Part shown: positions 1 through 64,000 of the stretch, piece after piece
Layout: each line of letters starts with the position of its first letter
How positions within the stretch are numbered: position 1 is the first letter of the stretch
DNA from: Actinacidiphila glaucinigra
Lineage (GTDB): Bacteria; Actinomycetota; Actinomycetes; Streptomycetales; Streptomycetaceae
Length of the DNA stretch: 64,000 nucleotides
NCBI RefSeq assembly: GCF_900188405.1
Contig: NZ_FZOF01000009.1
Span: forward strand, 186,001-250,000
Direction of reading: 5' to 3'
The notes under the pieces: model-generated
The model's database searches: none
What the model was told of the DNA's origin: nothing
The model's input: only the letters and a program-made list of their open reading frames with translations
Translations under genes and position numbers: made by a program

Positions 1-57
1 GCGGACGAGAAGGTCTTCGAGCGCATCGCGACCGAGGCGCCGGCCCAGCTCAGTTGA
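1..57 (+). CDS. 3' end of an unidentified gene
   Basis: An open frame enters from the left edge and ends with TGA, giving the last 18 residues, ADEKVFERIATEAPAQLS. The composition is typical of coding sequence here, and the stop overlaps the convergent DUF6083 gene by 8 bp. Too little is visible to assign a family. Confidence 0.4.
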   Translation, partial: ADEKVFERIATEAPAQLS

Positions 58-466
58 GCCGGCGGCGGGCGTTGCGCCGCCACTGGCCGAGCAGCACGGG
101 CGACGCCGCGGGCGGCGGGCCCGCGGGGCAGACGTCGGAATGGCTGATCCGGCAGGTGTCGGAGGGGACGGTGGCCCGCAGGTTGACCGCCGTGCCGTCA
201 CCCGCGACCCGCCAGCGGCGGCCGGCCGGGACGGCCCCCAGGGGCCACTCGCCGGGCTCGACCAGGATCCAGTGTCCTCCGGCGGTGCGGTGGCGGTATG
301 CGGCGCAGGCGCACCGGCCGCAGGTCGTGGCGGTGCCGCCCGCCGGATCGGCGACGGGTATCCCGGCGCGCGCGGCCAGCCGGATGCCGTCCACGACCGT
401 CGGCAAAGCGTCGGCCAGGAGCACCGGTTCCCGGTCGGGCTGCTCTTCACAACGCACAAGGGCCAT
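50..466 (-). CDS. DUF6083 domain protein
   Basis: This 138-residue protein of unknown function matches my memory of the Streptomyces DUF6083 family. It has a CGRC-type cysteine pair near residue 49, then a conserved-looking stretch containing AGGHWILVEPGEWP, and a second histidine/cysteine group near residue 107 (CRISHSDVC). The spaced Cys and His residues could bind zinc, but that is an inference. There is no signal peptide or membrane segment. It converges on the partial gene at the left edge and stands alone. Confidence 0.7.
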   Translation of the reverse strand: MALVRCEEQPDREPVLLADALPTVVDGIRLAARAGIPVADPAGGTATTCGRCACAAYRHRTAGGHWILVEPGEWPLGAVPAGRRWRVAGDGTAVNLRATVPSDTCRISHSDVCPAGPPPAASPVLLGQWRRNARRRLN

Positions 467-570
467 GGCGTGATGGTGGCAGCAGGCACTGACAACCCGG
501 CACCGGCGACGGCGACGGAGAGTGTGGCGGTCATCGCACTCCGCACCCGCCTGCTGTCATATGCATCCAC

Positions 571-1449
571 ATGGGGGACCATGGGGCGGTGACCTCAGCC
601 ACCCAGCATCCCCGGACCCCGGACGCCACCCTCGCGGCCCCCGCGCCGCGGCTGATCGCCACCGACCTGGACGGCACGCTCCTGCGCGACGACAAGACCG
701 TTTCGGCCCGTACGATCGCCGCGCTGGCGGACGCGGAGGCCGCGGGCATCGAGGTCTTCTTCGTCACGGGGCGGCCCGCACGGTGGATGGACGTCGTCGC
801 CGCGCACACCGCCGGCCACGGCATGGCGATATGCGCCAACGGCGCCGCCGTCTACGACCTGCACCGCGGCAGGCGGCTGCTGGCGGCGTACCCCCTCGAC
901 CCGCGGGACGCCCTCGCGGTCATCGCGGCCCTGCGCACCGCCGTCCCCGGCACGGCCTTCGCCGTCGAGCTGACCGGCGGCTTCGCGTACGAGCCGGACT
1001 ACCCGCCGTACGCCCCCGCCCCCGACGCGGTCGTCGCCCCGGTGGAGGATCTGCTCGACGGCGGGCGGCGGGGCCAGCCCGTGCTGAAGCTGCTGGCCAA
1101 GCACCCCTCCATCGACCCGGACGTCTTCCTGCGCACCGCCCGCGCGGTGGCCGGGGAGCACGCCGAGATCACCCGGTCCAGCCCGTCGGCGCTGCTGGAG
1201 ATCAGCGGCGCCGGGGTCAGCAAGGCGACGACGCTCGCGCGCTGCTGCGCGGACCTCGGCATCTCCGCCGAGGAGGTGGTGGCCTTCGGGGACATGCCCA
1301 ACGACCTCGCCATGCTGTCGTGGGCGGGCACCTCGTACGCCGTCGCCAACGCCCACCCCGACGTGCTGGCCGCCACGACGCACCGCACCGTGGCGAACGA
1401 GGAGGACGGCGTGGCCCGAGTCATCGAGCGGATCCTCGCCGCCCGCTGA
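571..1449 (+). CDS. Cof-type HAD-IIB family hydrolase
   Basis: The 292-residue protein is a haloacid-dehalogenase phosphatase of the Cof/YidA type, which dephosphorylates small metabolites such as sugar phosphates in the cytosol. HAD motif I is ATDLDGTLL near residue 30, with the nucleophile as the first Asp. The C-terminal motif is AFGDMPNDLAMLSWAG near residue 232, carrying the Mg-binding acidic residues. The ATG at 571 has no Shine-Dalgarno site but lies 8 nt after a TCATAT box, so a leaderless message is possible. An in-frame GTG at 589 is the alternative start. The substrate cannot be told from sequence. Confidence 0.88.
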   Translation: MGDHGAVTSATQHPRTPDATLAAPAPRLIATDLDGTLLRDDKTVSARTIAALADAEAAGIEVFFVTGRPARWMDVVAAHTAGHGMAICANGAAVYDLHRGRRLLAAYPLDPRDALAVIAALRTAVPGTAFAVELTGGFAYEPDYPPYAPAPDAVVAPVEDLLDGGRRGQPVLKLLAKHPSIDPDVFLRTARAVAGEHAEITRSSPSALLEISGAGVSKATTLARCCADLGISAEEVVAFGDMPNDLAMLSWAGTSYAVANAHPDVLAATTHRTVANEEDGVARVIERILAAR

Positions 1450-1464
1450 CCCCTCCGGGCCGGC

Positions 1465-2595
1465 TCAGAGGGGCGCCTCCCAGGCGAGCGTGGTGCCCTT
1501 GCCGTCCGGTCCCGGCCCGAAGATGGACTCGCCGCCCAGCGACTCCGCGCGGCGGGCGAGGTTGCGCAGGCCGCTGCGCCGCCCGGTCTCGGGGATGCCG
1601 ACGCCGTCGTCGGAGACGATCAGCCGCACGCCCTCGCGGCCGTCGGAGAGCACGGCGGTGGCGTCGAGCACCACCTCGACCCAGGTGGCGCCGGCGTGCC
1701 GCTGCACATTGGACAGCGCTTCGCGCAGGGCCGCGACGAGGTTGCGGGCGCTGAGCGCGCCGACCCGGTGGTCGACGGGTCCGACGAAGCGCACGGAGGG
1801 CGGGAAGCCGAGGCCGCGGGCGGCGGAGCCGGTCTCGCGCAGCACCTGGGCGCGCAGTCCCGCCGGTGCGTCGTCCCGCGGCTCCTGCTGCAGCGCGAAG
1901 ATCGCCGTCCGCACCTCCTGGATGGTGGCGTCCAGTTCCTCGACCGCGTGCGCGATGCCCTCCTCGGCGTCGGGCGGCAGCGCCTTGCGCCGCGCCCCCT
2001 GGAGCATCAGGCCCGTCGCGAAGAGCCGCTGGATGACCAGGTCGTGCAGATCGCGGGCGATCCGGTCGCGCTCCTCGTACACGGCCAGCCGGTTGCGGTC
2101 GCGCTGGGCGCCGGCGAGCAGCAGGGCCAGCGCCGCCTGCGCCGCGAACTGGGTGGCGACAAACCGCTCGTCCTCGGTGAAGCCCGGCACGCCGTGGGCC
2201 CTGGGCAGCGCGAGCGCCCCCATCACATGGCCGCTGCTCTGCAGCGGCAGCATCATGCAGGCCCCGAAGCGCGGGGCGATGGCCGTGGTCATCCGGGCGT
2301 CGGTCGAGGCGTCCTCCACGAACACCGGCTCGCCCGCCATCAGCGGCGCCACGGGCGGGCTGTCCGCCTCGAGCACCGTGCCGACCAGGCCCGCGGGCTG
2401 TTCGGCCGAGACGGCGACCACTTCGAGGCCGCCCTCGACGGTCGGCAGCAGCACCAGGCCCGCGTCGGCCCCCACGAGCGCGCGGGCCTGCTCGGCGACG
2501 ACGTCGAGCGCGTCGTCGCCCGGTTGTTCGTCCGCCAGCAGCGCGCTGGTGACCGAGCCGACGGCGTCCAGCAGCCTGGCCAGTGGTTCTGCCAT
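1465..2595 (-). CDS. GAF-domain sensor histidine kinase
   Basis: This 376-residue soluble sensor kinase has a GAF domain at about residues 30-160 and a HisKA_3-type phosphoacceptor region (ERDRIARDLHDLVIQRLFA, phospho-His near 184). The HATPase domain follows, with an N-box (REALSNVQRHAGA) and a G-box (SDDGVGIPE). The layout resembles the last part of the DevS/DosT kinases, which sense redox or gas ligands, but no haem ligand can be assigned here. It lies 27 bp after cydCD on the same strand, so a role in reporting respiratory state is likely. No response regulator is adjacent. A TAGGCT box 6 nt before the ATG would allow a separate leaderless transcript. Confidence 0.88.
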   Translation of the reverse strand: MAEPLARLLDAVGSVTSALLADEQPGDDALDVVAEQARALVGADAGLVLLPTVEGGLEVVAVSAEQPAGLVGTVLEADSPPVAPLMAGEPVFVEDASTDARMTTAIAPRFGACMMLPLQSSGHVMGALALPRAHGVPGFTEDERFVATQFAAQAALALLLAGAQRDRNRLAVYEERDRIARDLHDLVIQRLFATGLMLQGARRKALPPDAEEGIAHAVEELDATIQEVRTAIFALQQEPRDDAPAGLRAQVLRETGSAARGLGFPPSVRFVGPVDHRVGALSARNLVAALREALSNVQRHAGATWVEVVLDATAVLSDGREGVRLIVSDDGVGIPETGRRSGLRNLARRAESLGGESIFGPGPDGKGTTLAWEAPL

Positions 2596-2622
2596 ACGGC
2601 GAGCCTAGGGCGGTGCCGCGTC

Positions 2623-5600
2623 CTACGCCGTGATCGACTCCGGCTCCGGCGCGCCCAGTGCGTCGGCCGCGCGCTCGCGGTCCAGGCTCCGGCGGAACGG
2701 GCCGTCGGCGGCGGCCAGCTCACGGTACGTACCGCGCTGGACGACCCGGCCGCGGTCGAGGACGAGGATCTCGTCGACCTCCTCCAGACCGGTGAGGCGG
2801 TGGGTGATCAGCACGGTCGTCCGGCCCGTGGTCGCGGCCAGCAGATCGGCGGTCAGGGCGTCGGCGGTGGCCAGGTCGAGGTGTTCGGCCGGCTCGTCGA
2901 GCACCAGGACGGGGAAGTCGGCGAGCAGCGCGCGGGCCAGCGCCAGCCGCTGGCGCTGGCCGCCGGACAGGCGGGTGCCGTGCTCGCCGACCGGGAGGTC
3001 GAGGTCCAGGTCGAGCCGGGCGGCGGCGAGCGCCTTCCGCAGTTCCGCGTCGTCCGCGCCGGGGCGGGCCAGGCGCAGATTCTCCCGGACCGTGCTGTCG
3101 AAGGCGTGCGCGTCCTGGGCGCACAGGCCGACCATGCGGCGCACCGCGTCGCCGTCGAGGGCCGTGGCGTCGGTGCCCGCGAGGGTGTACGTGCCCTCCT
3201 CGACGTCCAGGAAGCGCAGCAGCACGTGGGCGAGGGTCGTCTTGCCCGATCCGGAGGGGCCGACGACGGCGATCCGGCGACCGGGGGTCAGTTCCAGGCC
3301 GACGCCGTCCAGCGCGGGCCGGGGCTGCCCCGGGTGGCGGGCGGTGAGCCCGCGCAGCACCAGGGGGTGGGGCCCGGCGGGCGCGGCCGCGGGATGTTCC
3401 GGCTCCCGTACGGGCTCAGGGGCGTCGAGCACGTCGTACACGCGCCGCGCCGCCTGCCGGCTGCGCTGCCGGTACTGCGCCGCGAGCGGCAGGGCCGCCA
3501 CCCCCTCGAAGGCGGCGAGCGGGGTGAGCACGACCACCGCGAGCGCGACCCCTGACAGTCCGCCGTCGGCCACCGCCCGCACACCCGCCCAGGCGCAGAC
3601 GGTGACGGTGAGTCCGCTGACCAGGGCGCCGAGCCCGGCCCCGAGCGCCGCGCCGGCCGCGGAGCGGGCCGCGATCCGGGTGAGCACCCGGTCCGCCTCG
3701 GCCGCCTGGTCGCGGCGCCCGGGCAGGGCCCCTGCGACGGTGAGTTCGGCGGTGCCGGTGAGCACGTCGACCACCTGGGCGGCGAGTTCGCCGCGGGCGG
3801 GGGCGAGAGCGCGTTCGGCGCGCCGGGCGAGCGCCGCGGAGGCGGCGGGCACGGCGACGCCGGCGGTGAGCAGCCCCACCGCCAGGGCAGCTCCGGCACC
3901 GGGCAGCAGCCACACGGTGAACGCGGCCGCGGCGGTGCCGGTGAGCGCGGCGGCGCCGGCCGGGAGCAGCCAGCGCAGGAAGTAGTCCTGCAGACCGTCC
4001 ACGTCGGCGACGAGGCGGGAGAGCAGGTCGCCCTGCCGGGTGTCCCGCAGCGCGGCGGGCGCGAGCCGCTCCAGCCGCCGGTACACGGTGACCCTGAGGC
4101 CGGCGAGGGCCCTGAAGACGGCGTCGTGCGCGACCAGGCGCTCGGCGTAGCGGAAGACCGCCCGGCCGATGCCGAAGGCCCGGGTCGCGGTGACCGCGAC
4201 CATCAGGTACAGGACGGGCGGCTGCTCGGAGGCCCTGGATATCAGCCAGGCCGAGGTCGCCATCAGGCCGACGGCGCTGAGCAGGGCGAGGGCGCCGAGC
4301 AGCAGCGCGAGGGCGAACCGCGGCCGCAGCGGCGAGGCGATCCGGCGCACGCGGGTCAGCGGCGCGGACCCCGTGGACGACGCGGCGGACGGTGCGGGCA
4401 CGACGGGGGCCGCACCGAGGGGTTCGGGCGTGGGCGTACCGGCCGCGGCCCGGGACGGGGGCACCGCCGCCGGCACGGCACGCGCCGGGCGGCCGTCGAA
4501 CCGCACCGTGCGATCCGCCACGGCGAGCAGCGCGGGGCGGTGCACGACGAGCAGCACCGTGCGGCCGGCCGCGAGCCGCCGGACGGCGTCGACCACGGCC
4601 GCCTCGGTCTCGCCGTCCAGTGCCGCCGTCGGCTCGTCGAGCAGCAGCAGCGGCCGGTCGGCGAGGAACGCCCGGGCCAGGGCGACGCGTTGGCGCTGTC
4701 CGGCGGAGAGCCCGGCGCCGCCCTCCCCGAGGGCCGTGGCGGGGTCGAGGTCCGGGGCGCCGGCGTCCCGGAGCGCGGCGCGGACCTCGGCCGGGCTCGC
4801 GTCCGGCCGGGTCAGCCGTACGTTGTCGGCGATGGTCCCGGCGAACAGGTGCGGCCGCTGGGGCACCCAGGCGATCTGCCGGTGCAGGCCGGCCGGGTCG
4901 TGCGCGGCGAGGTCGGCGCCGTCGATCAGGACCCGTCCCGAGGTCGGCTCGGTGAAGCCGAGCAGCACGGAGAGCAGCGTGCTCTTGCCGATACCGCTGG
5001 GGCCGGTGAGGGCGATCGTCTCGCCGGGGGAGACACGCAGGGAGACCGGGCCGAGGCGGCCCTCGACGGCCGCCTCGTCCAGTGCGACGACCGCGGTCCG
5101 CAGATCGGGGGCCGGTACCGTGCCGCGCCGGGGCGGCGTGGTCTCCAGGACGGCGAAGACCTCGTCGGCGGCGGAGAGCCCCTCGGCCGCCGCGTGGTAC
5201 TGGGCTCCCACCTGGCGCAGCGGCAGGTACGCCTCGGGCGCCAGGACGAGGATGACCAGCCCGGTGTAGAGGTCGAGTTCACCGTGGACCAGCCGCATGC
5301 CGACGCCGACGGCGACCAGGGCGACGGAGATGGTGGAGAGCAGTTCCAGGGCGAAGGAGGAGAGGAAGGTGATGCGCAGCGTCCGCATCGTGGCGCGCCG
5401 GTGGTCGGCGGTGATGGCGCGGATGGACTCGGCCTGGGCCTTGGCCCGGCCGAAGACCTTGAGCGTGGGCAGGCCCGCGACGACGTCGAGGAAGTGGCCG
5501 GACAGCCGGGAGAGCAGCTGCCACTGACGGTCCATGCGGGTCTGGGTGGCCCAGCCGATCAGGACCATGAAGACCGGGATGAGGGGGAGGGTCAGGGCGA

Positions 5601-6090
5601 TGGTGAGCGCCGAGATCCAGTCCTCGGTGACGATGCGGGCGAGGACGGCGGCGGGCACCACGACGGCCAGGCCCAGTTGGGGCAGGTAGCGGGCGAAGTA
5701 GCCGTCCAGGGCGTCGATGCCCCGGGTGGCGAGCGTGGTGAGCTCGCCGGTCCGGCGCTCGGTGAGCCCCGCCGGGCCCAGGGCGGTGACCCGCTCCAGC
5801 AGCTGTGTGCGCAGCTGGGACTTGACGGCGGCGGAGGCGCGGTGGGCGCACAGCTCGGTGAGCCAGGAGACGGCCGCCCGGCCGGCCGCGACGCCGGCGA
5901 GCAGCAGCAGCGGGGTGCGCAGCGCCCCGGCGTCGAGACCGTCCTCGAAACCCCCGACGACGATCTCCGCGACGATCATCGCCTGCGCGATGACCAGGCC
6001 CGCGCCGACGAGGCCGAGCAGGACGGAGACGGCGAGGAACACACGGGTCGCGCGGGCGTACCTCAGGAGCCGGGGGTCGACGGGTTTCAC
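2623..6090 (-). CDS. cydCD: CydDC fusion, thiol reductant ABC exporter
   Basis: This 1155-residue protein joins the CydD and CydC halves, each a six-helix membrane domain plus ATPase. The exporter moves cysteine/glutathione-type reductants outward, which is required to assemble cytochrome bd. The first ATPase has Walker A GPSGIGKST and signature LSAGQRQR. The second has GPSGSGKTT and LSGGQRQR. A Pro/Ala-rich linker of roughly 60 residues joins the halves near residue 550. Start is GTG 6090, preceded by GAGGAG overlapping the cydB stop. The start codon lies inside a perfect parS sequence. It is the third gene of the cydAB-CD unit. Confidence 0.95.
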   Translation of the reverse strand: MKPVDPRLLRYARATRVFLAVSVLLGLVGAGLVIAQAMIVAEIVVGGFEDGLDAGALRTPLLLLAGVAAGRAAVSWLTELCAHRASAAVKSQLRTQLLERVTALGPAGLTERRTGELTTLATRGIDALDGYFARYLPQLGLAVVVPAAVLARIVTEDWISALTIALTLPLIPVFMVLIGWATQTRMDRQWQLLSRLSGHFLDVVAGLPTLKVFGRAKAQAESIRAITADHRRATMRTLRITFLSSFALELLSTISVALVAVGVGMRLVHGELDLYTGLVILVLAPEAYLPLRQVGAQYHAAAEGLSAADEVFAVLETTPPRRGTVPAPDLRTAVVALDEAAVEGRLGPVSLRVSPGETIALTGPSGIGKSTLLSVLLGFTEPTSGRVLIDGADLAAHDPAGLHRQIAWVPQRPHLFAGTIADNVRLTRPDASPAEVRAALRDAGAPDLDPATALGEGGAGLSAGQRQRVALARAFLADRPLLLLDEPTAALDGETEAAVVDAVRRLAAGRTVLLVVHRPALLAVADRTVRFDGRPARAVPAAVPPSRAAAGTPTPEPLGAAPVVPAPSAASSTGSAPLTRVRRIASPLRPRFALALLLGALALLSAVGLMATSAWLISRASEQPPVLYLMVAVTATRAFGIGRAVFRYAERLVAHDAVFRALAGLRVTVYRRLERLAPAALRDTRQGDLLSRLVADVDGLQDYFLRWLLPAGAAALTGTAAAAFTVWLLPGAGAALAVGLLTAGVAVPAASAALARRAERALAPARGELAAQVVDVLTGTAELTVAGALPGRRDQAAEADRVLTRIAARSAAGAALGAGLGALVSGLTVTVCAWAGVRAVADGGLSGVALAVVVLTPLAAFEGVAALPLAAQYRQRSRQAARRVYDVLDAPEPVREPEHPAAAPAGPHPLVLRGLTARHPGQPRPALDGVGLELTPGRRIAVVGPSGSGKTTLAHVLLRFLDVEEGTYTLAGTDATALDGDAVRRMVGLCAQDAHAFDSTVRENLRLARPGADDAELRKALAAARLDLDLDLPVGEHGTRLSGGQRQRLALARALLADFPVLVLDEPAEHLDLATADALTADLLAATTGRTTVLITHRLTGLEEVDEILVLDRGRVVQRGTYRELAAADGPFRRSLDRERAADALGAPEPESITA

Positions 6091-6097
6091 GTGAAAC
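6084..6097. promoter_or_regulatory. parS: parS centromere site (perfect)
   Basis: A 14-bp palindrome GTTTCACGTGAAAC, the ParB-binding sequence of Streptomyces. It sits between the ribosome binding site and the GTG start of cydCD and includes that start codon, so ParB loading and translation share the same bases. Confidence 0.93.
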
Positions 6098-6103
6098 AGC
6101 TCC

Positions 6104-7105
6104 TCAGTGCGCTTCGGCGATGTGCTGGGTGCCGATCCGCCTGCGGAACACCCAGTACGTCCAGGCCTGGTAGAGCACCACCAGCGGGGCCGCGATCGCG
6201 GCGCACCAGGTCATGATCTTCAGCGTGTACGGGGTCGAGGAGGCGTTCTCCACCGTCAGGCTCCACGCCGGGTCCAGCGTGGAGGGCATGACGTCCGGGA
6301 AGAGCACCAGGAAGAGCATCGCCACCGCGGCGACGACGGTGATCCCGGAGAAGGCGAACGCCCAGCCCTCGCGGCCGCGCAGATTGGCGCCCAGCGCGGC
6401 GAGCAGCGCCAGCACGGCGACCACCGCGGCCGCCAGGCTCCGGGCGTTGCCGCCGTCGCCCTGCGTCCAGGCCAGGAAGGCGAGTGCGAACACCGCGGTG
6501 ACCGCTCCGGCGCGGGTGGCGAAGCGGCGGGCACGGGCACGGATGTCGCCGAGGGTCTTCAGCGCCGCGAAGACCGCGCCGTGGAAGGTGAAGAGGCTGA
6601 GCGTGACGAGCCCGCCGAGCAGGGCGTAGGGGCCGAACAGCTCCGGGAGCCCGCCGGTGTACTCGCCGGAGGCGTCGATCTCCACCCCGTGCACGATGTC
6701 GGCGAACACCACACCCCACAGGAACGCGGGGAGCAGGGAGGTCCAGAAGATGGCCTGCTCCCAGCCCGTCTGCCAGCGTTCGCCGGTGCGCTTGGCCCGG
6801 TACTCGAAGGCGACGACCCGGATGATCAGGCAGAGCAGGATCACCAGCAGCGGCAGGTAGAAGCCGGAGAAGAGGGTGGCGTACCACTCGGGGAAGGCGG
6901 CGAAGGTGGCGCCGCCCGCGGTGATCAGCCAGACCTCGTTGCCGTCCCAGACCGGGCCGATGGTGTTGATCAGCACCCGCCGCTCGGGGCGGTCGCGGGC
7001 GAGCAGCCGGGTGAGGACGCCGATGCCGAAGTCGAAGCCCTCGAGGAAGAAGTAGCCGGTCCACAGGACCGCGATGAGGACGAACCAGACGTCGTGGAGG
7101 TGCAT
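6104..7105 (-). CDS. cydB: Cytochrome bd oxidase subunit II
   Basis: This 333-residue polytopic protein is the second subunit of the cytochrome bd quinol oxidase in the cytoplasmic membrane. The hallmark GPVWDGNEVWLITAGGA near residue 55 and the N-terminal WTGYFFLEGFDFGIG are present. The start is ATG 7105; a much longer open frame extends upstream but only this part is CydB. It follows cydA by 11 bp and precedes cydCD by 13 bp, so the three are one operon. Confidence 0.96.
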   Translation of the reverse strand: MHLHDVWFVLIAVLWTGYFFLEGFDFGIGVLTRLLARDRPERRVLINTIGPVWDGNEVWLITAGGATFAAFPEWYATLFSGFYLPLLVILLCLIIRVVAFEYRAKRTGERWQTGWEQAIFWTSLLPAFLWGVVFADIVHGVEIDASGEYTGGLPELFGPYALLGGLVTLSLFTFHGAVFAALKTLGDIRARARRFATRAGAVTAVFALAFLAWTQGDGGNARSLAAAVVAVLALLAALGANLRGREGWAFAFSGITVVAAVAMLFLVLFPDVMPSTLDPAWSLTVENASSTPYTLKIMTWCAAIAAPLVVLYQAWTYWVFRRRIGTQHIAEAH

Positions 7106-7116
7106 GCCGTCTCTCC

Positions 7117-8616
7117 CTAGTACGAGAAGGCCATCGGGCGGTCGGCGTCGCCGCCGATCTTCGTGGGGGGATTGAGGTCGGCCTCGGTGAGCTCGGGTGG
7201 CCCGGCCTTGGCGTACTTGACCAGGAGCTTGACCTCGACGACCGCGAGGACGGCGTAGAGCGTGGTGAGGACGATCAGCGAGATCAGCATCTCGGCGGTG
7301 GAGACGCCGGGGGAGACCGCGTCCTCGGTGCGCAGCAGCCCGTACACGACCCACGGCTGGCGGCCGTTCTCGGTGAAGATCCAGCCCCAGGAGTTGGCGA
7401 TCAGCGGGAAGCCCATGGTGAGCAGGCCGATCCGCCAGTACCAGCGGGACAGGGCCGGGGAGAGGGCGGTGTTCCTGGTGAGCATCAGGTGCGGCGGCTC
7501 GTCGTCGGCGGTGCGCCGGTCCTCGGCGAGCCAGAACCTGCGGCGGGTGAGCCACAGTCCCGCCAGGCCGACCGCGAAGGAGGTCATGCCGAAGCCGATC
7601 ATCCAGCGGAAGCCCCAGTAGGCGACCGGGATGTTGGGCCGGTAGTCGCCGGGGCCGTACTTCTCCTGCTCGGCCTTGTTGACGTCGTTGATGCCGGGGA
7701 CGTACGAGTCGAAGTCGTCGTGGGCGAGGAAGGACAGCAGCCCGGGGACCTCGACGGCCACGGTGTTGTGGCCCTTCTCGACGTCGCCGTAGGCGAAGAT
7801 CGAGAAGGGGGCCGGGGACTCGCCGTCCCACAGGGCCTCGGCGGCGGCCATCTTCATCGGCTGCTGCTCGTACATGACCTTGCCCAGCCGGTCCCCGCTG
7901 ATCGCGGTGAGCAGGCCGGCGACGACGGCGGTGACCAGCGCGAGGCGCAGCGAGGTCCGCATGACGGCGACGTGCTTGCGCCGGGCCAGGTGGTAGGCCG
8001 ATATGCCGATCATGAAGGCGGCGCCGGTCAGGAAGGCCGCCGTCAGCGTGTGGAAGACCACGACAAGGGTGGTGTTCTGGCTGAGCACGGCCCAGAAGTC
8101 GGTGAGCTCCGCGCGGCCGGTGACCTTGTTGTAGCGGTAGCCGACCGGGTGCTGCATCCAGGAGTTGGCGGCGAGGATGAAGTACGCGGAGAGGATCGTG
8201 CCCAGCGAGACCAGCCAGATGCAGGCCAGGTGGAGCTTCTGCGGGAGCTTGTCCCAGCCGAAGATCCACAGCCCGATGAAGGTGGACTCGAAGAAGAAGG
8301 CGATGAGCGACTCGAAGGCGAGCGGGGCGCCGAACACGTCGCCGACGAAGCGCGAGTAGTCCGACCAGTTCATGCCGAACTGGAACTCCTGGACCAGGCC
8401 GGTGGCCACGCCCATGGCGATGTTGATCAGGAAGAGCTTGCCCCAGAACTTGGTCGCCCGGAGGTACTTCTCCTTGCCCGTGCGCACCCAGGCCGTCTGC
8501 AGACCGGCGGTCAGGGCGGCGAGGGAGATCGTGAGGGGGACGAAGAGGTAGTGGTAGACGGTCGTGATGCCGAATTGCCATCGCGCGACGGCGACGGAGT
8601 CCAGTGCCAGGTCCAC
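7117..8616 (-). CDS. cydA: Cytochrome bd oxidase subunit I
   Basis: This 499-residue, multi-helix, haem-bearing subunit oxidises quinol and reduces O2 with high affinity. The N-terminus has the conserved ARWQFGITTVYHYLFVPLT. The diagnostic GRQPW motif appears in IFTENGRQPWVVYG near residue 385. The start is GTG 8616 because AGGAGG lies 6 nt upstream; the open frame runs 14 codons further without a ribosome binding site. A Rex-type operator lies just upstream, so expression should rise when NADH/NAD+ is high or oxygen is low. Confidence 0.96.
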   Translation of the reverse strand: MDLALDSVAVARWQFGITTVYHYLFVPLTISLAALTAGLQTAWVRTGKEKYLRATKFWGKLFLINIAMGVATGLVQEFQFGMNWSDYSRFVGDVFGAPLAFESLIAFFFESTFIGLWIFGWDKLPQKLHLACIWLVSLGTILSAYFILAANSWMQHPVGYRYNKVTGRAELTDFWAVLSQNTTLVVVFHTLTAAFLTGAAFMIGISAYHLARRKHVAVMRTSLRLALVTAVVAGLLTAISGDRLGKVMYEQQPMKMAAAEALWDGESPAPFSIFAYGDVEKGHNTVAVEVPGLLSFLAHDDFDSYVPGINDVNKAEQEKYGPGDYRPNIPVAYWGFRWMIGFGMTSFAVGLAGLWLTRRRFWLAEDRRTADDEPPHLMLTRNTALSPALSRWYWRIGLLTMGFPLIANSWGWIFTENGRQPWVVYGLLRTEDAVSPGVSTAEMLISLIVLTTLYAVLAVVEVKLLVKYAKAGPPELTEADLNPPTKIGGDADRPMAFSY

Positions 8617-8636
8617 GTCACGCCTCCTAACTTGGC

Positions 8637-8668
8637 GAGCTTGTGAAAGTGAACGCATTCACAAGCTC
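8637..8668. promoter_or_regulatory. Rex-type operator within an 11-bp inverted repeat, cydA leader
   Basis: GAGCTTGTGAA (8637-8647) is repeated inverted as TTCACAAGCTC (8658-8668) with a 10-bp spacer. Within it, AGTGAACGCATTCACA (8648-8663) matches the Streptomyces Rex operator TGTGAACGCGTTCACA at 14 of 16 positions. There are therefore three GTGAA-type half-sites. The element lies directly upstream of the cydA ribosome binding site, where a bound NADH-sensing repressor would block transcription. Confidence 0.85.
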
Positions 8669-8683
8669 AGTATGCCGCACACG

Positions 8684-8723
8684 CTTTCGCCCCCTCACAC
8701 CGGGGGGTGGGAGGGGGCGAAAG
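8684..8723 (-). terminator. Hairpin downstream of hisC
   Basis: A 13-bp perfect stem (8684-8696 with 8711-8723, CTTTCGCCCCCTC arm) and a 14-nt loop follow the hisC stop. It separates hisC from the cyd operon on the same strand. Confidence 0.75.
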
Positions 8724-8772
8724 GGGGCATGCTACGACGTCCCGCGACACCCGGGACGCAGCGTGGGGACGG

Positions 8773-9846
8773 TCACAGCTCCTTGCGGAAAGCCTCCGCC
8801 GTGCGGATCAGGACGTCGTTGGCGGCCTCCTCGCCGACCGTGATCCGCACGCCCTCCCCCGCGAACGGACGGACGGTGACGCCGGCCCGCTCGCAGGCCG
8901 CGGCGAAGTCGGTCGTGCGCTCCCCCAGCCGCAGCCACACGAAGTTGGCGTGCGTCTCCGGCACCGTCCAGCCCTGCGCGGTCAGCCGGTCGAACACCCG
9001 GGTGCGCTCGCCGACCAGCGCGTCGACCCGCTCCAGCAGCGCCGCCTCCGCACGCAGCGAGGCCACCGCCGCGTCCTGGGCGAGCTGGCTCACACCGAAG
9101 GGGACGGCCGTCTTGCGCAGCGCCGCGGCGACCGGCTCGTGCGCGATCGCGAACCCCACGCGCAGTCCGGCGAGCCCGTACGCCTTGGAGAAGGTGCGCA
9201 GCACCGCCACGTTGGGACGGTCGCGGTAGACCTCGACGCCGTCCGGGACCTCGGGGTCGCGGATGAACTCCTTGTACGCCTCGTCCAGCACGACCAGCAC
9301 GTCCGGCGGGACGCGGTCCAGGAAGCGCTCCAGCGCCTCCCGGCGGACCACCGTGCCGGTGGGGTTGTTGGGGTTGCAGACGAAGATCAGCCTTGTCCGG
9401 TCGGTGATCGCCGCGGCCATCGCGTCAAGGTCGTGCGTCTCGCCCGCGTCGAGCGGCACGCGTACCGAGGCCGCGCCGGTGATCTGCGTGATGATCGGAT
9501 AGGCCTCGAAGGACCGCCAGGCGTAGATCACCTCGTCACCCGGGCCCGCGGTCGACTGCAGCAACTGCTGCGCGACACCCACCGAACCGGTGCCCGTCGC
9601 GATGTGCTCCTCCGGCACGCCGAAGCGGTGCGCCAGCTCTGCGTGGAGGGCCGTGCACGCCATGTCCGGGTAGCGGTTGAAGTTCTCCGCGGCGGCGGTG
9701 GCCGCCTCCAGGACACCGGGCAGCGGCGCGTAGGGGTTCTCGTTGGAGGACAGCTTGTAAGCGGTCACTCCCTCTTCCACGGCCGGGGGTCTGCCCGGCT
9801 TGTACGTGGGGATGCCGTCCAGTTCGCGGCGCAGTTTGGGGCTCAT
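8773..9846 (-). CDS. hisC: Histidinol-phosphate aminotransferase
   Basis: This 357-residue class I/II PLP aminotransferase most likely converts imidazole-acetol phosphate to histidinol phosphate. The N-terminal [14 protein letters not shown] and the PLP-lysine motif [16 protein letters not shown] (near residue 215) are typical of HisC, and [13 protein letters not shown] is also present. The ATG at 9846 ([18 protein letters not shown]) gives the family's usual N-terminus; the open frame continues far upstream without support. It is outside a his operon, so a role as a broader aromatic-type aminotransferase is possible. Confidence 0.9.
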
Positions 9847-10184
9847 GCCCCACACCATACGAGCGCCCGCCCGGCCGGGGGAGGCCTTGCGGCACACGGG
9901 CTCGCGGCGGGGGCTCACGGGGAACGGTGCAGGTGGTGCGACGCACTGCGCGCCGGTGGCGCGCGCGGTGGCGCGCATCCCTCGTAGGGGTGAGTTGATG
10001 GCTGCGCACCCCGCGCGGCGCGGGGCGGGCGGCACCCCGTAACGGCCCGGTAACCTGCGGTAGGAACCGGCCACCACCTGCGCTTTCCCGGCCACGCCGG
10101 GCGCCGCGGGCGGGGAAACGTATCTGTCAACGGCTTCTCCGGCACCCCGCGAAAGGACCACCCGACCCCTACTATCACCACGCC
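9847..10184. other. Intergenic region, hisC / LacI regulator
   Basis: This 338-bp divergent gap holds the promoters of both neighbours. TACTAT at 10170-10175 lies 9 nt before the LacI-type gene's ATG and no Shine-Dalgarno site is near, so that message may be leaderless. I see no gene or structured RNA here. Confidence 0.5.
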
Positions 10185-11285
10185 ATGACAGCAGCAGGGA
10201 AGCACCAGGCGAGCCGGCCCGTCGGACGCCGGCTGGAGCGGGCCGGCATCAGGGACGTGGCCGCCGCGGCCGGGGTCTCGATCACCACCGTCTCCGACGC
10301 GCTCAACGGCAAGGGCCGACTGCCCGACGCCACCCGCCGCCACGTCCGCGAGGTCGCCGACCGGCTGGGGTACCGCCCCTCCGCCGCCGCCCGCACGCTG
10401 CGCACCGGGAGGTCCGGGCTGATCGGCCTGACCGTGACGACGTACGGGGAAGAGCCCTTCACCTTCACCGAGTTCGCCTACTTCGCCGAGATGGCCCGGG
10501 CCGCCACCTCCGCCGCGCTCGCCCGCGGATACGCCCTGGTCATCCTGCCGGCCTCCTCCCGCCACGACGTGTGGAGCAACGTCGCGCTGGACGGCACGGT
10601 CGTGATCGACCCCTCCGACCACGACCCGATGGTCACCGAGCTGGTGCGGCAGGGCATCCCCGTGGTCAGCGACGGCCGCCCGACCGGCAGCCTGCCCGTG
10701 CAGGCCTGGGTCGACAACGACCACGAGGCCGCCGTGCTCGGCATCCTGGAGCACCTCGCCGAGGCCGGGGCCCGCAGGATCGGACTGCTCACCGGCACCA
10801 GCACCGACACCTACACCCGGCTGTCCACCACCGCCTACCTGCAGTGGTGCGAGCGGATCGGCCAGGAACCCGTCGTCGAGGCCTACCCCGCCCACGACCC
10901 GTGCGCCGGCGCCGTCGCCGCGGACCGCCTGCTCGCCCGGCCCGACCGCCCCGACGCGGTCTACGGCCTCTTCGACCCCAACGGCACCGACCTGCTCGCC
11001 GCCGCCCGCCGCTACGGGCTGCGCGTACCCGAGGACCTCCTGCTGGTCTGCTGCAGCGAGAGCATGGTCTACGCGACGACCGAGCCGCCGATCACCACGC
11101 TCTCCCTCAAACCGGGCAGGATCGGCACCGCGGTCGTCCAGCTGCTCATCGACGCCATCGAAGGGGTGGACGCGGGCCGGCCGGTGCAGCAGGTCATGCC
11201 GACCGACCTGATCGTGCGCACGTCCTCCCAGCGGCGCTCGCCGCGCACCACCGTCAGCCCGCCCCGGGGACCCGCGGGAGAATAG
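10185..11285 (+). CDS. LacI-family transcriptional regulator
   Basis: This 366-residue repressor starts with a LacI helix-turn-helix, [23 protein letters not shown] (about residues 22-44), followed by the hinge region [20 protein letters not shown] periplasmic-binding-protein-like ligand domain occupies residues 80-345, so the inducer is probably a sugar or similar small molecule. No sugar transport or catabolic genes are beside it, so its targets are unknown. The TACTAT box close to the ATG suggests leaderless translation. Confidence 0.9.
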
Positions 11286-11426
11286 GAACGGGCGCTTCCG
11301 GGGCGAGAAGAGCCCGCCCCGGGTGGATTTGTCCGCGCCGGATGAAATCGCTATCAGCAGGTGTGTCACGCCACGACATCGTCATTCCTATGATGGGCGG
11401 ATGGTGGCGCGACGGTGGAGGGGTCG

Positions 11427-12497
11427 ATGACTCAGGGGGCAGGTCAGGGACCCATGCCCGGTACCTCGTACGGCTGGTCTCAGGACCCCGCGGAGGCGGT
11501 GGCGCACGGCGCGCCCATGACGTCGTCGGTGCACCCCGCCGACGCCGTCGGGGCTCCGGCTCCGCCCGGACATCCGGCCGAGCACGAACAGACCATGATC
11601 GACGAGCAGATGATGCCGCCGGAGTACACGCCCACACAGCGCGACCTCCCGGTGGTCACCGCGGCCGACACCCAGGCACTCGGCCCGCTCTACGTCGTCG
11701 GCGACATCCACGGCTACGTGGACCGGCTGCGTGAGGCCCTGTACGCGACCGGGCTGATCGACTCCGAGGCCCACTGGGCGGCCGGCAACGCCCGCCTGTG
11801 GTTCCTCGGCGACTTCACCGACCGCGGCCCCGACGGCATCGGCGTGATCGAGCTCGTCATGCAGCTGTCCGCGGAGGCCGCCGCTGCCGGCGGCTACGCC
11901 AGGGCCCTCATGGGCAACCACGAACTACTCCTGCTCGGCGCCCACCGCTTCGGCGACACCCCGGTGAACTCCGCGGCCGGCACCGCCTCCTTCCTCGCCG
12001 CCTGGCGCCTCAACGGCGGCCAGACCAGCGACATGGAGCGGCTGCAGGACCACCACGTCGCCTGGATGTCCCGGCTGGACGCGGCCGCCCTCACCGACGG
12101 CCATCTGCTGCTGCACTCCGACACCACCGCGTACCTGGAGTACGGCACCACCATCGACGCGATGAACGACGCCGTCACGGGCATCCTGCAGCGCGGCGAC
12201 GCCGACGAGTGCTGGGAGCTGTTCCGCAAGTTCACCCGGCGCTTCGCCTTCCGCGGCGAGTCCGGGCCGCAGGCCGCCCGCGAACTGCTGGACACCTACG
12301 GCGGCCACCGCGTCGTGCACGGTCACAGCCCCATCCCGTACCTGCTCGGCGAGCCCGGCGCGGAACCCGGCACCGAGCAGCCGGACCGCTCCGCGGTCGT
12401 CGAGGGACCGCACGTGTACGCGGAGGACCTGGCGGTGGCCATGGACGGCGGGGTGACCATGGACGGCAAACTCCTGGTCGCACAGCTGCCGTTGTAG
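11427..12497 (+). CDS. Calcineurin-like metallophosphoesterase
   Basis: This 356-residue protein has a Pro/Gly-rich disordered N-terminus of about 75 residues, then a PPP-type metallophosphatase domain. Metal-binding motifs appear in order: VVGDIHGY, FLGDFTDRGPD, MGNHELLL and, near the C-terminus, VHGHSPIPYL. It is probably a Ser/Thr or other phosphoprotein phosphatase in the cytosol. ATG 11427 is chosen because GGAGGGG ends 3 nt before it; a GTG at 11415 lies within or before that site. Confidence 0.9.
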   Translation: MTQGAGQGPMPGTSYGWSQDPAEAVAHGAPMTSSVHPADAVGAPAPPGHPAEHEQTMIDEQMMPPEYTPTQRDLPVVTAADTQALGPLYVVGDIHGYVDRLREALYATGLIDSEAHWAAGNARLWFLGDFTDRGPDGIGVIELVMQLSAEAAAAGGYARALMGNHELLLLGAHRFGDTPVNSAAGTASFLAAWRLNGGQTSDMERLQDHHVAWMSRLDAAALTDGHLLLHSDTTAYLEYGTTIDAMNDAVTGILQRGDADECWELFRKFTRRFAFRGESGPQAARELLDTYGGHRVVHGHSPIPYLLGEPGAEPGTEQPDRSAVVEGPHVYAEDLAVAMDGGVTMDGKLLVAQLPL

Positions 12498-12658
12498 ACC
12501 CCGAAACCCCCATTTTCCGGAAACACTCTGTCACCGCGTCACCTCCGCGCTCTACCATCGGGATATCCGTAGGCAGCTTCTCCTCCGCTTCCGCCCAGCC
12601 GGACCGGACCTTCGTCCTTCGTGAACCCCGGGAGGAACCGGAGACGGAGCATCGGGGG

Positions 12659-13525
12659 ATGCACATGAACAGCGCTCCACACCTGCTGACCGAGGACCGC
12701 CCGGAATTCGAGCGAGCCCTCGACACGGCTCTGCACTCGGAGGGCACGCGGGCCGCCCTCGCCGAGGCGCGGAACCGCCTCAACGCCGAGCAGTTGCGCA
12801 CCATGGCGCTCAACGCGGCCGAGCCCATCTCGGCCTGCGCCGCGCCCGAGTACGAGCAGTTCGTCAAGGTCCGCGAGGCCTTCGCGGAACAGCGCCGGGA
12901 GGCACGCGCCGCGACCGTGCCGGGCCTCGGCTACGCGGCCGCGGCGGCCCCGGTCGCCGCGGACGGCTCGGGGGCCGGGCTGTTCGCCGTCGTCGCCGTG
13001 CTCACACCGATCCTGGCGGGCACGGCCGCCGTCATCTTCCTGGTGCTCGGGTACGCCCTGCGCTTCGGGCACCCCGAACCGGCGATCGCCCAGCCGCTGC
13101 GGCAGGCCGGCTGGCTCTTCGCGGCCGTCGCCGTCTGCGGCATCGTCATCGGCATGGTCGGGCTGCTGCTCACCGCGCTGCGCAACGGCTCCACCGCTCT
13201 CCACGACCCTCCCGGCGACGAGCCCCGCGACGTCGCCCTCGCCCGCGAGCTGTGGCGCCGGGCCCTGGTCGAACGGGGACTGCAGCCCTTCCTCGACGAC
13301 GCCCTCGCCAAGGCCGCCGGTGCGGCCCCCACAGCGCCGACCGCCCCCTCCGCGGCCACCGGCGGCAACCCCCGCATGCCGCGGCTCGGTTACTCCCGCC
13401 CCGACTTCTCCAGCCCCGGCCACGAGTCCTCCCCCGAACCCGGGGACCGCTTCACCAGCCCCGACTTCACCAGCCCGGACTTCTCCAGCCCCGACTTCGG
13501 CGGCCCCGACCACAGACCCGACTGA
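12659..13525 (+). CDS. Membrane protein with C-terminal SPDF repeats
   Basis: The function of this 288-residue protein is not recognised. The N-terminal 100 residues are soluble and rich in Ala and charged residues. Two hydrophobic segments follow (AVVAVLTPILAGTAAVIFLV and a second near WLFAAVAVCGIVIGMVG). The soluble tail ends in near-identical tetrapeptide repeats of the type (F)(T/S)SPDF, at about residues 258-282, which look disordered. ATG 12665 is an equally good start, since GGGGG lies 6 nt upstream of it. The preceding 160 bp carries a leader with no gene. Confidence 0.72.
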   Translation: MHMNSAPHLLTEDRPEFERALDTALHSEGTRAALAEARNRLNAEQLRTMALNAAEPISACAAPEYEQFVKVREAFAEQRREARAATVPGLGYAAAAAPVAADGSGAGLFAVVAVLTPILAGTAAVIFLVLGYALRFGHPEPAIAQPLRQAGWLFAAVAVCGIVIGMVGLLLTALRNGSTALHDPPGDEPRDVALARELWRRALVERGLQPFLDDALAKAAGAAPTAPTAPSAATGGNPRMPRLGYSRPDFSSPGHESSPEPGDRFTSPDFTSPDFSSPDFGGPDHRPD

Positions 13526-13572
13526 CCCGGCGGACCCGGGGCGTTGTCGTACCCCGGTGCCACAGTGCGGGC

Positions 13573-14145
13573 ATGGACACCGACCGGTTCTGGCAGCTGA
13601 TCGACTCCGCCCGCGCCACGGCGGCGGCCGACGGCGAGCCCTTCGACGAGGCGCTGGTGCGCCTGCTGACCGAACGGCCGCGCCAGGAGATCCTGGAGTA
13701 CGCGGAACGCTTCGACGCACTGCACGACGCCCTGTACCGCTGGGACGTCTGGGCCGCCGCCTACCTCATAGGCGGCGGTTGCTCCGACGACTCCTTCATC
13801 GACTTCCGCGCCGGGGTGATCGCCCAGGGCCGCGACTGGTACGACCGTGTGGCGGCCGCGCCGGACAGCCTGGCCGGTCACCCCACCGTGGTCGCGGCCG
13901 CACGGGACGGGAACGACGACGCCCTGTTCCACGAGGAGGTCAACTACGCCGCCGCCGAGGCCTTCGAGCGCCTCACCGGCGACCGGGACTCCTTCTGGAC
14001 CGCCTGGGCCGCCCACCGGCCCGCCGGGACCGAGGCCCGGGCCGAGCCGGACATGGGCGAGGACTTCGACTTCGACGACGACGCCGAGATGCACCGCCGC
14101 CTGCCCCGCCTGGCCGCTCTGCACATCGGCCCCGAGATTGCCTAG
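13573..14145 (+). CDS. DUF4240 domain protein
   Basis: This 190-residue soluble protein has the features I associate with DUF4240: the opening MDTDRFWQLIDSAR, the central WDVWAAAYLIGGGCSDDSFIDFRAGVIAQGRD and the later HEEVNYAAAEAFERLTG. Its biochemical role is unknown. The acidic tail (DFDFDDDAE) is typical of the group. It ends against a strong terminator and converges on thiC. Confidence 0.8.
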   Translation: MDTDRFWQLIDSARATAAADGEPFDEALVRLLTERPRQEILEYAERFDALHDALYRWDVWAAAYLIGGGCSDDSFIDFRAGVIAQGRDWYDRVAAAPDSLAGHPTVVAAARDGNDDALFHEEVNYAAAEAFERLTGDRDSFWTAWAAHRPAGTEARAEPDMGEDFDFDDDAEMHRRLPRLAALHIGPEIA

Positions 14146-14163
14146 AGGCGGCCGGGGGTACCT

Positions 14164-14202
14164 GATCCTGCGGCGGCCCGCCGGGCGGGCCGCCGCAGGA
14201 TC
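14164..14202. terminator. Bidirectional terminator, DUF4240 / thiC
   Basis: A perfect 18-bp stem (14164-14181 with 14185-14202) and a 3-nt loop lie between two convergent genes. Confidence 0.9.
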
Positions 14203-14207
14203 GCGGG

Positions 14208-16065
<1,858 letters not shown>

Positions 16066-16134
16066 TTGCAAAGGTGCCTCAACGCTAGCGGGTCCTCGCT
16101 GACGCACACCAGAGGGTGTTGCGATGATCGGGCC

Positions 16135-17433
16135 GTGGACTCCTCTCAGCCGCACACGCAAGCCCATGGTCACGGACACGGTCACGGCCCGGTGCCGCCG
16201 GTCTCCCGGCACCTGCGCAAGGTCATCGCCGCCGTCCTGATCCCCTTCGTCGCGGCCGTGGTGGCCGGGCTGGTGGTGCTGTGGCCGGGCGGCGTGCCGA
16301 AGCACGAGCGCAGCGGCGTCGGCTTCGACCAGCAGACGCAGTCCGGGCGGGTGGTGAAGGTCGAGGACGTCAAGTGCTCCGACGTCAACGCCGAACCGGA
16401 CACCGGAGCAGCGCCCTCCCCCGGCCCGGCGTCGGCGCCTTCGGGTCCTGCGGTCTGCGAGCGCGCGACCATCGAGGTGGTCTCGGGCAAGGACGCGGGC
16501 CGCACCTTCACCGAGATCGTGCAGCCGACCCAGACGCGGCACTACACGAAGGGCCAGAAGGTGCTGCTGGCGTACGCGCCGCAGGCGCCGCGCGAACTGC
16601 AGTACTCGGTGACCGACGTCGACCGGGCCTTCCCCCTGTGGCTGCTGGCCGGGATCTTCGCCGCGGTGGTGATCGTGGTCGGGCGGCTGCGCGGGGTCCT
16701 GGCGCTGATCGCGCTGGTCATCAGCTTCGCGGTGCTGACGCTGTTCATCCTCCCGGCGATCCTGCACGGCAGCAATCCGCTGCTGGTGGCGGTGATCGGG
16801 GGCAGCGCCATCATGCTGATCGCGCTCTACATGTGCCACGGCCTCAACGCCCGTACCTCGGTGGCGGTCCTGGGCACCCTGTGCTCGCTGCTGCTGATCG
16901 GCGTCCTCGGCTCGGTCTTCATCGACTGGGCGCTGCTGAGCGGCAACACCTCGGACGAGACCGGGCTGATCCACTCCCTCTACCCGGACATCGAGATCCG
17001 CGGCCTGCTGCTGGCGGGCATCATCATCGGTTCGCTGGGCGTCCTGGACGACGTGACGGTCACCCAGACCTCGGCGGTGTGGGAGCTGCGCGAGGCGGAC
17101 CCGGGGGCGAGCCGGCGCCGGCTGTACTCGGCGGCCATGCGGATCGGGCGGGACCACATCGCCTCGGTCGTCAACACCCTGGTGCTGGCTTACGCGGGCG
17201 CGGCGCTGCCGCTGCTGCTGCTCTTCTCCATCGCGGAGCGCGGGGTGCTGGCGGTGGCGGGCAGCGAACTGGTCGCCGAGGAGATCGTGCGGACCCTGGT
17301 GGGCAGCATCGGCCTGGTGGTGGCGGTGCCGCTGACGACCGCGCTGGCCGTCCTGGTGGTGTCGGCGGACCGCGGCAGCGGCGACACTGTTCCCGCGGGC
17401 ACCGGTCGCGGACACCGGCGCCGCGCCAAGTGA
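16135..17433 (+). CDS. YibE/F family membrane protein
   Basis: This 432-residue protein has a His-rich N-terminus (HGHGHGHG), one N-terminal membrane helix, an extracytoplasmic domain of about 120 residues, then about seven membrane helices. The conserved block DIEIRGLLLAGIIIGSLGVLDDVTVTQTSAVWEL is typical of YibE/F, whose function is not firmly known. The start is GTG 16135; open frame upstream of this runs into the divergent thiC leader. It is followed by an NfeD-like protein 13 bp later, so the membrane proteins here may be coexpressed. Confidence 0.87.
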   Translation: MDSSQPHTQAHGHGHGHGPVPPVSRHLRKVIAAVLIPFVAAVVAGLVVLWPGGVPKHERSGVGFDQQTQSGRVVKVEDVKCSDVNAEPDTGAAPSPGPASAPSGPAVCERATIEVVSGKDAGRTFTEIVQPTQTRHYTKGQKVLLAYAPQAPRELQYSVTDVDRAFPLWLLAGIFAAVVIVVGRLRGVLALIALVISFAVLTLFILPAILHGSNPLLVAVIGGSAIMLIALYMCHGLNARTSVAVLGTLCSLLLIGVLGSVFIDWALLSGNTSDETGLIHSLYPDIEIRGLLLAGIIIGSLGVLDDVTVTQTSAVWELREADPGASRRRLYSAAMRIGRDHIASVVNTLVLAYAGAALPLLLLFSIAERGVLAVAGSELVAEEIVRTLVGSIGLVVAVPLTTALAVLVVSADRGSGDTVPAGTGRGHRRRAK

Positions 17434-17446
17434 GCCGGGAGGGGAC

Positions 17447-17647
17447 GTGGTCGGACTGCAGGGCCGGGTGACCGGGACGGTCGGGCCGGGGCTGGTCGGT
17501 GAGGTGATCGTGCACGTCCGGGGCGGTGCCGAGGCGTTCCTGGCGTACCCGGCGACGGCCGGCGAGCGCATCGAGAAGGGCACGGTCGTGGTGGTCGTGG
17601 AGCACCTGCCGCCGCGCACCGTGTACGTGGCCCCCGCGTACGGCTGA
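17447..17647 (+). CDS. Stand-alone NfeD-like OB-fold protein
   Basis: This 66-residue protein starts at GTG 17447 behind GGGAGGGG. It is a beta-rich domain (GRVTGTVGPGLVGEVIVHVRGG ... GTVVVVVEHLPPRTVYVAPAYG) resembling the soluble C-terminal OB fold of NfeD proteins. The usual NfeD membrane helices are absent. NfeD proteins pair with flotillins and a flotillin gene follows 120 bp downstream, which supports the assignment. Both parts of the inference rest on recall. Confidence 0.7.
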   Translation: MVGLQGRVTGTVGPGLVGEVIVHVRGGAEAFLAYPATAGERIEKGTVVVVVEHLPPRTVYVAPAYG

Positions 17648-17767
17648 GCGGAGCGATCCGCTCCACGTCAAGAAAGCGACAAGGATCCGCCAGGACCTAC
17701 CGGACCGTCACCCGCAGGCGCACACTCCCGTACGCGGCCCCGATCGGGGCCATTCGTAAGGGGGCGT

Positions 17768-19243
17768 ATGCCGATGCTGATCGGCGTTGCGGCGGGCGGG
17801 GCGCTCGTCGCGATCATCATTCTGGTCGGCCTGTTCAGGCTCATGTGGCGGGTCGCCGAGCCCAACGAGGCACTGGTCATCTCCGGGTCCAAGCACCGTA
17901 CGGACGGTGTGGGGGAGGGGATGGGATTCCGCATCGTCACGGGGCGGGGGACCCTGGTCATGCCCGGCGTCCAGGCGGTGCGCAGGCTCTCGCTCGACCT
18001 CAACGAGGCCGAGCTGAACGTGGACTGCGTCACCCAGCAGGGCATCCCGCTGAAGGTGCACGGCGTGGTCATCTTCAAGGTCGGCGACGACATGGTGTCG
18101 ATCGCCAACGCCGCACGGCGTTTCCTGGACCAGCAGAAGTTCATGCCCGAGCGGGTGCACAACGTCTTCGCCGGTCATCTGCGGTCCATCGTGGGCGGGC
18201 TGACGGTGGAGCAGATGATCCGGGACCGGGAGCGGCTGACCGCCGAGACCCGTGCGGCCTCGGGCTCGGAGATGGAGAAGCTCGGCCTGATCATCGACTC
18301 GCTGCAGATCCACGAGATCGTCGACCCGACCGGATACATCAACAACCTGGCCGCGCCGCACGCCGCGGCCGTCCAGCGTGACGCCCGCATCGCGCAGGCG
18401 GAGGCCGACCGGCTGGCCACCGAGGCCGAGCAGCAGGCCGCGGCCCGCATGGCCGAGGCGACCCGGGACAGCCAGATCCTGCAGGCCGGTTACATGGCCG
18501 AGCGGGACAAGGCCACCGCGTCCTCACGGCAGGCGGGCCCGCTCGCGGAGGCGGCGGCCCGGCAGGAGGTCGTCGTCCAGGAGACCCGGGTCGCCGAGCT
18601 GGAGGCCCAGCGGCGCGAGCAGCAGCTGCAGGCGGACGTCCGCAAGCCGGCGGACGCCTCCGCGTACGAGAAGCGGACCCTGGCCGAGGCCGAGCGCGAC
18701 GCGCGCATCTCGGCGGCCGAGGCGAAGGCCCGCGAGACCGAACTGGCCGCCGCCGCCGAGGCGAACCGCGTCAAGACGGCCGCGGCGGCGCAGGCGGAGC
18801 AGACCAGGGTCAGCGGTGAGGCGAGCGCCGCGGCCACCCGGGCCACGGGTGAGGCCGAGGCCGCCGCGACGCAGGCGCGGGGTCTGGCCGAGGCCGAGGC
18901 CGCGAAGGCCAGGGGTCTGGCCGAGGCCGAGTCGATCAAGGCGCGGGCGGCCGCCCTGGCGGAGAACCAGGAGGCGGTCGTCGCCCAGCAGCTGGCCGAG
19001 AACTGGCCGGAGATCGTCCGGGCGGGCGCCGAGGCCTTCGGCAACGTGGACCACATGGTGCTGCTGAACGGCGCCGACGGGATGTCGGAGATGTTCGCCA
19101 AGGCGCTCACCATGGGCGGCACCGGTCTGGGCCTGGCCCGTCAGCTGCTCGCCCAGATGAACGGCGCGACCGGCGCGGGCGGCGACGCGCCATCGAACGG
19201 TGCGGCGCCGCGGAGCCCGGAGCGCGTCCGGCTCCAGGACTGA
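17768..19243 (+). CDS. Flotillin (SPFH domain) protein
   Basis: This 491-residue protein has one N-terminal membrane anchor, an SPFH/band-7 domain (residues 30-210) and a long Ala/Glu-rich coiled coil. The coil (about residues 215-420) has AEAEAAKARGLAEAES-type repeats, a flotillin hallmark. Flotillins scaffold ordered membrane microdomains. The tail ends in a disordered Gly/Ala stretch. It is the last gene of the YibE/F-NfeD-flotillin group and ends at a strong terminator. Confidence 0.92.
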   Translation: MPMLIGVAAGGALVAIIILVGLFRLMWRVAEPNEALVISGSKHRTDGVGEGMGFRIVTGRGTLVMPGVQAVRRLSLDLNEAELNVDCVTQQGIPLKVHGVVIFKVGDDMVSIANAARRFLDQQKFMPERVHNVFAGHLRSIVGGLTVEQMIRDRERLTAETRAASGSEMEKLGLIIDSLQIHEIVDPTGYINNLAAPHAAAVQRDARIAQAEADRLATEAEQQAAARMAEATRDSQILQAGYMAERDKATASSRQAGPLAEAAARQEVVVQETRVAELEAQRREQQLQADVRKPADASAYEKRTLAEAERDARISAAEAKARETELAAAAEANRVKTAAAAQAEQTRVSGEASAAATRATGEAEAAATQARGLAEAEAAKARGLAEAESIKARAAALAENQEAVVAQQLAENWPEIVRAGAEAFGNVDHMVLLNGADGMSEMFAKALTMGGTGLGLARQLLAQMNGATGAGGDAPSNGAAPRSPERVRLQD

Positions 19244-19254
19244 GCGGCGCACGT

Positions 19255-19285
19255 CCCGTGGGGCCCGGCGACCGGGCCCCACGGG
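19255..19285. terminator. Bidirectional terminator, flotillin / DUF5326
   Basis: A perfect 14-bp stem (19255-19268 with 19272-19285) with a CGA loop separates convergent genes. Confidence 0.9.
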
Positions 19286-19286
19286 G

Positions 19287-19508
19287 TCACCACTTGTCGC
19301 GGGAGTCGCGGGAGTCGGACGAGGACGAGGTGAACTTCTTGACCACGTACACCAGTCCGCCGACCAGCGCCACGAAGACCAGCACCTTGAACAGCAGCCA
19401 GAACAGGAACCCGATCGCGCTGGCGATCATGCCGCCGAAGACCACGATCGCGATCACCGGCACCGCGACCCACTTGACCCACCAGGGCAGGCCCTCGAAG
19501 AGCTTCAC
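19287..19508 (-). CDS. DUF5326 small membrane protein
   Basis: This 73-residue protein has two membrane helices and the family opening LFEGLPWWVKWVAVPVIAIV, plus a Ser/Asp-rich tail. It corresponds to DUF5326, common in Streptomyces and of unknown function. GTG 19508 is chosen because GGAGGAGG lies just upstream; a longer frame starting at 19586 has no such site. Confidence 0.82.
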   Translation of the reverse strand: MKLFEGLPWWVKWVAVPVIAIVVFGGMIASAIGFLFWLLFKVLVFVALVGGLVYVVKKFTSSSSDSRDSRDKW

Positions 19509-19630
19509 CGTTTCCTCCTCCTTGTCGTCCTTCCGCTCCCAGGCTAGGGCCGCGGCGGTCCCCTGCGGAGGCCTCGCGGTCCCCATCCGTCCCTGACCCG
19601 CCCCCTACGGGAACCCGGGGGCGAAGGCCC

Positions 19631-19948
19631 TCAGGCCTCGGGGGGCGAGAAGACCACCAGGACCTTCAGGTCCTCGGTGACGTGGTGGAAGCGGTGCGGC
19701 GCCCCGGCCGGGACGTAGACCACGCTGCCGCGCGCGACGTGCGTCGTCTCCTCCCCCACGGTGATCAGCGCCCGGCCGCTCACGACCAGGTAGATCTCGT
19801 CCTGTGCGTGCGGTTTCTGCGGGTCGAGTTCCCCGGCCCGCAGGGCGTAGAGCCCGGCGGACATGTTCCGCTCGCGCAGGAAACTGAGGTACGCGCCCTC
19901 GTTGGCGGCCCGCTCGGCCTCCAGGTCGTCCAGCCGGAACACCTTCAC
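19631..19948 (-). CDS. Cupin-domain protein
   Basis: This 105-residue single cupin has a beta-barrel with the motif-1 pattern HAQDEIYLVVSGRALITVGEE and motif 2 VVYVPAGAPHRFHHV. The metal-binding His and Glu residues of a typical cupin appear intact. The substrate is unknown. It starts at GTG 19948, with GAGGGAG upstream, and is divergent from the phage-holin-type membrane gene. Confidence 0.85.
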   Translation of the reverse strand: MKVFRLDDLEAERAANEGAYLSFLRERNMSAGLYALRAGELDPQKPHAQDEIYLVVSGRALITVGEETTHVARGSVVYVPAGAPHRFHHVTEDLKVLVVFSPPEA

Positions 19949-20003
19949 TTGGCCGCTCCCTCACCTCTGTGCCTGTGCGATCACTTCTGCGACGATCTCA
20001 GCC

Positions 20004-20381
20004 ATGATGAACTTCGTCGTCAAGACGCTCGCGAACGCCGGGGCCCTGCTGGTGGCCATCTGGCTCGTGGGCAACATCACGCTCACCGGTGACGACACCG
20101 GGCACAGGGCCCTGACCCTCATCCTCGTCGCCCTGGTCTTCGGCGTGGTGAACTGGCTGGTGAAGCCGCTGGTGAAGCTGCTGTCGCTGCCGCTGCTCGT
20201 GCTCACCCTCGGGTTGTTCACGCTGATCGTGAACGCCCTGATGCTGCTGCTGACCTCCTGGATCTCCGGCAAGCTCGACCTCGACTTCCACGTCGAGGGC
20301 TTCTGGGCGGCGTTCCTCGGCGGCCTGATCATCAGCATCGTCTCCTGGGCCCTGAACATGGTCCTCCCGGACGAGGACTGA
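20004..20381 (+). CDS. Phage holin family / YvlD-type membrane protein
   Basis: This 125-residue protein has four predicted membrane helices and the conserved GVVNWLVKPLVKLLSLPLLVLTLGLFTLIVNALMLLL core of the four-helix YvlD/DUF360 family. Despite the family name, no phage genes are nearby, so it is a resident membrane protein of unknown role. ATG 20004 and ATG 20007 are adjacent alternatives. Confidence 0.86.
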   Translation: MMNFVVKTLANAGALLVAIWLVGNITLTGDDTGHRALTLILVALVFGVVNWLVKPLVKLLSLPLLVLTLGLFTLIVNALMLLLTSWISGKLDLDFHVEGFWAAFLGGLIISIVSWALNMVLPDED

Positions 20382-20396
20382 CCCCGGGGCTGCATC

Positions 20397-20942
20397 ATGG
20401 AGCCCATGAGCGCTCCGTCCTCCCGCACACCGCTGCGGGTGTGCTTCGTCTGCACCGGCAACATCTGCCGTTCGCCGATGGCCGAGTCCGTCTTCCGCGC
20501 CCGTGTCGAGGAGGCCGGGCTCGGCGCCCTGGTCGTCGCCGACAGCGCGGGAACGGGCTCCTGGCACGAGGGCGACGGCGCCGACCACCGCACCGTGGCC
20601 GTGCTCCGCGCGGGCGGCTACGGGTACGAGCACGTCGCGCGCCAGTTCCAGCCCGAGTGGTTCGCCGGGCTCGACCTGGTGATCGCCCTCGACTCCGGCC
20701 ACCTGCGGGACCTGCGCCGGCTGGCGCCCACCCCCGAGGACGCCGCCAAGGTGCGGCTGCTGCGCTCCTACGACCCCGCCGCGGACGCCGGGGCGGACGG
20801 CCGCGGCCTGGACGTGCCCGACCCCTACTACGGGGACCTGAGCGGCTTCGAGACGTGCCTGGAGATGTGCGAGGCCGCCGCCGACGGCCTGCTGGACGCC
20901 GTACGCGACGCCCTCGGCCGCGAGCCCGCGCCCGCGCCGTGA
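20397..20942 (+). CDS. Low-molecular-weight protein-tyrosine phosphatase
   Basis: This 181-residue enzyme has the LMW-PTP active-site loop VCTGNICRSPMAE near residue 19 (catalytic Cys and Arg) and the general-acid Asp in VPDPYYGD near residue 141. It should dephosphorylate phosphotyrosine proteins. ATG 20406 is an alternative start. The stop codon overlaps the GTG of the next, broken, gene in a GTGA arrangement, so the two were once translationally coupled. Confidence 0.92.
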   Translation: MEPMSAPSSRTPLRVCFVCTGNICRSPMAESVFRARVEEAGLGALVVADSAGTGSWHEGDGADHRTVAVLRAGGYGYEHVARQFQPEWFAGLDLVIALDSGHLRDLRRLAPTPEDAAKVRLLRSYDPAADAGADGRGLDVPDPYYGDLSGFETCLEMCEAAADGLLDAVRDALGREPAPAP

Positions 20943-21390
20943 CCGCTGCGGCCGGGCTCGCCGACCGGGTCGCCGCCCTGCTGGGCGAGCCGGTGACCGC
21001 GGGGCCATGGCAGCGGCGGACGTCCGCGCGGTCGAGCGCGTCTGCGAGGCGCTGCCGCGGCTGGCGGGCCCCGCCCAGCCGCCCGCGGTGATCCACGGCG
21101 ACCTGTGGTCCGGCAACGTCCTGTTCGCCGCCGGCGGCCGCGCCCGGGTCGTCGACCCGGCGGCGCAGGGCGGGCACCCCGAGGCCGACCTGGCGATGCT
21201 GGAGCTGTTCGGCTGTCCGCATCTGGAGCGGTTGCTCGCCGCGTACGAGGAGGTCCGGCCGCTGCCCGGCCGCCGGGAACGGGTTCCCCTGCACCAGTTG
21301 CACCCCCTGCTGGTGCATGCCGTCCTGTTCGGGGCGGGTTACGGGGCCGCCGCGGGTCGCGCCGCCCGCGAGGCCCTGGCGTCCGCCTAG
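20939..21390 (+). pseudogene. Fructosamine kinase family gene, internally deleted
   Basis: The first part (from GTG 20939) reads VTAAAGLADRVAALLGEPVTA, a typical start of this family. It then runs out of frame, while a second frame from about 21007 carries the C-terminal kinase motifs: VIHGDLWSGNVLF, VVDPAAQGGHPEADLAMLELFG and FGAGYGAAA. The family is normally about 290 residues and about 140 internal codons, including the N-lobe, are missing. The joint falls near 20995-21010. The C-terminal piece could still be translated from ATG 21007 (127 residues) but would lack ATP-binding elements. Confidence 0.75.
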
Positions 21391-21472
21391 CGGACGGCCG
21401 TGTTCGTTGGCCCGTACACCGGTATCTTCCGCCTGTACGTTCGCGAAGACGGGGAGAGGCGAGGAGAGGGCG

Positions 21473-22609
21473 ATGACGGAGTACGAGAGCAGGCCCGGGG
21501 ACAGCACCCGCAGCGTGCACGCGGGCCGCCCGCCGGCCCGGGCCCACGAGCCGGCGCTGCCCGGGCCGGTGTTCGCCGCGCACTTCCACTTGCCGGGCGA
21601 CGTCACCGGCCCGTACACCTACGGCCGCGACGAGAACCCCACCTGGACCCGGCTGGAGGAGGCGATCTCCTCGCTGGAGTCGCCCGGCACCCCCGCCGAG
21701 ACACTGGCCTTCTCCTCCGGCATGGGCGCCATCTCCTCCGTGCTGTTCTCCCAGGTGCGTTCCGGCGACACCGTGGTGCTGCCCTCCGACTGCTACCAGG
21801 CCACCCGCTCCCTCCAGGGCCGCCTGGAGGACTACGGGGTCTCGGTGCGCCTGGCGCCCACCGCGGGCGACGCCCAGCTCAAGGCGCTGGAGGGCGCCCG
21901 GCTGCTGTGGATCGAGACGCCGTCCAACCCCGGCCTGGACGTCTGCGACATCCGCCGGCTCGCCGACGCCGCGCACGCCGCCGGCGCGCTCGTGGCGGTC
22001 GACAACACCCTCGCCACCCCCCTCGGCCAGCGTCCGCTGGACCTGGGCGCGGACTTCTCGGTCGCGAGCGGCACCAAGGCGCTGTCCGGCCACGGAGACC
22101 TGCTGCTGGGCTATGTGACCACCCGTCGGCCCGAACTCGCCGCCGGGGTGCGGATGTGGCGCAAGACCGTCGGGGCGATCCCCGGCCCCATGGAGGCCTG
22201 GCTGGCGCACCGTTCGCTGTCCACACTCGCGCTGCGGGTGGACCGGCAGGCCGCCAACGCCCTGGAGCTGGCCGCCGCGCTGCTCCGGCGCCCCGAGGTG
22301 ACCGACGTACGTCACCCCGGCCTGGCGGACGACCCGGCGCACTCCGTCGCGACCGCGCAGATGACCCGGTTCGGCAGCGTGGTGTCCTTCACGCTCCCCG
22401 ACAAGGAGCACGCCGAGCGCTTCCTGTCCGAGCTGCTGCTGACCACCGAGGCGACCAGCTTCGGCAGCGTGACCAGCACCGCGGAGCGCAGGGCGCGCTG
22501 GGGCGGCGACGCGGTCCCCGAGGGCTTCATCCGCTTCTCGGTCGGGGTGGAGGACGCTGCCGACATCGTGCGGGACGTGACGCAGGCCCTGGACGCCGCC
22601 GCGCGCTGA
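21473..22609 (+). CDS. Cystathionine gamma-lyase / synthase family enzyme
   Basis: This 378-residue PLP enzyme of the trans-sulfuration (Cys/Met metabolism) family lies in the cytosol. The PLP-lysine is in VASGTKALSGHGDLLLGYV near residue 200, VDNTLATPLGQRPLDLGAD precedes it, and the TYGRDENPTW active-site segment is near residue 45. The lyase assignment over other family members rests on recall of Streptomyces homologues. ATG 21473 follows GGAGAGG. It ends at a hairpin. Confidence 0.88.
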   Translation: MTEYESRPGDSTRSVHAGRPPARAHEPALPGPVFAAHFHLPGDVTGPYTYGRDENPTWTRLEEAISSLESPGTPAETLAFSSGMGAISSVLFSQVRSGDTVVLPSDCYQATRSLQGRLEDYGVSVRLAPTAGDAQLKALEGARLLWIETPSNPGLDVCDIRRLADAAHAAGALVAVDNTLATPLGQRPLDLGADFSVASGTKALSGHGDLLLGYVTTRRPELAAGVRMWRKTVGAIPGPMEAWLAHRSLSTLALRVDRQAANALELAAALLRRPEVTDVRHPGLADDPAHSVATAQMTRFGSVVSFTLPDKEHAERFLSELLLTTEATSFGSVTSTAERRARWGGDAVPEGFIRFSVGVEDAADIVRDVTQALDAAAR

Positions 22610-22637
22610 TTCCACTCGTTCATCTGGAACAGATATA

Positions 22638-22647
22638 TCTACGTAGA
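22638..22647. repeat. Small palindromes in the gap after the lyase gene
   Basis: TCTACGTAGA here and AGATATATCT just before it (22631-22640) are perfect 10-bp palindromes in an unusually AT-rich stretch. They may be protein-binding sites, but no partner is evident. Confidence 0.35.
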
Positions 22648-22663
22648 CGACACTACGCAGAAT

Positions 22664-22702
22664 GGGTGGCCCGAGCCTCCCCCCTCGTGGCTCGGACCAC
22701 CC
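22664..22702 (+). terminator. Terminator after cystathionine lyase
   Basis: A 14-bp stem with one mismatch (22664-22677 with 22689-22702) and an 11-nt loop follows the stop codon. Confidence 0.75.
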
Positions 22703-22770
22703 TGGCTTTACGCGCGGAGATCCGCCCGAACAAGGCTAGTTGACTCTGCGTCAGTGTCCAATCACAGTTT

Positions 22771-22786
22771 CGATACAGACCTATCG
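22771..22786. promoter_or_regulatory. Candidate LysR operator CGATA-N6-TATCG
   Basis: CGATACAGACCTATCG is a perfect inverted repeat with an ATA-N6-TAT core, similar to LysR-type binding sites. It is 48 bp upstream of the LysR gene's start, where autoregulation is usual. Confidence 0.55.
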
Positions 22787-22834
22787 ATATATTTATATGT
22801 TCCGGTAGTACCGGTGGTGGGAGGGGGCGGTTCC

Positions 22835-23731
22835 ATGGATCTGGCGCTGCTGCGCACGTTCGTCACCGTCCACCGGGCCGGTTCCTTCACCAGGGCCGCC
22901 CAGTTGCTGGGACTGTCCCAGCCGGCCGTCACCAGCCAGATCCGCAGCCTGGAGCGGCAGGTCGGCCGCCCCCTGTTCCTCCGCCTGCCGCGCGGCGTCG
23001 CCCCGACGCCCGTCGGCGACGACCTGGCCCACCGGGTGGCCCCGCACCTCGACGCCCTCCTGGAGATCACCGAGGCGGACCTCGACGAGGAGTCCGGCAA
23101 CCGCACCCTGCACCTCGCCGGCCCGCCCACCTTCACCTCCCTGCGCGCCCTCCCCGCCCTCGCCCCTCTGGTCGCCGAGGGCCTCCAGCTGCGGATCTCG
23201 CTGGCCGGGGAGGACGAGGCCCTGGCCGGCCTCGCCGCGGGCCACCACGACCTGTCCATCGGCACCGTCCGGCCGCGCGACCGGCTGCTGACCGCCACCG
23301 CCCTGTGGGACGAGGAGCAGATACTCGTGGCCGCCCCCGCCTGGCAGGAGCGGATCGGCGGCCCGCTCGCGGTGCGCACCCACGGGGCACGGGTCCTCGA
23401 CGACATCCCCGTGATCTCCTACGACGAGGGCATGCCGCTGATCGACCACTACTGGTCGGCGGTCTTCGACGCCACCCCCGCCATCGTCCCTGCCGTGGTC
23501 GTGCCCGACCTGAGGGCCGTCCTGGAGTGCGTGGTCGCCGGGGTCGGCATGGCCGTACTGCCCCGCTATCTGTGCTGTGAGGCGATCACGGCGGGTGCCG
23601 CCAAAGCACTGCTGGAGCCGCCGGTGCCGCCCCTGCGCACGTACTTCGTCTCGGTGCGCGCCGGAACACTCGCGCTGCCGCACATCGCGCGGGTGCACGA
23701 GCAGCTGATGCGCTCCTCCGCCGCCTGGTGA
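22835..23731 (+). CDS. LysR-family transcriptional regulator
   Basis: This 298-residue regulator has an N-terminal winged helix (LLRTFVTVHRAGSFTRAAQLLGLSQPAVTSQIRSLE, residues 5-39) and a LysR substrate domain. ATG 22835 is chosen because GGGAGGGGG lies 8 nt upstream; frame upstream to 22754 lacks support. No divergent partner gene is present and its target is not obvious, although the candidate operator upstream suggests autoregulation. Confidence 0.92.
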   Translation: MDLALLRTFVTVHRAGSFTRAAQLLGLSQPAVTSQIRSLERQVGRPLFLRLPRGVAPTPVGDDLAHRVAPHLDALLEITEADLDEESGNRTLHLAGPPTFTSLRALPALAPLVAEGLQLRISLAGEDEALAGLAAGHHDLSIGTVRPRDRLLTATALWDEEQILVAAPAWQERIGGPLAVRTHGARVLDDIPVISYDEGMPLIDHYWSAVFDATPAIVPAVVVPDLRAVLECVVAGVGMAVLPRYLCCEAITAGAAKALLEPPVPPLRTYFVSVRAGTLALPHIARVHEQLMRSSAAW

Positions 23732-23834
23732 CCGCGCGCCCGGCGTACGGCGGGTGGCCTCCGCGAGAACGGGACCTTCCGATTCGCCGTCCCGGAGGCG
23801 TTTGCCGCCTCCCGCGCCGCGGCAGATCTCAGGC

Positions 23835-24362
23835 ATGCCCCCGGACATCGAAGCACCTGCCACACCCGGTGCACCGACCGCCCCGGCCACCCGGCCGGTG
23901 GTCAAGCGCACCGCCCGTGCCATCCTGCTCGACGGCGACTCCCTCGTGCTCATCAAGCGCACCAAGCCCGGGCTCAACCCGTACTGGGTCACCCCCGGCG
24001 GCGGCGTCGAGGCCGAGGACGCCACCATCGTCGAGGCGCTCCACAGAGAGCTGGACGAGGAACTCGGCGCCAAGGTCACCGACGTCGTCCCGGCCTTCGT
24101 CGACACCGTCGAGCACATCGGCGAGGACGGCTCGCACGGGGTGAAGGTGCAGCACTTCTTCGTGTGCCGGCTGGCCTCCATGGACCCCTCGCGGCGGCAC
24201 GGCCCGGAGGTGGACGAGCCCTCGGGCACCTACGACGTGGTCCGCGTGCCCTTCAGCCGGGTCGGGCTCGCCTCCGTGGAGATCGTGCCGCTCACCCTGC
24301 GGCACTACCTCGACGGCAACATCGAAGGGGTGCTGGGACTGCTCTCGGCCGACCTGGGCTGA
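23835..24362 (+). CDS. NUDIX hydrolase
   Basis: This 175-residue protein has a NUDIX box, GGGVEAEDATIVEALHRELDEELG, at about residues 54-77, with the REXXEE metal-binding residues as RELDEE. Such enzymes hydrolyse nucleoside diphosphates linked to other groups. The substrate is unknown. The N-terminal 25 residues are Ala/Pro-rich. The gene is followed at once by a GC tandem repeat. Confidence 0.9.
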   Translation: MPPDIEAPATPGAPTAPATRPVVKRTARAILLDGDSLVLIKRTKPGLNPYWVTPGGGVEAEDATIVEALHRELDEELGAKVTDVVPAFVDTVEHIGEDGSHGVKVQHFFVCRLASMDPSRRHGPEVDEPSGTYDVVRVPFSRVGLASVEIVPLTLRHYLDGNIEGVLGLLSADLG

Positions 24363-24450
24363 TCCGGGGCCGGCCGGGGCGGCCCGGGGCGGGCCGGGGC
24401 GGGCCGGGGCGGGCCGGGGCGGGCCGGGGCGGGCCGGGGCGGGCCCGGGC
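24363..24450. repeat. 10-bp GC-only tandem repeat
   Basis: Five perfect copies of GGGCCGGGGC occupy 24391-24440, with degenerate copies on both sides. It lies between the NUDIX and PPOX genes and is pure G/C, so it may be length-variable through slippage. It forms no simple terminator hairpin. Confidence 0.9.
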
Positions 24451-24454
24451 GCCT

Positions 24455-25114
24455 TCAGGCGCCGAACCAGCCGGGACGGGCGCCGCCGGCCCGCCCCCCG
24501 CGCGCGTGCGCCGCGTCGGCGGCCGCCCCGAAGTAGTCCCCGCCCTTGCGCCGCACGTCGTCGGTGCCCCAGGCCCGGCCGCCCTGCAGGGGCACCCTCG
24601 CCATCCGCGGGATGTGCTTCGAGCAGTGGACGTACGCCTCCTCGACGCTCACCCGCACCCACAACTGCGGCCTGCGGCCGGGCACCGCGTCCACCGGTAG
24701 CGAGGGGTACAGGGCGCGCATCGCGCCGTCGGGGACCGTCCGCGCGCGGCCGTTGACGTGCAGACCGATCCGGTCCCGCGTGAAGTCGATCATCAGGATG
24801 CCCACGTGCGGGTTCTCGCGCATGTTGCCGAGCGAGGCCGTCACACCGTTCCCCCGGTACTCCGGGTAGACCAGGGTCCGCTCGTCCAGGACGGTCAGGA
24901 AGCCGGGCGGGCCCGCCCTGAAGGTACTGTCGCACTCCCCCCTGGCGTCCGCCGTGGACAGGAAGAACATCTCCTGCCGCTCGGTGAACTCGCGCATCCG
25001 CGGGTTGAGGTGGTCCAGCACCTGCTCGGCGTAGAAGCGGTCCGCGCGGTCGGCCGTGCCCATCTCCTCCTGGACGCGGTGCTCTCCCGCACTGCCGGGA
25101 CGTTCCTGCGGCAA
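24455..25114 (-). CDS. Pyridoxamine 5'-phosphate oxidase family protein
   Basis: This 219-residue protein has a split-barrel flavin-binding fold: RQEMFFLSTADARGECDSTFRAGPPGF, then NPHVGILMIDFTRDRIGLHVNGRAR. It likely reduces or oxidises a flavin-linked substrate rather than making PLP. The start is TTG 25114, chosen because GAGGAG lies 6 nt upstream. It follows the flavohemoprotein gene by 45 bp on the same strand and may work with it. Confidence 0.82.
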   Translation of the reverse strand: MPQERPGSAGEHRVQEEMGTADRADRFYAEQVLDHLNPRMREFTERQEMFFLSTADARGECDSTFRAGPPGFLTVLDERTLVYPEYRGNGVTASLGNMRENPHVGILMIDFTRDRIGLHVNGRARTVPDGAMRALYPSLPVDAVPGRRPQLWVRVSVEEAYVHCSKHIPRMARVPLQGGRAWGTDDVRRKGGDYFGAAADAAHARGGRAGGARPGWFGA

Positions 25115-25159
25115 CGTTTCTCCTCGTGGGGGTGGTGGGGGCGTGGGGAGGGGCCGGGC

Positions 25160-26602
25160 TCAGGGACCCGCCGCGACCAGTTCCTCGATCAGGTCGTGCC
25201 GGATGCGCTGCGAGGGCATGCCGCCGCGTACGAGGGTGTCGACCCCGCTGCGGATCATCCCGGGCGGCCCGCTGAGGTACGCGTCGTACTCGGGCCAGGG
25301 GCCGTACTGCTGCACGATCTCGGGGAGCGGTCCGTGCAGCCCCCCTTCGCCGCGGCCGTGGGAGACCACCGGGCGTACCGAGAGCCAGGCGTGGCTCTGC
25401 GCGAGCCCCAGCAGGGTGTCCAGGTCGTACAGGTCGTGGTCGCTGCGGGCGCCGTAGAAGACGTCCATGGCCCGGCGGCGGCCGTGCTGGGCGACGTCCT
25501 CGACCAGGGCCTTGATGGGGGCGATGCCGGTGCCGCCGCCCAGGCAGAGCAGCCCGTTGTCGGTGCTGTGGTCCACGACCATGGACCCGCCCGGGGGGCC
25601 GAGCCGCAGGACGTCGCCGGGCCGGGCGCGATGGACCAGCGCCCCGCTGACCCAGCCGGCCGGGACGGCCTTCACGTGGAAGACCAGCAGGCCGTCCGAG
25701 CGGGGGGCGCTGGCGAAGGAGTAGTGCCGCCAGACCCGGGGCCACCAGGGCGTCTCCAGGGTCGTGTACTGGCCCGCGAGGAAGGGGTAGGGCTGGTCGG
25801 GGCGGACGCTGACCACCGCGATGTCGGAGGTGCGCGGTTCATGGCTGACGACCTCGGCCTGCCACCAGGGCGGCGCGTGCTTCTCGTCGGCCGCCGCCGC
25901 GTCGATCATGATCTGCGAGATCACCGTGTAGGCACGCACCCAGGCGCCCTCGACCTCGTCGTTCCAGACCGCCGAGGCGTACCGGGTCAGGGCCCCGATC
26001 AGGCATTCCCCCACGGCCGGATAGTGCTCGGGGCGCGTGCCGTATTTGCGGTGGCCGCGGCCCAGGTGGGACAGGTATTCGGTGAGTATCTCGGCGTCGT
26101 CTATGTGTTCCGCGGCGGTGAGGAGCGCTTTCAGCAATCGATCGCGCTGCGAGTCCATCGCGGCGGGAAAAAGTTCGCGCAACTCCGGATGTCGTATGAA
26201 CAAAAGTGCATAGAAATACGACGTCGTCTTGTCGGCGACCGGCGCGACCTCTTCCATCGTCCGCCGGATGAGCTGCGCGTCCGCGCTCGGCGGCCGGGAC
26301 CGCGGCCGGACCTCCGCCCGCGGCGGGGGCTGCTGCCGGGCCGGCGGCTCCGGATGGTGCCGCGCCCCCGCCGCGTCCTGCGCGGGGCCGGGCCGCGGCA
26401 GCGCGGGCCCCGGGTCGCCGTTCCGCCCGGCTCCCGTGCCCACCGGCCTTATCGGCCGTACCGGGCGGCTCGGCGCGGCCGCGCCGTCGCCCTCGTGATG
26501 GGGTCTCGGCCCGTCAGGGGGTGTGTGCGGATCGAACCATCCGGGGGAGCCAGCCCCGGCTCCCTTGCCCGGTTCGGCCGCGTTCGTGATCAGAGCGTCC
26601 AT
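25160..26602 (-). CDS. Flavohemoprotein (globin-FAD-NAD reductase)
   Basis: This 480-residue flavohemoglobin-type protein has a globin (residues 108-245, proximal His in GRGHRKYG and Tyr in TTSYFYALLF), an FAD-binding barrel (WRHYSFASAP) and an NAD-binding domain (CLGGGTGIAPIKALVED). Such proteins detoxify nitric oxide and oxidise NAD(P)H. A Pro/Arg/Gly-rich extension of about 105 residues precedes the globin, which is unusual. ATG 26602 is the assumed start, behind GAGGCGAAG. It is first of a two-gene unit with the PPOX protein. Confidence 0.87.
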   Translation of the reverse strand: MDALITNAAEPGKGAGAGSPGWFDPHTPPDGPRPHHEGDGAAAPSRPVRPIRPVGTGAGRNGDPGPALPRPGPAQDAAGARHHPEPPARQQPPPRAEVRPRSRPPSADAQLIRRTMEEVAPVADKTTSYFYALLFIRHPELRELFPAAMDSQRDRLLKALLTAAEHIDDAEILTEYLSHLGRGHRKYGTRPEHYPAVGECLIGALTRYASAVWNDEVEGAWVRAYTVISQIMIDAAAADEKHAPPWWQAEVVSHEPRTSDIAVVSVRPDQPYPFLAGQYTTLETPWWPRVWRHYSFASAPRSDGLLVFHVKAVPAGWVSGALVHRARPGDVLRLGPPGGSMVVDHSTDNGLLCLGGGTGIAPIKALVEDVAQHGRRRAMDVFYGARSDHDLYDLDTLLGLAQSHAWLSVRPVVSHGRGEGGLHGPLPEIVQQYGPWPEYDAYLSGPPGMIRSGVDTLVRGGMPSQRIRHDLIEELVAAGP

Positions 26603-26856
26603 GGTCAGCTTCGCCTCGAGCTTCTCCCGGTCGGTTTCCGTACGTCGGCCACACATCCTGCGCGGAAAGCCTGCCAGGGCTTCACGTCGCCCGGACAAAT
26701 AGCCGGAAGTACCGGAAACGGCGATACCGATCCCGTTAAGCTCAGCCGAATGTGAAGCCCCGCTGTCGCGGAACCCTGTCGACCCTACCCCGAGTCACTG
26801 CTTTCACAACCGTCACTCAATTTCGTGACGATCATCACCGTTCGATCGTCACGTAT
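26603..26856. other. Intergenic region upstream of the flavohemoprotein gene
   Basis: This gap holds the terminator hairpin of the HAD gene at its right end (26824-26853) and must hold the flavohemoprotein promoter. I found no NsrR-like or other operator I could defend. Confidence 0.5.
26824..26853 (-). terminator. Hairpin after HAD-IB gene
   Basis: CGTGACGAT (26824-26832) and ATCGTCACG (26845-26853) form a perfect 9-bp stem with a 12-nt loop, just beyond the HAD stop codon. Confidence 0.6.
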
Positions 26857-27489
26857 TCAGCCCATGACCAGCGCATACGCTTCACGCAAATCGCGCCCCG
26901 TGTACGCGTGGCTCGCCAGGCCGCTCACATGGTGGTCCCCGTTGACCGCGACCGACACCGGCACCGCGGCGAAGAGCGCGGTGTCCGACAGCGAGTCCCC
27001 GTACGCCACGCACTCCCGGCGGCTGACCCCGTAGCGGGCGCACAGCTCGTCCGCGGCCGTCACCTTCGTCTCCGGCACCAGGATGCCCGCCACGTCCAGT
27101 CCCGCCGCCGGGCCGAACGGGATCTCCGGGAAGACCGACGCCCGCACCTCGTGCGCCCCCCACTCCAGCAGCCGGCGCACGAAGAAGTCCGGGGAGAGCG
27201 ACACCACCGCGCAGTGCTCCCCGCGGGCGGCGATGTCCGCCCACACCTCCCGTATCCCGGCCAGCCACGGGGCGCCCTCGAACGCCGTCGCCACCTGCGC
27301 CGGGGTGAGCGCCCGCCACAGCTCGTACGCCCGCTCCGCGTAGCCCGGCGAATCCAGCAGACCGCTCCCGAGCGCGTGCTCCAGCTCGCGGAACTCCGCC
27401 ACCAGCCCCAGCTCCCGGGCGAGTTCCATGCTCGCCGAGGAGCCGTGCATCAGCGTCCCGTCCATGTCGAAGATGTGCAGCCGTCCCAT
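26857..27489 (-). CDS. HAD-IB (SerB-like) phosphatase
   Basis: This 210-residue protein begins MGRLHIFDMDGTLM, the HAD motif I with two Asp. Motif III/IV is ECVAYGDSLSDTALF near residue 164, and an SLSPDFF motif follows near residue 98. It is like phosphoserine-phosphatase relatives and probably acts on a phosphate monoester. Its start lies inside the last codons of the upstream LysR gene, giving a 40-bp overlap. Confidence 0.85.
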   Translation of the reverse strand: MGRLHIFDMDGTLMHGSSASMELARELGLVAEFRELEHALGSGLLDSPGYAERAYELWRALTPAQVATAFEGAPWLAGIREVWADIAARGEHCAVVSLSPDFFVRRLLEWGAHEVRASVFPEIPFGPAAGLDVAGILVPETKVTAADELCARYGVSRRECVAYGDSLSDTALFAAVPVSVAVNGDHHVSGLASHAYTGRDLREAYALVMG

Positions 27490-28403
27490 GCGGCCCCTCC
27501 CTCGTCACCCGCCGCCCGGCCGGTCCCCGGCGGCGTCCCTCCGAACAGCCGGGCGGCGTCCTCCGCCACCCCGCGGACCGCCGGTCTGCGGTCCGCCGCC
27601 CGCCAGGCCAGCGCGACCGTGCAGCGCACGTCCCCGGCCAGCGGCACGATCACCACGTTCGACCGCGCGTAGTGCTCGTCGGTCGAGGTGCTCGCCAGCG
27701 CGCACCCCCGGCCCGCCGCCACGAGTTCGAGCGTCTCCTCCAGCGACCCCGACGGCACCGTCCCGGCGACGTGGGCGACGCCCACGGCCGACGGGTGGCG
27801 GAAGCCGGCGTACGCCACGTCCCCGGTCCGCGGCACCACCCAGGTCCTGCCGCCCAGTTCGGCGGGCGCGACCTCGCTCCGGCGGGCCAGCGGGTCCGTC
27901 GCGGGCAGCGCCACGCAGCGCCGGTCGCTGGAGACGGTCACCATCCCCAGCCCCGGGGCGTCCAGCGGGGGCCACACGATGGCCAGGTCGCAGTGCCCGT
28001 CCAGCAGCCCGCAGGAGGGGTCGTCGAAGTCGTAGCGGCGCAGCCGCACATCACCGGTGACATGGGCCTGCACCAGGTCCAGCAGCTCCCGGGTCCGGCC
28101 GGCCGCCGCCTCGCCCAGGAAGCCCACGGTGAACGGCCGGGACGCCCCGTCCAGCAGCCCCTCGAGCTCGTCCGCGGCGTCCACCGCGGCCACCGCGTGA
28201 GCCAGGATCCGCCGCCCCAGATCGGTCAGTTCGGCCCGTTCGCGGTTGCGCACCAGCAACGGCCGCCCCGCGGCGGCCTCCAGCCGGCGCACCGACTCGC
28301 TCACCGTCGGCTGGCGTACGTCGAGCTGCCGCGCGGCCGCCGAGAACGAGCCCGTACGCGCCACCGCCACGAACGCCCGCAGGCCGGGCAAGGTCAGCGT
28401 CAC
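27450..28403 (-). CDS. LysR-family regulator
   Basis: This 317-residue regulator starts at GTG 28403. It has the helix-turn-helix ARTGSFSAAARQLDVRQPTVSESVRRLEAA (residues 14-44) and a LysR-type effector domain. Its last codons overlap the HAD gene in another frame. It is divergent from the GNAT gene and a LysR box lies between them, so it probably controls that gene and itself. The C-terminal 25 residues (GGAAWDGCTSSTWTGR) look like low-conservation read-through. Confidence 0.88.
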   Translation of the reverse strand: MTLTLPGLRAFVAVARTGSFSAAARQLDVRQPTVSESVRRLEAAAGRPLLVRNRERAELTDLGRRILAHAVAAVDAADELEGLLDGASRPFTVGFLGEAAAGRTRELLDLVQAHVTGDVRLRRYDFDDPSCGLLDGHCDLAIVWPPLDAPGLGMVTVSSDRRCVALPATDPLARRSEVAPAELGGRTWVVPRTGDVAYAGFRHPSAVGVAHVAGTVPSGSLEETLELVAAGRGCALASTSTDEHYARSNVVIVPLAGDVRCTVALAWRAADRRPAVRGVAEDAARLFGGTPPGTGRAAGDEGGAAWDGCTSSTWTGR

Positions 28404-28434
28404 CCCGGGAGGATAACCAGGCACCGGCCGATGG

Positions 28435-28453
28435 CCATAGGGGAAAACTATGG
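28435..28453. promoter_or_regulatory. LysR box CCATAG-N7-CTATGG
   Basis: A 6-bp perfect inverted repeat with a 7-bp spacer contains the classic LysR ATAG-N7-CTAT. It is placed between divergent LysR and GNAT genes, 32 bp from the LysR start. Confidence 0.75.
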
Positions 28454-28487
28454 GCCCCGGCCGCCACCGCCAGGGCACGCTGCCCGT

Positions 28488-29372
28488 ATGACTTCCCCGA
28501 CGGCCTCCGTGCGCCGCCTCACCCCCGCCGACCTCCCCGCCTGCAGCGCGCTGGCCGTCAGCCGCGACTGGGGCGCCGAGGAGCACAAGTGGCGCTTCCT
28601 GCTCACTCATGGCACCGGTTACGGCGTCGACGCCCCCGACGGAGACGGCCTGGCCGCCACCACGGTCCTCACCCGCTACGCGGGCGGCCTGGCGGCCGTC
28701 AGCATGGTCCTGGTCGCCGCCCGCTACGAGGGGCGGGGCCTCGGACGGCGCATCATGGGCCACGTCCTGGCCGAGGCGGGCGACGACACGGTCACCCTGC
28801 ACGCCACCGAACGCGGCCGCCCGCTCTACGAGAAGCTCGGCTTCCGGGCCACGGGCACCGTCGTCACACACCGCGGCCGCTTCACCCCGCCGGCGCCCGC
28901 CGGGAACGCCGTGGCCGCAGGGAACGCCGCTCCCGGCGCCGGGGAACCGCGGGACTTCACCGAGGCCGACCTGCCGGCCCTGCTCGCCCTGGACGCCGAG
29001 GTGTTCGGCGCGGACCGCTCGCCCCTCCTGCGCGACCTGCCCCGGTTCGCCGAGCGCGTCGTGGTCGCCGAGGAGGACGGTGTACTGACCGGCTACGCCT
29101 CCGCCTGGCTGAACGCCGACACCCTGGTCGTGGGCCCCGTCGTCGCCGGGGACGCCGCCGGGGCCCGGCGGCTGATCACCGCGATCGCCGCGGACGCCGG
29201 TACCCCGGTCCGCCTCGACCTGCGCACCGGCGTCCCCGGCGGCCTCGACGGCTGGGCCGCGGAGCACGGCGTGGCCCCCGTCTTCCCCAACACCCTGATG
29301 GTGCTGGGGGACCGCGACCTGCCCGGCGACGAACACCGCCGCCACACACCGCTGATGGTGGCCCTGGGCTGA
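28488..29372 (+). CDS. Tandem-GNAT N-acetyltransferase
   Basis: This 294-residue protein appears to have two GNAT units: residues 5-135 with the acetyl-CoA loop RYEGRGLGRRIMGHVLAEA, and residues 150-290 with less obvious motif A. The linker is Ala/Gly-rich. The acceptor is unknown. It is divergent from a LysR gene across a clear LysR box and ends at a terminator. Confidence 0.86.
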   Translation: MTSPTASVRRLTPADLPACSALAVSRDWGAEEHKWRFLLTHGTGYGVDAPDGDGLAATTVLTRYAGGLAAVSMVLVAARYEGRGLGRRIMGHVLAEAGDDTVTLHATERGRPLYEKLGFRATGTVVTHRGRFTPPAPAGNAVAAGNAAPGAGEPRDFTEADLPALLALDAEVFGADRSPLLRDLPRFAERVVVAEEDGVLTGYASAWLNADTLVVGPVVAGDAAGARRLITAIAADAGTPVRLDLRTGVPGGLDGWAAEHGVAPVFPNTLMVLGDRDLPGDEHRRHTPLMVALG

Positions 29373-29373
29373 G

Positions 29374-29406
29374 CCCGGTGGGCCCCACGGCGCGGGACCC
29401 ACCGGG
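29374..29406. terminator. Bidirectional terminator, GNAT / FG-GAP protein
   Basis: CCCGGTGGG (29374-29382) and CCCACCGGG (29398-29406) form a perfect 9-bp stem between convergent genes. Confidence 0.75.
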
Positions 29407-29408
29407 AC

Positions 29409-30830
29409 CTACCGCGAGAACACCTGGCCGAAGGCGGATTCGCCCTTGAGGGAGACGTTGCGAGCGGTGATCACCTTGGCGTTGGTGACCGTGGGACCGT
29501 TGTCGGTGCCGCGCAGCACGGTGACGGAGCCGTAGCCGTTCTCGTCGCCCGCGCCGATGACCAGCTCGGCCCTGCCGTTGCGGTTGTCGTCGATCACGCG
29601 CACGGCGGAGCCGAACCGGTCGTACTTCTCGGCGCTGTCGGGGACGCCCGCCGTGTCCTGGGTGTACGTCTTGGCGCCGCTCGCCCTGAGCCCGGCGGCG
29701 GAGCCGAACAGCACGGTGACGGAGCCCGCGTACTGCTTGGTGCCGACCTTCTCGTCGGGGGCGCCGACCGCGACGTCGGCGTAGCCGTCGCCGTTGACGT
29801 CGCCGACGCTCAGGGACATGCCGAAGTGGTCCTCGGTCTCGCCGGTGTCCGGGACGCCGGGGGTGTCCTGGTTGATGACCGTCGGGGTCTGCGCGGGGTC
29901 CGGGCCGGTGGCGGAGCCGTACCAGACGGCGATCTCGCCGCCCTTGTGGCCGTCGGGGGCCCCGGAGCGGGGGTCCTCGTAGTTGCCGACGACGAGGTCC
30001 CCGTAGCCGTCGTGGTCGATGTCGCCGATGGCGGCGACATCCCCGTCGGCGGAGGTCAGCTCGGTCATGAGGTACTTGGCGCCGTTCCAGCGGTGGTAGC
30101 TGATGTCGCCGCCCGGGTCGTCGTCGACGAGGTACGGGTAGACGCGCTCGGCGGCGCGGTCGCCGCTGAGGTCGCCGGCGACCACGTCCACCCTGCTGCC
30201 GAAGGCGAGCTTGCTTGCGGCGAGGGGGGCGACGGAGGTCCCCGAACGCTTGAAGGGGCCACGCAGAAGGCGGCTCTGGGTACGGCCGGTGAGGGTCAGG
30301 TCGGCATGCCCGTCACCGTCGAAGTCGGCGGCGGCGACCCCGCTCGCGTACGTCTCCCATTCGTCGAAGGAGGGCTGGGGCAGGGACGAACCCCCGGAGA
30401 GGCCGGACTTGCCGCCCCACAGGACCGTGGCCTGGCCGGCGCCCTCCTTGGTCCCCATGGCCTCGCGGGGGGCACCGACGACCAGGTCGGCGTAGCCGTC
30501 CTCGTCGAGGTCCGCGGAGGTGAGGCTGGAGCCGAAGAAGTCGAACGCCTCGGCCGTCCCTGCCACGTTGGCGGAGGCCTGGGTGATGACGGTCCGTTTG
30601 CCGGAGGTGGATATGCCGGTGGACCTGCCGTAGAAGACGACGACCGCGCCCGCGCCCTGGGCGCTGCCGACCGTCGCGAACGGGGAGCCGACGGCGAGGT
30701 CGCGGTAGCCGTCTCCGTTGAAGTCGTCGTAGTACTTGGCGGGGGCGGCGCTCGCCGGGGCGGCGAGGGTGAGCGGGGTCAGGCCGGCCGTGAGCAGGCT
30801 GGCGACGACCGTGGCGGTACGCAGACGCAT
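29409..30830 (-). CDS. Secreted FG-GAP repeat protein
   Basis: This 473-residue exported protein has a signal peptide of about 28 residues ending APASA. The mature protein carries about six FG-GAP repeats of integrin-alpha type, each with a calcium loop such as DFNGDGYRDLAVG, DLDEDGYADLVVG and DVNGDGYADVAVG. It probably folds as a beta-propeller outside the cell. Function is unknown. ATG 30830 follows AGGAGG at a long 12-nt spacing. Confidence 0.88.
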   Translation of the reverse strand: MRLRTATVVASLLTAGLTPLTLAAPASAAPAKYYDDFNGDGYRDLAVGSPFATVGSAQGAGAVVVFYGRSTGISTSGKRTVITQASANVAGTAEAFDFFGSSLTSADLDEDGYADLVVGAPREAMGTKEGAGQATVLWGGKSGLSGGSSLPQPSFDEWETYASGVAAADFDGDGHADLTLTGRTQSRLLRGPFKRSGTSVAPLAASKLAFGSRVDVVAGDLSGDRAAERVYPYLVDDDPGGDISYHRWNGAKYLMTELTSADGDVAAIGDIDHDGYGDLVVGNYEDPRSGAPDGHKGGEIAVWYGSATGPDPAQTPTVINQDTPGVPDTGETEDHFGMSLSVGDVNGDGYADVAVGAPDEKVGTKQYAGSVTVLFGSAAGLRASGAKTYTQDTAGVPDSAEKYDRFGSAVRVIDDNRNGRAELVIGAGDENGYGSVTVLRGTDNGPTVTNAKVITARNVSLKGESAFGQVFSR

Positions 30831-31113
30831 GGGCGGCGGGGCCTCCTGCAGGAGAGGGGGAACGGGGCGTCCGATGCCGCCGTGGTGCCATCGGAAGTTC
30901 GTGCCGGGGTTCCGTCCCGGGACGGCATGGCACGGCGGCGTACCTCGGACCGCGAAGGCGGGCGCGTCGTCCGCGACTTGGCATGTTTCACGCCACGGGA
31001 CGAAGCCCGCGCATCCCATCGCGCCCCCGTGACGTCTGCACGGCCGAAAGGTGACAGCCGGGCGAACGGCGTACGGCGGTCCGGGTGCCCCGGCCCGGCA
31101 CTTCGGTCGTGCC

Positions 31114-31794
31114 TCACCTCCCGATGCGGGCCTCGATGCCGTCGAGCAGGAAGTCGAGGCCGATCCGGAAGGTGTGGTCGGCGTCCAGATGGGCGGCGTC
31201 GCGCACCACCGTGGCCAGGGCGGGGAACCGGCCGGTGGCGAAGGTCCGCTCCAGATAGGACCCGAGCGAGGCCTGCCAGCGCTTCTCGTCCATCCCGGTG
31301 GCCCGTTCGGCACGCCGCTCGGCGACCTCCCGGCGCACCGCGCCGATCGCGTACGCGTTGACCGCGGCGACCACCGGCATGACGGCGTCCACATCGACGC
31401 CGTCCAGTGCGGCCACCACGGCCTCCCCACCGGCCAGCGCGTGCGGCCCGAGCTGGGGCCGCCCGCCCAGGAGGTCGGCGAGCCATTCGTGCTCGTGAAC
31501 GGCGTGCCGGGTGGCTTCGGCGAGAGACCGGAGCACCTCCCGCCGGCCCTCCCCGACCGGCCGGATCTCGGCGTGGACGGCGTCGACCATGAGGTCGAGC
31601 AACTCCTCCTTGCCGGCGATGTAGCCGTACAGCCGCATCGGACGGACGTCCAGCACGGTGGCGACCTTGCGCAGCGACACCGCCTCCAATCCGTCCGCGT
31701 CGGCGAGCCGGATCGCCGCCCGCACGATCAGCTCCCGGCTCAACGGGGCCGGAACGGGTCGATTCGGCGGCTCCGGCCTCTCCCACACCAACAT
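31114..31794 (-). CDS. TetR-family regulator with TetR_C-type domain
   Basis: This 226-residue regulator has the helix-turn-helix IRLADADGLEAVSLRKVATVLDVRPMRLYGYIAGKEELLDLMVDAV at residues 27-72, and an all-helical ligand domain. It has no Shine-Dalgarno site; a TACGGT box lies 7 nt before the ATG, so it may be leaderless. It is divergent from the TetX-like monooxygenase and a 23-bp palindrome fills the gap, so it most likely represses that gene and itself. Confidence 0.9.
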   Translation of the reverse strand: MLVWERPEPPNRPVPAPLSRELIVRAAIRLADADGLEAVSLRKVATVLDVRPMRLYGYIAGKEELLDLMVDAVHAEIRPVGEGRREVLRSLAEATRHAVHEHEWLADLLGGRPQLGPHALAGGEAVVAALDGVDVDAVMPVVAAVNAYAIGAVRREVAERRAERATGMDEKRWQASLGSYLERTFATGRFPALATVVRDAAHLDADHTFRIGLDFLLDGIEARIGR

Positions 31795-31816
31795 GCGGCC
31801 AACCGTACACCGCCTG

Positions 31817-31839
31817 TGATCGATACAGTGTATCGATCA
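31817..31839. promoter_or_regulatory. Perfect 23-bp palindromic operator
   Basis: Arms TGATCGATACA (31817-31827) and TGTATCGATCA (31829-31839) flank a single G, a perfect 11+1+11 palindrome. A third copy of the core, TACGGTGTATCGA, follows at 31841-31853. The site lies between the divergent TetR and monooxygenase starts and covers both promoters. Confidence 0.88.
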
Positions 31840-31865
31840 GTACGGTGTATCGAAGGGAAGCGGTC

Positions 31866-32975
31866 ATGACCATCGCCATCGTCGGAGCCGGCCTCGGCGG
31901 CCTGGCTCTCGCCCGTGTGCTGCACGTGAACGGCATGGATTGCGTCGTGTACGAACGTGAATCGTCCCGCGGTGCGCGCGGTCAGGGCGGCATGCTCGAC
32001 ATCCACTCCGGCCAGCGGGCGCTGCGCGAGGCCGGTCTGATCGACCGGTTCCACGCGATCGCCCGCGGTGAAGGCCAGGACATGCGTCTTCTCGAACCGG
32101 ACGGCACCCTGCTGCTCCAGGAGGACACCCCCGAGGACGCCCCGCTGGAGCGACCCGAGGTCGACCGCGCCGATCTGCGCGACCTGCTGCTGGACTCCCT
32201 CCCCGAGGAAACGGTGCGCTGGGGGCGCGCCTTCGAATCCGCCGACGACGGCGTGCTGCGCTTCGCCGACGGGAGCACGGCGACGTGCGGCCTGCTGGTC
32301 GGCGCGGACGGCGCGTGGTCCCGGGTCCGCACGCTGCTCACCGACGCCCGCCCGGCGCACATCGGCCAGAACATCGTCGAGGTCGGCATTCCCGACATCG
32401 ACCGCACGCACCCCGAACTCGCGGCGATGGTCGGGCGCGGCAACTACTGGGTGCTCGGCGACGGACTGTCGCTCGCGGCGCAGCGCAACGGCGACGGCCG
32501 CGTGCGCATCGGCCTGAGCTTCTACAACACCCCCGAGGACTGGTTCGCCACCAGCGGGATACCCTTCGCCGACCCGGCCGCCGCGCGGGCGCGGCTGATC
32601 GACCTGCTCCGCGGCTGGGACCCGCGGTTCACCGCGCTGATCGCGGCCTGCGACGACACGGTCGTACCGCGGTCGATCGCCACTCTCCCGGTCGGCCTGA
32701 CCTGGCCGTCGACGCCGGGCGTCACGCTGCTCGGCGATGCCGCGCACCTGATGCCCCCGGTGGGGGAGGGCGCCAACATGGCCCTGCTCGACGGCGCCCT
32801 GCTCGGTCTCGCGCTGGCCGCGCACCCGGACGACTTCCCCACCGCCGTCGAGGAGTACGAACGCGAGATGTTCGAACGCACCGGCGCCGCCGCCCGGATG
32901 TCCGCGGAGATACACGAACTGCTGACGTCGCCGGACGCCGCCCAGAAGATGCTCGCGTTCTTCCGACCCGGCTGA
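31866..32975 (+). CDS. TetX-like FAD-dependent monooxygenase
   Basis: This 369-residue flavoprotein starts at ATG 31866 behind GAAGGGAAG. It has the GXGXXG FAD motif IAIVGAGLGGLALARVL, the second FAD motif LLGDAAHLMPPVGEGANMALLDGALLG, and a PHBH-type middle. Blocks GMLDIHSGQRALREAGLI, PLERPEVDRADLRDLLLDSL and LPVGLTWPSTPGVTLLGDAAHL resemble TetX-type tetracycline hydroxylases. It may inactivate a tetracycline or another polycyclic compound. Identification to TetX is by memory, not search. Confidence 0.75.
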   Translation: MTIAIVGAGLGGLALARVLHVNGMDCVVYERESSRGARGQGGMLDIHSGQRALREAGLIDRFHAIARGEGQDMRLLEPDGTLLLQEDTPEDAPLERPEVDRADLRDLLLDSLPEETVRWGRAFESADDGVLRFADGSTATCGLLVGADGAWSRVRTLLTDARPAHIGQNIVEVGIPDIDRTHPELAAMVGRGNYWVLGDGLSLAAQRNGDGRVRIGLSFYNTPEDWFATSGIPFADPAAARARLIDLLRGWDPRFTALIAACDDTVVPRSIATLPVGLTWPSTPGVTLLGDAAHLMPPVGEGANMALLDGALLGLALAAHPDDFPTAVEEYEREMFERTGAAARMSAEIHELLTSPDAAQKMLAFFRPG

Positions 32976-33016
32976 ACACCAGCCGACAGGAGCGGGCGCG
33001 GCAGCCGCCGTCGGAA

Positions 33017-33031
33017 GACCCCGCGGGGGTC
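33017..33031 (-). terminator. Weak hairpin after dnaB
   Basis: GACCCC (33017-33022) with GGGGTC (33026-33031) around GCG is a short stem between the convergent monooxygenase and dnaB genes. Confidence 0.45.
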
Positions 33032-33036
33032 CCGGC

Positions 33037-34512
33037 TCAGGTCTGGGCCATGTCCACGAAGCGCGAGTAGTGGCCCTGGAAGGCGACGGTGATGGTGGCC
33101 GTCGGGCCGTTTCGGTGCTTGGCGACGATCAGGTCGGCCTCGCCCGCGCGCGGGGACTCCTTCTCGTAGGCGTCCTCGCGGTGCAGCAGGATCACCATGT
33201 CCGCGTCCTGCTCGATGGAGCCCGACTCACGCAGGTCGCTGACCATCGGCTTCTTGTCCGTACGCTGCTCGGGACCACGGTTCAGCTGGGACAGCGCGAT
33301 GACCGGGACCTCGAGCTCCTTCGCCAGGAGCTTGAGGTTACGGGACATGTCGGAGACCTCCTGCTGACGGCTCTCGGGACGGCGCGAGCCGCCCGCCTGC
33401 ATCAGCTGGAGGTAGTCGATGACGACCAGGCGGAGGTCGTTGCGCTGCTTGAGCCGGCGGCACTTGGCGCGGATCTCCATCATCGACAGGTTCGGCGAGT
33501 CGTCGATGTAGAGGGGGGCCGCCGAGACGTCGGGCATGCGGCGGGCCAGCCGCGTCCAGTCGTCGTCGGTCATGTTGCCGGAGCGCATGTGGTGCAGGGC
33601 GACCCGGGCCTCGGCGGACAGCAGACGCATCGCGATCTCGTTGCGGCCCATTTCGAGGGAGAAGAAGACGCTGGGCATGCCGTTGGTGACCGAGCAGGCG
33701 CGGGCGAAGTCCAGCGCGAGCGTGGACTTGCCCATCGCGGGACGGGCGGCGATGACGATCATCTGGCCCGGGTGCAGGCCGTTGGTCAGGGAGTCCAGGT
33801 CGGCGAAGCCGGTGGGCACCCCGGACATCTGGCCGCTGCGCGAGCCGATGGCCTCGATCTCGTCGAGGGCACCCTCCATGATCTCGGAGAGCGGGAGGTA
33901 GTCCTCGCTGGTGCGCTGCTCGGTGACGGCGTAGATCTCGGCCTGTGCGGAGTTGACGATCTCGTCGACGTCGCCGTCGGCCGCGTACCCCATCTGCGTG
34001 ATGCGCGTACCCGCCTCGACGAGCCGGCGCAGGACCGCGCGCTCGTGCACGATCTCCGCGTAGTACTCGGCGTTGGCGGCGGTGGGCACCGCGTTGACGA
34101 GGCTGTGCAGATAGGGGGCGCCGCCGACCCGGGCGAGCTCACCGCGCTTGGTGAGCTCGGCCGCCACGGTGATGGGGTCGGCGGGCTCACCTCGGGCGTA
34201 GAGGTCGAGGATCGCGGCGTAGACGGTCTCGTGGGCGGGCCGGTAGAAGTCGGCACCCTTGAGCACCTCGACAACGTCGGCGATGGCGTCCTTGGACAGC
34301 AGCATGCCGCCGAGCACCGACATCTCGGCGTCCAGGTCCTGCGGCGGTACGCGCTCGAAACCGGCCGCCCCGCGGTCGTCGTCACGGTCGCGGTCGCGGT
34401 CCCGCTCGTCCTTCCGGCGGAACCGGGAGACGGGCAGACGGTCGCCGGGACCGTCCGGCGGGAACGGCGGCTCGCTCCCCCAGTGGTCGTCCGCGGGTTC
34501 GGGCTGGCTCAC
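33037..34512 (-). CDS. dnaB: Replicative DNA helicase DnaB
   Basis: This 491-residue protein is the hexameric replicative helicase. It has an N-terminal domain (PPQDLDAEMSVLGGMLLSKDAIADV), a Walker A site in AARPAMGKSTLALDFARAC and the RecA-like core motif GMPSVFFSLEMGRNEIAMRLL, then VIDYLQLMQAG and SREVS-type conserved blocks. GTG 34512 is chosen: AGGAGG lies 8 nt upstream, whereas the GTG at 34521 would abut that site. The unusually DnaA-box-rich leader lies just upstream. Confidence 0.95.
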   Translation of the reverse strand: MSQPEPADDHWGSEPPFPPDGPGDRLPVSRFRRKDERDRDRDRDDDRGAAGFERVPPQDLDAEMSVLGGMLLSKDAIADVVEVLKGADFYRPAHETVYAAILDLYARGEPADPITVAAELTKRGELARVGGAPYLHSLVNAVPTAANAEYYAEIVHERAVLRRLVEAGTRITQMGYAADGDVDEIVNSAQAEIYAVTEQRTSEDYLPLSEIMEGALDEIEAIGSRSGQMSGVPTGFADLDSLTNGLHPGQMIVIAARPAMGKSTLALDFARACSVTNGMPSVFFSLEMGRNEIAMRLLSAEARVALHHMRSGNMTDDDWTRLARRMPDVSAAPLYIDDSPNLSMMEIRAKCRRLKQRNDLRLVVIDYLQLMQAGGSRRPESRQQEVSDMSRNLKLLAKELEVPVIALSQLNRGPEQRTDKKPMVSDLRESGSIEQDADMVILLHREDAYEKESPRAGEADLIVAKHRNGPTATITVAFQGHYSRFVDMAQT

Positions 34513-34521
34513 CCCTGCCAC

Positions 34522-34946
34522 CTCCTCCCCTCCGGCGCGGACCGCTGCGTCGTGTCCCTTTTCCTACGCCACGGCTCTGACATTCGGCCGCCGGACACAC
34601 CTGTGGCACGTCGGGCGACGCCCCACGGTAGGGGTCCGCGGGGCTCACAGCCAAGACGGTTATCCACAGGGGCTGGGGATGACCTGTTGAAGAACCGCCC
34701 CTACCTGTGGAGAAGCCCGCTCCAGCTGTGTACAGGGCGGGGGACAGCGCGGTGGACAAGCACACAATCACCCAATGATCACGCCGCTGACCTGCGCTTT
34801 CTTCATCCACCCACTGTGGACAAGAAAAAGTTGCCCGCTCGGCGCAAGATCACGACAAACGGCACGGAGGAGATCACCCTGCGCAGCCGAAAGTAAGAGG
34901 CAGTATCTTCTTGCATCCCTTACATGTGGATGATTACCCTGACCGG
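34522..34946. other. DnaA-box-rich dnaB / MATE leader
   Basis: This 425-bp non-coding divergent gap holds five DnaA-box-like nonamers: TTATCCACA 34660-34668 (perfect), TGTGGAGAA 34706-34714 (one mismatch), GGTGGACAA 34751-34759 (one mismatch), TGTGGACAA 34815-34823 (perfect) and TGTGGATGA 34925-34933 (one mismatch). No gene is visible. They could titrate DnaA or control dnaB. Confidence 0.7.
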
Positions 34947-36290
34947 GTGCCCCAGGTCGCCGAACTCTCCCCCCAGCAGGCCGTACGCCGCCACGACCGC
35001 GAGATCGTCGGTCTCGCGCTGCCCGCCTTCGGCGCGCTCGTCGCCGAACCGCTCTTCCTCCTGGCCGACAGCGCGATCGTGGGCCACCTCGGCACATCGC
35101 AGCTCGCCGGGCTCGGCGTCGCGGGCGCCCTGCTGACCACCCTCGTCGGCGTCTTCGTCTTCCTCGCGTACGCCACCACGGCCGCCGTCGCCCGCCGGGT
35201 CGGCGCGGGCGACCTGCCCGCGGCGATCCGCCAGGGCATGGACGGCATCTGGCTCGCCCTCCTCATCAGCGCCGCCGCGGTCGCGATCGCGCTCCCTGCG
35301 GCACCCGCCCTCACCGACCTGTTCGGCGCCTCGGGCACCGCCGCGCCGTACGCCGTCACCTACCTGCGGATCAGCGCCCTCGGCATCCCCGCGATGCTCG
35401 TCGTCCTGGCGGCCACCGGTGTGCTGCGCGGGCTGCAGGACACCCGCACCCCGCTCTACGTCGCCGTCGGCGGCTTCGCCGTGAACGCCGTGCTCAACGT
35501 GGTGCTGGTGTACGGCGCCGGCCTCGGCATCGCCGGCTCCGCCTGGGGCACGGTCATCGCCCAGAACGCGATGGCGGCCGTCTACCTCGCCGTCGTGGTC
35601 CGCGGGGCGCGGCGGCACGGCGCCTCCCTGCGGCCCGACCTCGCCGGCATCCGCGCCTGCGCCCAGGCCGGGACACCCCTGCTGATCCGCACGCTGAGCC
35701 TGCGGGCCGTCCTGATGCTCGCCACCGCGGTCGCGGCCGGGCTCGGGGACGCCTCGATCGCCGCCCACCAGATCACCACCACCCTCTGGTCGCTGGCCGC
35801 CTTCGCCCTCGACGCCATCGCCATCGCCGGCCAGGCCATCATCGGCCGCTACCTCGGCGCCGACGACACGGCCGGGGCCCGGGCCGCCTGCCGCCGCATG
35901 GTGCAGTGGGGCATCGCCTCGGGCGTGGTCATCGGCCTCGTCCTGGCCCTCTCCCGGCCGCTGATCGCCCCGCTGTTCACCTCGGACCCGGCCGTGCGCT
36001 CCGAGCTGATGACCGTCCTGCTGGTGGCGGCGCTCGCCCAGCCGGTCTGCGGTGTGGTCTTCGTCCTGGACGGGATCCTCATCGGCGCGGGCGACGGCAC
36101 GTATCTGGCCTGGTCGATGGTCGTCACCCTCGCCGTCTTCGCCCCGGTCGCCCTGGCCGTACCGGCCCTGGGCGGCGGGCTCACCGCCCTGTGGTGGGCG
36201 ATGGGGCTGATGATGCTCACCCGGCTGGCCGGCCTCCACTGGCGCGCCCGCTCGGGGAAGTGGGCCGTCACCGGCGCCGTGCGCGCCTGA
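34947..36290 (+). CDS. MATE-family efflux transporter
   Basis: This 447-residue membrane protein has twelve predicted helices and typical MATE blocks such as PAFGALVAEPLFLLADSAIVGHLG and QTIAIAGQAIIGRYLGA-like segments (AIAIAGQAIIGRYLGADD). It exports cationic drugs or toxins by proton or sodium antiport. GTG 34947 gives the family-typical N-terminus; TTG 34911 with GAGG at 10 nt is an alternative. Confidence 0.87.
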   Translation: MPQVAELSPQQAVRRHDREIVGLALPAFGALVAEPLFLLADSAIVGHLGTSQLAGLGVAGALLTTLVGVFVFLAYATTAAVARRVGAGDLPAAIRQGMDGIWLALLISAAAVAIALPAAPALTDLFGASGTAAPYAVTYLRISALGIPAMLVVLAATGVLRGLQDTRTPLYVAVGGFAVNAVLNVVLVYGAGLGIAGSAWGTVIAQNAMAAVYLAVVVRGARRHGASLRPDLAGIRACAQAGTPLLIRTLSLRAVLMLATAVAAGLGDASIAAHQITTTLWSLAAFALDAIAIAGQAIIGRYLGADDTAGARAACRRMVQWGIASGVVIGLVLALSRPLIAPLFTSDPAVRSELMTVLLVAALAQPVCGVVFVLDGILIGAGDGTYLAWSMVVTLAVFAPVALAVPALGGGLTALWWAMGLMMLTRLAGLHWRARSGKWAVTGAVRA

Positions 36291-36328
36291 GCCGCGGCCC
36301 GACCGCGGCCCCTCCCGAGAGCGGAAAG

Positions 36329-36366
36329 ACGCCGGGCCCGGAACCTCGCGGTTCCGGGCCCGGCGT
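36329..36366. terminator. Bidirectional terminator, MATE / rplI
   Basis: A perfect 17-bp stem (36329-36345 with 36350-36366) and TCGC loop lie between convergent genes. Confidence 0.92.
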
Positions 36367-36384
36367 TCACGCGGTGCGTGCGGG

Positions 36385-36834
36385 TCAGGAAGCGACGACC
36401 TCGACGTCGAGAGCGGCCTCGACCTCGGGGTGCAGGCGCACCGACACCTTGTGGGAGCCCAGCGTCTTGATCGGGGAACCGATCTCGATCCGGCGCTTGT
36501 CCACGTCCGGACCGCCCGCGGCCTTGACGGCGGCGGCGATGTCGGCCGGGGTCACCGAACCGAACAACCGGCCGGCGTCGCCCGCGCGGGTCGACAGCTT
36601 GACCTTGACGCCCTCGAGCTGCGCCTTGAACGAGTTGGCCTGCTCGACGGTCGCGATCTCACGGATCCGGCGCGCGCGGCGGATCTGCTCGACGTCCTTC
36701 TCGCCACCCTTGGTCCACGCGATCGCGAAACCGCGCGGGATCAGGTAGTTGCGGGCGTAACCGCTCTTGACCTCGACGACGTCGCCGGCGGCACCGAGGC
36801 CGCTGACCTCGTTGGTGAGGATGATCTTCGCCAT
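36385..36834 (-). CDS. rplI: Ribosomal protein bL9
   Basis: This 149-residue ribosomal protein has the N-terminal [38 protein letters not shown] typical of L9 and a C-terminal domain that protrudes from the 50S subunit. It is the last of the rpsF-ssb-rpsR-rplI operon, 17 bp after rpsR. Confidence 0.97.
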
Positions 36835-36851
36835 TGCTCGGTCACCCTTCC

Positions 36852-37088
36852 TTAGCGAGCGGTCGAGGTGTAGGGCAGCAGCGCCATCTCACGGCTGTTC
36901 TTCACGGCCGTGGCGACGTCGCGCTGGTGCTGGGTGCAGTTGCCGGTGACCCGGCGGGCACGGATCTTGCCGCGGTCGGAGATGAACTTCCGCAGCAGGT
37001 TCGTGTCCTTGTAGTCGACGTACGTGATCTTGTCCTTGCAGAACACGCAAACCTTCTTCTTAGGCTTGCGAGCAGGCGGCTTCGCCAT
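36852..37088 (-). CDS. rpsR: Ribosomal protein bS18
   Basis: This 78-residue protein carries the [40 protein letters not shown] block of S18. Two Cys in CVFC may bind zinc, as in the C+ paralogue form. It is third in the operon. Confidence 0.97.
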
Positions 37089-37132
37089 TGTCTCTCTCCA
37101 GTGTGATCAAGAAGTTTGGTGCGCTGCCGCCC

Positions 37133-37714
37133 TTAGAAGGGCGGCTCGTCCGAGAAACCGCCGCCGCCACCGGAGCCACCGCCCCAGTTGCCGCCGCCGC
37201 CACCCTGGCCGCCACCGGCAGGAGCGCCGGTCGCCCACGGGTCGCCGTCGGGCGCGCCACCCTGGCCGCCACCGGAGCCACCGCCCCAGTTGCCGCCCTG
37301 GCCGCCACCGCCGCCGTAGCCGCCCTGGCCGCCGCGCGAGGCGCCGCCGCCGCTGGCCCGGGTGACCTTGGCGGTCGCGCTGCGGAGGCTGGCGCCGACC
37401 TCGTCGACGTCCAGCTCGTAGACCGTCCGCTTGACGCCCTCGCGGTCGTCGTACGAGCGCTGCTTCAGACGGCCCTGCACGATGACGCGCATGCCCTTCT
37501 GGAGCGACTCGGCCACGTTCTCCGCAGCCTGCCGCCAGACCGAGCACGTGAGGAAGAGGCTCTCGCCGTCCTTCCACTCGTTGGTCTGCCGGTCGAAGGT
37601 GCGGGGAGTGGACGCGACACGGAACTTCGCGACCGCCGCACCAGATGCGGTGAAGCGCAGCTCGGGGTCGTCGACGAGATTGCCGACGACCGTGATGACG
37701 GTCTCGCCTGCCAT
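37133..37714 (-). CDS. ssb: Single-stranded DNA-binding protein
   Basis: This 193-residue protein has an N-terminal OB fold ([35 protein letters not shown]) and a Gly-rich linker of about 70 residues with GGQGG-type repeats. The conserved acidic C-terminus (SDEPPF) docks partner proteins. It coats single-stranded DNA at replication forks. Confidence 0.97.
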
Positions 37715-37775
37715 GGTGAGTGACCTCTCGGCGTTGCTTGGCTTCTCGGTTTCCCGACTGCCTGAGCCCGCAGGC

Positions 37776-38066
37776 TCAGTGGGTCTCGGGACGGAGGACC
37801 TTGGTCCGGAGAACCGACTCGTTCAGGTTCATCTGACGGTCGAGCTCCTTGACGACCTCAGGAGTGGCGTTGAGGTCGATGACCGAGTAGATGCCCTCGG
37901 GCTTCTTCTTGATCTCGTACGAAAGACGACGACGGCCCCAGGTGTCGACCTTCTCGACCTTGCCGCCCGCGTTGCGGACGACGCCGAGGAAGTTCTCGAT
38001 CAGCGGGGAGACAGCACGCTCCTCGAGATCGGGGTCGAGGATGACCATCACCTCGTAGTGACGCAT
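37776..38066 (-). CDS. rpsF: Ribosomal protein bS6
   Basis: This 96-residue protein starts [16 protein letters not shown], and [26 protein letters not shown] is the typical S6 core. ATG 38066 follows AGGAGGTGGG; a longer frame to 38228 lacks support. It is first gene of the operon with ssb, rpsR and rplI. Confidence 0.96.
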
Positions 38067-38357
38067 GTGGAACCCACCTCCTTTGGACTCAACGGCCACG
38101 GCGTTTCCGTGGCAGGAGGGTTTGCATCGCGTCGCAACGGTATCGCGGCCCACCGACAACGCCCGCGGCGTTCCGGGGATCACTCCCCGGAGCCCCTGCG
38201 GGACCGTCGTGTGGGCCTGCACAGACACCGGTGCAGACGGTACACACTACCCGCCTCGTGGCTTCCGGTTGAAATCCGCCCCCGGAAGCCCGCAATCTGT
38301 ACACATCGGGTGTGTCCGGCGCTACGATGCGCCACCTCTCCATCACGGAGGTGCCTC

Positions 38358-38693
38358 ATGGCACAGGCAGTGCGACCCACGACCGGCAGCCGTCTCTACC
38401 AGCGAGCCCTCAGCACCCTCAACTCCGACGGCAGGCCCCACCCGGTCGAGAACACCCTGGCCGTCGTGACCGTCGTGCTCGGCCTGCTCGCCGCCATCGC
38501 GGCGATCTGGGACCACCTCCACCTGCTGAGCTCCTGGGCGGGGCTGGCGGGCATCCTCGTGGGGGCCTTCGGCCAGTACCGCTCCGCCACCACGGCAGAG
38601 CGCTTCCTGTTCATCATCGGCATGGGGCTGGCCGCGATCGGCTTCTACCTCGGCATGGCCCACGGCGGCCTGTTCGGCGGCGTGCTGTCCTAG
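38358..38693 (+). CDS. Conserved actinobacterial membrane protein
   Basis: This 111-residue protein has three hydrophobic segments: VENTLAVVTVVLGLLAAIAAIW, SSWAGLAGILVGAFGQ and RFLFIIGMGLAAIGFYLG. The function is unknown. ATG 38358 follows CGGAGG. Its TAG stop codon is part of the 5' end of the palindromic element that follows. Confidence 0.82.
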   Translation: MAQAVRPTTGSRLYQRALSTLNSDGRPHPVENTLAVVTVVLGLLAAIAAIWDHLHLLSSWAGLAGILVGAFGQYRSATTAERFLFIIGMGLAAIGFYLGMAHGGLFGGVLS

Positions 38694-38895
38694 GCCGTGA
38701 CGTCAAACGAGCGCCGGCCGCCCGGAGGGCGGGCACCGCGGTGTCTGGTGCGGTGCATCGCAAGGCGGAGAGTCGTCCTCGTAGTGGGCTACTCGGACGA
38801 TTCGACAACGCAGCGTGGGGGCACCTCCCAGCGGAGCTGGGGGAGTGCCGTGCCAGGCGCCGCGGGGCAGGCGGGCGTTTGACGACACGGCCTAG
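38690..38895. mobile_element. MITE-like palindromic element with 20-bp terminal repeats
   Basis: The element starts CTAGGCCGTGACGTCAAACG (38690-38709) and ends with its near-perfect inverted copy (38876-38895, 19 of 20 match). Inside lie a second inverted repeat near 38770-38805 and a GCACCTCCCAGC...GAGTGCC hairpin. It contains no ORF with support. The ends resemble palindromic repeats I recall as common in Streptomyces intergenic DNA. Confidence 0.75.
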
Positions 38896-39052
38896 GCCCC
38901 GCCGTCTCCCAGCCGTCCACCCGGCACCCGCCGGGCGAAGCCGCGGACCGAGTTGTCCACAGCCCTCGTGGGGGCGTTCACCGTTCGCAGTAGGCTTCGG
39001 CGCAGTAATGCAGTCAGCAATGCCGTAGCCGCAGCGATGGGGAGCGCCCCGC
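38896..39052. promoter_or_regulatory. femX leader with a perfect DnaA box
   Basis: TTGTCCACA at 38953-38961 matches the Streptomyces DnaA-box consensus. The femX promoter must lie here too; a TAGGCT hexamer at about 38991-38996 is a candidate -10. No gene. Confidence 0.5.
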
Positions 39053-40174
39053 ATGAGCTTGACCCTGAGGACCATCAGTCGGGAACAGCACCTGGCGTAC
39101 ATCCAGAGCCTGCCCTCGGCAAGCCACTGCCAGGTTCCCGCCTGGGCGGACGTCAAGACCGAGTGGCGCTCGGAGAACCTCGGCTGGTTCGACGACAGGA
39201 CCGGTGAGCTGGTCGGCGCCGGCCTGGTGCTCTACCGGCAGCTGCCCAAGGTGAAGCGCTACCTCGCCTACCTCCCCGAGGGCCCGGTGATCAACTGGTA
39301 CGCCCCCAACCTGGAGGAGTGGCTGCGCCCGATGCTGGCGCACCTGAAGCAGCAGGGCGCCTTCTCCGTGAAGATGGGCCCGCCGGTCGTCATCCGCCGC
39401 TGGGACGCGGCCGCCATCAAGTCCGGCATCGCCGATCCGGACGTCAAGCGCCTGCGCGACGTCGAGGCGACGGTCATCGAGCCCCGCGCCTTCGAGGTGG
39501 CCGACCGCCTGCGGCGCATGGGCTGGCAGCAGGGCGAGGACGGCGGCGCCGGCTTCGGCGACGTGCAGCCCCGCTACGTCTTCCAGGTCCCGCTGGAGAA
39601 CCGCAGCCTGGACGACGTCCAGAAGGGCTTCAACCAGCTGTGGCGGCGCAACATCAAGAAGGCCGAGAAGGCCGGCGTCGAAGTCGTCCAGGGCGGCTAC
39701 GACGACCTCCCCGTGTGGCAGCAGCTCTACGAGGTCACCGCCGAGCGCGACCGCTTCCGCCCGCGGCCCCTTTCCTACTTCCAGCGCATGTGGCAGGTCC
39801 TCAACACCGAGGACCCCAACCGCATGCGGCTGTACTTCGCCCAGCACGAGGGCGAGACGGTCGCCGCCGCGACGATGCTCGTCGTCGGCCGGCACGTCTG
39901 GTACTCGTACGGGGCCTCGGCCAACCACAAGCGCGAGGTCCGGCCGAGCAACGCCATGCAGTGGCGGATGCTGCGCGACGCCTACGCCCTCGGTGCGAGC
40001 GTGTACGACCTGCGCGGCATCAGCGACTCGCTGGACGAGAGCGACCACCTCTTCGGTCTCATCCAGTTCAAGGTGGGCACCGGTGGGCAGGCTGCCGAAT
40101 ACTTGGGCGAGTGGGACTTCCCCCTCAACAAGCTGCTGCACAAGGCACTCGACATCTACATGTCCCGTCGCTGA
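39053..40174 (+). CDS. femX: FemX/FemAB-family aminoacyltransferase
   Basis: This 373-residue soluble enzyme is of the Fem family, which adds amino acids from tRNA to lipid II side chains. Blocks such as FNQLWRRNIKKAEKAGVEVVQGGYDDLPVW and YDLRGISDSLDESDHLFGLIQFKVGTGG fit. The Streptomyces homologue adds the first glycine of the interpeptide bridge. It is followed at 57 bp by an alanine-racemase-like gene, suggesting a joint cell-wall function. Confidence 0.87.
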   Translation: MSLTLRTISREQHLAYIQSLPSASHCQVPAWADVKTEWRSENLGWFDDRTGELVGAGLVLYRQLPKVKRYLAYLPEGPVINWYAPNLEEWLRPMLAHLKQQGAFSVKMGPPVVIRRWDAAAIKSGIADPDVKRLRDVEATVIEPRAFEVADRLRRMGWQQGEDGGAGFGDVQPRYVFQVPLENRSLDDVQKGFNQLWRRNIKKAEKAGVEVVQGGYDDLPVWQQLYEVTAERDRFRPRPLSYFQRMWQVLNTEDPNRMRLYFAQHEGETVAAATMLVVGRHVWYSYGASANHKREVRPSNAMQWRMLRDAYALGASVYDLRGISDSLDESDHLFGLIQFKVGTGGQAAEYLGEWDFPLNKLLHKALDIYMSRR

Positions 40175-40231
40175 CCCACGTGCACGTGCCCGACTGACCG
40201 CAGACACCGCAGAAAGGTCCCCGTTCCGGCC

Positions 40232-41263
40232 ATGGCGCTCACCCTGTACGTCGACACCGCGCGCTGGCGTGCGCACCAGCAGTCCGTGGCGGAGCAGTTC
40301 CCCGGGCTGGTACCCGTCTGCAAGGGCAACGGGTACGGCTTCGGCCACGAGCGCCTGGCCGAGGAGGCGATCCGGCTCGGCTCGGACATCCTCGCCGTGG
40401 GCACCACGTACGAGGCCGCCCGGATCAAGGACTGGTTCGGCGGGGACCTGCTGGTGCTGACCCCGTACCGGCTGGGCGAGGAGCCAGTGCCGCTGCCGGA
40501 CCGCGCCATCCGTTCCGTGTCCTCCGTGGAGGGCGTGCGCGGCCTGGTCGGCGCCCGGGTCGTCATCGAGGTCATGAGCAGCATGAAGCGCCACGGCGTC
40601 GGCGAGGACGACCTGGTCAAGCTGCACTCGGCCATAGACGACGTCCGCCTGGAGGGCTTCGCCATCCACCTGCCGCTGGACCGGACCGACGGCTCCGACG
40701 CGGTGGAGGAGGTCCACCGCTGGATGGAGCGGCTGCGCGCGGCACGGCTCCCGCTGCACACCATGTTCGTCAGCCACCTGAAGGCGGGCGAGCTCACCCA
40801 GCTGCGCAACCAGTTCCCGCAGACCCGCTTCCGCGCCCGGATCGGCACCCGGCTGTGGCTCGGCGACCACGAGGCCACCGAGTACCGGGGCGCCGTCCTG
40901 GACGTCACCCGCATCGCCAAGGGCGAGCGCTTCGGCTACCGCCAGAACAAGGCGTCCGAGGACGGCCACCTGGTCGTCGTGGCGGGCGGCACGTCGCACG
41001 GGGTGGGCCTGGAGGCCCCCAAGGCCATGCACGGCGTCATGCCGCGCGCCAAGGGCGTCGCGAGGGCCGGCCTGGCCACCATCAACCGCAACCTGTCGCC
41101 CTTCGTGTGGGCGGGCAAGCAGCGCTGGTTCGCCGAGCCCCCGCACATGCAGGTCTCGATCCTCTTCCTGCCGGGCGACGTGGCGCCCCCGGCGGTCGGC
41201 GACGAGCTGGTGGCGCACCTGCGGCACACGACGACGCAGTACGACCGCGTCGTCGACCGCTGA
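40232..41263 (+). CDS. Alanine-racemase-like PLP protein
   Basis: This 343-residue protein has the alanine-racemase barrel. The PLP-lysine motif is VCKGNGYGFGH (residue ~30) in place of KADAYGHG of standard Alr. A second conserved Tyr follows in KGERFGYRQN. The C-terminal ligand domain looks complete. It likely racemises an amino acid or binds one. It sits in the femX unit, but its substrate is unproven. Confidence 0.72.
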   Translation: MALTLYVDTARWRAHQQSVAEQFPGLVPVCKGNGYGFGHERLAEEAIRLGSDILAVGTTYEAARIKDWFGGDLLVLTPYRLGEEPVPLPDRAIRSVSSVEGVRGLVGARVVIEVMSSMKRHGVGEDDLVKLHSAIDDVRLEGFAIHLPLDRTDGSDAVEEVHRWMERLRAARLPLHTMFVSHLKAGELTQLRNQFPQTRFRARIGTRLWLGDHEATEYRGAVLDVTRIAKGERFGYRQNKASEDGHLVVVAGGTSHGVGLEAPKAMHGVMPRAKGVARAGLATINRNLSPFVWAGKQRWFAEPPHMQVSILFLPGDVAPPAVGDELVAHLRHTTTQYDRVVDR

Positions 41264-41276
41264 GCCCCTCCCGGGG

Positions 41277-42830
41277 TCAGTGGGGCGAGGCCGGCGGCGC
41301 CGGGTCCACGCCCCACTGCACCGGGCGCGCCTCGCCGTATCCGTAGCCGTCCTCAGGTCCGCCCTGCAGCGGCGCCGCGTGCCGCGGCTGGTGCGAGGGC
41401 CGCCCGAGCACGAACGCGTCCTCGGCCCCGTCCAGCACGCCCCCGGAGGGGTCGTCCGAGCCGTCCTGGCGGACCGGGTCGCGCTCGGGGAAGAGGATGT
41501 CGCGGACGACGACCGCGCACAGGTACAGCGTCCCGATCAGGTGCGCCGCGATGGCCAGGTGGTAGCCGTCCTGCGGCAGGCCCTTGCTGTTGCCGCCGGT
41601 CGTGTACGCCAGGTACGACCAGATCCCGAGGAAGTACATGACCTCGGCGGCCTGCCAGATCAGGAAGTCCCGCCAGCGCGGCCGGGCGAGCGCCGCGAGG
41701 GGCACCAGCCAGAGCACGTACTGCGGCGAGTAGACCTTGTTGGTCAGGATGAAGACCGCCACGACGAGGAAGGCGAGCTGCGCGAAGCGCGGGCGCCGCG
41801 GGGCGTACAGGGTCAGCGCTGCGATCGCCCCCCACAGCAGAAGGACCAGCGCCTCGGCGTAGTGGTTCACCGCCTGGGGCTCGATGTTCCACTTCGTCTG
41901 CTGGGAGATGATCAGCCAGATGGAACCGTAGTCGACGCCCCGCTCCTGGCTGAACGTGTAGAACTTCGACCAGCCGTCCCAGGCGAGCAGCGCCACCGGC
42001 AGGTTGACCACGACCCAGGCCCCCGCCGCACCGCCCACGGCCGCGCCCCAGGCTTTCAGCTTCCCGGCCCGCAGGCACAGGAAGAACAGTGCGACGAGCA
42101 GGAACCCCGGGTAGAGCTTGGCGGCCGTCGCCAGCCCGATCAGGACGCCCGCGGCCAGCGGCCGGTTGCGCGACCAGAGCATCATCCCGGCCGCCGCGAG
42201 GGCGACCGCGAAAAGGTCCCAGTTGATGGTGGCGGTCAGCGCGAACGCGGGTGCCAGCGCGACCAGCAGTGCGTCCCACGGGCGGCGCCGGTTGGTCCGG
42301 GCCGTGCAGACCGCGATGACGGCCGTGCAGACCAGCAGCATCCCGGCGTTGACCAGCCAGTAGACCTGCTCCCGGTGCTGGATCGTGCCGCCGTGCGGGG
42401 TCAGCCAGGAGGCGACCTCCATGAAGAGCCCGGTCAGGACCGGGTACTCCAGGTAACCCATGCCCCCGGAGACCGTGTCCGGGATGCGGTCGAAGTACGG
42501 GGCCAGGTCGTCGGCGAAGCCCCGGCCGTGGTACAGGTGCGGGATGTCGGAGTAGCAGGCGTGGCTGTACTGGGCGTTCGCCCCGAAGAACCAGCCGCTG
42601 TCGTAGCACGGCACCTTCTGCACCATGCCCAGCGCGAACATCCCGATCGCGACCAGCACGACGACGCGCAGGGGGTTCCACCAGCCCCGCCGCCCCACGG
42701 CCGCGAAGCGGCCGAGCGGGCCGCCGATGACCTCGCTCCCGGCCACCGCGACCGGGTCCTCGCGGGTCGGGGGCACGACCGCCTCGGCCTCCGAGGCCTC
42801 GTGGTGGGGGTCTTCGCGCACGATCGTCAT
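41277..42830 (-). CDS. GT87-type membrane glycosyltransferase
   Basis: This 517-residue protein has about ten membrane helices and GT-C-like features, with ATAAKLYPGFLLVALFFLCLRAGK and VYSPQYVLWLVPLAALAR. It resembles DUF2029/alpha-(1-2)-mannosyltransferases using polyprenol-linked sugars. A His/Pro/Asp-rich tail of about 70 residues is soluble. ATG 42830 is the chosen start. Confidence 0.82.
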   Translation of the reverse strand: MTIVREDPHHEASEAEAVVPPTREDPVAVAGSEVIGGPLGRFAAVGRRGWWNPLRVVVLVAIGMFALGMVQKVPCYDSGWFFGANAQYSHACYSDIPHLYHGRGFADDLAPYFDRIPDTVSGGMGYLEYPVLTGLFMEVASWLTPHGGTIQHREQVYWLVNAGMLLVCTAVIAVCTARTNRRRPWDALLVALAPAFALTATINWDLFAVALAAAGMMLWSRNRPLAAGVLIGLATAAKLYPGFLLVALFFLCLRAGKLKAWGAAVGGAAGAWVVVNLPVALLAWDGWSKFYTFSQERGVDYGSIWLIISQQTKWNIEPQAVNHYAEALVLLLWGAIAALTLYAPRRPRFAQLAFLVVAVFILTNKVYSPQYVLWLVPLAALARPRWRDFLIWQAAEVMYFLGIWSYLAYTTGGNSKGLPQDGYHLAIAAHLIGTLYLCAVVVRDILFPERDPVRQDGSDDPSGGVLDGAEDAFVLGRPSHQPRHAAPLQGGPEDGYGYGEARPVQWGVDPAPPASPH

Positions 42831-42905
42831 GGGCCACATCCTGCCCTACATCTCCGCGCGCGGAGCGTCGGATCCCCACGCCGCATCCCCGCCGCCCGCG
42901 AACGC

Positions 42906-42944
42906 CCGCGGCCGCGGAGGGCACGGTGCCCTCCGCGGCCGCGG
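42906..42944 (-). terminator. Terminator after class A PBP gene
   Basis: A near-perfect palindrome (arms 42906-42924 and 42926-42944, CCGCGGCCGCGG core) lies between the PBP stop and the next gene on the same strand. Confidence 0.85.
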
Positions 42945-42972
42945 ATGTACTGCTCGACTCAAGACGGGGCGG

Positions 42973-45663
42973 TTAACCGCCATTGCCTCCCGAACCCAGG
43001 AGTCCGCCGTTGCCGTTGCCTCCGCTGCCTCTGCCCGTGGCGCTGGAGGACGGACTCGTCGACGGTGTCCCGCCGGTACCCCCGTCGGAGGTTCCGCCGT
43101 CGTTGGCACCGCCACCGGCGTCCTGGCACTCCCACCACGGCTTGCACTCCCCGGACTCGGTCGGGGTCGGCGGGGCCTGCGGCTGCGAGATGGTCGGGGT
43201 CGGCTTCGTGGTCGCCGTCTCGCTCGGAGTGGCCGTGACCGAGGGGCTCGGCGATGGGGCGCCCTCCCCGTCGTGGATGTCGCCGATCTTCGGGGCGTCG
43301 GGGAAGCCGGTGTCGGGGCCCGTCACCGCGCCCTTCATGTAGGCGGTCCAGATCTCGGTCGGGATGTCACCACCGTGGATGGACTCGACGCCCGCCGTGC
43401 CGTTCATGGACATCAGACCGTGGGTCTTGGGGTTCTCCCGGAACATCGCCACGGACGTGGACAGTTGCTGGGTGTACCCGACGAACCACGCCGACTTGTT
43501 GCTGTCGGTCGTACCGGTCTTGCCGGCCGCCTTGCGGCCGAGTTCCTTGGCGCGGAAACCCGTACCGTTCTGGATCACGTTCTCCAGGACGTCACTGACG
43601 TTGTCGGCCACCTCGGCCGGCATCACCCGGGTCACCTTGGGCTTGTCGAAGCCAGGGACGTCGGCTCCGTTCTTCTTCACCGACACGACCGAATAGGGAT
43701 CCACGTGCTTGCCGGAAGCGGCGAAGGTCGCGTAGGCGTCCGCCATGCGGATGGCGCTGGGGGTGGACGTACCGAGGGCGAACGACGCGTTCCGGCCCGC
43801 CATGGAGGCCTTGAGGATCCCGGTCTTCTCGGCGACGTCGGCCACCTTCTCCATGCCGACGTCCATGCCGAGCTGCACGAACGGCGTGTTGATGGACTGC
43901 TCCATCGCCTTGCGCAGTGTGATGTATCCCCAGGGCGTCGGGCTCTCGTTCTCCTGGAAGAAGGCCGTGTTGTCCTTCTTCAGGACGTACGTGCCGTCAT
44001 TGTTCTTGATCTTGATGTGGTCGTTGCCGTTGTACTTGCTCAGCGGTGAGATGCCCTCGCCGTCGGAGCGGTACGTGCCGTACTCCATGGCGGCGGCCAG
44101 GACGAACGGCTTCCAGGTCGAGCCGACGGGGACACCCTTGGTGTCGGCGTTGTTGGTGAAGTGGTTGTTCTCGAAGCCCGCGCCGCCGTAGAGGGCGACG
44201 ATCGCTCCGTCGTTGGGCTTCACCGACGCGGCGCCGAACTGGACGTACTTGTCCAGCTTCCGCTGCTTCGGCTTGATGTTGTCCTTCTCGACCTTCTTCA
44301 CGGCGTTCTGCAGGGCGTCGACCTTCTTCTTGTCGAAGGTCGTGCGGATCTCGTAACCGCCCCGGTCCAGCTCCGCGCGGCTGATGTCGGAGTGCGCCAG
44401 CACGTAGTTCTGGGCGGTGTCGACCAGGTAGCTGATCTGGCCGGTCATGCCCTTGGTCGCCTTGAGGCCCTGCGGCATCGGGTACTTCTTGACGGCCTCG
44501 GTGTACTCGTCCTTGTTGAGCTTGCCGTCCTTGTACATCTCGCCGAGGATCCACTTCCAGCGGTACTCGGAGTTCTTGCGGTTCGACTCCGGAGTCGCGG
44601 CGGTGTCGATGCTCGTGGCCCCGGCCGGGTCGTAGTACGTCGGGCCCTTGAGCAGCGCCGCCAGGAAGGCGCACTGGCTCGGCGTGAGCTTGGAGGCGTC
44701 GACGCCGTAGTAGGTCTGCGCCGCCGCCTGGATGCCGTAGGCGCTCCGGCCGTAGTACGAGGTGTTCAGGTAGCCCTGGAGGATCTCGTCCTTGTCGAGC
44801 TTCGTCCCCACCTTTATGGAGATGAAGAGCTCCTTGAACTTACGGGTGACCGTCTGGTCCTGGCTCAGGAAGGTGTTCTTGACGTACTGCTGGGTGATCG
44901 TCGAACCACCCTGCGCCTGGCCGCCCTTCGCCATGTTGAACAGGGCGCGGGCGACACCCATGGGGTCGACGCCCGAGTCGGTCTCGAAGCTCTTGTTCTC
45001 CGCGGAGATGACCGCGTTCTGCATCGCCTTGGGGATGTCGGCGAGCCCCACGTTCTGCCGGTTGGCACCGGTGCCGGTCGCCACCATGCGGTCGCCGTTC
45101 GCCCAGTAGTAGACGTTGTTCTGCGACTTGGCGGCGTCGTTCTCGTTGGGGATGCCCACCATCGCGTACCCGACGCCGGCGACGGCGACCAGGCTTCCGA
45201 AGAAGAACAGGCACAGTCCGGAGACGAGCTTCCACGACGGCATCCAGCGACGCCATCCGTCCCTCCCCCAGCGGGGGTAGTCGACGATGCGCTTCTTCGG
45301 GGGCTGACCCCCGCCGCGCCCGCCCTGCGCGCCCGTGGCGGGCCGACGGCGGCCGCCCTTCTGCGACGACTGGGCGGCACGGCGCGCGGCGGCACGCCCC
45401 TCATAGGGCGGCTCGGCCCCCCGGGCCCGGCCGCCGGTGCTCGCGCGGCCCCCCGTACCCGCCCCCGCACCCTGGCGGGGGGGTTGTCCCATTCCCTGGC
45501 GCGGGCCGTGGCCCTGCCCCGAACCGGTTCCGTGCGGCTGCGGCCTCGGCGGCCCAGCGGCCCGCCGACCGCCTGGCGGCGGGGGCTGCTGCTGCGCGCC
45601 GCGCCGGGCGGCTGCCCGGCCGTCGCCGGGCGACTGCGGCGGCTTGCGACGGTGCTCGCTCAT
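42973..45663 (-). CDS. Class A penicillin-binding protein
   Basis: This 896-residue bifunctional enzyme polymerises and crosslinks peptidoglycan at the membrane. A 125-residue basic cytoplasmic tail precedes a single anchor (LVSGLCLFFFGSLVAVAGVGYAM). The glycosyltransferase domain has SAENKSFETDSGVDPMG and GGSTITQQYVKN. The transpeptidase has STWK, SIN and KTGTT. The AEN in place of the usual AED at the catalytic Glu motif keeps the Glu. The tail is Pro/Thr/Gly-rich. It is divergent from a PadR gene. Confidence 0.93.
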   Translation of the reverse strand: MSEHRRKPPQSPGDGRAAARRGAQQQPPPPGGRRAAGPPRPQPHGTGSGQGHGPRQGMGQPPRQGAGAGTGGRASTGGRARGAEPPYEGRAAARRAAQSSQKGGRRRPATGAQGGRGGGQPPKKRIVDYPRWGRDGWRRWMPSWKLVSGLCLFFFGSLVAVAGVGYAMVGIPNENDAAKSQNNVYYWANGDRMVATGTGANRQNVGLADIPKAMQNAVISAENKSFETDSGVDPMGVARALFNMAKGGQAQGGSTITQQYVKNTFLSQDQTVTRKFKELFISIKVGTKLDKDEILQGYLNTSYYGRSAYGIQAAAQTYYGVDASKLTPSQCAFLAALLKGPTYYDPAGATSIDTAATPESNRKNSEYRWKWILGEMYKDGKLNKDEYTEAVKKYPMPQGLKATKGMTGQISYLVDTAQNYVLAHSDISRAELDRGGYEIRTTFDKKKVDALQNAVKKVEKDNIKPKQRKLDKYVQFGAASVKPNDGAIVALYGGAGFENNHFTNNADTKGVPVGSTWKPFVLAAAMEYGTYRSDGEGISPLSKYNGNDHIKIKNNDGTYVLKKDNTAFFQENESPTPWGYITLRKAMEQSINTPFVQLGMDVGMEKVADVAEKTGILKASMAGRNASFALGTSTPSAIRMADAYATFAASGKHVDPYSVVSVKKNGADVPGFDKPKVTRVMPAEVADNVSDVLENVIQNGTGFRAKELGRKAAGKTGTTDSNKSAWFVGYTQQLSTSVAMFRENPKTHGLMSMNGTAGVESIHGGDIPTEIWTAYMKGAVTGPDTGFPDAPKIGDIHDGEGAPSPSPSVTATPSETATTKPTPTISQPQAPPTPTESGECKPWWECQDAGGGANDGGTSDGGTGGTPSTSPSSSATGRGSGGNGNGGLLGSGGNGG

Positions 45664-45908
45664 GAACAGCTACTCCTAGGACAGGCGGAATCGCCTGAAA
45701 GCGGCAGTTGATTTCCGGTCCCCCCGGCGTGCGATGCCCGCACTGCACCAGGGACAAGGACGCTCACTGAGGTCACACGGTTCCCGGTGCTCTGCATGGC
45801 GAACAGAGTACGCACGGTCAAAAGAGGTTCTAGCCAGATGTTCATCACATTCCGGGCGGTTGACGGTGGACAGATTTCGTGATGTGACGCCGGTCACCGT
45901 GAGCCGTC

Positions 45909-45937
45909 TTGCCGTACCCCGGAAGTCGTTCTATCGT
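45909..45937 (+). promoter_or_regulatory. Promoter of the PadR gene
   Basis: TTGCCG (45909-45914) and TATCGT (45932-45937) with a 17-bp spacer fit a housekeeping sigma promoter. The PadR operator follows 3 bp after the -10 box, over the expected start point. Confidence 0.7.
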
Positions 45938-45940
45938 CTC

Positions 45941-45961
45941 GATGTATCGAGCCGATACATC
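45941..45961. promoter_or_regulatory. PadR operator
   Basis: GATGTATCG (45941-45949) and CGATACATC (45953-45961) form a perfect 9-bp inverted repeat with AGC between. The ATGT/ACAT ends fit PadR sites. Its position suggests autorepression of the PadR-ino1 transcript. Confidence 0.8.
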
Positions 45962-46010
45962 ACGGCGAGATAAGAGGCGACGACGGCACGGACGGGAGGG
46001 AAACGAGGGC

Positions 46011-46661
46011 ATGAGCAAACGCTCCGGCATCCTCGAGTTCGCCGTCCTGGGCCTGCTGCGCGAATCCCCGATGCACGGTTACGAGCTGCGCAAGCGGCTC
46101 AACACCTCGCTCGGTGTGTTCCGCGCGTTCAGCTACGGCAGCCTCTACCCCTGCCTCAAGACACTGGTCACTCAGGGCTATCTGGTCGAGGAGACCGGCC
46201 CTGAACCCGATCCGCTCGCCGCGCCGCTGGCCGGCCGACGGGCCAAGATCGTGTACCGGTTGACGGCGGCCGGCAAGGAGCACTTCGAAGAGCTCCTCGC
46301 CCACTCCGGGCCTGACGCGTGGGAGGACGAGCACTTCGCGGCTCGTTTCGCCTTCTTCGGCCAGACGTCCAGGGACGTACGGATGCGTGTCCTCGAGGGG
46401 CGGCGCAGCCGCCTCGAGGAGCGCCTGGAGAAGATGCGCGCGTCCCTCGCGCGTACCCGTGAGCGGCTCGACGACTACACGCTCGAGCTGCAGCGGCACG
46501 GCATGGAGTCGGTGGAGCGCGAGGTCCGCTGGCTGAACGAGCTGATCGAGACCGAGCGGGCGGGGCGCGGCAAGCAGCCCCCGACCGCTCCGTCCGCCGA
46601 TGCCGAGCAGGACAACCAACAGGAAAACGGCGGACCCGGCATGCGCCGGGGACCCGCGTGA
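46011..46661 (+). CDS. PadR-family transcriptional regulator
   Basis: This 216-residue regulator has the PadR winged helix ([24 protein letters not shown], residues 6-29, and [18 protein letters not shown]), then a charged coiled coil (residues 115-185). The start is ATG 46011. The stop overlaps a GTG at 46658 in-frame with ino1, so translation may be coupled. The operator is described above. It may respond to an effector related to inositol or the wall. Confidence 0.92.
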
Positions 46662-46684
46662 CGATCAAACAGGGAGCAACCGGA

Positions 46685-47767
46685 ATGGGTTCGGTTCGCG
46701 TAGCCATCGTTGGCGTGGGCAACTGCGCCGCTTCGCTGGTGCAGGGTGTCGAGTACTACAAGGACGCCGACCCGGCCAGCCGCGTGCCTGGCCTCATGCA
46801 CGTGCAGTTCGGCGACTACCACGTGCGTGACGTCGAGTTCGTCGCTGCCTTCGACGTCGACGCGAAGAAGGTCGGTCTCGACCTCGCGGACGCCATCGGT
46901 GCCAGCGAGAACAACACCATCAAGATCTGCGACGTGCCGCAGAAGGACGTGACCGTCCAGCGCGGCCACACCCTGGACGGTCTCGGCAAGTACTACCGCG
47001 AGACCATCGAGGAGTCCGCCGAGGAGCCGGTCGACGTCGTGCAGGTGCTCAAGGACCGGCAGGTCGACGTGCTCGTCTGCTACCTGCCCGTGGGTTCCGA
47101 GGCCGCGGCGAAGTTCTACGCGCAGTGCGCCATCGACGCCAAGGTCGCCTTCGTCAACGCCCTCCCGGTCTTCATCGCCGGTACCAAGGAGTGGGCGGAC
47201 AAGTTCACCGAGGCCGGTGTGCCGATCGTCGGTGACGACATCAAGTCGCAGGTCGGCGCCACCATCACGCACCGCGTGCTCACCAAGCTCTTCGAGGACC
47301 GCGGTGTCATCGTCGAGCGCACCATGCAGCTGAACGTCGGCGGCAACATGGACTTCAAGAACATGCTCGAGCGCGAGCGCCTGGAGTCCAAGAAGATCTC
47401 GAAGACGCAGGCCGTCACCTCCCAGATCCCCGACCGCGACCTGGGTGAGAAGAACGTCCACATCGGCCCCTCGGACTACGTGGCCTGGCTGGACGACCGC
47501 AAGTGGGCGTACGTCCGCCTCGAGGGCCGTGCCTTCGGCGACGTCCCGCTGAACCTGGAGTACAAGCTCGAGGTCTGGGACTCCCCGAACTCCGCGGGTG
47601 TCATCATCGACGCGGTGCGCGCGGCGAAGATCGCCAAGGACCGCGGCATCGGCGGCCCGATCCTGTCGGCGTCCTCCTACTTCATGAAGTCCCCGCCGGT
47701 GCAGTACTTCGACGACGAGGCCCGCGAGAACGTGGAGAAGTTCATCCGCGGCGAGGTCGAGCGCTGA
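46685..47767 (+). CDS. ino1: Inositol-3-phosphate synthase
   Basis: This 360-residue NAD-dependent enzyme turns glucose 6-phosphate into inositol 3-phosphate, for phosphatidylinositol and mycothiol. It has the Rossmann motif [16 protein letters not shown] and the conserved blocks NALPVFIAG and [30 protein letters not shown] 46685 is chosen because AGGGAG is 8 nt upstream. It is cotranscribed with the PadR gene. Confidence 0.95.
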
Positions 47768-47810
47768 ACAGCGGCTTAACCCCCGTCACCACTCGTCGTA
47801 CGACGCGACC

Positions 47811-47847
47811 GCACAGGCCCCCGGGTATGGCACCCGGGGGCCTGTGC
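47811..47847 (+). terminator. Terminator after ino1
   Basis: A perfect 16-bp stem (47811-47826 with 47832-47847) and a 5-nt loop. Confidence 0.88.
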
Positions 47848-47866
47848 GTCATGTGAGGCTGTGCGC

Positions 47867-49156
47867 ATGCCCGTTGTCCGTGATCTCCGTGTGCTGCTGC
47901 GCTTCCGGGACTTCCGCCGGCTGCTGTCGGTGCGGTTGCTGTCCCAGCTCTCCGACGGGGTCTTCCAGGTGGCGCTGGCGGCCTATGTGGTCTTCTCCCC
48001 GGAGAAGCAGGCCTCGCCGGCCGCCATCGCCTCCGCGATGGCGGTCCTGCTGCTGCCGTACTCGCTTCTGGGGCCGTTCACGGGCGTCCTGCTGGACCGC
48101 TGGCGGCGCCGGCAGGTCCTCCTCCACTGCAACCTGCTGCGGGCGGCGCTCTCCCTCGGCACGGCCGTGCTGATGCTGCTGCGTGTTCCGGACTGGCTCT
48201 TCTACCTGTCCGCCCTCTCGGTCACCGGCATCAACCGCTTCGTGCTCGCCGGCCTGTCGGCCGCGCTGCCCCGCGTCGTCGACGGGGAGCGGCTGGTCAT
48301 GGCGAACGCGCTCTCCCCGACCGCGGGCACGCTCGCCGCCACGGCGGGCGGCGGGGCGGCCTTCCTGATGCACCTGGTGGTGCCCGAGGGCGTCCGCTCC
48401 GACGTCCTGGTCGTGGTGCTGGGCGCCGTCCTCTATCTCTGTGCCGGGCTCACCGCGCTCACCCTGGGACGGGACCTACTGGGGCCGGATCCGTCCCGCG
48501 TCCAGCCGCGGGTGGGCGAGGCGCTGCTCAGCACCTTCCGCGGCCTGGTGCACGGCCTGAAGCATCTGCGCCGGCGACCCCACGCGGCGCGTGCCCTGGC
48601 CGCGATGACGGCGATGCGCTTCTGCTACGGCGGGCTCACGGTGACGGTGCTGATGCTGTGCCGCTACGCGTGGTCGGGGTCCGACGGTGCGGACCGCGGC
48701 ACGGCGGACGGCCTCGCGCTCCTCGGCCTGGCGGTCGCCGTCTCGGGCGCCGGCTTCTTCACGGCGGCCGTCGTCACCCCCTGGGCCACGGGCCGCTTCG
48801 GCACCTTCGGATGGATCACCGTCTGCGCGGGTTCGGCCGCCGTCATGCTCCCCGGACTGGGCCTCCCCTTCGAGCCGGCCCCGGTGCTGGCGGCGGCCTT
48901 CGTGCTGGGCCTGGCCACCCAGGGGGCGAAGATCGCCACGGACACCGTGGTCCAGTCCTCGATCGACGACGCCTACCGGGGGCGGATCTTCTCCATCTAC
49001 GACGTGCTGTTCAATGTCGCCTTCGTCGGCGCCGCGGCCATCTGCGCCCTGGTCCTCCCGCCGGACGGCCGCTCCGCGGGGCTCCTGCTGGCGCTCTCGG
49101 CGGTCTACGCAGCGGTGGCGGTCGGCACCGCCAGGACCCCGCGTCGTTTCACGTGA
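47867..49156 (+). CDS. Major facilitator transporter
   Basis: This 429-residue protein has about twelve membrane helices and an MFS-type opening, RLLSVRLLSQLSDGVFQVALAAYVVF, with LLDRWRRRQVLL between helices 2 and 3. It looks like a drug- or metabolite-exporting MFS. ATG 47867 or GTG 47861 are possible starts. Two parS sites follow at its 3' end, one overlapping the stop. Confidence 0.87.
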   Translation: MPVVRDLRVLLRFRDFRRLLSVRLLSQLSDGVFQVALAAYVVFSPEKQASPAAIASAMAVLLLPYSLLGPFTGVLLDRWRRRQVLLHCNLLRAALSLGTAVLMLLRVPDWLFYLSALSVTGINRFVLAGLSAALPRVVDGERLVMANALSPTAGTLAATAGGGAAFLMHLVVPEGVRSDVLVVVLGAVLYLCAGLTALTLGRDLLGPDPSRVQPRVGEALLSTFRGLVHGLKHLRRRPHAARALAAMTAMRFCYGGLTVTVLMLCRYAWSGSDGADRGTADGLALLGLAVAVSGAGFFTAAVVTPWATGRFGTFGWITVCAGSAAVMLPGLGLPFEPAPVLAAAFVLGLATQGAKIATDTVVQSSIDDAYRGRIFSIYDVLFNVAFVGAAAICALVLPPDGRSAGLLLALSAVYAAVAVGTARTPRRFT

Positions 49157-49159
49157 AAC
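49146..49159. promoter_or_regulatory. parS: parS site (perfect)
   Basis: GTTTCACGTGAAAC overlapping the last codons and stop of the MFS gene. Confidence 0.93.
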
Positions 49160-49183
49160 ACGAAGATCACTCCACCTCCGCCC

Positions 49184-49197
49184 GTTTCACGTGAAAC
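49184..49197. promoter_or_regulatory. parS: parS site (perfect)
   Basis: GTTTCACGTGAAAC, 38 bp from the previous copy, in the gap before the small Pro-rich membrane gene. Confidence 0.93.
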
Positions 49198-49288
49198 AGC
49201 CGCCCCGACAGATGGCCTGTCCGACCCCTCCAGTAACGTTCGCGCGTTCACAGGAACTGACAGGTTCATCCCAGGGAGGGGAACAACC

Positions 49289-49768
49289 ATGGCGACTCCG
49301 CCACCGCACGACACAAACCATCCGACCCCGCAGGGCCAGCCCGGCGCCTTCCCGCCGCCACAGGGTCAGCCCGGCACGTTCCCGCCCCCGCAAGGCCAGC
49401 CTGGCGCCTTCCCGCCGCCCGCCGCCCCGCCGCGGCGCGGCAGGAACATCGGCAAGCGCATCATCGGCGTGATCATCACCATCGTGGTCGTCATCGGCGT
49501 GCGGTTCGCCTTCTCCCAGTTCGACCAGACCGACGCCGAGACGTCGAAGGTCGGCGGCTGCCTCCACAACAAGGGCACCGAAGGGAGTCCGGACCTGGTG
49601 GACGTCGACTGCTCCTCAGGCGACGCCCAGTTCAAGATCGTCAAGAAGTTCGACGACTCGACCGACCAGAAGCAGTGTGAATCCGTCACCGAGTCGGACG
49701 TCTACTACACCCAGTCCGGGACCGACTTCAACAACGTCGTGCTCTGCCTGCAGAGCATCACCAAGTGA
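49289..49768 (+). CDS. LppU-like protein with QGQPG repeats
   Basis: This 159-residue protein has three near-identical GQPGxFPPPQ repeats in a Pro-rich N-terminus (residues 14-45), one membrane helix (RIIGVIITIVVVIGVRFAF) and an extracytoplasmic domain with four Cys that may form two disulfides. Its role is unknown; the Cys pattern resembles LppU-type lipoproteins of actinobacteria without a lipobox. Confidence 0.78.
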   Translation: MATPPPHDTNHPTPQGQPGAFPPPQGQPGTFPPPQGQPGAFPPPAAPPRRGRNIGKRIIGVIITIVVVIGVRFAFSQFDQTDAETSKVGGCLHNKGTEGSPDLVDVDCSSGDAQFKIVKKFDDSTDQKQCESVTESDVYYTQSGTDFNNVVLCLQSITK

Positions 49769-49785
49769 TGGGGTCGCCGTTACAG

Positions 49786-49825
49786 CCGAGGGGGTCATGT
49801 TTCACGTGAAACATGACCCCCTCGG
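49786..49825. terminator. Perfect 40-bp palindrome containing parS
   Basis: Arms CCGAGGGGGTCAT (49786-49798) and ATGACCCCCTCGG (49813-49825) flank parS. The transcript would form a long hairpin, so the palindrome probably ends both the convergent LppU-like and pcnA genes as well as binding ParB. Confidence 0.9.
49799..49812. promoter_or_regulatory. parS: parS site (perfect)
   Basis: GTTTCACGTGAAAC at the centre of the 40-bp palindrome. Confidence 0.93.
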
Positions 49826-49852
49826 TGCGTCCGACGCGTGGACGGCGGGCGC

Positions 49853-51268
49853 TCAGACCTGCGCGGCCCACCACTCCTTCAGCGCGGCCACGGCGGCCTC
49901 CTCGCCCAGCGGGCCGTTCTCCAGGCGCAGCTCCAGCAGGTGGTCGTACGCCTTGCCGACCTCGCGCCCCGGGGGAATGCCCAGGATCTCCATGATCCGG
50001 TTGCCGTCCAGGTCCGGCCGGATCGCGTCCAGCTCCTCCTGCTCCTTCAGCTGGGCGATCCGCTCCTCGAGCCCGTCGTAGGTTCGCGCCAGCGCCGCGG
50101 CCTTGCGCTTGTTGCGGGTCGTGCAGTCGGAGCGGGTCAGCTTGTGCAGCTGGTCGAGCATCGGTCCGGCGTCCCGGACGTAGCGCCGGACGGCGGAGTC
50201 GGTCCACTCCCCGGTCCCGTAGCCGTGGAAGCGCAGATGCAGCTCCACCAGCCGGGCGACGTCCTTGATGATGTCGTTCGGGTACTTGAGCTTGGTCAGC
50301 CGCCCCTTGGCCATCTTGGCGCCGACCACCTCGTGGTGGTGGAAGGAGACCCGGCCGTCGGACTCGAAGCGCCGGGTGCGCGGCTTGCCGATGTCGTGCA
50401 GCAGCGCGGCGAGGCGCAGGACCAGGTCCGGCCCCTCGGTCTCCAGCGCCATCGCCTGGTCCAGGACGGTCAGCGTGTGCTCGTAGACGTCCTTGTGGCG
50501 ATGGTGCTCGTCCCGCTCCAGGCGCAGGGCCGGCAGCTCCGGGAGGACCCGTGCGGCCAGGCCGGTCTGCACCAGCAGCTGCAGGCCCTTGCGGGGGTGG
50601 TCGGAGAGGATCAGCTTGTTGAGCTCGTCCCGGACGCGCTCGGCGGAGACGATCTCGATGCGGTCGGCCATCTCCGTCATCGCCGTGACGACCTCGGGTG
50701 CCACCTCGAAGTCCAGCTGGGCGGCGAAGCGCGCGGCACGCATCATCCGCAGCGGATCGTCGGAGAAGGACTCCTCCGGGGTGCCCGGAGTGCGCAGGAG
50801 CCGCTGTGCGAGGTCGCCGAGCCCGCTGTAGGGGTCGACGAACTCCGCCTCCGGCAGCGAGACCGCCATCGCGTTGACGGTGAAGTCCCGGCGGACCAGG
50901 TCCTCCTCGATCGTCTCCCCGTAGGAGACCTCCGGCTTGCGCGAGGTCCGGTCGTAGGCCTCGGATCGGTAGGTGGTCACCTCGATCTGGTAGCCGCCCT
51001 TGCGGCACCCGACCGTGCCGAAGGCGATGCCCACCTCCCAGACGGCCTCCGCCCACCCGCGGATGATCTTCAGCACCTGGTCGGGCCGGGCGTCGGTGGT
51101 GAAGTCGAGGTCGTTGCCGAGCCTGCCGAGCAGGGTGTCGCGGACCGAGCCGCCGACGAGGGCAAGCCGGAATCCGGCGTCCTTGAAGCGGCGACCGAGG
51201 TCCTCGGCCACCGGCGCGATCACGGGCGCGGGCTTCAGGGTCTGGGGGGCGTTGTTGGCATTCGGCAC
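49853..51268 (-). CDS. pcnA: CCA-adding tRNA nucleotidyltransferase / poly(A) polymerase family
   Basis: This 471-residue enzyme has the class II nucleotidyltransferase signature LVGGSVRDTLLGRLGNDLDFTT, an RRDFTVNAMA motif, and an HD-type domain with LLHDIGKPRTR. It adds or repairs the CCA end of tRNA. GTG 51268 is chosen (VPNANNAPQTL). There is no Shine-Dalgarno site; a TACCCT box lies near, so it may be leaderless. It is divergent from the DUF6049 gene. Confidence 0.92.
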   Translation of the reverse strand: MPNANNAPQTLKPAPVIAPVAEDLGRRFKDAGFRLALVGGSVRDTLLGRLGNDLDFTTDARPDQVLKIIRGWAEAVWEVGIAFGTVGCRKGGYQIEVTTYRSEAYDRTSRKPEVSYGETIEEDLVRRDFTVNAMAVSLPEAEFVDPYSGLGDLAQRLLRTPGTPEESFSDDPLRMMRAARFAAQLDFEVAPEVVTAMTEMADRIEIVSAERVRDELNKLILSDHPRKGLQLLVQTGLAARVLPELPALRLERDEHHRHKDVYEHTLTVLDQAMALETEGPDLVLRLAALLHDIGKPRTRRFESDGRVSFHHHEVVGAKMAKGRLTKLKYPNDIIKDVARLVELHLRFHGYGTGEWTDSAVRRYVRDAGPMLDQLHKLTRSDCTTRNKRKAAALARTYDGLEERIAQLKEQEELDAIRPDLDGNRIMEILGIPPGREVGKAYDHLLELRLENGPLGEEAAVAALKEWWAAQV

Positions 51269-51429
51269 AACAGAAAAGGGTACGTGCCCATGCGCCCCGC
51301 GGCGGACCGGTTTACCGGCACCCGCGATCATGCCCGACGCCTTCCCGCCCCCGGACTGTATCGATCTTGTGGCCCACTCACAGCACTTTGGGTCATCGAG
51401 CATCGTTACCATTCCAGGACGCACATCCG

Positions 51430-53832
51430 ATGACGACGAGGGACGGCCAGCGCGTGGGCGAGGCGGCACAGCACCCCGGAGGAACTCCGGCCCGTTCGAG
51501 GCTGCGCCGGGCCACGGCGCTGCTCGTGGGCGCCACCCTGTTCACCGGCCTGGTCCAGGCCCGTACGGCCCCCGCGGCGTACGCGGAGACCCCCAGCGGC
51601 CGGACCGTGGACGTGTCGGTGAACTCGCTGTCCCCCACCGCCCCGGCCAAGGGCGACACCCTCACGGTGACGGGCACCGTCACCAACAAGAGCAAGCACA
51701 CCGTCAGCGGCGCCCACGTCGGCGTGGAGATCGCCCCCCAGGGCCCGCTGGACAGCCGCAGCGCCATCAACGACGTGTCCACCAGCGCGCCCCACACCCT
51801 GGCCGACGGCGCGGAGATCACCGGGCACACCATGCCGGTCGACGACCTGTCCGCCGGCATCAGCCGCAGTTTCACCCTGAAGGTGCCGGTCAAGGATCTC
51901 GACCTGGGCCCGGACGGCGTCTACCAGCTCGGGGTCTCCCTGACCGGGCAGACCCGCGACCGCGGCTACGACGAGTACCTCGGCATCGAGCGGACCTTCC
52001 TCCCCTGGTACCCGGACGGGGACGCCAAGCCGACCCGCTACACCTTCCTGTGGCCGCTGATCGACCGCCCGCACCTCGCCGTGCGCAGCGAGAGCGACGA
52101 CCAGCAGAGCCCGATCTTCCTCGACGACGACCTCGCCGGGGACCTGGCGCCGGGCGGCCGTCTGCAGCAGATGGTGGCGCTCGGACGGGATCTGCCCGTC
52201 ACCTGGGTCATCGACCCGGACCTGCTCTCCACGGTCGACGCGATGACGCGCCGGTACCAGGTAGCCGGCCCCGGCGGTGATCTCGATCACACCACGTCGG
52301 GCACCGGCACCGAGAACGCGAAGCGCTGGCTGAACAGCCTCAAGGAGGCCGTGGTCGGGAAGGAGGTCGTCGCGCTGCCCTTCGCCGATCCCGACATCGC
52401 CTCCATCGCCCACCGCGGCAAGAGCGTCCCCGGCACCCTGAACCACCTCAAGACCGCCACGGAACTCGCGACGACCACCGTCGAGGTCGTCCTCAACGGC
52501 CAGGTCACCCCCGACACGGACGTCTCCTGGCCCGTCGAGGGCGCCGTCGACCCCTCCATCGTCGACGTGGCCACCTCGGCCGGCGCCGACAAGGTGATCG
52601 CCCGCAGCGACAGCCTCGGCGAGCCCGGCGACCTCAACTACACCCCCACCTCGGCGCGGCCCATCGGCGGCGGCACGACGGCGGTCGTCGCCGATTCCGG
52701 GCTCTCCAAGGCCTTCCAGGGCGACATGACGTCGGCCGGCTCCTCGACCCTCGCGGTCCAGAAGTACCTGGCGCAGACCCTGATGATCACGATGCAGGCG
52801 CCCGACCGGCAGCGCAGCGTCGTCGTCGCCCCGCAGCGGATGGCCAAGGCCTCACAGGCCCAGGCCATGGCCCAGGCGATCACCGAGGTCGCCGGCAGCG
52901 GCTGGGCGGAGACCGCGGACTTCTCCGCCGCGGCGGAGGCGACCCCCGACCCGAGGGCCAACCGCAAGGTGCCCGGCACCGGCGCCTACCCCAAGCGCCT
53001 GCGCAAGCAGGAGATGAGCACCGCGGCCTTCCGCCAGATCCAGGCGACCCAGGGCGAGCTCGACGACTTCATGGCCCTCCTGAGCAAGCCCGACCGGGTG
53101 CGGACCCCCTTCGGCAACGCGCTGATGCGCTCGATGTCCACCGAGTGGCGCGGCTCCGCCCACAGGTCGGCCGCCTACCGCACGGCCATCTCCGACTACC
53201 TGTCCGACCTGATGAGCCTGGTCTACCTGCTCCCCAAGACCGGGACGCTCACGCTCTCGGGCCGCAGCGGCACCATCCCGGTCACCGTGAAGAACGAGCT
53301 CGGCCAGACCGTGCAGGGCTTGGAGCTGCGCCTCACCTCCAGCCAGGGCAACAGCCTCGACCCCGGCGACGCGCAGCCGGTGACCGTCGAGGGCGGCCAC
53401 ACCCGCTCCCTGAAGTTCGAGGGCACCGCCGCCCGCAACGGCCTGAACACGATCACGGCCCAGCTCTACACGCCCGACGGCGCCAAGTTCAGCACGCCCA
53501 TCACCTTCCAGGTGGATGTCACCTCCATCACATCCTCCGTCATGCTGGTGATCGCCGCCGGGCTCCTGCTGCTCGTGCTGGCGGGCGCCCGGATGTACCA
53601 CCAGCGCAAGCGTCGCGCGGCGACCGAGGGTGGGGACGGCGACGCCGACCCGTCCGGGGACGACGCCGACCCGTCCGACGACGGGGAGACGGGCGAGGAC
53701 GGAGACGACGCCGGGAAGGGCACCATGGGTGACCGGGACGGCGTCGGTGACGAGCAGCCGGGTGACCTGGCGCCGGACACCTCCCCGGAAAGTACGGACC
53801 CGTCCGGGACGGGTGAGAAGGTGGACCGATAG
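51430..53832 (+). CDS. DUF6049 membrane-anchored envelope protein
   Basis: This 800-residue protein has a signal peptide ending near APAAYAE, a large extracytoplasmic region, and one C-terminal membrane helix (SVMLVIAAGLLLLVLAGARM) followed by an acidic tail with repeated DADPS/DDG. It matches the DUF6049 family, encoded beside murJ in actinobacteria, including mycobacteria. A peptidoglycan role is inferred from that synteny. ATG 51430 is the start. Confidence 0.87.
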   Translation: MTTRDGQRVGEAAQHPGGTPARSRLRRATALLVGATLFTGLVQARTAPAAYAETPSGRTVDVSVNSLSPTAPAKGDTLTVTGTVTNKSKHTVSGAHVGVEIAPQGPLDSRSAINDVSTSAPHTLADGAEITGHTMPVDDLSAGISRSFTLKVPVKDLDLGPDGVYQLGVSLTGQTRDRGYDEYLGIERTFLPWYPDGDAKPTRYTFLWPLIDRPHLAVRSESDDQQSPIFLDDDLAGDLAPGGRLQQMVALGRDLPVTWVIDPDLLSTVDAMTRRYQVAGPGGDLDHTTSGTGTENAKRWLNSLKEAVVGKEVVALPFADPDIASIAHRGKSVPGTLNHLKTATELATTTVEVVLNGQVTPDTDVSWPVEGAVDPSIVDVATSAGADKVIARSDSLGEPGDLNYTPTSARPIGGGTTAVVADSGLSKAFQGDMTSAGSSTLAVQKYLAQTLMITMQAPDRQRSVVVAPQRMAKASQAQAMAQAITEVAGSGWAETADFSAAAEATPDPRANRKVPGTGAYPKRLRKQEMSTAAFRQIQATQGELDDFMALLSKPDRVRTPFGNALMRSMSTEWRGSAHRSAAYRTAISDYLSDLMSLVYLLPKTGTLTLSGRSGTIPVTVKNELGQTVQGLELRLTSSQGNSLDPGDAQPVTVEGGHTRSLKFEGTAARNGLNTITAQLYTPDGAKFSTPITFQVDVTSITSSVMLVIAAGLLLLVLAGARMYHQRKRRAATEGGDGDADPSGDDADPSDDGETGEDGDDAGKGTMGDRDGVGDEQPGDLAPDTSPESTDPSGTGEKVDR

Positions 53833-53865
53833 CCAGCGAGCCATGTCCGATGAGGTGGGGCAGAG

Positions 53866-55929
53866 ATGAACGCACCGTACGACGGTGAGCGCGAACGGGA
53901 AGCCGGGGAGCGGTTCCCCGAGCAGCCCGGGCAGCACCCTGCCGCGCCCGACCCGTACCTGCAGGACACCTACGCCCGCGATCCGTACCGGCGGCAGGAT
54001 CCGACCGTGGAGGACCCGGTGGGCGAGGCTCTCTACGACCGCGCCGCGCACCCGCCGGCCCAGCCGCATGCCTACGGGCCGCCGTACGCGCACCAGGAGC
54101 CGTACCGCATGCCGTACGCCGACGACGCCAACACCCGGTACGTCGGCGTCGACGAGCTGGTCTCCAACGCGCCGGACGAGGACGGGAGGCCGGCCCGGCC
54201 GGACGAGTACGCCCACCTCTTCCGCGACGAGCCGGTGCAGACCGCCCCCGCGGAGCCCGAGCCCGCGGCGGCGCCCGCGGCCGGGAAGTCCGGCGGACGG
54301 GCCGGCAGCGTCCTCAAGTCCAGCGCCCTCATGGCGGCCGGCACCCTCGTCTCCCGGGTCACCGGATTCCTGCGCACCCTGGTCATGGCCGCCGCGATCG
54401 GCGTCGGCACCCTGAACGACGGCTACCAGGTCGCCAACACCCTGCCCACGATGATCTACATCCTGGTCGGCGGCGGCGCGATCAACGCGGTCTTCATCCC
54501 GCAGCTCGTACGCGCCATGAAGAACGACGAGGACGGCGGCGAGGCGTACGCCAACCGTCTGCTCACCCTGGTCGTCGTCGGTCTGGCGGCCGTCACCGCC
54601 GTCTGTGTGATCGCCGCACCGGTCTTCATCCAGGCGATGTCCCACGACATCGCCTCCGACCCGGTCAGGTTCGAGGTCGCGGTCACCTTCGCCCGCTACT
54701 GCATCCCCACCATGTTCTTCATGGGCGTGCACGTCGTACTCGGGCAGATCCTCAACGCCCGCGGCCGCTTCGGCGCGATGATGTGGACCCCGGTCCTCAA
54801 CAACGTCGTCATCATCGCCACCTTCGGTGCGTTCATCTGGGCCTTCGGCTCCTTCACCAGCACCGGTGTCTCCTCGCAGACCATCACCCCCGAGGGCGTC
54901 CGCCTGCTCGGCCTCGGCACCCTGCTGGGCTTGACCGTGCAGGCCCTGGCGATGGTCCCCTACCTGCGCGAGGCCGGATTCCGGATCAGGCCTCGGTTCG
55001 ACTGGCGAGGCCACGGTCTCGGCCACGCGGCGAAGCTGGCCAAGTGGACCTTCTTCTTCGTCCTCGCCAACCAGATCGGCCTGATCGTCCTCACCCAGTT
55101 CGCCACCGCGGCGGGCGCGGCGGCCGAGAAGACGGGCCACGAGGGCACCGGCATCACCGCTTTCAACTACGCGCTGCTGCTGTGGCAGATGCCGCAGGCC
55201 ATCATCACCGTCTCCGTCATGACGGCCGTGCTCCCGCGGATCTCCCGCGCCGCGGCCGACGGCGACGCCGCCGCGGTCCGCGACGACCTCTCCTACGGCC
55301 TGCGGACCTCGGGCGTGGCCATCGTGCCCGCCGCCTTCGCCTTCCTCGCCCTCGGCCTCCCCATCGCCACCTTGCTCTACAGCAGCTCCGGCGAGGGCGC
55401 GGTGAACATCGGCTTCGTGCTGATGGCCTTCGGACTGGGCCTGATCCCCTTCTCGGTGCAGTACATCGTCCTGCGCGGCTTCTACGCGTACGAGGACACC
55501 CGCACCCCCTTCTACAACACCGTCATCGTCGCGATCTGCAACGCCACCGCGGCCGCCGCCTGCTACTTCCTGCTGCCCGCCCGGTGGGCCGTGGTCGGCA
55601 TGGCCGCCGGGTACGGACTGGCCTACGCGATCGGCGTCGGAGTGGCGGTCAAGCGGCTGCGCAGGCGCCTCGGTGGCGACATCGACGGCAAGCGCGTGGT
55701 CCGTACCTACGCCAGGCTCTTCGGCGCGTGCATCCCCGCCGCAGCGGGCGCCGGCGCCGTCGTCTACGGTGTCTGGCACTCGCTGGGTCACGGCGCTGCC
55801 GCATCGTTGCTGTCGCTGGTGCTCGGCGCCGCTGTGCTGGGCGGAATCTTCTTCGTCGCCGCCAAGCGCATGCGCGTCGAGGAGATGACGGCCATGGTCG
55901 GCATGGTCAGGGGCCGGCTGGGCCGCTGA
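53866..55929 (+). CDS. murJ: Lipid II flippase MurJ
   Basis: This 687-residue protein has a Pro/Tyr-rich cytoplasmic extension of about 145 residues, then fourteen predicted helices of the MOP/MurJ fold (SSALMAAGTLVSRVTGFLRTLVMAAAIGVG). It moves lipid II across the membrane. Unlike the mycobacterial homologue, the pseudokinase domain is not fused here but encoded by the next gene. ATG 53866 follows GGGGCAGAG. Confidence 0.93.
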   Translation: MNAPYDGEREREAGERFPEQPGQHPAAPDPYLQDTYARDPYRRQDPTVEDPVGEALYDRAAHPPAQPHAYGPPYAHQEPYRMPYADDANTRYVGVDELVSNAPDEDGRPARPDEYAHLFRDEPVQTAPAEPEPAAAPAAGKSGGRAGSVLKSSALMAAGTLVSRVTGFLRTLVMAAAIGVGTLNDGYQVANTLPTMIYILVGGGAINAVFIPQLVRAMKNDEDGGEAYANRLLTLVVVGLAAVTAVCVIAAPVFIQAMSHDIASDPVRFEVAVTFARYCIPTMFFMGVHVVLGQILNARGRFGAMMWTPVLNNVVIIATFGAFIWAFGSFTSTGVSSQTITPEGVRLLGLGTLLGLTVQALAMVPYLREAGFRIRPRFDWRGHGLGHAAKLAKWTFFFVLANQIGLIVLTQFATAAGAAAEKTGHEGTGITAFNYALLLWQMPQAIITVSVMTAVLPRISRAAADGDAAAVRDDLSYGLRTSGVAIVPAAFAFLALGLPIATLLYSSSGEGAVNIGFVLMAFGLGLIPFSVQYIVLRGFYAYEDTRTPFYNTVIVAICNATAAAACYFLLPARWAVVGMAAGYGLAYAIGVGVAVKRLRRRLGGDIDGKRVVRTYARLFGACIPAAAGAGAVVYGVWHSLGHGAAASLLSLVLGAAVLGGIFFVAAKRMRVEEMTAMVGMVRGRLGR

Positions 55930-56049
55930 CGTCCCGTACCGCGCAACCTTCGGGGGCCGTCGTGTGTCGTGCATAGCGGTGGACTGTTGGCACAATTGTC
56001 CTCGGCTGTGTTGTCAGATCTTGCAACGGATGGGGAGGCAGGAACGACG

Positions 56050-57786
56050 GTGGCGGAACGGAGCACGGCTGCCGTCGGAGTGGCCAATGAGGGCGGCGAC
56101 AAGCAGCTCGCCGCCCACGCGGAAAGTGCCACGGCCGACGAGGCGACGGACCAAAGCGAAGAGCAGGACGCGCCACAGCAGACCCCCCCTGAGGAGACAG
56201 CACCGACCAATTCCGAGCCGCCCGAGCTCCACAGCGGCCACAAGCTCGCCGGGCGCTACCGCCTGGAGGAGTGCCTCACCCGTGCCGACGGCTTCAGCAG
56301 TTGGAGGGCCGTCGACGAGAAGCTGCGCCGCGCCGTGGGCATCCACACCCTTCCCGCCGACCACAGCCGGGCCCGCTCGGTGCTGGCGGCGGCCCGCTCC
56401 GCGGCCCTCCTCGGCGACCCGCGCTTCGTGCAGGTCCTCGACGCGGTCGAGGAGAACGACCTCGTCTACGTGATCCACGAGTGGCTCCCGGACGCACGGG
56501 AGCTCACCACCCTGATCGCCGCCGACCCACTGGAGCCGCACGAGGCGCACCAGATGGTCAACCAGATCTCCCAGGCCATGGCCGCCGCCCACCGCGAGGG
56601 CCTGGCGCATCTCCGTCTCGGCCCCGACGCCGTCCTGCGCACCGAGGCCGGCCAGTACCGCATCCGCGGTCTGGCGGTCGCCGCCGCGTTGCGCGGCATC
56701 TCCTCCGAGCGCCCGCAGCGCGAGGACACCGAGGCCATCGGAGCCCTCCTGTACGCCTCGCTCACCCAGCGCTGGCCGTACCCGGAGGACGAGCACGGGC
56801 TCACCGGCCTCCCCAAGGACGTCGGCCTCGTCGCACCCGACCAGGTGCGGGCGGGCGTCCACCGCGGGCTGTCGGAAGTCGCCATGCGCGCCCTCGTCAA
56901 CGACGGGGCGACGGCCTCCCGCGAGCCGGAGCCCTGCACCACCCCCGAGGAACTGGCCAAGGCCGTCGCCGCGATCCCCAAGATCCGGCCGCCCGAGCCG
57001 ACCATGACGCCCTACTCACGCACCACGTACCAGCAGGGCTCCTACCGCCAGACTCCCGGGGGACCCACGTCCCCCGGCGTCACGTCGGTCCTCTCCGCCA
57101 CGCCGCCGCCGGCTCTGCCCGGGCGCACCGGCAAGGCGCTCAAGTGGTCCGTCTCGGCTCTCCTCATCGTCGCCCTCGGCCTCGGCAGCTGGCAGCTCGC
57201 GGAGACGCTCATGGACCGCGAGAACCAGGCGAAGTCCGGCGGTACCTCCACGTCCCACAACACGGGCGGCGACGGCGGCAGCGACAACGGCGGCGCGAAC
57301 CAGGTGACGCTGAAGCCGCTTCCCGTCCAGGGGGCGGCCGAGTACGCACCCTACGGCGGGGCCCAGCACCCGAACGACGTCGGCGCCACGTACGACAGCA
57401 AGACGTCCACGTACTGGCGCACGAACAGCTTCGCCGACGGCCCCGAATTCGCCCCCTCCGTCAAGAAGGGCGTCGGTATCGCCTACGACCTGGGAGCGAC
57501 GAAGAAGCTCGGCCAGGCATCGATAGAGTTCTACTACGGCGGCGACCACACCGCGGTCACGCTCTACGCGGCCGACTCGCTGGCCTCCACGGCCGAGCCG
57601 AGCCAGCTGAAGAAACTGGCCACCGTCACCACCGACGGCAAGGCGGCGAAGCTCACGCTGAAGGCACCCGTGGAGACGCGTTACGTCGTGGTCTGGCTGA
57701 CCGCGCTCCCCTATTCGGATGCCGACGGGTACTCCGGCGCCGGCCACAAGCAAGCCATCACCAATGTGAGGTTCGAGGGGCAGTAG
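56050..57786 (+). CDS. Pseudokinase with membrane anchor and extracytoplasmic beta domain
   Basis: This 578-residue protein has an acidic N-terminus, a Ser/Thr-kinase-like domain (residues 65-300), one membrane helix (VSALLIVALGLGSWQLAETLM) and an outer domain with discoidin-like features. The VAIK Lys is replaced (VGIH), the HRD region reads HLRLGPDAV with no catalytic Asp, and DFG is absent, so it is catalytically dead. In M. tuberculosis the same module is fused to MurJ and recruits FhaA when phosphorylated. GTG 56050 is chosen; GTG 55969 is possible. Confidence 0.85.
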   Translation: MAERSTAAVGVANEGGDKQLAAHAESATADEATDQSEEQDAPQQTPPEETAPTNSEPPELHSGHKLAGRYRLEECLTRADGFSSWRAVDEKLRRAVGIHTLPADHSRARSVLAAARSAALLGDPRFVQVLDAVEENDLVYVIHEWLPDARELTTLIAADPLEPHEAHQMVNQISQAMAAAHREGLAHLRLGPDAVLRTEAGQYRIRGLAVAAALRGISSERPQREDTEAIGALLYASLTQRWPYPEDEHGLTGLPKDVGLVAPDQVRAGVHRGLSEVAMRALVNDGATASREPEPCTTPEELAKAVAAIPKIRPPEPTMTPYSRTTYQQGSYRQTPGGPTSPGVTSVLSATPPPALPGRTGKALKWSVSALLIVALGLGSWQLAETLMDRENQAKSGGTSTSHNTGGDGGSDNGGANQVTLKPLPVQGAAEYAPYGGAQHPNDVGATYDSKTSTYWRTNSFADGPEFAPSVKKGVGIAYDLGATKKLGQASIEFYYGGDHTAVTLYAADSLASTAEPSQLKKLATVTTDGKAAKLTLKAPVETRYVVVWLTALPYSDADGYSGAGHKQAITNVRFEGQ

Positions 57787-57802
57787 CCCCGCGGGGAGGG
57801 GG

Positions 57803-58498
57803 ATGGTGGCCACGCAGGGCACGGGCGGGGAGGTCAGCGACAGCGATCTCCTCGCCCGCCATGTCGCGGGGGACCCGAACGCTTTCGGGGAACTCGTCCG
57901 CCGGCACCGCGACCGGCTCTGGGCGGTGGCGCTGCGGACCCTGGGGGACCGCGAGGAGGCCGCCGACGCCGTGCAGGACGCGCTCGTCTCGGCCTTCCGT
58001 TCCGCCCACACCTTCCGCGGGCAGTCGGCCGTCACGACCTGGCTGCACCGCATCACCGTGAACGCGTGCCTGGACCGGGCGCGCAAGGCCGCCTCACGCC
58101 GTACCTCCGCGGTCACGGACGAGAAGCAGTTCGAGGAACTGCTCGAACCGCACGAGTCCGCCGCCGCCCCCGCCGAGCGGGGGGAGCTGCACCGGGAACT
58201 GCTGCAGGCGCTCGCGACGCTCCCCGTGGAACAGCGGGCCGCCCTGGTCCTGGTCGACATGCAGGGCTATCCCGTGGCCGAGGCCGCCGCCGTCCTCGAC
58301 GTTCCGGCGGGGACGGTCAAGAGCAGATGCGCCCGGGGCAGAGCGCGGCTGCTGCCGCTCCTGTCCCACCTGCGGGACGGGCCGGGGAGTAGGGGCGATC
58401 AGGCAGGGGCAAGGAACCGGACGGAGAACGCATCCGTCCCAGAGACGGAGGCCCGGCCGGGCCACGGCTTCACACAGGGCGGAGGTGGACACCCATGA
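57803..58498 (+). CDS. sigM: ECF sigma factor SigM
   Basis: This 231-residue sigma factor has a region 2 (LWAVALRTLGDREEAADAVQDALVSAFRS... TWLHRITVNACLDRAR) and a region 4 (LATLPVEQRAALVLVDMQGYPVAEAAAVLDVPAGTVKSRCARGR). A disordered tail of about 35 residues ends in Gly-rich repeats. It overlaps the following anti-sigma gene by 4 bp (ATGA), a mark of coupled control. Confidence 0.92.
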   Translation: MVATQGTGGEVSDSDLLARHVAGDPNAFGELVRRHRDRLWAVALRTLGDREEAADAVQDALVSAFRSAHTFRGQSAVTTWLHRITVNACLDRARKAASRRTSAVTDEKQFEELLEPHESAAAPAERGELHRELLQALATLPVEQRAALVLVDMQGYPVAEAAAVLDVPAGTVKSRCARGRARLLPLLSHLRDGPGSRGDQAGARNRTENASVPETEARPGHGFTQGGGGHP

Positions 58499-59361
58499 CG
58501 TCGACGACGGGTACGGACGAGCACCCCGAGGTCGCCGAGATCTCGGCACTCACCGAGGGCATCCTCCCGCCCGAGCGCTCGGCCGATGTCCGCGGGCACA
58601 TCGACGGCTGCGCGCTCTGCGCGGATGTACGCGCCTCGTTGGACGAGATTCGCGGGCTGCTGGGCACGCTGCCCGGCCCGCCGCGGATGCCCGCGGACGT
58701 CGCCGGCCGGATCGATGCCGCGCTCGCCGCGGAGGCGCTGCTCGCCGCATCCGGCGATGCCGATGTTTCACGTGAAACAGAAACCTCGGAGCCTGCTCGT
58801 GTTTCACGTGAAACATCGGCACCGGCTGCCGGACGGCCCTCCGGCCGTGGCGCCGGCCCCAGTGGGCCCGGGCGTCCTGGCACCCGGTCCCGTCGACGCT
58901 GGGGCAAGGGAATCCTCGTGGCCGCCTCCGCGGCCGCCGTGGTCGGCCTCGGGTCATTCCTCGCCCAGTCCACCTGGGACGCAGGGGGGAGCGCCGACAC
59001 TCAGTCGTCGACGGCCTCCGGCGTGGGTGCCAAGGCTGACGCCGACACGCTCGGCGTGCAGGTACACGATCTGCTGACACGCGGCGCGAGCGATCACGCG
59101 GAGAGCAAGCCCTCGGGACAGTCCCCGATGGTCGGAATGGAAAGCGTCACGCCGTCCTGTGTCCTGGCGGCCGTGGACCGCCGTGAGACCCCGATCGCCG
59201 TCCAACGGGGCAGGTACGAACGCATGGACTCCTATCTGCTCGTGCTACCGCACAAGGGCGACCCCGCACTGGTCGACGCCTACGTCGTGGACGCCTCGTG
59301 CACCACCGCGCAGCCGCCCGCCACGGGCACCCTCCTCCGCGAGGAGACATACCCTCGCTAG
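58495..59361 (+). CDS. Anti-sigma factor with zinc-finger-type domain
   Basis: This 288-residue protein begins with an anti-sigma zf-HC2-like motif, HIDGCALC (H-X3-C-X2-C), then an Ala-rich segment, a membrane helix (GILVAASAAAVVGLGSFLAQ) and an outer domain with two Cys. It should hold SigM inactive. Two parS sites lie inside, so the protein gains two VSRET peptides (near residues 90 and 102). Confidence 0.87.
   Translation: MTSTTGTDEHPEVAEISALTEGILPPERSADVRGHIDGCALCADVRASLDEIRGLLGTLPGPPRMPADVAGRIDAALAAEALLAASGDADVSRETETSEPARVSRETSAPAAGRPSGRGAGPSGPGRPGTRSRRRWGKGILVAASAAAVVGLGSFLAQSTWDAGGSADTQSSTASGVGAKADADTLGVQVHDLLTRGASDHAESKPSGQSPMVGMESVTPSCVLAAVDRRETPIAVQRGRYERMDSYLLVLPHKGDPALVDAYVVDASCTTAQPPATGTLLREETYPR
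58765..58778. promoter_or_regulatory. parS: parS site (perfect)
   Basis: GTTTCACGTGAAAC inside the anti-sigma gene. Confidence 0.93.
58801..58814. promoter_or_regulatory. parS: parS site (perfect)
   Basis: GTTTCACGTGAAAC, 36 bp after the previous copy, in the same gene. Confidence 0.93.
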
Positions 59362-59374
59362 CGCCACGCCGATG

Positions 59375-59400
59375 GGAATGCCCGGACCGTAGGATCCGTT
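59375..59400 (+). promoter_or_regulatory. SigR-type promoter of trxBA
   Basis: GGAAT (59375-59379) and GTT (59398-59400) with an 18-bp spacer match the SigR consensus GGAAT-N18-GTT. The trxBA genes are classic SigR targets in Streptomyces, induced by disulfide stress. Confidence 0.9.
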
Positions 59401-59470
59401 AGGCGGGATGACAATGGTCCCGCCGCCAAGGCACCCGGCGAGTCGGCACAGCAGAGACGAGGAAGAACCC

Positions 59471-60457
59471 GTGAGCGACGTCCGAAACGTGATCATCATC
59501 GGTTCCGGGCCGGCGGGATACACAGCCGCGCTCTACACCGCCCGCGCCTCCCTCAAGCCCCTGGTCTTCGAAGGTGCGGTCACGGCCGGCGGTGCCCTGA
59601 TGACCACGACCGAGGTGGAGAACTTCCCGGGCTTCCGCGACGGCATCATGGGCCCCGACCTCATGGAGAACATGCGGGCCCAGGCCGAGCGGTTCGGTGC
59701 CGAGCTGATCCCGGACGACATCGTCGAGGTCGACCTCGAGGGTGACATCAAGACCGTCACCGACTCCGCGGGCACCGTCCACCGGGCGAGGGCCGTCATC
59801 GTCGCCACCGGTTCCCAGCACCGCAAGCTCGGGCTCCCCAACGAGGACCAGCTCTCCGGTCGCGGTGTCTCCTGGTGCGCCACCTGTGACGGCTTCTTCT
59901 TCAAGGACCACGACATCGCCGTCATCGGCGGTGGCGACACCGCCCTGGAGGAGGCGACCTTCCTCTCGCGCTTCGCCAAGAGCGTGAAGGTCGTCCACCG
60001 CCGGGACACCCTCCGCGCCTCCAAGGCCATGCAGGAGCGCGCCTTCGCCGACCCGAAGATCTCCTTCCTCTGGGACAACGAGGTCGCCGAGATCAACGGG
60101 GACGGCAAGCTCTCCGGCCTGGTCCTGCGGAACACCAAGTCCGGCGAGACCTCCGAGCTGCCGGTCACCGGACTGTTCATCGCGATCGGCCACGACCCCC
60201 GGACCGAGCTGTTCAAGGGTGTCCTCGACCTGGACGAGGAGGGCTACCTCAAGGTCGAGTCGCCCAGCACCCGTACGAAGATCCCCGGTGTCTTCGCCGC
60301 GGGTGACGTCGTGGACCACACCTACCGCCAGGCGATCACCGCCGCGGGCACCGGTTGCTCCGCCGCCCTGGACGCCGAGCGCTACCTCGCCGCTCTGAGC
60401 GACGCGGGCAACGAGCACACCCGCGAGCCCGAGCAGACCGCCGCCGCGGTCGTCTGA
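59471..60457 (+). CDS. trxB: Thioredoxin reductase
   Basis: This 328-residue flavoprotein uses NADPH to reduce thioredoxin. The FAD motif is [20 protein letters not shown], the redox-active pair is [11 protein letters not shown] (near residue 138) and the NADPH motif is [18 protein letters not shown] 59471 is chosen. A SigR promoter lies 71 bp upstream. It is followed by trxA after 47 bp. Confidence 0.96.
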
Positions 60458-60504
60458 CCGCACCGAACAACCAAGTACCCGTCCTACACACCGAGGAGAC
60501 TGCC

Positions 60505-60834
60505 GTGGCCGGCAACACCAAAACCGTGACCGATGCGACCTTCGACGAGGAGGTCCTGTCGAGCGACAAGCCCGTGCTCGTCGACTTCTGGGCCGAGTGG
60601 TGCGGTCCGTGCCGCCAGATCGCCCCGTCCCTCGAGGCGATCGCCGCGGAGCACGGCGACCAGATCACCATCGTCAAGCTGAACATCGACGAGAACCCGG
60701 TCACCGCCGCCAAGTACGGCGTCATGTCGATCCCGACCCTCAACGTCTACAAGGGCGGTGAGGTCGTGAAGACCATCGTCGGCGCCAAGCCGAAGGCCGC
60801 CATCGAGCGCGACCTGGCCGACTTCATCGGCTGA
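60505..60834 (+). CDS. trxA: Thioredoxin
   Basis: This 109-residue protein carries the redox-active WCGPC in [14 protein letters not shown] and cis-Pro in [13 protein letters not shown]. It reduces cytosolic disulfides. GTG 60505 follows GAGGAG. It is cotranscribed with trxB and ends at a terminator. Confidence 0.96.
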
Positions 60835-60851
60835 GCACCGCAGACGGTCGC

Positions 60852-60886
60852 GAAAGGGCCCGACCCCGTGAGGGGCGGGCCCTTCG
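60852..60886 (+). terminator. Terminator after trxA
   Basis: AAGGGCCCG (60854-60862) and CGGGCCCTT (60876-60884) form a 9-bp stem with an inner CCCC/GGGG pairing. Confidence 0.85.
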
Positions 60887-60890
60887 TCGT

Positions 60891-61508
60891 TCACAGGGGC
60901 CGCAGCGCCGGTTCCTTCTGCACGGCGCCGAGCAGCCGGTCGATCGCCATCTCGACGTCCTCCTTCCAGGAGATCGTCGTCCGCAGTTCCAGCCGCAGCC
61001 GGGGGAACCGCGGGTGCGGCCGCACGGTCTTGAAGCCGACGGCCAGCAGGTGTTCGGCGGGGAGGACGCACGCGGGCTCCTCCCAGCGCGCGTCACCGAA
61101 AGCCTCGATCGCACGGAAGCCCCTCCGCACCAGGTCCTTGGCCATCGTCTGCACCAGCACCCGGCCCAGCCCCTGTCCCTGGAAGCCCGGGAGGATCCTG
61201 GCGGTCATCAGCTGGACCGCGTCAGGGGAGACGGGGCTCGTGGGGAAGGCCGTCGAGCGCGGCACATAGGCCGGCGGGGCGTAGAGCACAAAACCTGCGG
61301 GCACCTCGTCCACGTAGACGACGCGGCCGCAGGATCCCCACTCCAGCAACACCGCGGAGATCCAGGCCTCCTTCTCCAACTCCGGCTTGCCGGCCTGGAC
61401 GGCGGCTTCTCCGCTTACCGGGTCGAGCTCCCAGAAGACGCACGCGCGGCAGCGGTTGGGGAGATCCGGGAGGTTGTCCAGCGTGAGCGGAACGAGCCGA
61501 CGCCCCAT
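60891..61508 (-). CDS. GNAT N-acetyltransferase
   Basis: This 205-residue protein has the GNAT acetyl-CoA loop GFQGQGLGRVLVQTMAKDLVRRGF. The conserved position next to trxA and parB fits the homologue seen in Streptomyces. The acceptor is unknown. ATG 61508 (MGRRLVPLTL) is chosen; longer frames lack support. Confidence 0.85.
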   Translation of the reverse strand: MGRRLVPLTLDNLPDLPNRCRACVFWELDPVSGEAAVQAGKPELEKEAWISAVLLEWGSCGRVVYVDEVPAGFVLYAPPAYVPRSTAFPTSPVSPDAVQLMTARILPGFQGQGLGRVLVQTMAKDLVRRGFRAIEAFGDARWEEPACVLPAEHLLAVGFKTVRPHPRFPRLRLELRTTISWKEDVEMAIDRLLGAVQKEPALRPL

Positions 61509-61642
61509 GAGGTCTGACCCTCGTTTCTGTCGTGGACCCAACTGCCGACGAAGCCACCCACGGCGCCCAGCCCGAGCCCCGCTGCGAGGAGGGCGGCCTT
61601 CTGCCAATCGTGCTCCACTCCAACGCGCCGCACCGATCGCAT
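61415..61642 (-). CDS. Small hydrophobic protein overlapping the GNAT gene
   Basis: This 75-residue candidate starts at ATG 61642 directly after GAGGAGGGGC, a strong ribosome binding site. It has one hydrophobic segment (WQKAALLAAGLGLGAVGGFVGSWV). Its 3' part lies in the GNAT gene in another frame, so only the first 45 codons look genuine. Confidence 0.45.
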   Translation of the reverse strand: MRSVRRVGVEHDWQKAALLAAGLGLGAVGGFVGSWVHDRNEGQTSWGVGSFRSRWTTSRISPTAAARASSGSSTR

Positions 61643-61736
61643 GAGCCCCTCCTCGGAGGTAGTGCTCCATCCCGTACGCATCGTATCCGCGGGCGGACAA
61701 GTCCGACACCGGAGCAACGCGAACGGCCCAGCAAAA

Positions 61737-61770
61737 AGCGGGTCACATCCCTCTCGGGATGCGACCCGCT
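61737..61770 (-). terminator. Intrinsic terminator of the parAB operon
   Basis: On the minus strand an AGCGGGTC...GACCCGCT hairpin with an inner stem is followed by TTTTT, a classic intrinsic terminator after parB. Confidence 0.9.
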
Positions 61771-61812
61771 CAGAAGTCGTGCTCCGTCACAGGACGGTGA
61801 GGAGTTCGGCGG

Positions 61813-62922
61813 TCACTCCTCTTCGTCCGTCTCCTCGGTGAGCGACCGCTCGAGGACCGTGTCCTCGCCCGGTGCCATCGAGCCGAGGATGCGCTCCAGA
61901 TCTTCTATCGAGGCGAACTCCACGACGATCTTCCCGCGCTTCTGTCCCAGGTCCACCTTCACCCGGGTCTCGAAGCGGTCGGAGAGCCGCAGCGCGAGAT
62001 CGGTCAGGGCGGGGGACATCCGCTTGCCGGCCCGGGGCGTCGGCGCCTTCCGCGCGGGCTGGGACTCGGAGTTCATCACATGCACGATCTCCTCGACCGC
62101 GCGCACCGAGAGCCCCTCGGCCACGATCCGGCTGGCGAGCCGGTCCTGGTCCTCCACGTCCTCCAGGGCGAGCAGGGAGCGGGCGTGCCCAGCGGAGAGC
62201 ACACCGGCCGCCACACGCCGCTGTACGGGCGCGGAGAGCTTCAGCAGGCGCAGGGTGTTGGAGACCTGGGAACGGGAGCGGCCGATGCGGTCGGCGAGCT
62301 GCTCGTGGGTGCAGGCGAAGTCCTTGAGGAGCTGGTCGTAGGCGGCCGCCTCCTCCAGCGGGTTCAGCTGGGCACGGTGCAGGTTCTCCAGGAGCGCATC
62401 CAGGAGAAGCTTCTCGTCGTCGGTGGCCCGTACGATCGCGGGGATGGCCTCCAGGCCCGCCTCGCGGCTGGCCCGCCAGCGCCGCTCACCCATGATGAGC
62501 TCGTAGCGCTCCGAGCCGACCTGACGGACGACGACCGGCTGCAGAAGGCCGACCTCCTTGATGGAGGTGACCAGCTCGGCCAGCGCGTCCTCGTCGAAGA
62601 CCTCACGCGGCTGCCGCGGGTTGGGGATGATCGCGTCCAGCGGCAGTTCCGCAAAGTACGCCCCCGCCACCATGGGCGGCTCCTGGGGTGCGATGGCCTC
62701 CGGCGTTTCACGTGAAACCGGGATCGTCGCGGTCCCCTCACGTCCCTGCTGTTCCACCAGGGCCGCCACCTTGGCGGCGGCGACACCTCGTTCCGGCGCC
62801 AGGACCGGCGCGGCGGTCGCCGCCGTCGCCACCGCGGTCGCGGCTGCCGCGTCCGCACCGTTCGGTGCGGCGGGAATCAGCGCGCCGAGCCCACGGCCGA
62901 GTCCTCTGCGTCGCTCACTCAC
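61813..62922 (-). CDS. parB: Chromosome partitioning protein ParB
   Basis: This 369-residue CTPase loads at parS. Core elements are [22 protein letters not shown], the CTP-binding [20 protein letters not shown] and the helix-turn-helix [21 protein letters not shown]. An acidic C-terminal region dimerises. The GTG start overlaps the parA stop by 4 bp. One parS lies inside the gene. Confidence 0.97.
62705..62718. promoter_or_regulatory. parS: parS site (perfect)
   Basis: GTTTCACGTGAAAC inside parB; it is read as VSRET in the protein. Confidence 0.93.
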
Positions 62923-63968
62923 TGGTTCCCCTCCGACGTGTTCAGCTCTTTGAGCTCTTGGGTGCGTCCCAGGCCACGCATGGCCATCTCGCGTGCCGCC
63001 TCAAGATACGACAGCGCCCCACTCGAACCCGGATCGTAGGTCAGCACCGTCTGACCGTAGCTGGGGGCCTCCGAGATACGAACCGAGCGCGGGATGCTCG
63101 TGCTCAGCACCTCCTTGCCGAAGTGGGTACGGACTTCCTCGGCGACCTGCGAGGCGAGCCGGGTCCGGCCGTCGTACATGGTCAGCAGGATGGTGGAGAC
63201 ATGGAGCTTGGGGTTGAGATGGCCCCGGACCAGCTCCACATTGCGGAGCAGCTGCCCCAGGCCCTCCAGTGCGTAGTACTCGCACTGGATCGGGATGAGA
63301 ACCTCGGCGCCGGCCACCATGGCGTTGACGGTCAGCAGACCGAGCGAGGGCGGGCAGTCGATGAGGATGTAGTCCAGCGGCTGCTCATAGGCCTCGATGG
63401 CCCGCTGCAGCCGGCTCTCCCGGGCCACCAGGGAGACCAGTTCGATCTCTGCGCCCGCCAGGTCGATGGTGGCGGGAGCGCAGAAGAGGCCCTCCACGTC
63501 CGGCACCGGCTGGACCACATCGGAGAGCGGCTTGCTCTCCACCAGCACGTCGTAGATGGAGGGGACTTCGGAGTGGTGGTCGATCCCGAGGGCGGTGGAG
63601 GCGTTGCCCTGGGGGTCGAGGTCCACGACCAGCACCCGGGCCCCGTGCAGGGCCAGGGAGGCTGCCATGTTGACCGTGGTGGTGGTCTTGCCGACCCCAC
63701 CCTTCTGGTTGGCGACCACGACCACTCGGGTCTGGGGTGGACGGGGGAGTCCTTCACCGGCCCGCCCCAGTGCCTCCACGGCCAGTTGGGCGGCGCGGCC
63801 GATGGGGGTGTCGTCCATCGGGGGCGGTGTTTCACGTGAAACATCGTCCCCGAACGGCTCGGTGCGGGGACCGGGGACCGGATCGGTCATCGGTCCCGCG
63901 ATGTTGGCGTCGGACCGCAAGGATTCACTCTCCTCGACTACAAGCTCGCAATGAACAGAGCCTGCCAT
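62919..63968 (-). CDS. parA: Chromosome partitioning ATPase ParA
   Basis: This 349-residue deviant Walker ATPase has [40 protein letters not shown] and [17 protein letters not shown], and segregates parS-ParB complexes. It has an extended N-terminus of about 75 residues; a parS there is read as VSRET. ATG 63968 is the chosen start; ATG 63890 is an alternative. Confidence 0.95.
63829..63842. promoter_or_regulatory. parS: parS site (perfect)
   Basis: GTTTCACGTGAAAC in the N-terminal coding region of parA. Confidence 0.93.
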
Positions 63969-64000
63969 GCTTTCGGGGTCGCGAACCAGTGAGGACCGTT

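Follow-up and report, generated by a model that had tools for sequence, protein, structure and literature searches.

A putative inducible detoxification cassette of a TetR-family regulator and a TetX-related monooxygenase in Actinacidiphila glaucinigra

All five Streptomyces TetR-family regulators that were tested in PMC3511530 and lie less than 200 bp from a neighbouring gene, the control ActR included, repress this neighbour, as stated in the excerpted text of that paper. The same excerpts describe SCO7222 of S. coelicolor, which binds three 15-bp operators of the form 7+1+7 (TGGAACGNCGTTCCA) before the monooxygenase gene SCO7223. In Mycobacterium abscessus, MabTetRx/MabTetX comprises a flavin monooxygenase (FMO) that is repressed by a TetR protein and induced by tetracycline (PMC6143652, in excerpt). 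SimR was described to bind two operators between divergent genes and to be released by the antibiotic (PMC5812520, in excerpt), and SmTetX to modify oxytetracycline, though much of its pocket is unlike that of TetX (PMC10327574, in excerpt). Searches of the open-access literature brought up no title or passage on the cassette family that is the subject of this work.

We analysed a stretch of 64,000 nt from Actinacidiphila glaucinigra (the window, at its full length), in which a tetR gene and an FMO gene are divergently oriented; the 71 bp between their start codons are mostly occupied by operator boxes (Table 1). With SCO7222/SCO7223 the locus shares divergent TetR-family and monooxygenase genes with a gap below 200 bp, and where three 7+1+7 boxes are described for that system, the window has one perfect box of this form, one clear copy and one degenerate copy. 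In the cassette family as a whole, the boxes at −17, 0 and +17 comprise one strong, one clear and one weak box. The operator sequence of SCO7222 is, however, unlike that of the window, and we liken the two systems by layout and operator form as given in the excerpts of PMC3511530. Two FMO paralogues of the same genus with about 50% identity (L010 and L014) carry the SCO7222 operator upstream, and no relative of the window TetR was found within 1.5 kb of these matches.

MabTetRx/MabTetX likewise places a drug-modifying actinobacterial FMO under a TetR-family repressor, and the inducer of MabTetX is its substrate; it differs in being a single operon instead of a divergent pair and in having a 35-bp operator (compared by description, from the excerpts of PMC6143652). 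The solved FMO nearest to the window enzyme is AbsH3 of the abyssomicin pathway (PDB 6n04; 51% identity over 362 residues), which has Q206 and R214 in common with it but is an enzyme of a biosynthetic pathway, and its entry title says reductase. SmTetX (PDB 8aq8) and Tet(X), Tet(X4), Tet(X6) and Tet(X7) belong to the same FMO group, and SmTetX shares E172 and Q206. They differ from the window enzyme by identities of 40% (SmTetX) and 33% (Tet(X6/X7)), by other substrate-side residues, and by the Tet(X) cut-off, below which the window enzyme stays. For the window TetR, the nearest solved relatives are SimR (of SimR/SimX), ActR and PamR2; the target of SimR is an efflux pump, whereas the window TetR is paired with an enzyme. 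According to the structure entry titles, these relatives were solved with simocyclinone, actinorhodin and pamamycin. As a system the cassette is of a known kind; its history is unusual.

Table 1. Features of the cassette and of its neighbour dnaB, with positions in the window
Feature	Position	Strand	Remarks
TetR-family repressor gene (226 aa), SimR/ActR/PamR2-like	31114–31794	minus	Assigned by TetR_C_1 and nearest solved relatives
Weak box O1, tetR side, degenerate in the window	31803–31817	none	GTAC at 31805–31808; 18 bp from O2
Perfect 23-bp palindrome, TGATCGATACA-G-TGTATCGATCA	31817–31839	none	11+1+11 arms
Main operator box O2, CGATACAGTGTATCG	31821–31835	none	Conserved 15-bp core, 92/92 distinct intergenic regions; putative by sequence
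Box O3, CAGTACGGTGTATCG	31838–31852	none	17 bp from O2; directly 5′ of the ribosome-binding site
Likely ribosome-binding site, AAGGGAAG	31853–31860	plus	5 bases 5′ of ATG; predicted from sequence
Class A FAD monooxygenase (FMO) gene (369 aa), AbsH3/SmTetX/TetX kin	31866–32975	plus	Assigned by PF01494 and identities
Replicative helicase gene dnaB	33037–34521	minus	Outside the cassette; recurrent neighbour, tail to tail with and 61 bp from the FMO gene

Operator boxes between the divergent genes

An earlier note on this DNA had described a perfect 11+1+11 palindrome with a further copy of its core between divergent TetR and flavin-monooxygenase genes, and had placed these boxes over both promoters. 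We recovered the gene arrangement, the palindrome and the further copy (O3), and no match to such a palindrome occurred in 100 shuffles of the window, with up to three mismatches allowed. The overlap with promoters found no such backing, as a scan that covers the sigma-70 type alone detected no promoter in the window; a terminator scan found nothing either. The start codon of the FMO gene is the ATG at 31866, and an alternative GTG at 31845 sits within an operator box.

Conservation of the operator was assessed on a set of 102 gene pairs, drawn from the GTDB scan described below and from other searches, of which four with an FMO identity below 75% were left out; removal of six duplicates from the remaining 98 gave 92 distinct intergenic regions. 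The core CGATACAGTGTATCG was matched at 12–15 of 15 positions in every one of the 92 regions, with shuffled regions mostly reaching 7–9; the anchor was picked by best match, so that the core score is somewhat inflated, and the scores of the neighbouring boxes are unaffected by this choice. ATAC, and TG 3′ of the centre, were invariant in 92/92 regions. Complementarity of the arms over the 92 regions amounted to 75–100% at positions ±1 to ±7 and to 23–39% at ±8 to ±12, and it climbed again further outward, where the neighbouring boxes sit (55% at ±13, 74% at ±15). Perfect arms of at least 11 were present in two of the 92 regions. The inner 15 bp alone are conserved across this set, and the full 23-bp perfection in the window is partly luck, because complementarity drops at ±8 to ±12.

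O2 is followed at exactly +17 bp by a second box, with a mean of 10.85 matches out of 15 versus 1.8–5.7 at the other offsets tried (+12 to +22), and a weaker box is present at −17 bp (mean 8.63 of 15 across the 92 regions). In the 9.8-Mb draft genome the exact 15-mer core occurs at a single place, and one further site elsewhere has one mismatch; no regulon emerged from this search of the genome with the core. The single exact site fits a local, dedicated switch.

Kinship of the regulator and the monooxygenase

The regulator matched TetR_C_1 with 62.7 bits (Pfam cut-off 21) and TetR_N with 22.4 bits (cut-off 24). By sequence SimR (164.8 bits) comes nearest, together with PamR2 and ActR. A structure model of the regulator (pLDDT 78.6) aligned to ActR with Z 19.7 (rmsd 3.5, 200 residues aligned), to SimR with Z 19.2 (rmsd 3.1, 214 aligned), to PamR2, tied with these, with Z 18.9 (rmsd 3.9, 210 aligned), and to TetR(B/D) with Z about 18. 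With Z scores as close as these the fold alone cannot settle the kinship of the regulator; the sequence does. An arm VWERPEP..RP on the N-terminal side of the DNA-binding domain was invariant in 37 aligned regulators, and SimR carries a similar IWMHPEP at this position. The alignments of 37 rows, for the regulator as for the FMO, comprise the window and 36 loci, namely the 24 most divergent loci and every fourth one of the remainder. SimR reportedly uses its N-terminal extension on DNA, as the title of a reference has it.

As drug ligands of TetR(D) we take H64, N82, H100, Q116, H139 and E147. The regulator has R, L, a gap, E, A and R at these places, so that by this list, with H100 gapped, none of the six is kept; among the 17 TetR(D) positions compared two are identical, R104 and P105. 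The tetracycline-repressor model NF010319 gave 49.7 bits for the regulator, below its cut-off of 265. Such a cassette had earlier been expected to be drug-inducible. A TetR-family gene that is divergent from a TetX-related FMO gene and has a conserved operator does fit a ligand-inducible module, but a response to tetracycline is left unsupported by the model score and by the exchanged ligands. The exchanged ligands also speak against a reading in which the pair is a true tetracycline destructase with tetracycline as its inducer, in the manner of MabTetRx/MabTetX. We regard this reading as unlikely, although the regulator does retain R104 and P105, and although M. abscessus offers a precedent (PMC6143652, in excerpt).

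For the enzyme, FAD_binding_3 (PF01494) scored 66.7 bits (Pfam cut-off 22), and the motifs of class A FMOs are present: GAGLGG at 7–12 (GXGXXG), DG at 148–149 and GD at 290–291. Among solved structures the order was AbsH3, SmTetX and then the Tet(X) enzymes, with Tet(51), Tet(55) and Tet(56) far off. In a tree of 40 proteins, one group (100/100) united TetX, SmTetX and AbsH3 with the cassette FMO and further paralogues from the genus; five additional FMOs sampled from the genus, all on long branches, stood apart. Support for the cassette FMO clade was 99/97. AbsH3 was its sister in the best tree, weakly (48/58), and a topology test did not reject a single clade of cassette and TetX (p-AU 0.436). 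A first tree had 49 rows, matches shorter than 250 residues not being entered; nine rows were dropped for the tree of 40, L028 for its very long branch and the others for thinning, and both trees drew a program warning about long branches that join at the outgroup. The enzyme does not fall firmly with aromatic hydroxylases outside this group, and the resemblance to TetX that had been proposed before holds as kinship.

Of the NCBIfam models, the Tet(X) model NF033111 scored best on the FMO (155 bits, 2.7e-45), which, like the shared group and the topology test, would favour a tetracycline destructase, as would the action of SmTetX on oxytetracycline despite its divergent pocket (PMC10327574, in excerpt). 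Against this, the curated cut-offs were missed by far: the cut-off of NF033111 is 750, and the model tet_destruct (NF033476), which covers the type 2 destructases Tet(47)–Tet(56), gave 34.8 bits with a cut-off of 550. The Tet(X) model has three matches in the genome, all of them far below its cut-off.

The substrate side of the enzyme points in the same direction. Q192, R213 and H234 are pocket residues of TetX (PMC10327574, in excerpt). In our alignment TetX Q192, R213, H234 and N226 correspond to E172, N193, R214 and Q206 of the window FMO. Of these and the nearby residues, E172, W195, Q206, R207, N208, R214 and W226 were invariant in 37 aligned cassette enzymes, and N193 was found in 34 of the 37. 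Glutamate at position 172 also occurs in the other paralogues compared; the combination of E172, W195, Q206, R207, N208 and R214 as a whole is absent from the four solved enzymes compared. The structure model of the FMO is poor (pLDDT 52.9, pTM 0.37), probably due to a shallow input alignment, and was left out of all claims on the pocket; a structure search with this poor model put AbsH3 first (Z 14.5, 118 substrate-domain residues) and TetX entries near 12. The earlier suggestion that the enzyme is a destructase of the TetX type, degrading a tetracycline, is therefore not upheld, in view of the missed cut-offs and the replaced pocket residues. Judged by these residues, the substrate is probably not a tetracycline held in the fashion of TetX; a tetracycline as substrate or inducer is possible, but is not the reading that we favour.

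Spread of the gene pair and its neighbourhood

A scan of GTDB genomes yielded 130 FMO relatives, and we retained the best 80 of these 130, which are 76–91% identical and come from Streptomyces, Nocardia, Rhodococcus, Amycolatopsis, Saccharopolyspora, Pseudonocardia, Kibdelosporangium, Actinomadura, Nonomuraea and others. A few of these 80 loci are cut by contig ends, and some are duplicated (L007 and L090 are seemingly one contig). A matching TetR gene (71–93% identity) lies divergently beside the FMO gene in 75 of the best 80, with a gap of 53–106 bp; in the other five the FMO flank has no matching TetR, so the pair is sometimes single. Similarity between the window and these best 80 of 130 loci (blastn) usually ends within about 40 bp of both stop codons. 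Its edges have quartiles of 31103–31123 (median 31120) on the TetR side and of 32975–32977 (median 32976) on the FMO side. Exceptions are the loci lacking the TetR gene and about one locus in ten where the match continues into dnaB. In the window, we saw no direct repeats flanking the cassette.

At fourfold sites, the identity of the FMO gene to the window averaged 0.79 versus 0.44 expected from composition (n = 80, the best 80 of 130), and that of dnaB was 0.59 versus 0.44 expected (n = 28 loci, mostly Streptomyces). Five loci outside Streptomyces in which the two genes abut closely (L061, L076, L092, L108 and L184; the set is also given as four loci of other genera plus G621) had values of 0.73–0.84 for FMO and of 0.46–0.64 for dnaB, with 0.39–0.50 expected for the latter. 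In seven of seven genomes from other families, the FMO protein was closer to that of the window (77–88%) than DnaB (71–75%), three of the alignments being partial (DnaB of G430, FMO of G623 and G720); in three of these genomes (G430, G561 and G623) a close relative of TetR is absent, the best match being 39–42% or none. Four genomes of the own family had no such excess (FMO 84–89% versus DnaB 86–89%). Fourfold identity in G025 was 0.91 for FMO versus 0.86 for dnaB, and the order was reversed in L110 (FMO 0.63, dnaB 0.77, the latter from just 22 sites).

The cassette is patchily present: 45 of 394 genomes of the family have it at E 1e-100, 29 of them with at least 75% identity, and it was found in 12 of 394 genomes of the class. 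Copies of the FMO gene are broken or partial in three of 35 genomes of the genus (G005, G007 and G019), which marks the gene as dispensable. On the FMO tree the distribution of four orders takes 17 changes, compared with 36 when shuffled, and three would suffice; 41 of the 78 inner branches are drawn open, and many are weak. As the order labels are still clustered, part of the descent is vertical, and transfer and descent are mixed. These sequence comparisons suggest that the two genes have, for the most part, passed together from one actinomycete lineage to another, with transfer as the presumed cause.

The gene dnaB lies within about 3 kb of FMO in 28 of the best 80 of 130 loci (tblastn), nine of the 28 outside Streptomyces, and the dnaB-adjacent loci are dispersed over the FMO tree. 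The stop codons of dnaB and FMO are at most 150 bp apart in 13 of the best 80 of 130 loci. Within the genus, FMO is found within 1.5 kb of dnaB in just three of 30 dnaB loci. No obvious common junction was seen among the dnaB-adjacent loci. Co-transfer of the 3′ end of dnaB found no support: silent identity in the last codons was 0.90 in L108 and L184 (10 sites each) and 0.10 in L076, with the others in between. This neighbourhood is compatible with repeated landing beside dnaB as well as with a fixed site at which alleles are exchanged.

A gene pair of old, vertical descent beside dnaB, kept under unusually strong constraint and lost many times, would do entirely without recent transfer. It would match the adjacency to dnaB, which is found in Streptomyces, in a number of Pseudonocardiales genera and in Nonomuraea and hints at an old position, as well as the about equal similarity of FMO and DnaB inside the family. 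We nevertheless regard it as very improbable, given the fourfold values of the five abutting loci, the 19 changes of dnaB adjacency on the FMO tree (29 adjacent rows out of 75, a count without a shuffled control), and the near relative G025, whose DnaB is 99% identical and whose cassette (91%) yet lies 2.8 Mb away from dnaB.

Other neighbours bear on the question of whether the pair serves a pathway of the host. In a crude ORF call on the best 80 of 130 loci, dnaB was counted in 25, an upstream ORF in 13, a MATE-like ORF in nine, an acetyltransferase-like ORF in eight and one more in seven, and all the rest in at most four; the names MATE-like and acetyltransferase-like are presumptive. Other oxidoreductase or P450 genes lie within about 6 kb of the plasmid copies. 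These genes, and AbsH3 as nearest solved enzyme and weak sister with Q206 and R214 in common, would suit an enzyme that tailors or catabolises an endogenous metabolite and whose pathway is switched by the TetR gene. This we hold to be a little less probable still than a tetracycline destructase, since the similar unit stops near both stop codons, neighbours besides dnaB recur in no more than 13 of the best 80 loci, the two plasmid copies have no annotated neighbour in common besides the pair, and the presence in family and class is patchy.

Proposed function and meaning of the cassette

The reading that we prefer, with a probability of roughly 0.6, is that of a self-contained inducible detoxification cassette, probably acting on a polycyclic substrate, which has mostly spread as a unit between actinomycete lineages. 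A dimer of the TetR-family protein would sit on the boxes across the 71-bp gap, strongly on O2, then on O3 and weakly on O1, and would hold down both genes. A hydrophobic, probably polycyclic natural product that enters the cell would fill the SimR/ActR-like pocket and release the repressor. With FAD, NAD(P)H and O2, the FMO would then hydroxylate and hence inactivate the natural product, and the ligand sensed by TetR would be the compound destroyed by FMO. The regulatory half of this mechanism follows the precedent of Streptomyces TetR-family regulators that repress close neighbours (PMC3511530, in excerpt), and the chemical half draws on FMO kinship and on MabTetX (PMC6143652, in excerpt). 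Since AbsH3, the nearest solved enzyme, is titled a biosynthetic reductase, kinship alone gives no resistance role. Two other relatives, SmTetX and TetX, modify drugs (PMC10327574, in excerpt). The logic of the cassette as proposed earlier is probably correct.

Tentatively, we propose further that an integrase-free cassette of two genes, cut near both stop codons, moves around between orders of actinomycetes and repeatedly resettles tail to tail with dnaB, and that it senses a widespread natural product other than a tetracycline and oxidises it by means of E172, W195, Q206, R207, N208 and R214. The 3′ flank of dnaB would then be a landing hotspot, or else a fixed locus that is overwritten by foreign alleles.

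Resembling TetX and acting on tetracycline have to be kept apart for this family, as annotation based on similarity could overcall resistance here. As a naturally regulated pair of sensor and enzyme, the cassette may offer a route to the natural product behind its spread. Most worth following are its sharp boundaries, its spread and its adjacency to dnaB: they would make the pair a case of a small regulated unit that crosses orders with its edges sharp and a favoured neighbour retained.

Genomic setting of the monooxygenase gene

The genes of the class A flavin monooxygenase (FMO) and of the replicative helicase DnaB abut tail to tail in the window and at the ten other loci listed in the table, with stop codons 3–61 bp apart. 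This arrangement was seen in Streptomyces and in several other genera. One genome (G162) carries two FMO copies with identical scores near both ends of a long contig, and perhaps the chromosome is linear and they lie in its terminal inverted repeats. Large linear plasmids also carry the TetR/FMO pair, with 84–85% FMO identity to the window protein.

Locations of the features, with locus, genome or host
Feature	Locus, genome or host	Coordinates	Strand
FMO/dnaB junction, window		32975-33037	
FMO/dnaB junction, other loci	L050, L061, L067, L068, L076, L085, L092, L101, L108, L184		
FMO copies	L123 (G162)	C1:197703-198812 and C1:8775163-8776272	opposite
Plasmid TetR/FMO pairs	L195, L196 (Streptomyces sp. 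SAT1, Kitasatospora sp. NBC_00039)		
Damaged FMO copies	L008 (G019), L009 (G005), L035 (G007)	L035:4529-4999	
Operator-core site, 1 mismatch	L199 (G000)	C29:46075-46089	

Damaged copies and copies without a recognisable TetR neighbour

Three genomes of the genus have an FMO copy that is broken, incomplete or shortened in its interior. The search for a TetR relative beside two of these copies (L008 and L009) found none. Five further loci (L066, L087, L107, L109, L114; FMO identity 81–87%) likewise have a flank without a recognisable TetR relative.

Operators and regulator–enzyme combinations

At L060, L095 and L119, the main operator box O2 and the second box O3 jointly form a perfect 16+2+16 palindrome. 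The operator core has a single other near-match in the genome. At L022 and L023, TetR relatives with 59% identity accompany an FMO with just 44%, and the operator core is ATACATTGTAT / ATACAGTGTAT; the enzyme differs here while the type of regulator and operator is retained. Upstream of the FMO paralogues L010 and L014 (about 50% identity) we found TGGAACGNCGTTCCA boxes. TGGAACGNCGTTCCA is the operator of the Streptomyces coelicolor TetR regulator SCO7222 as published (PMC3511530); the regulators therefore seem to differ between subfamilies of the FMO.
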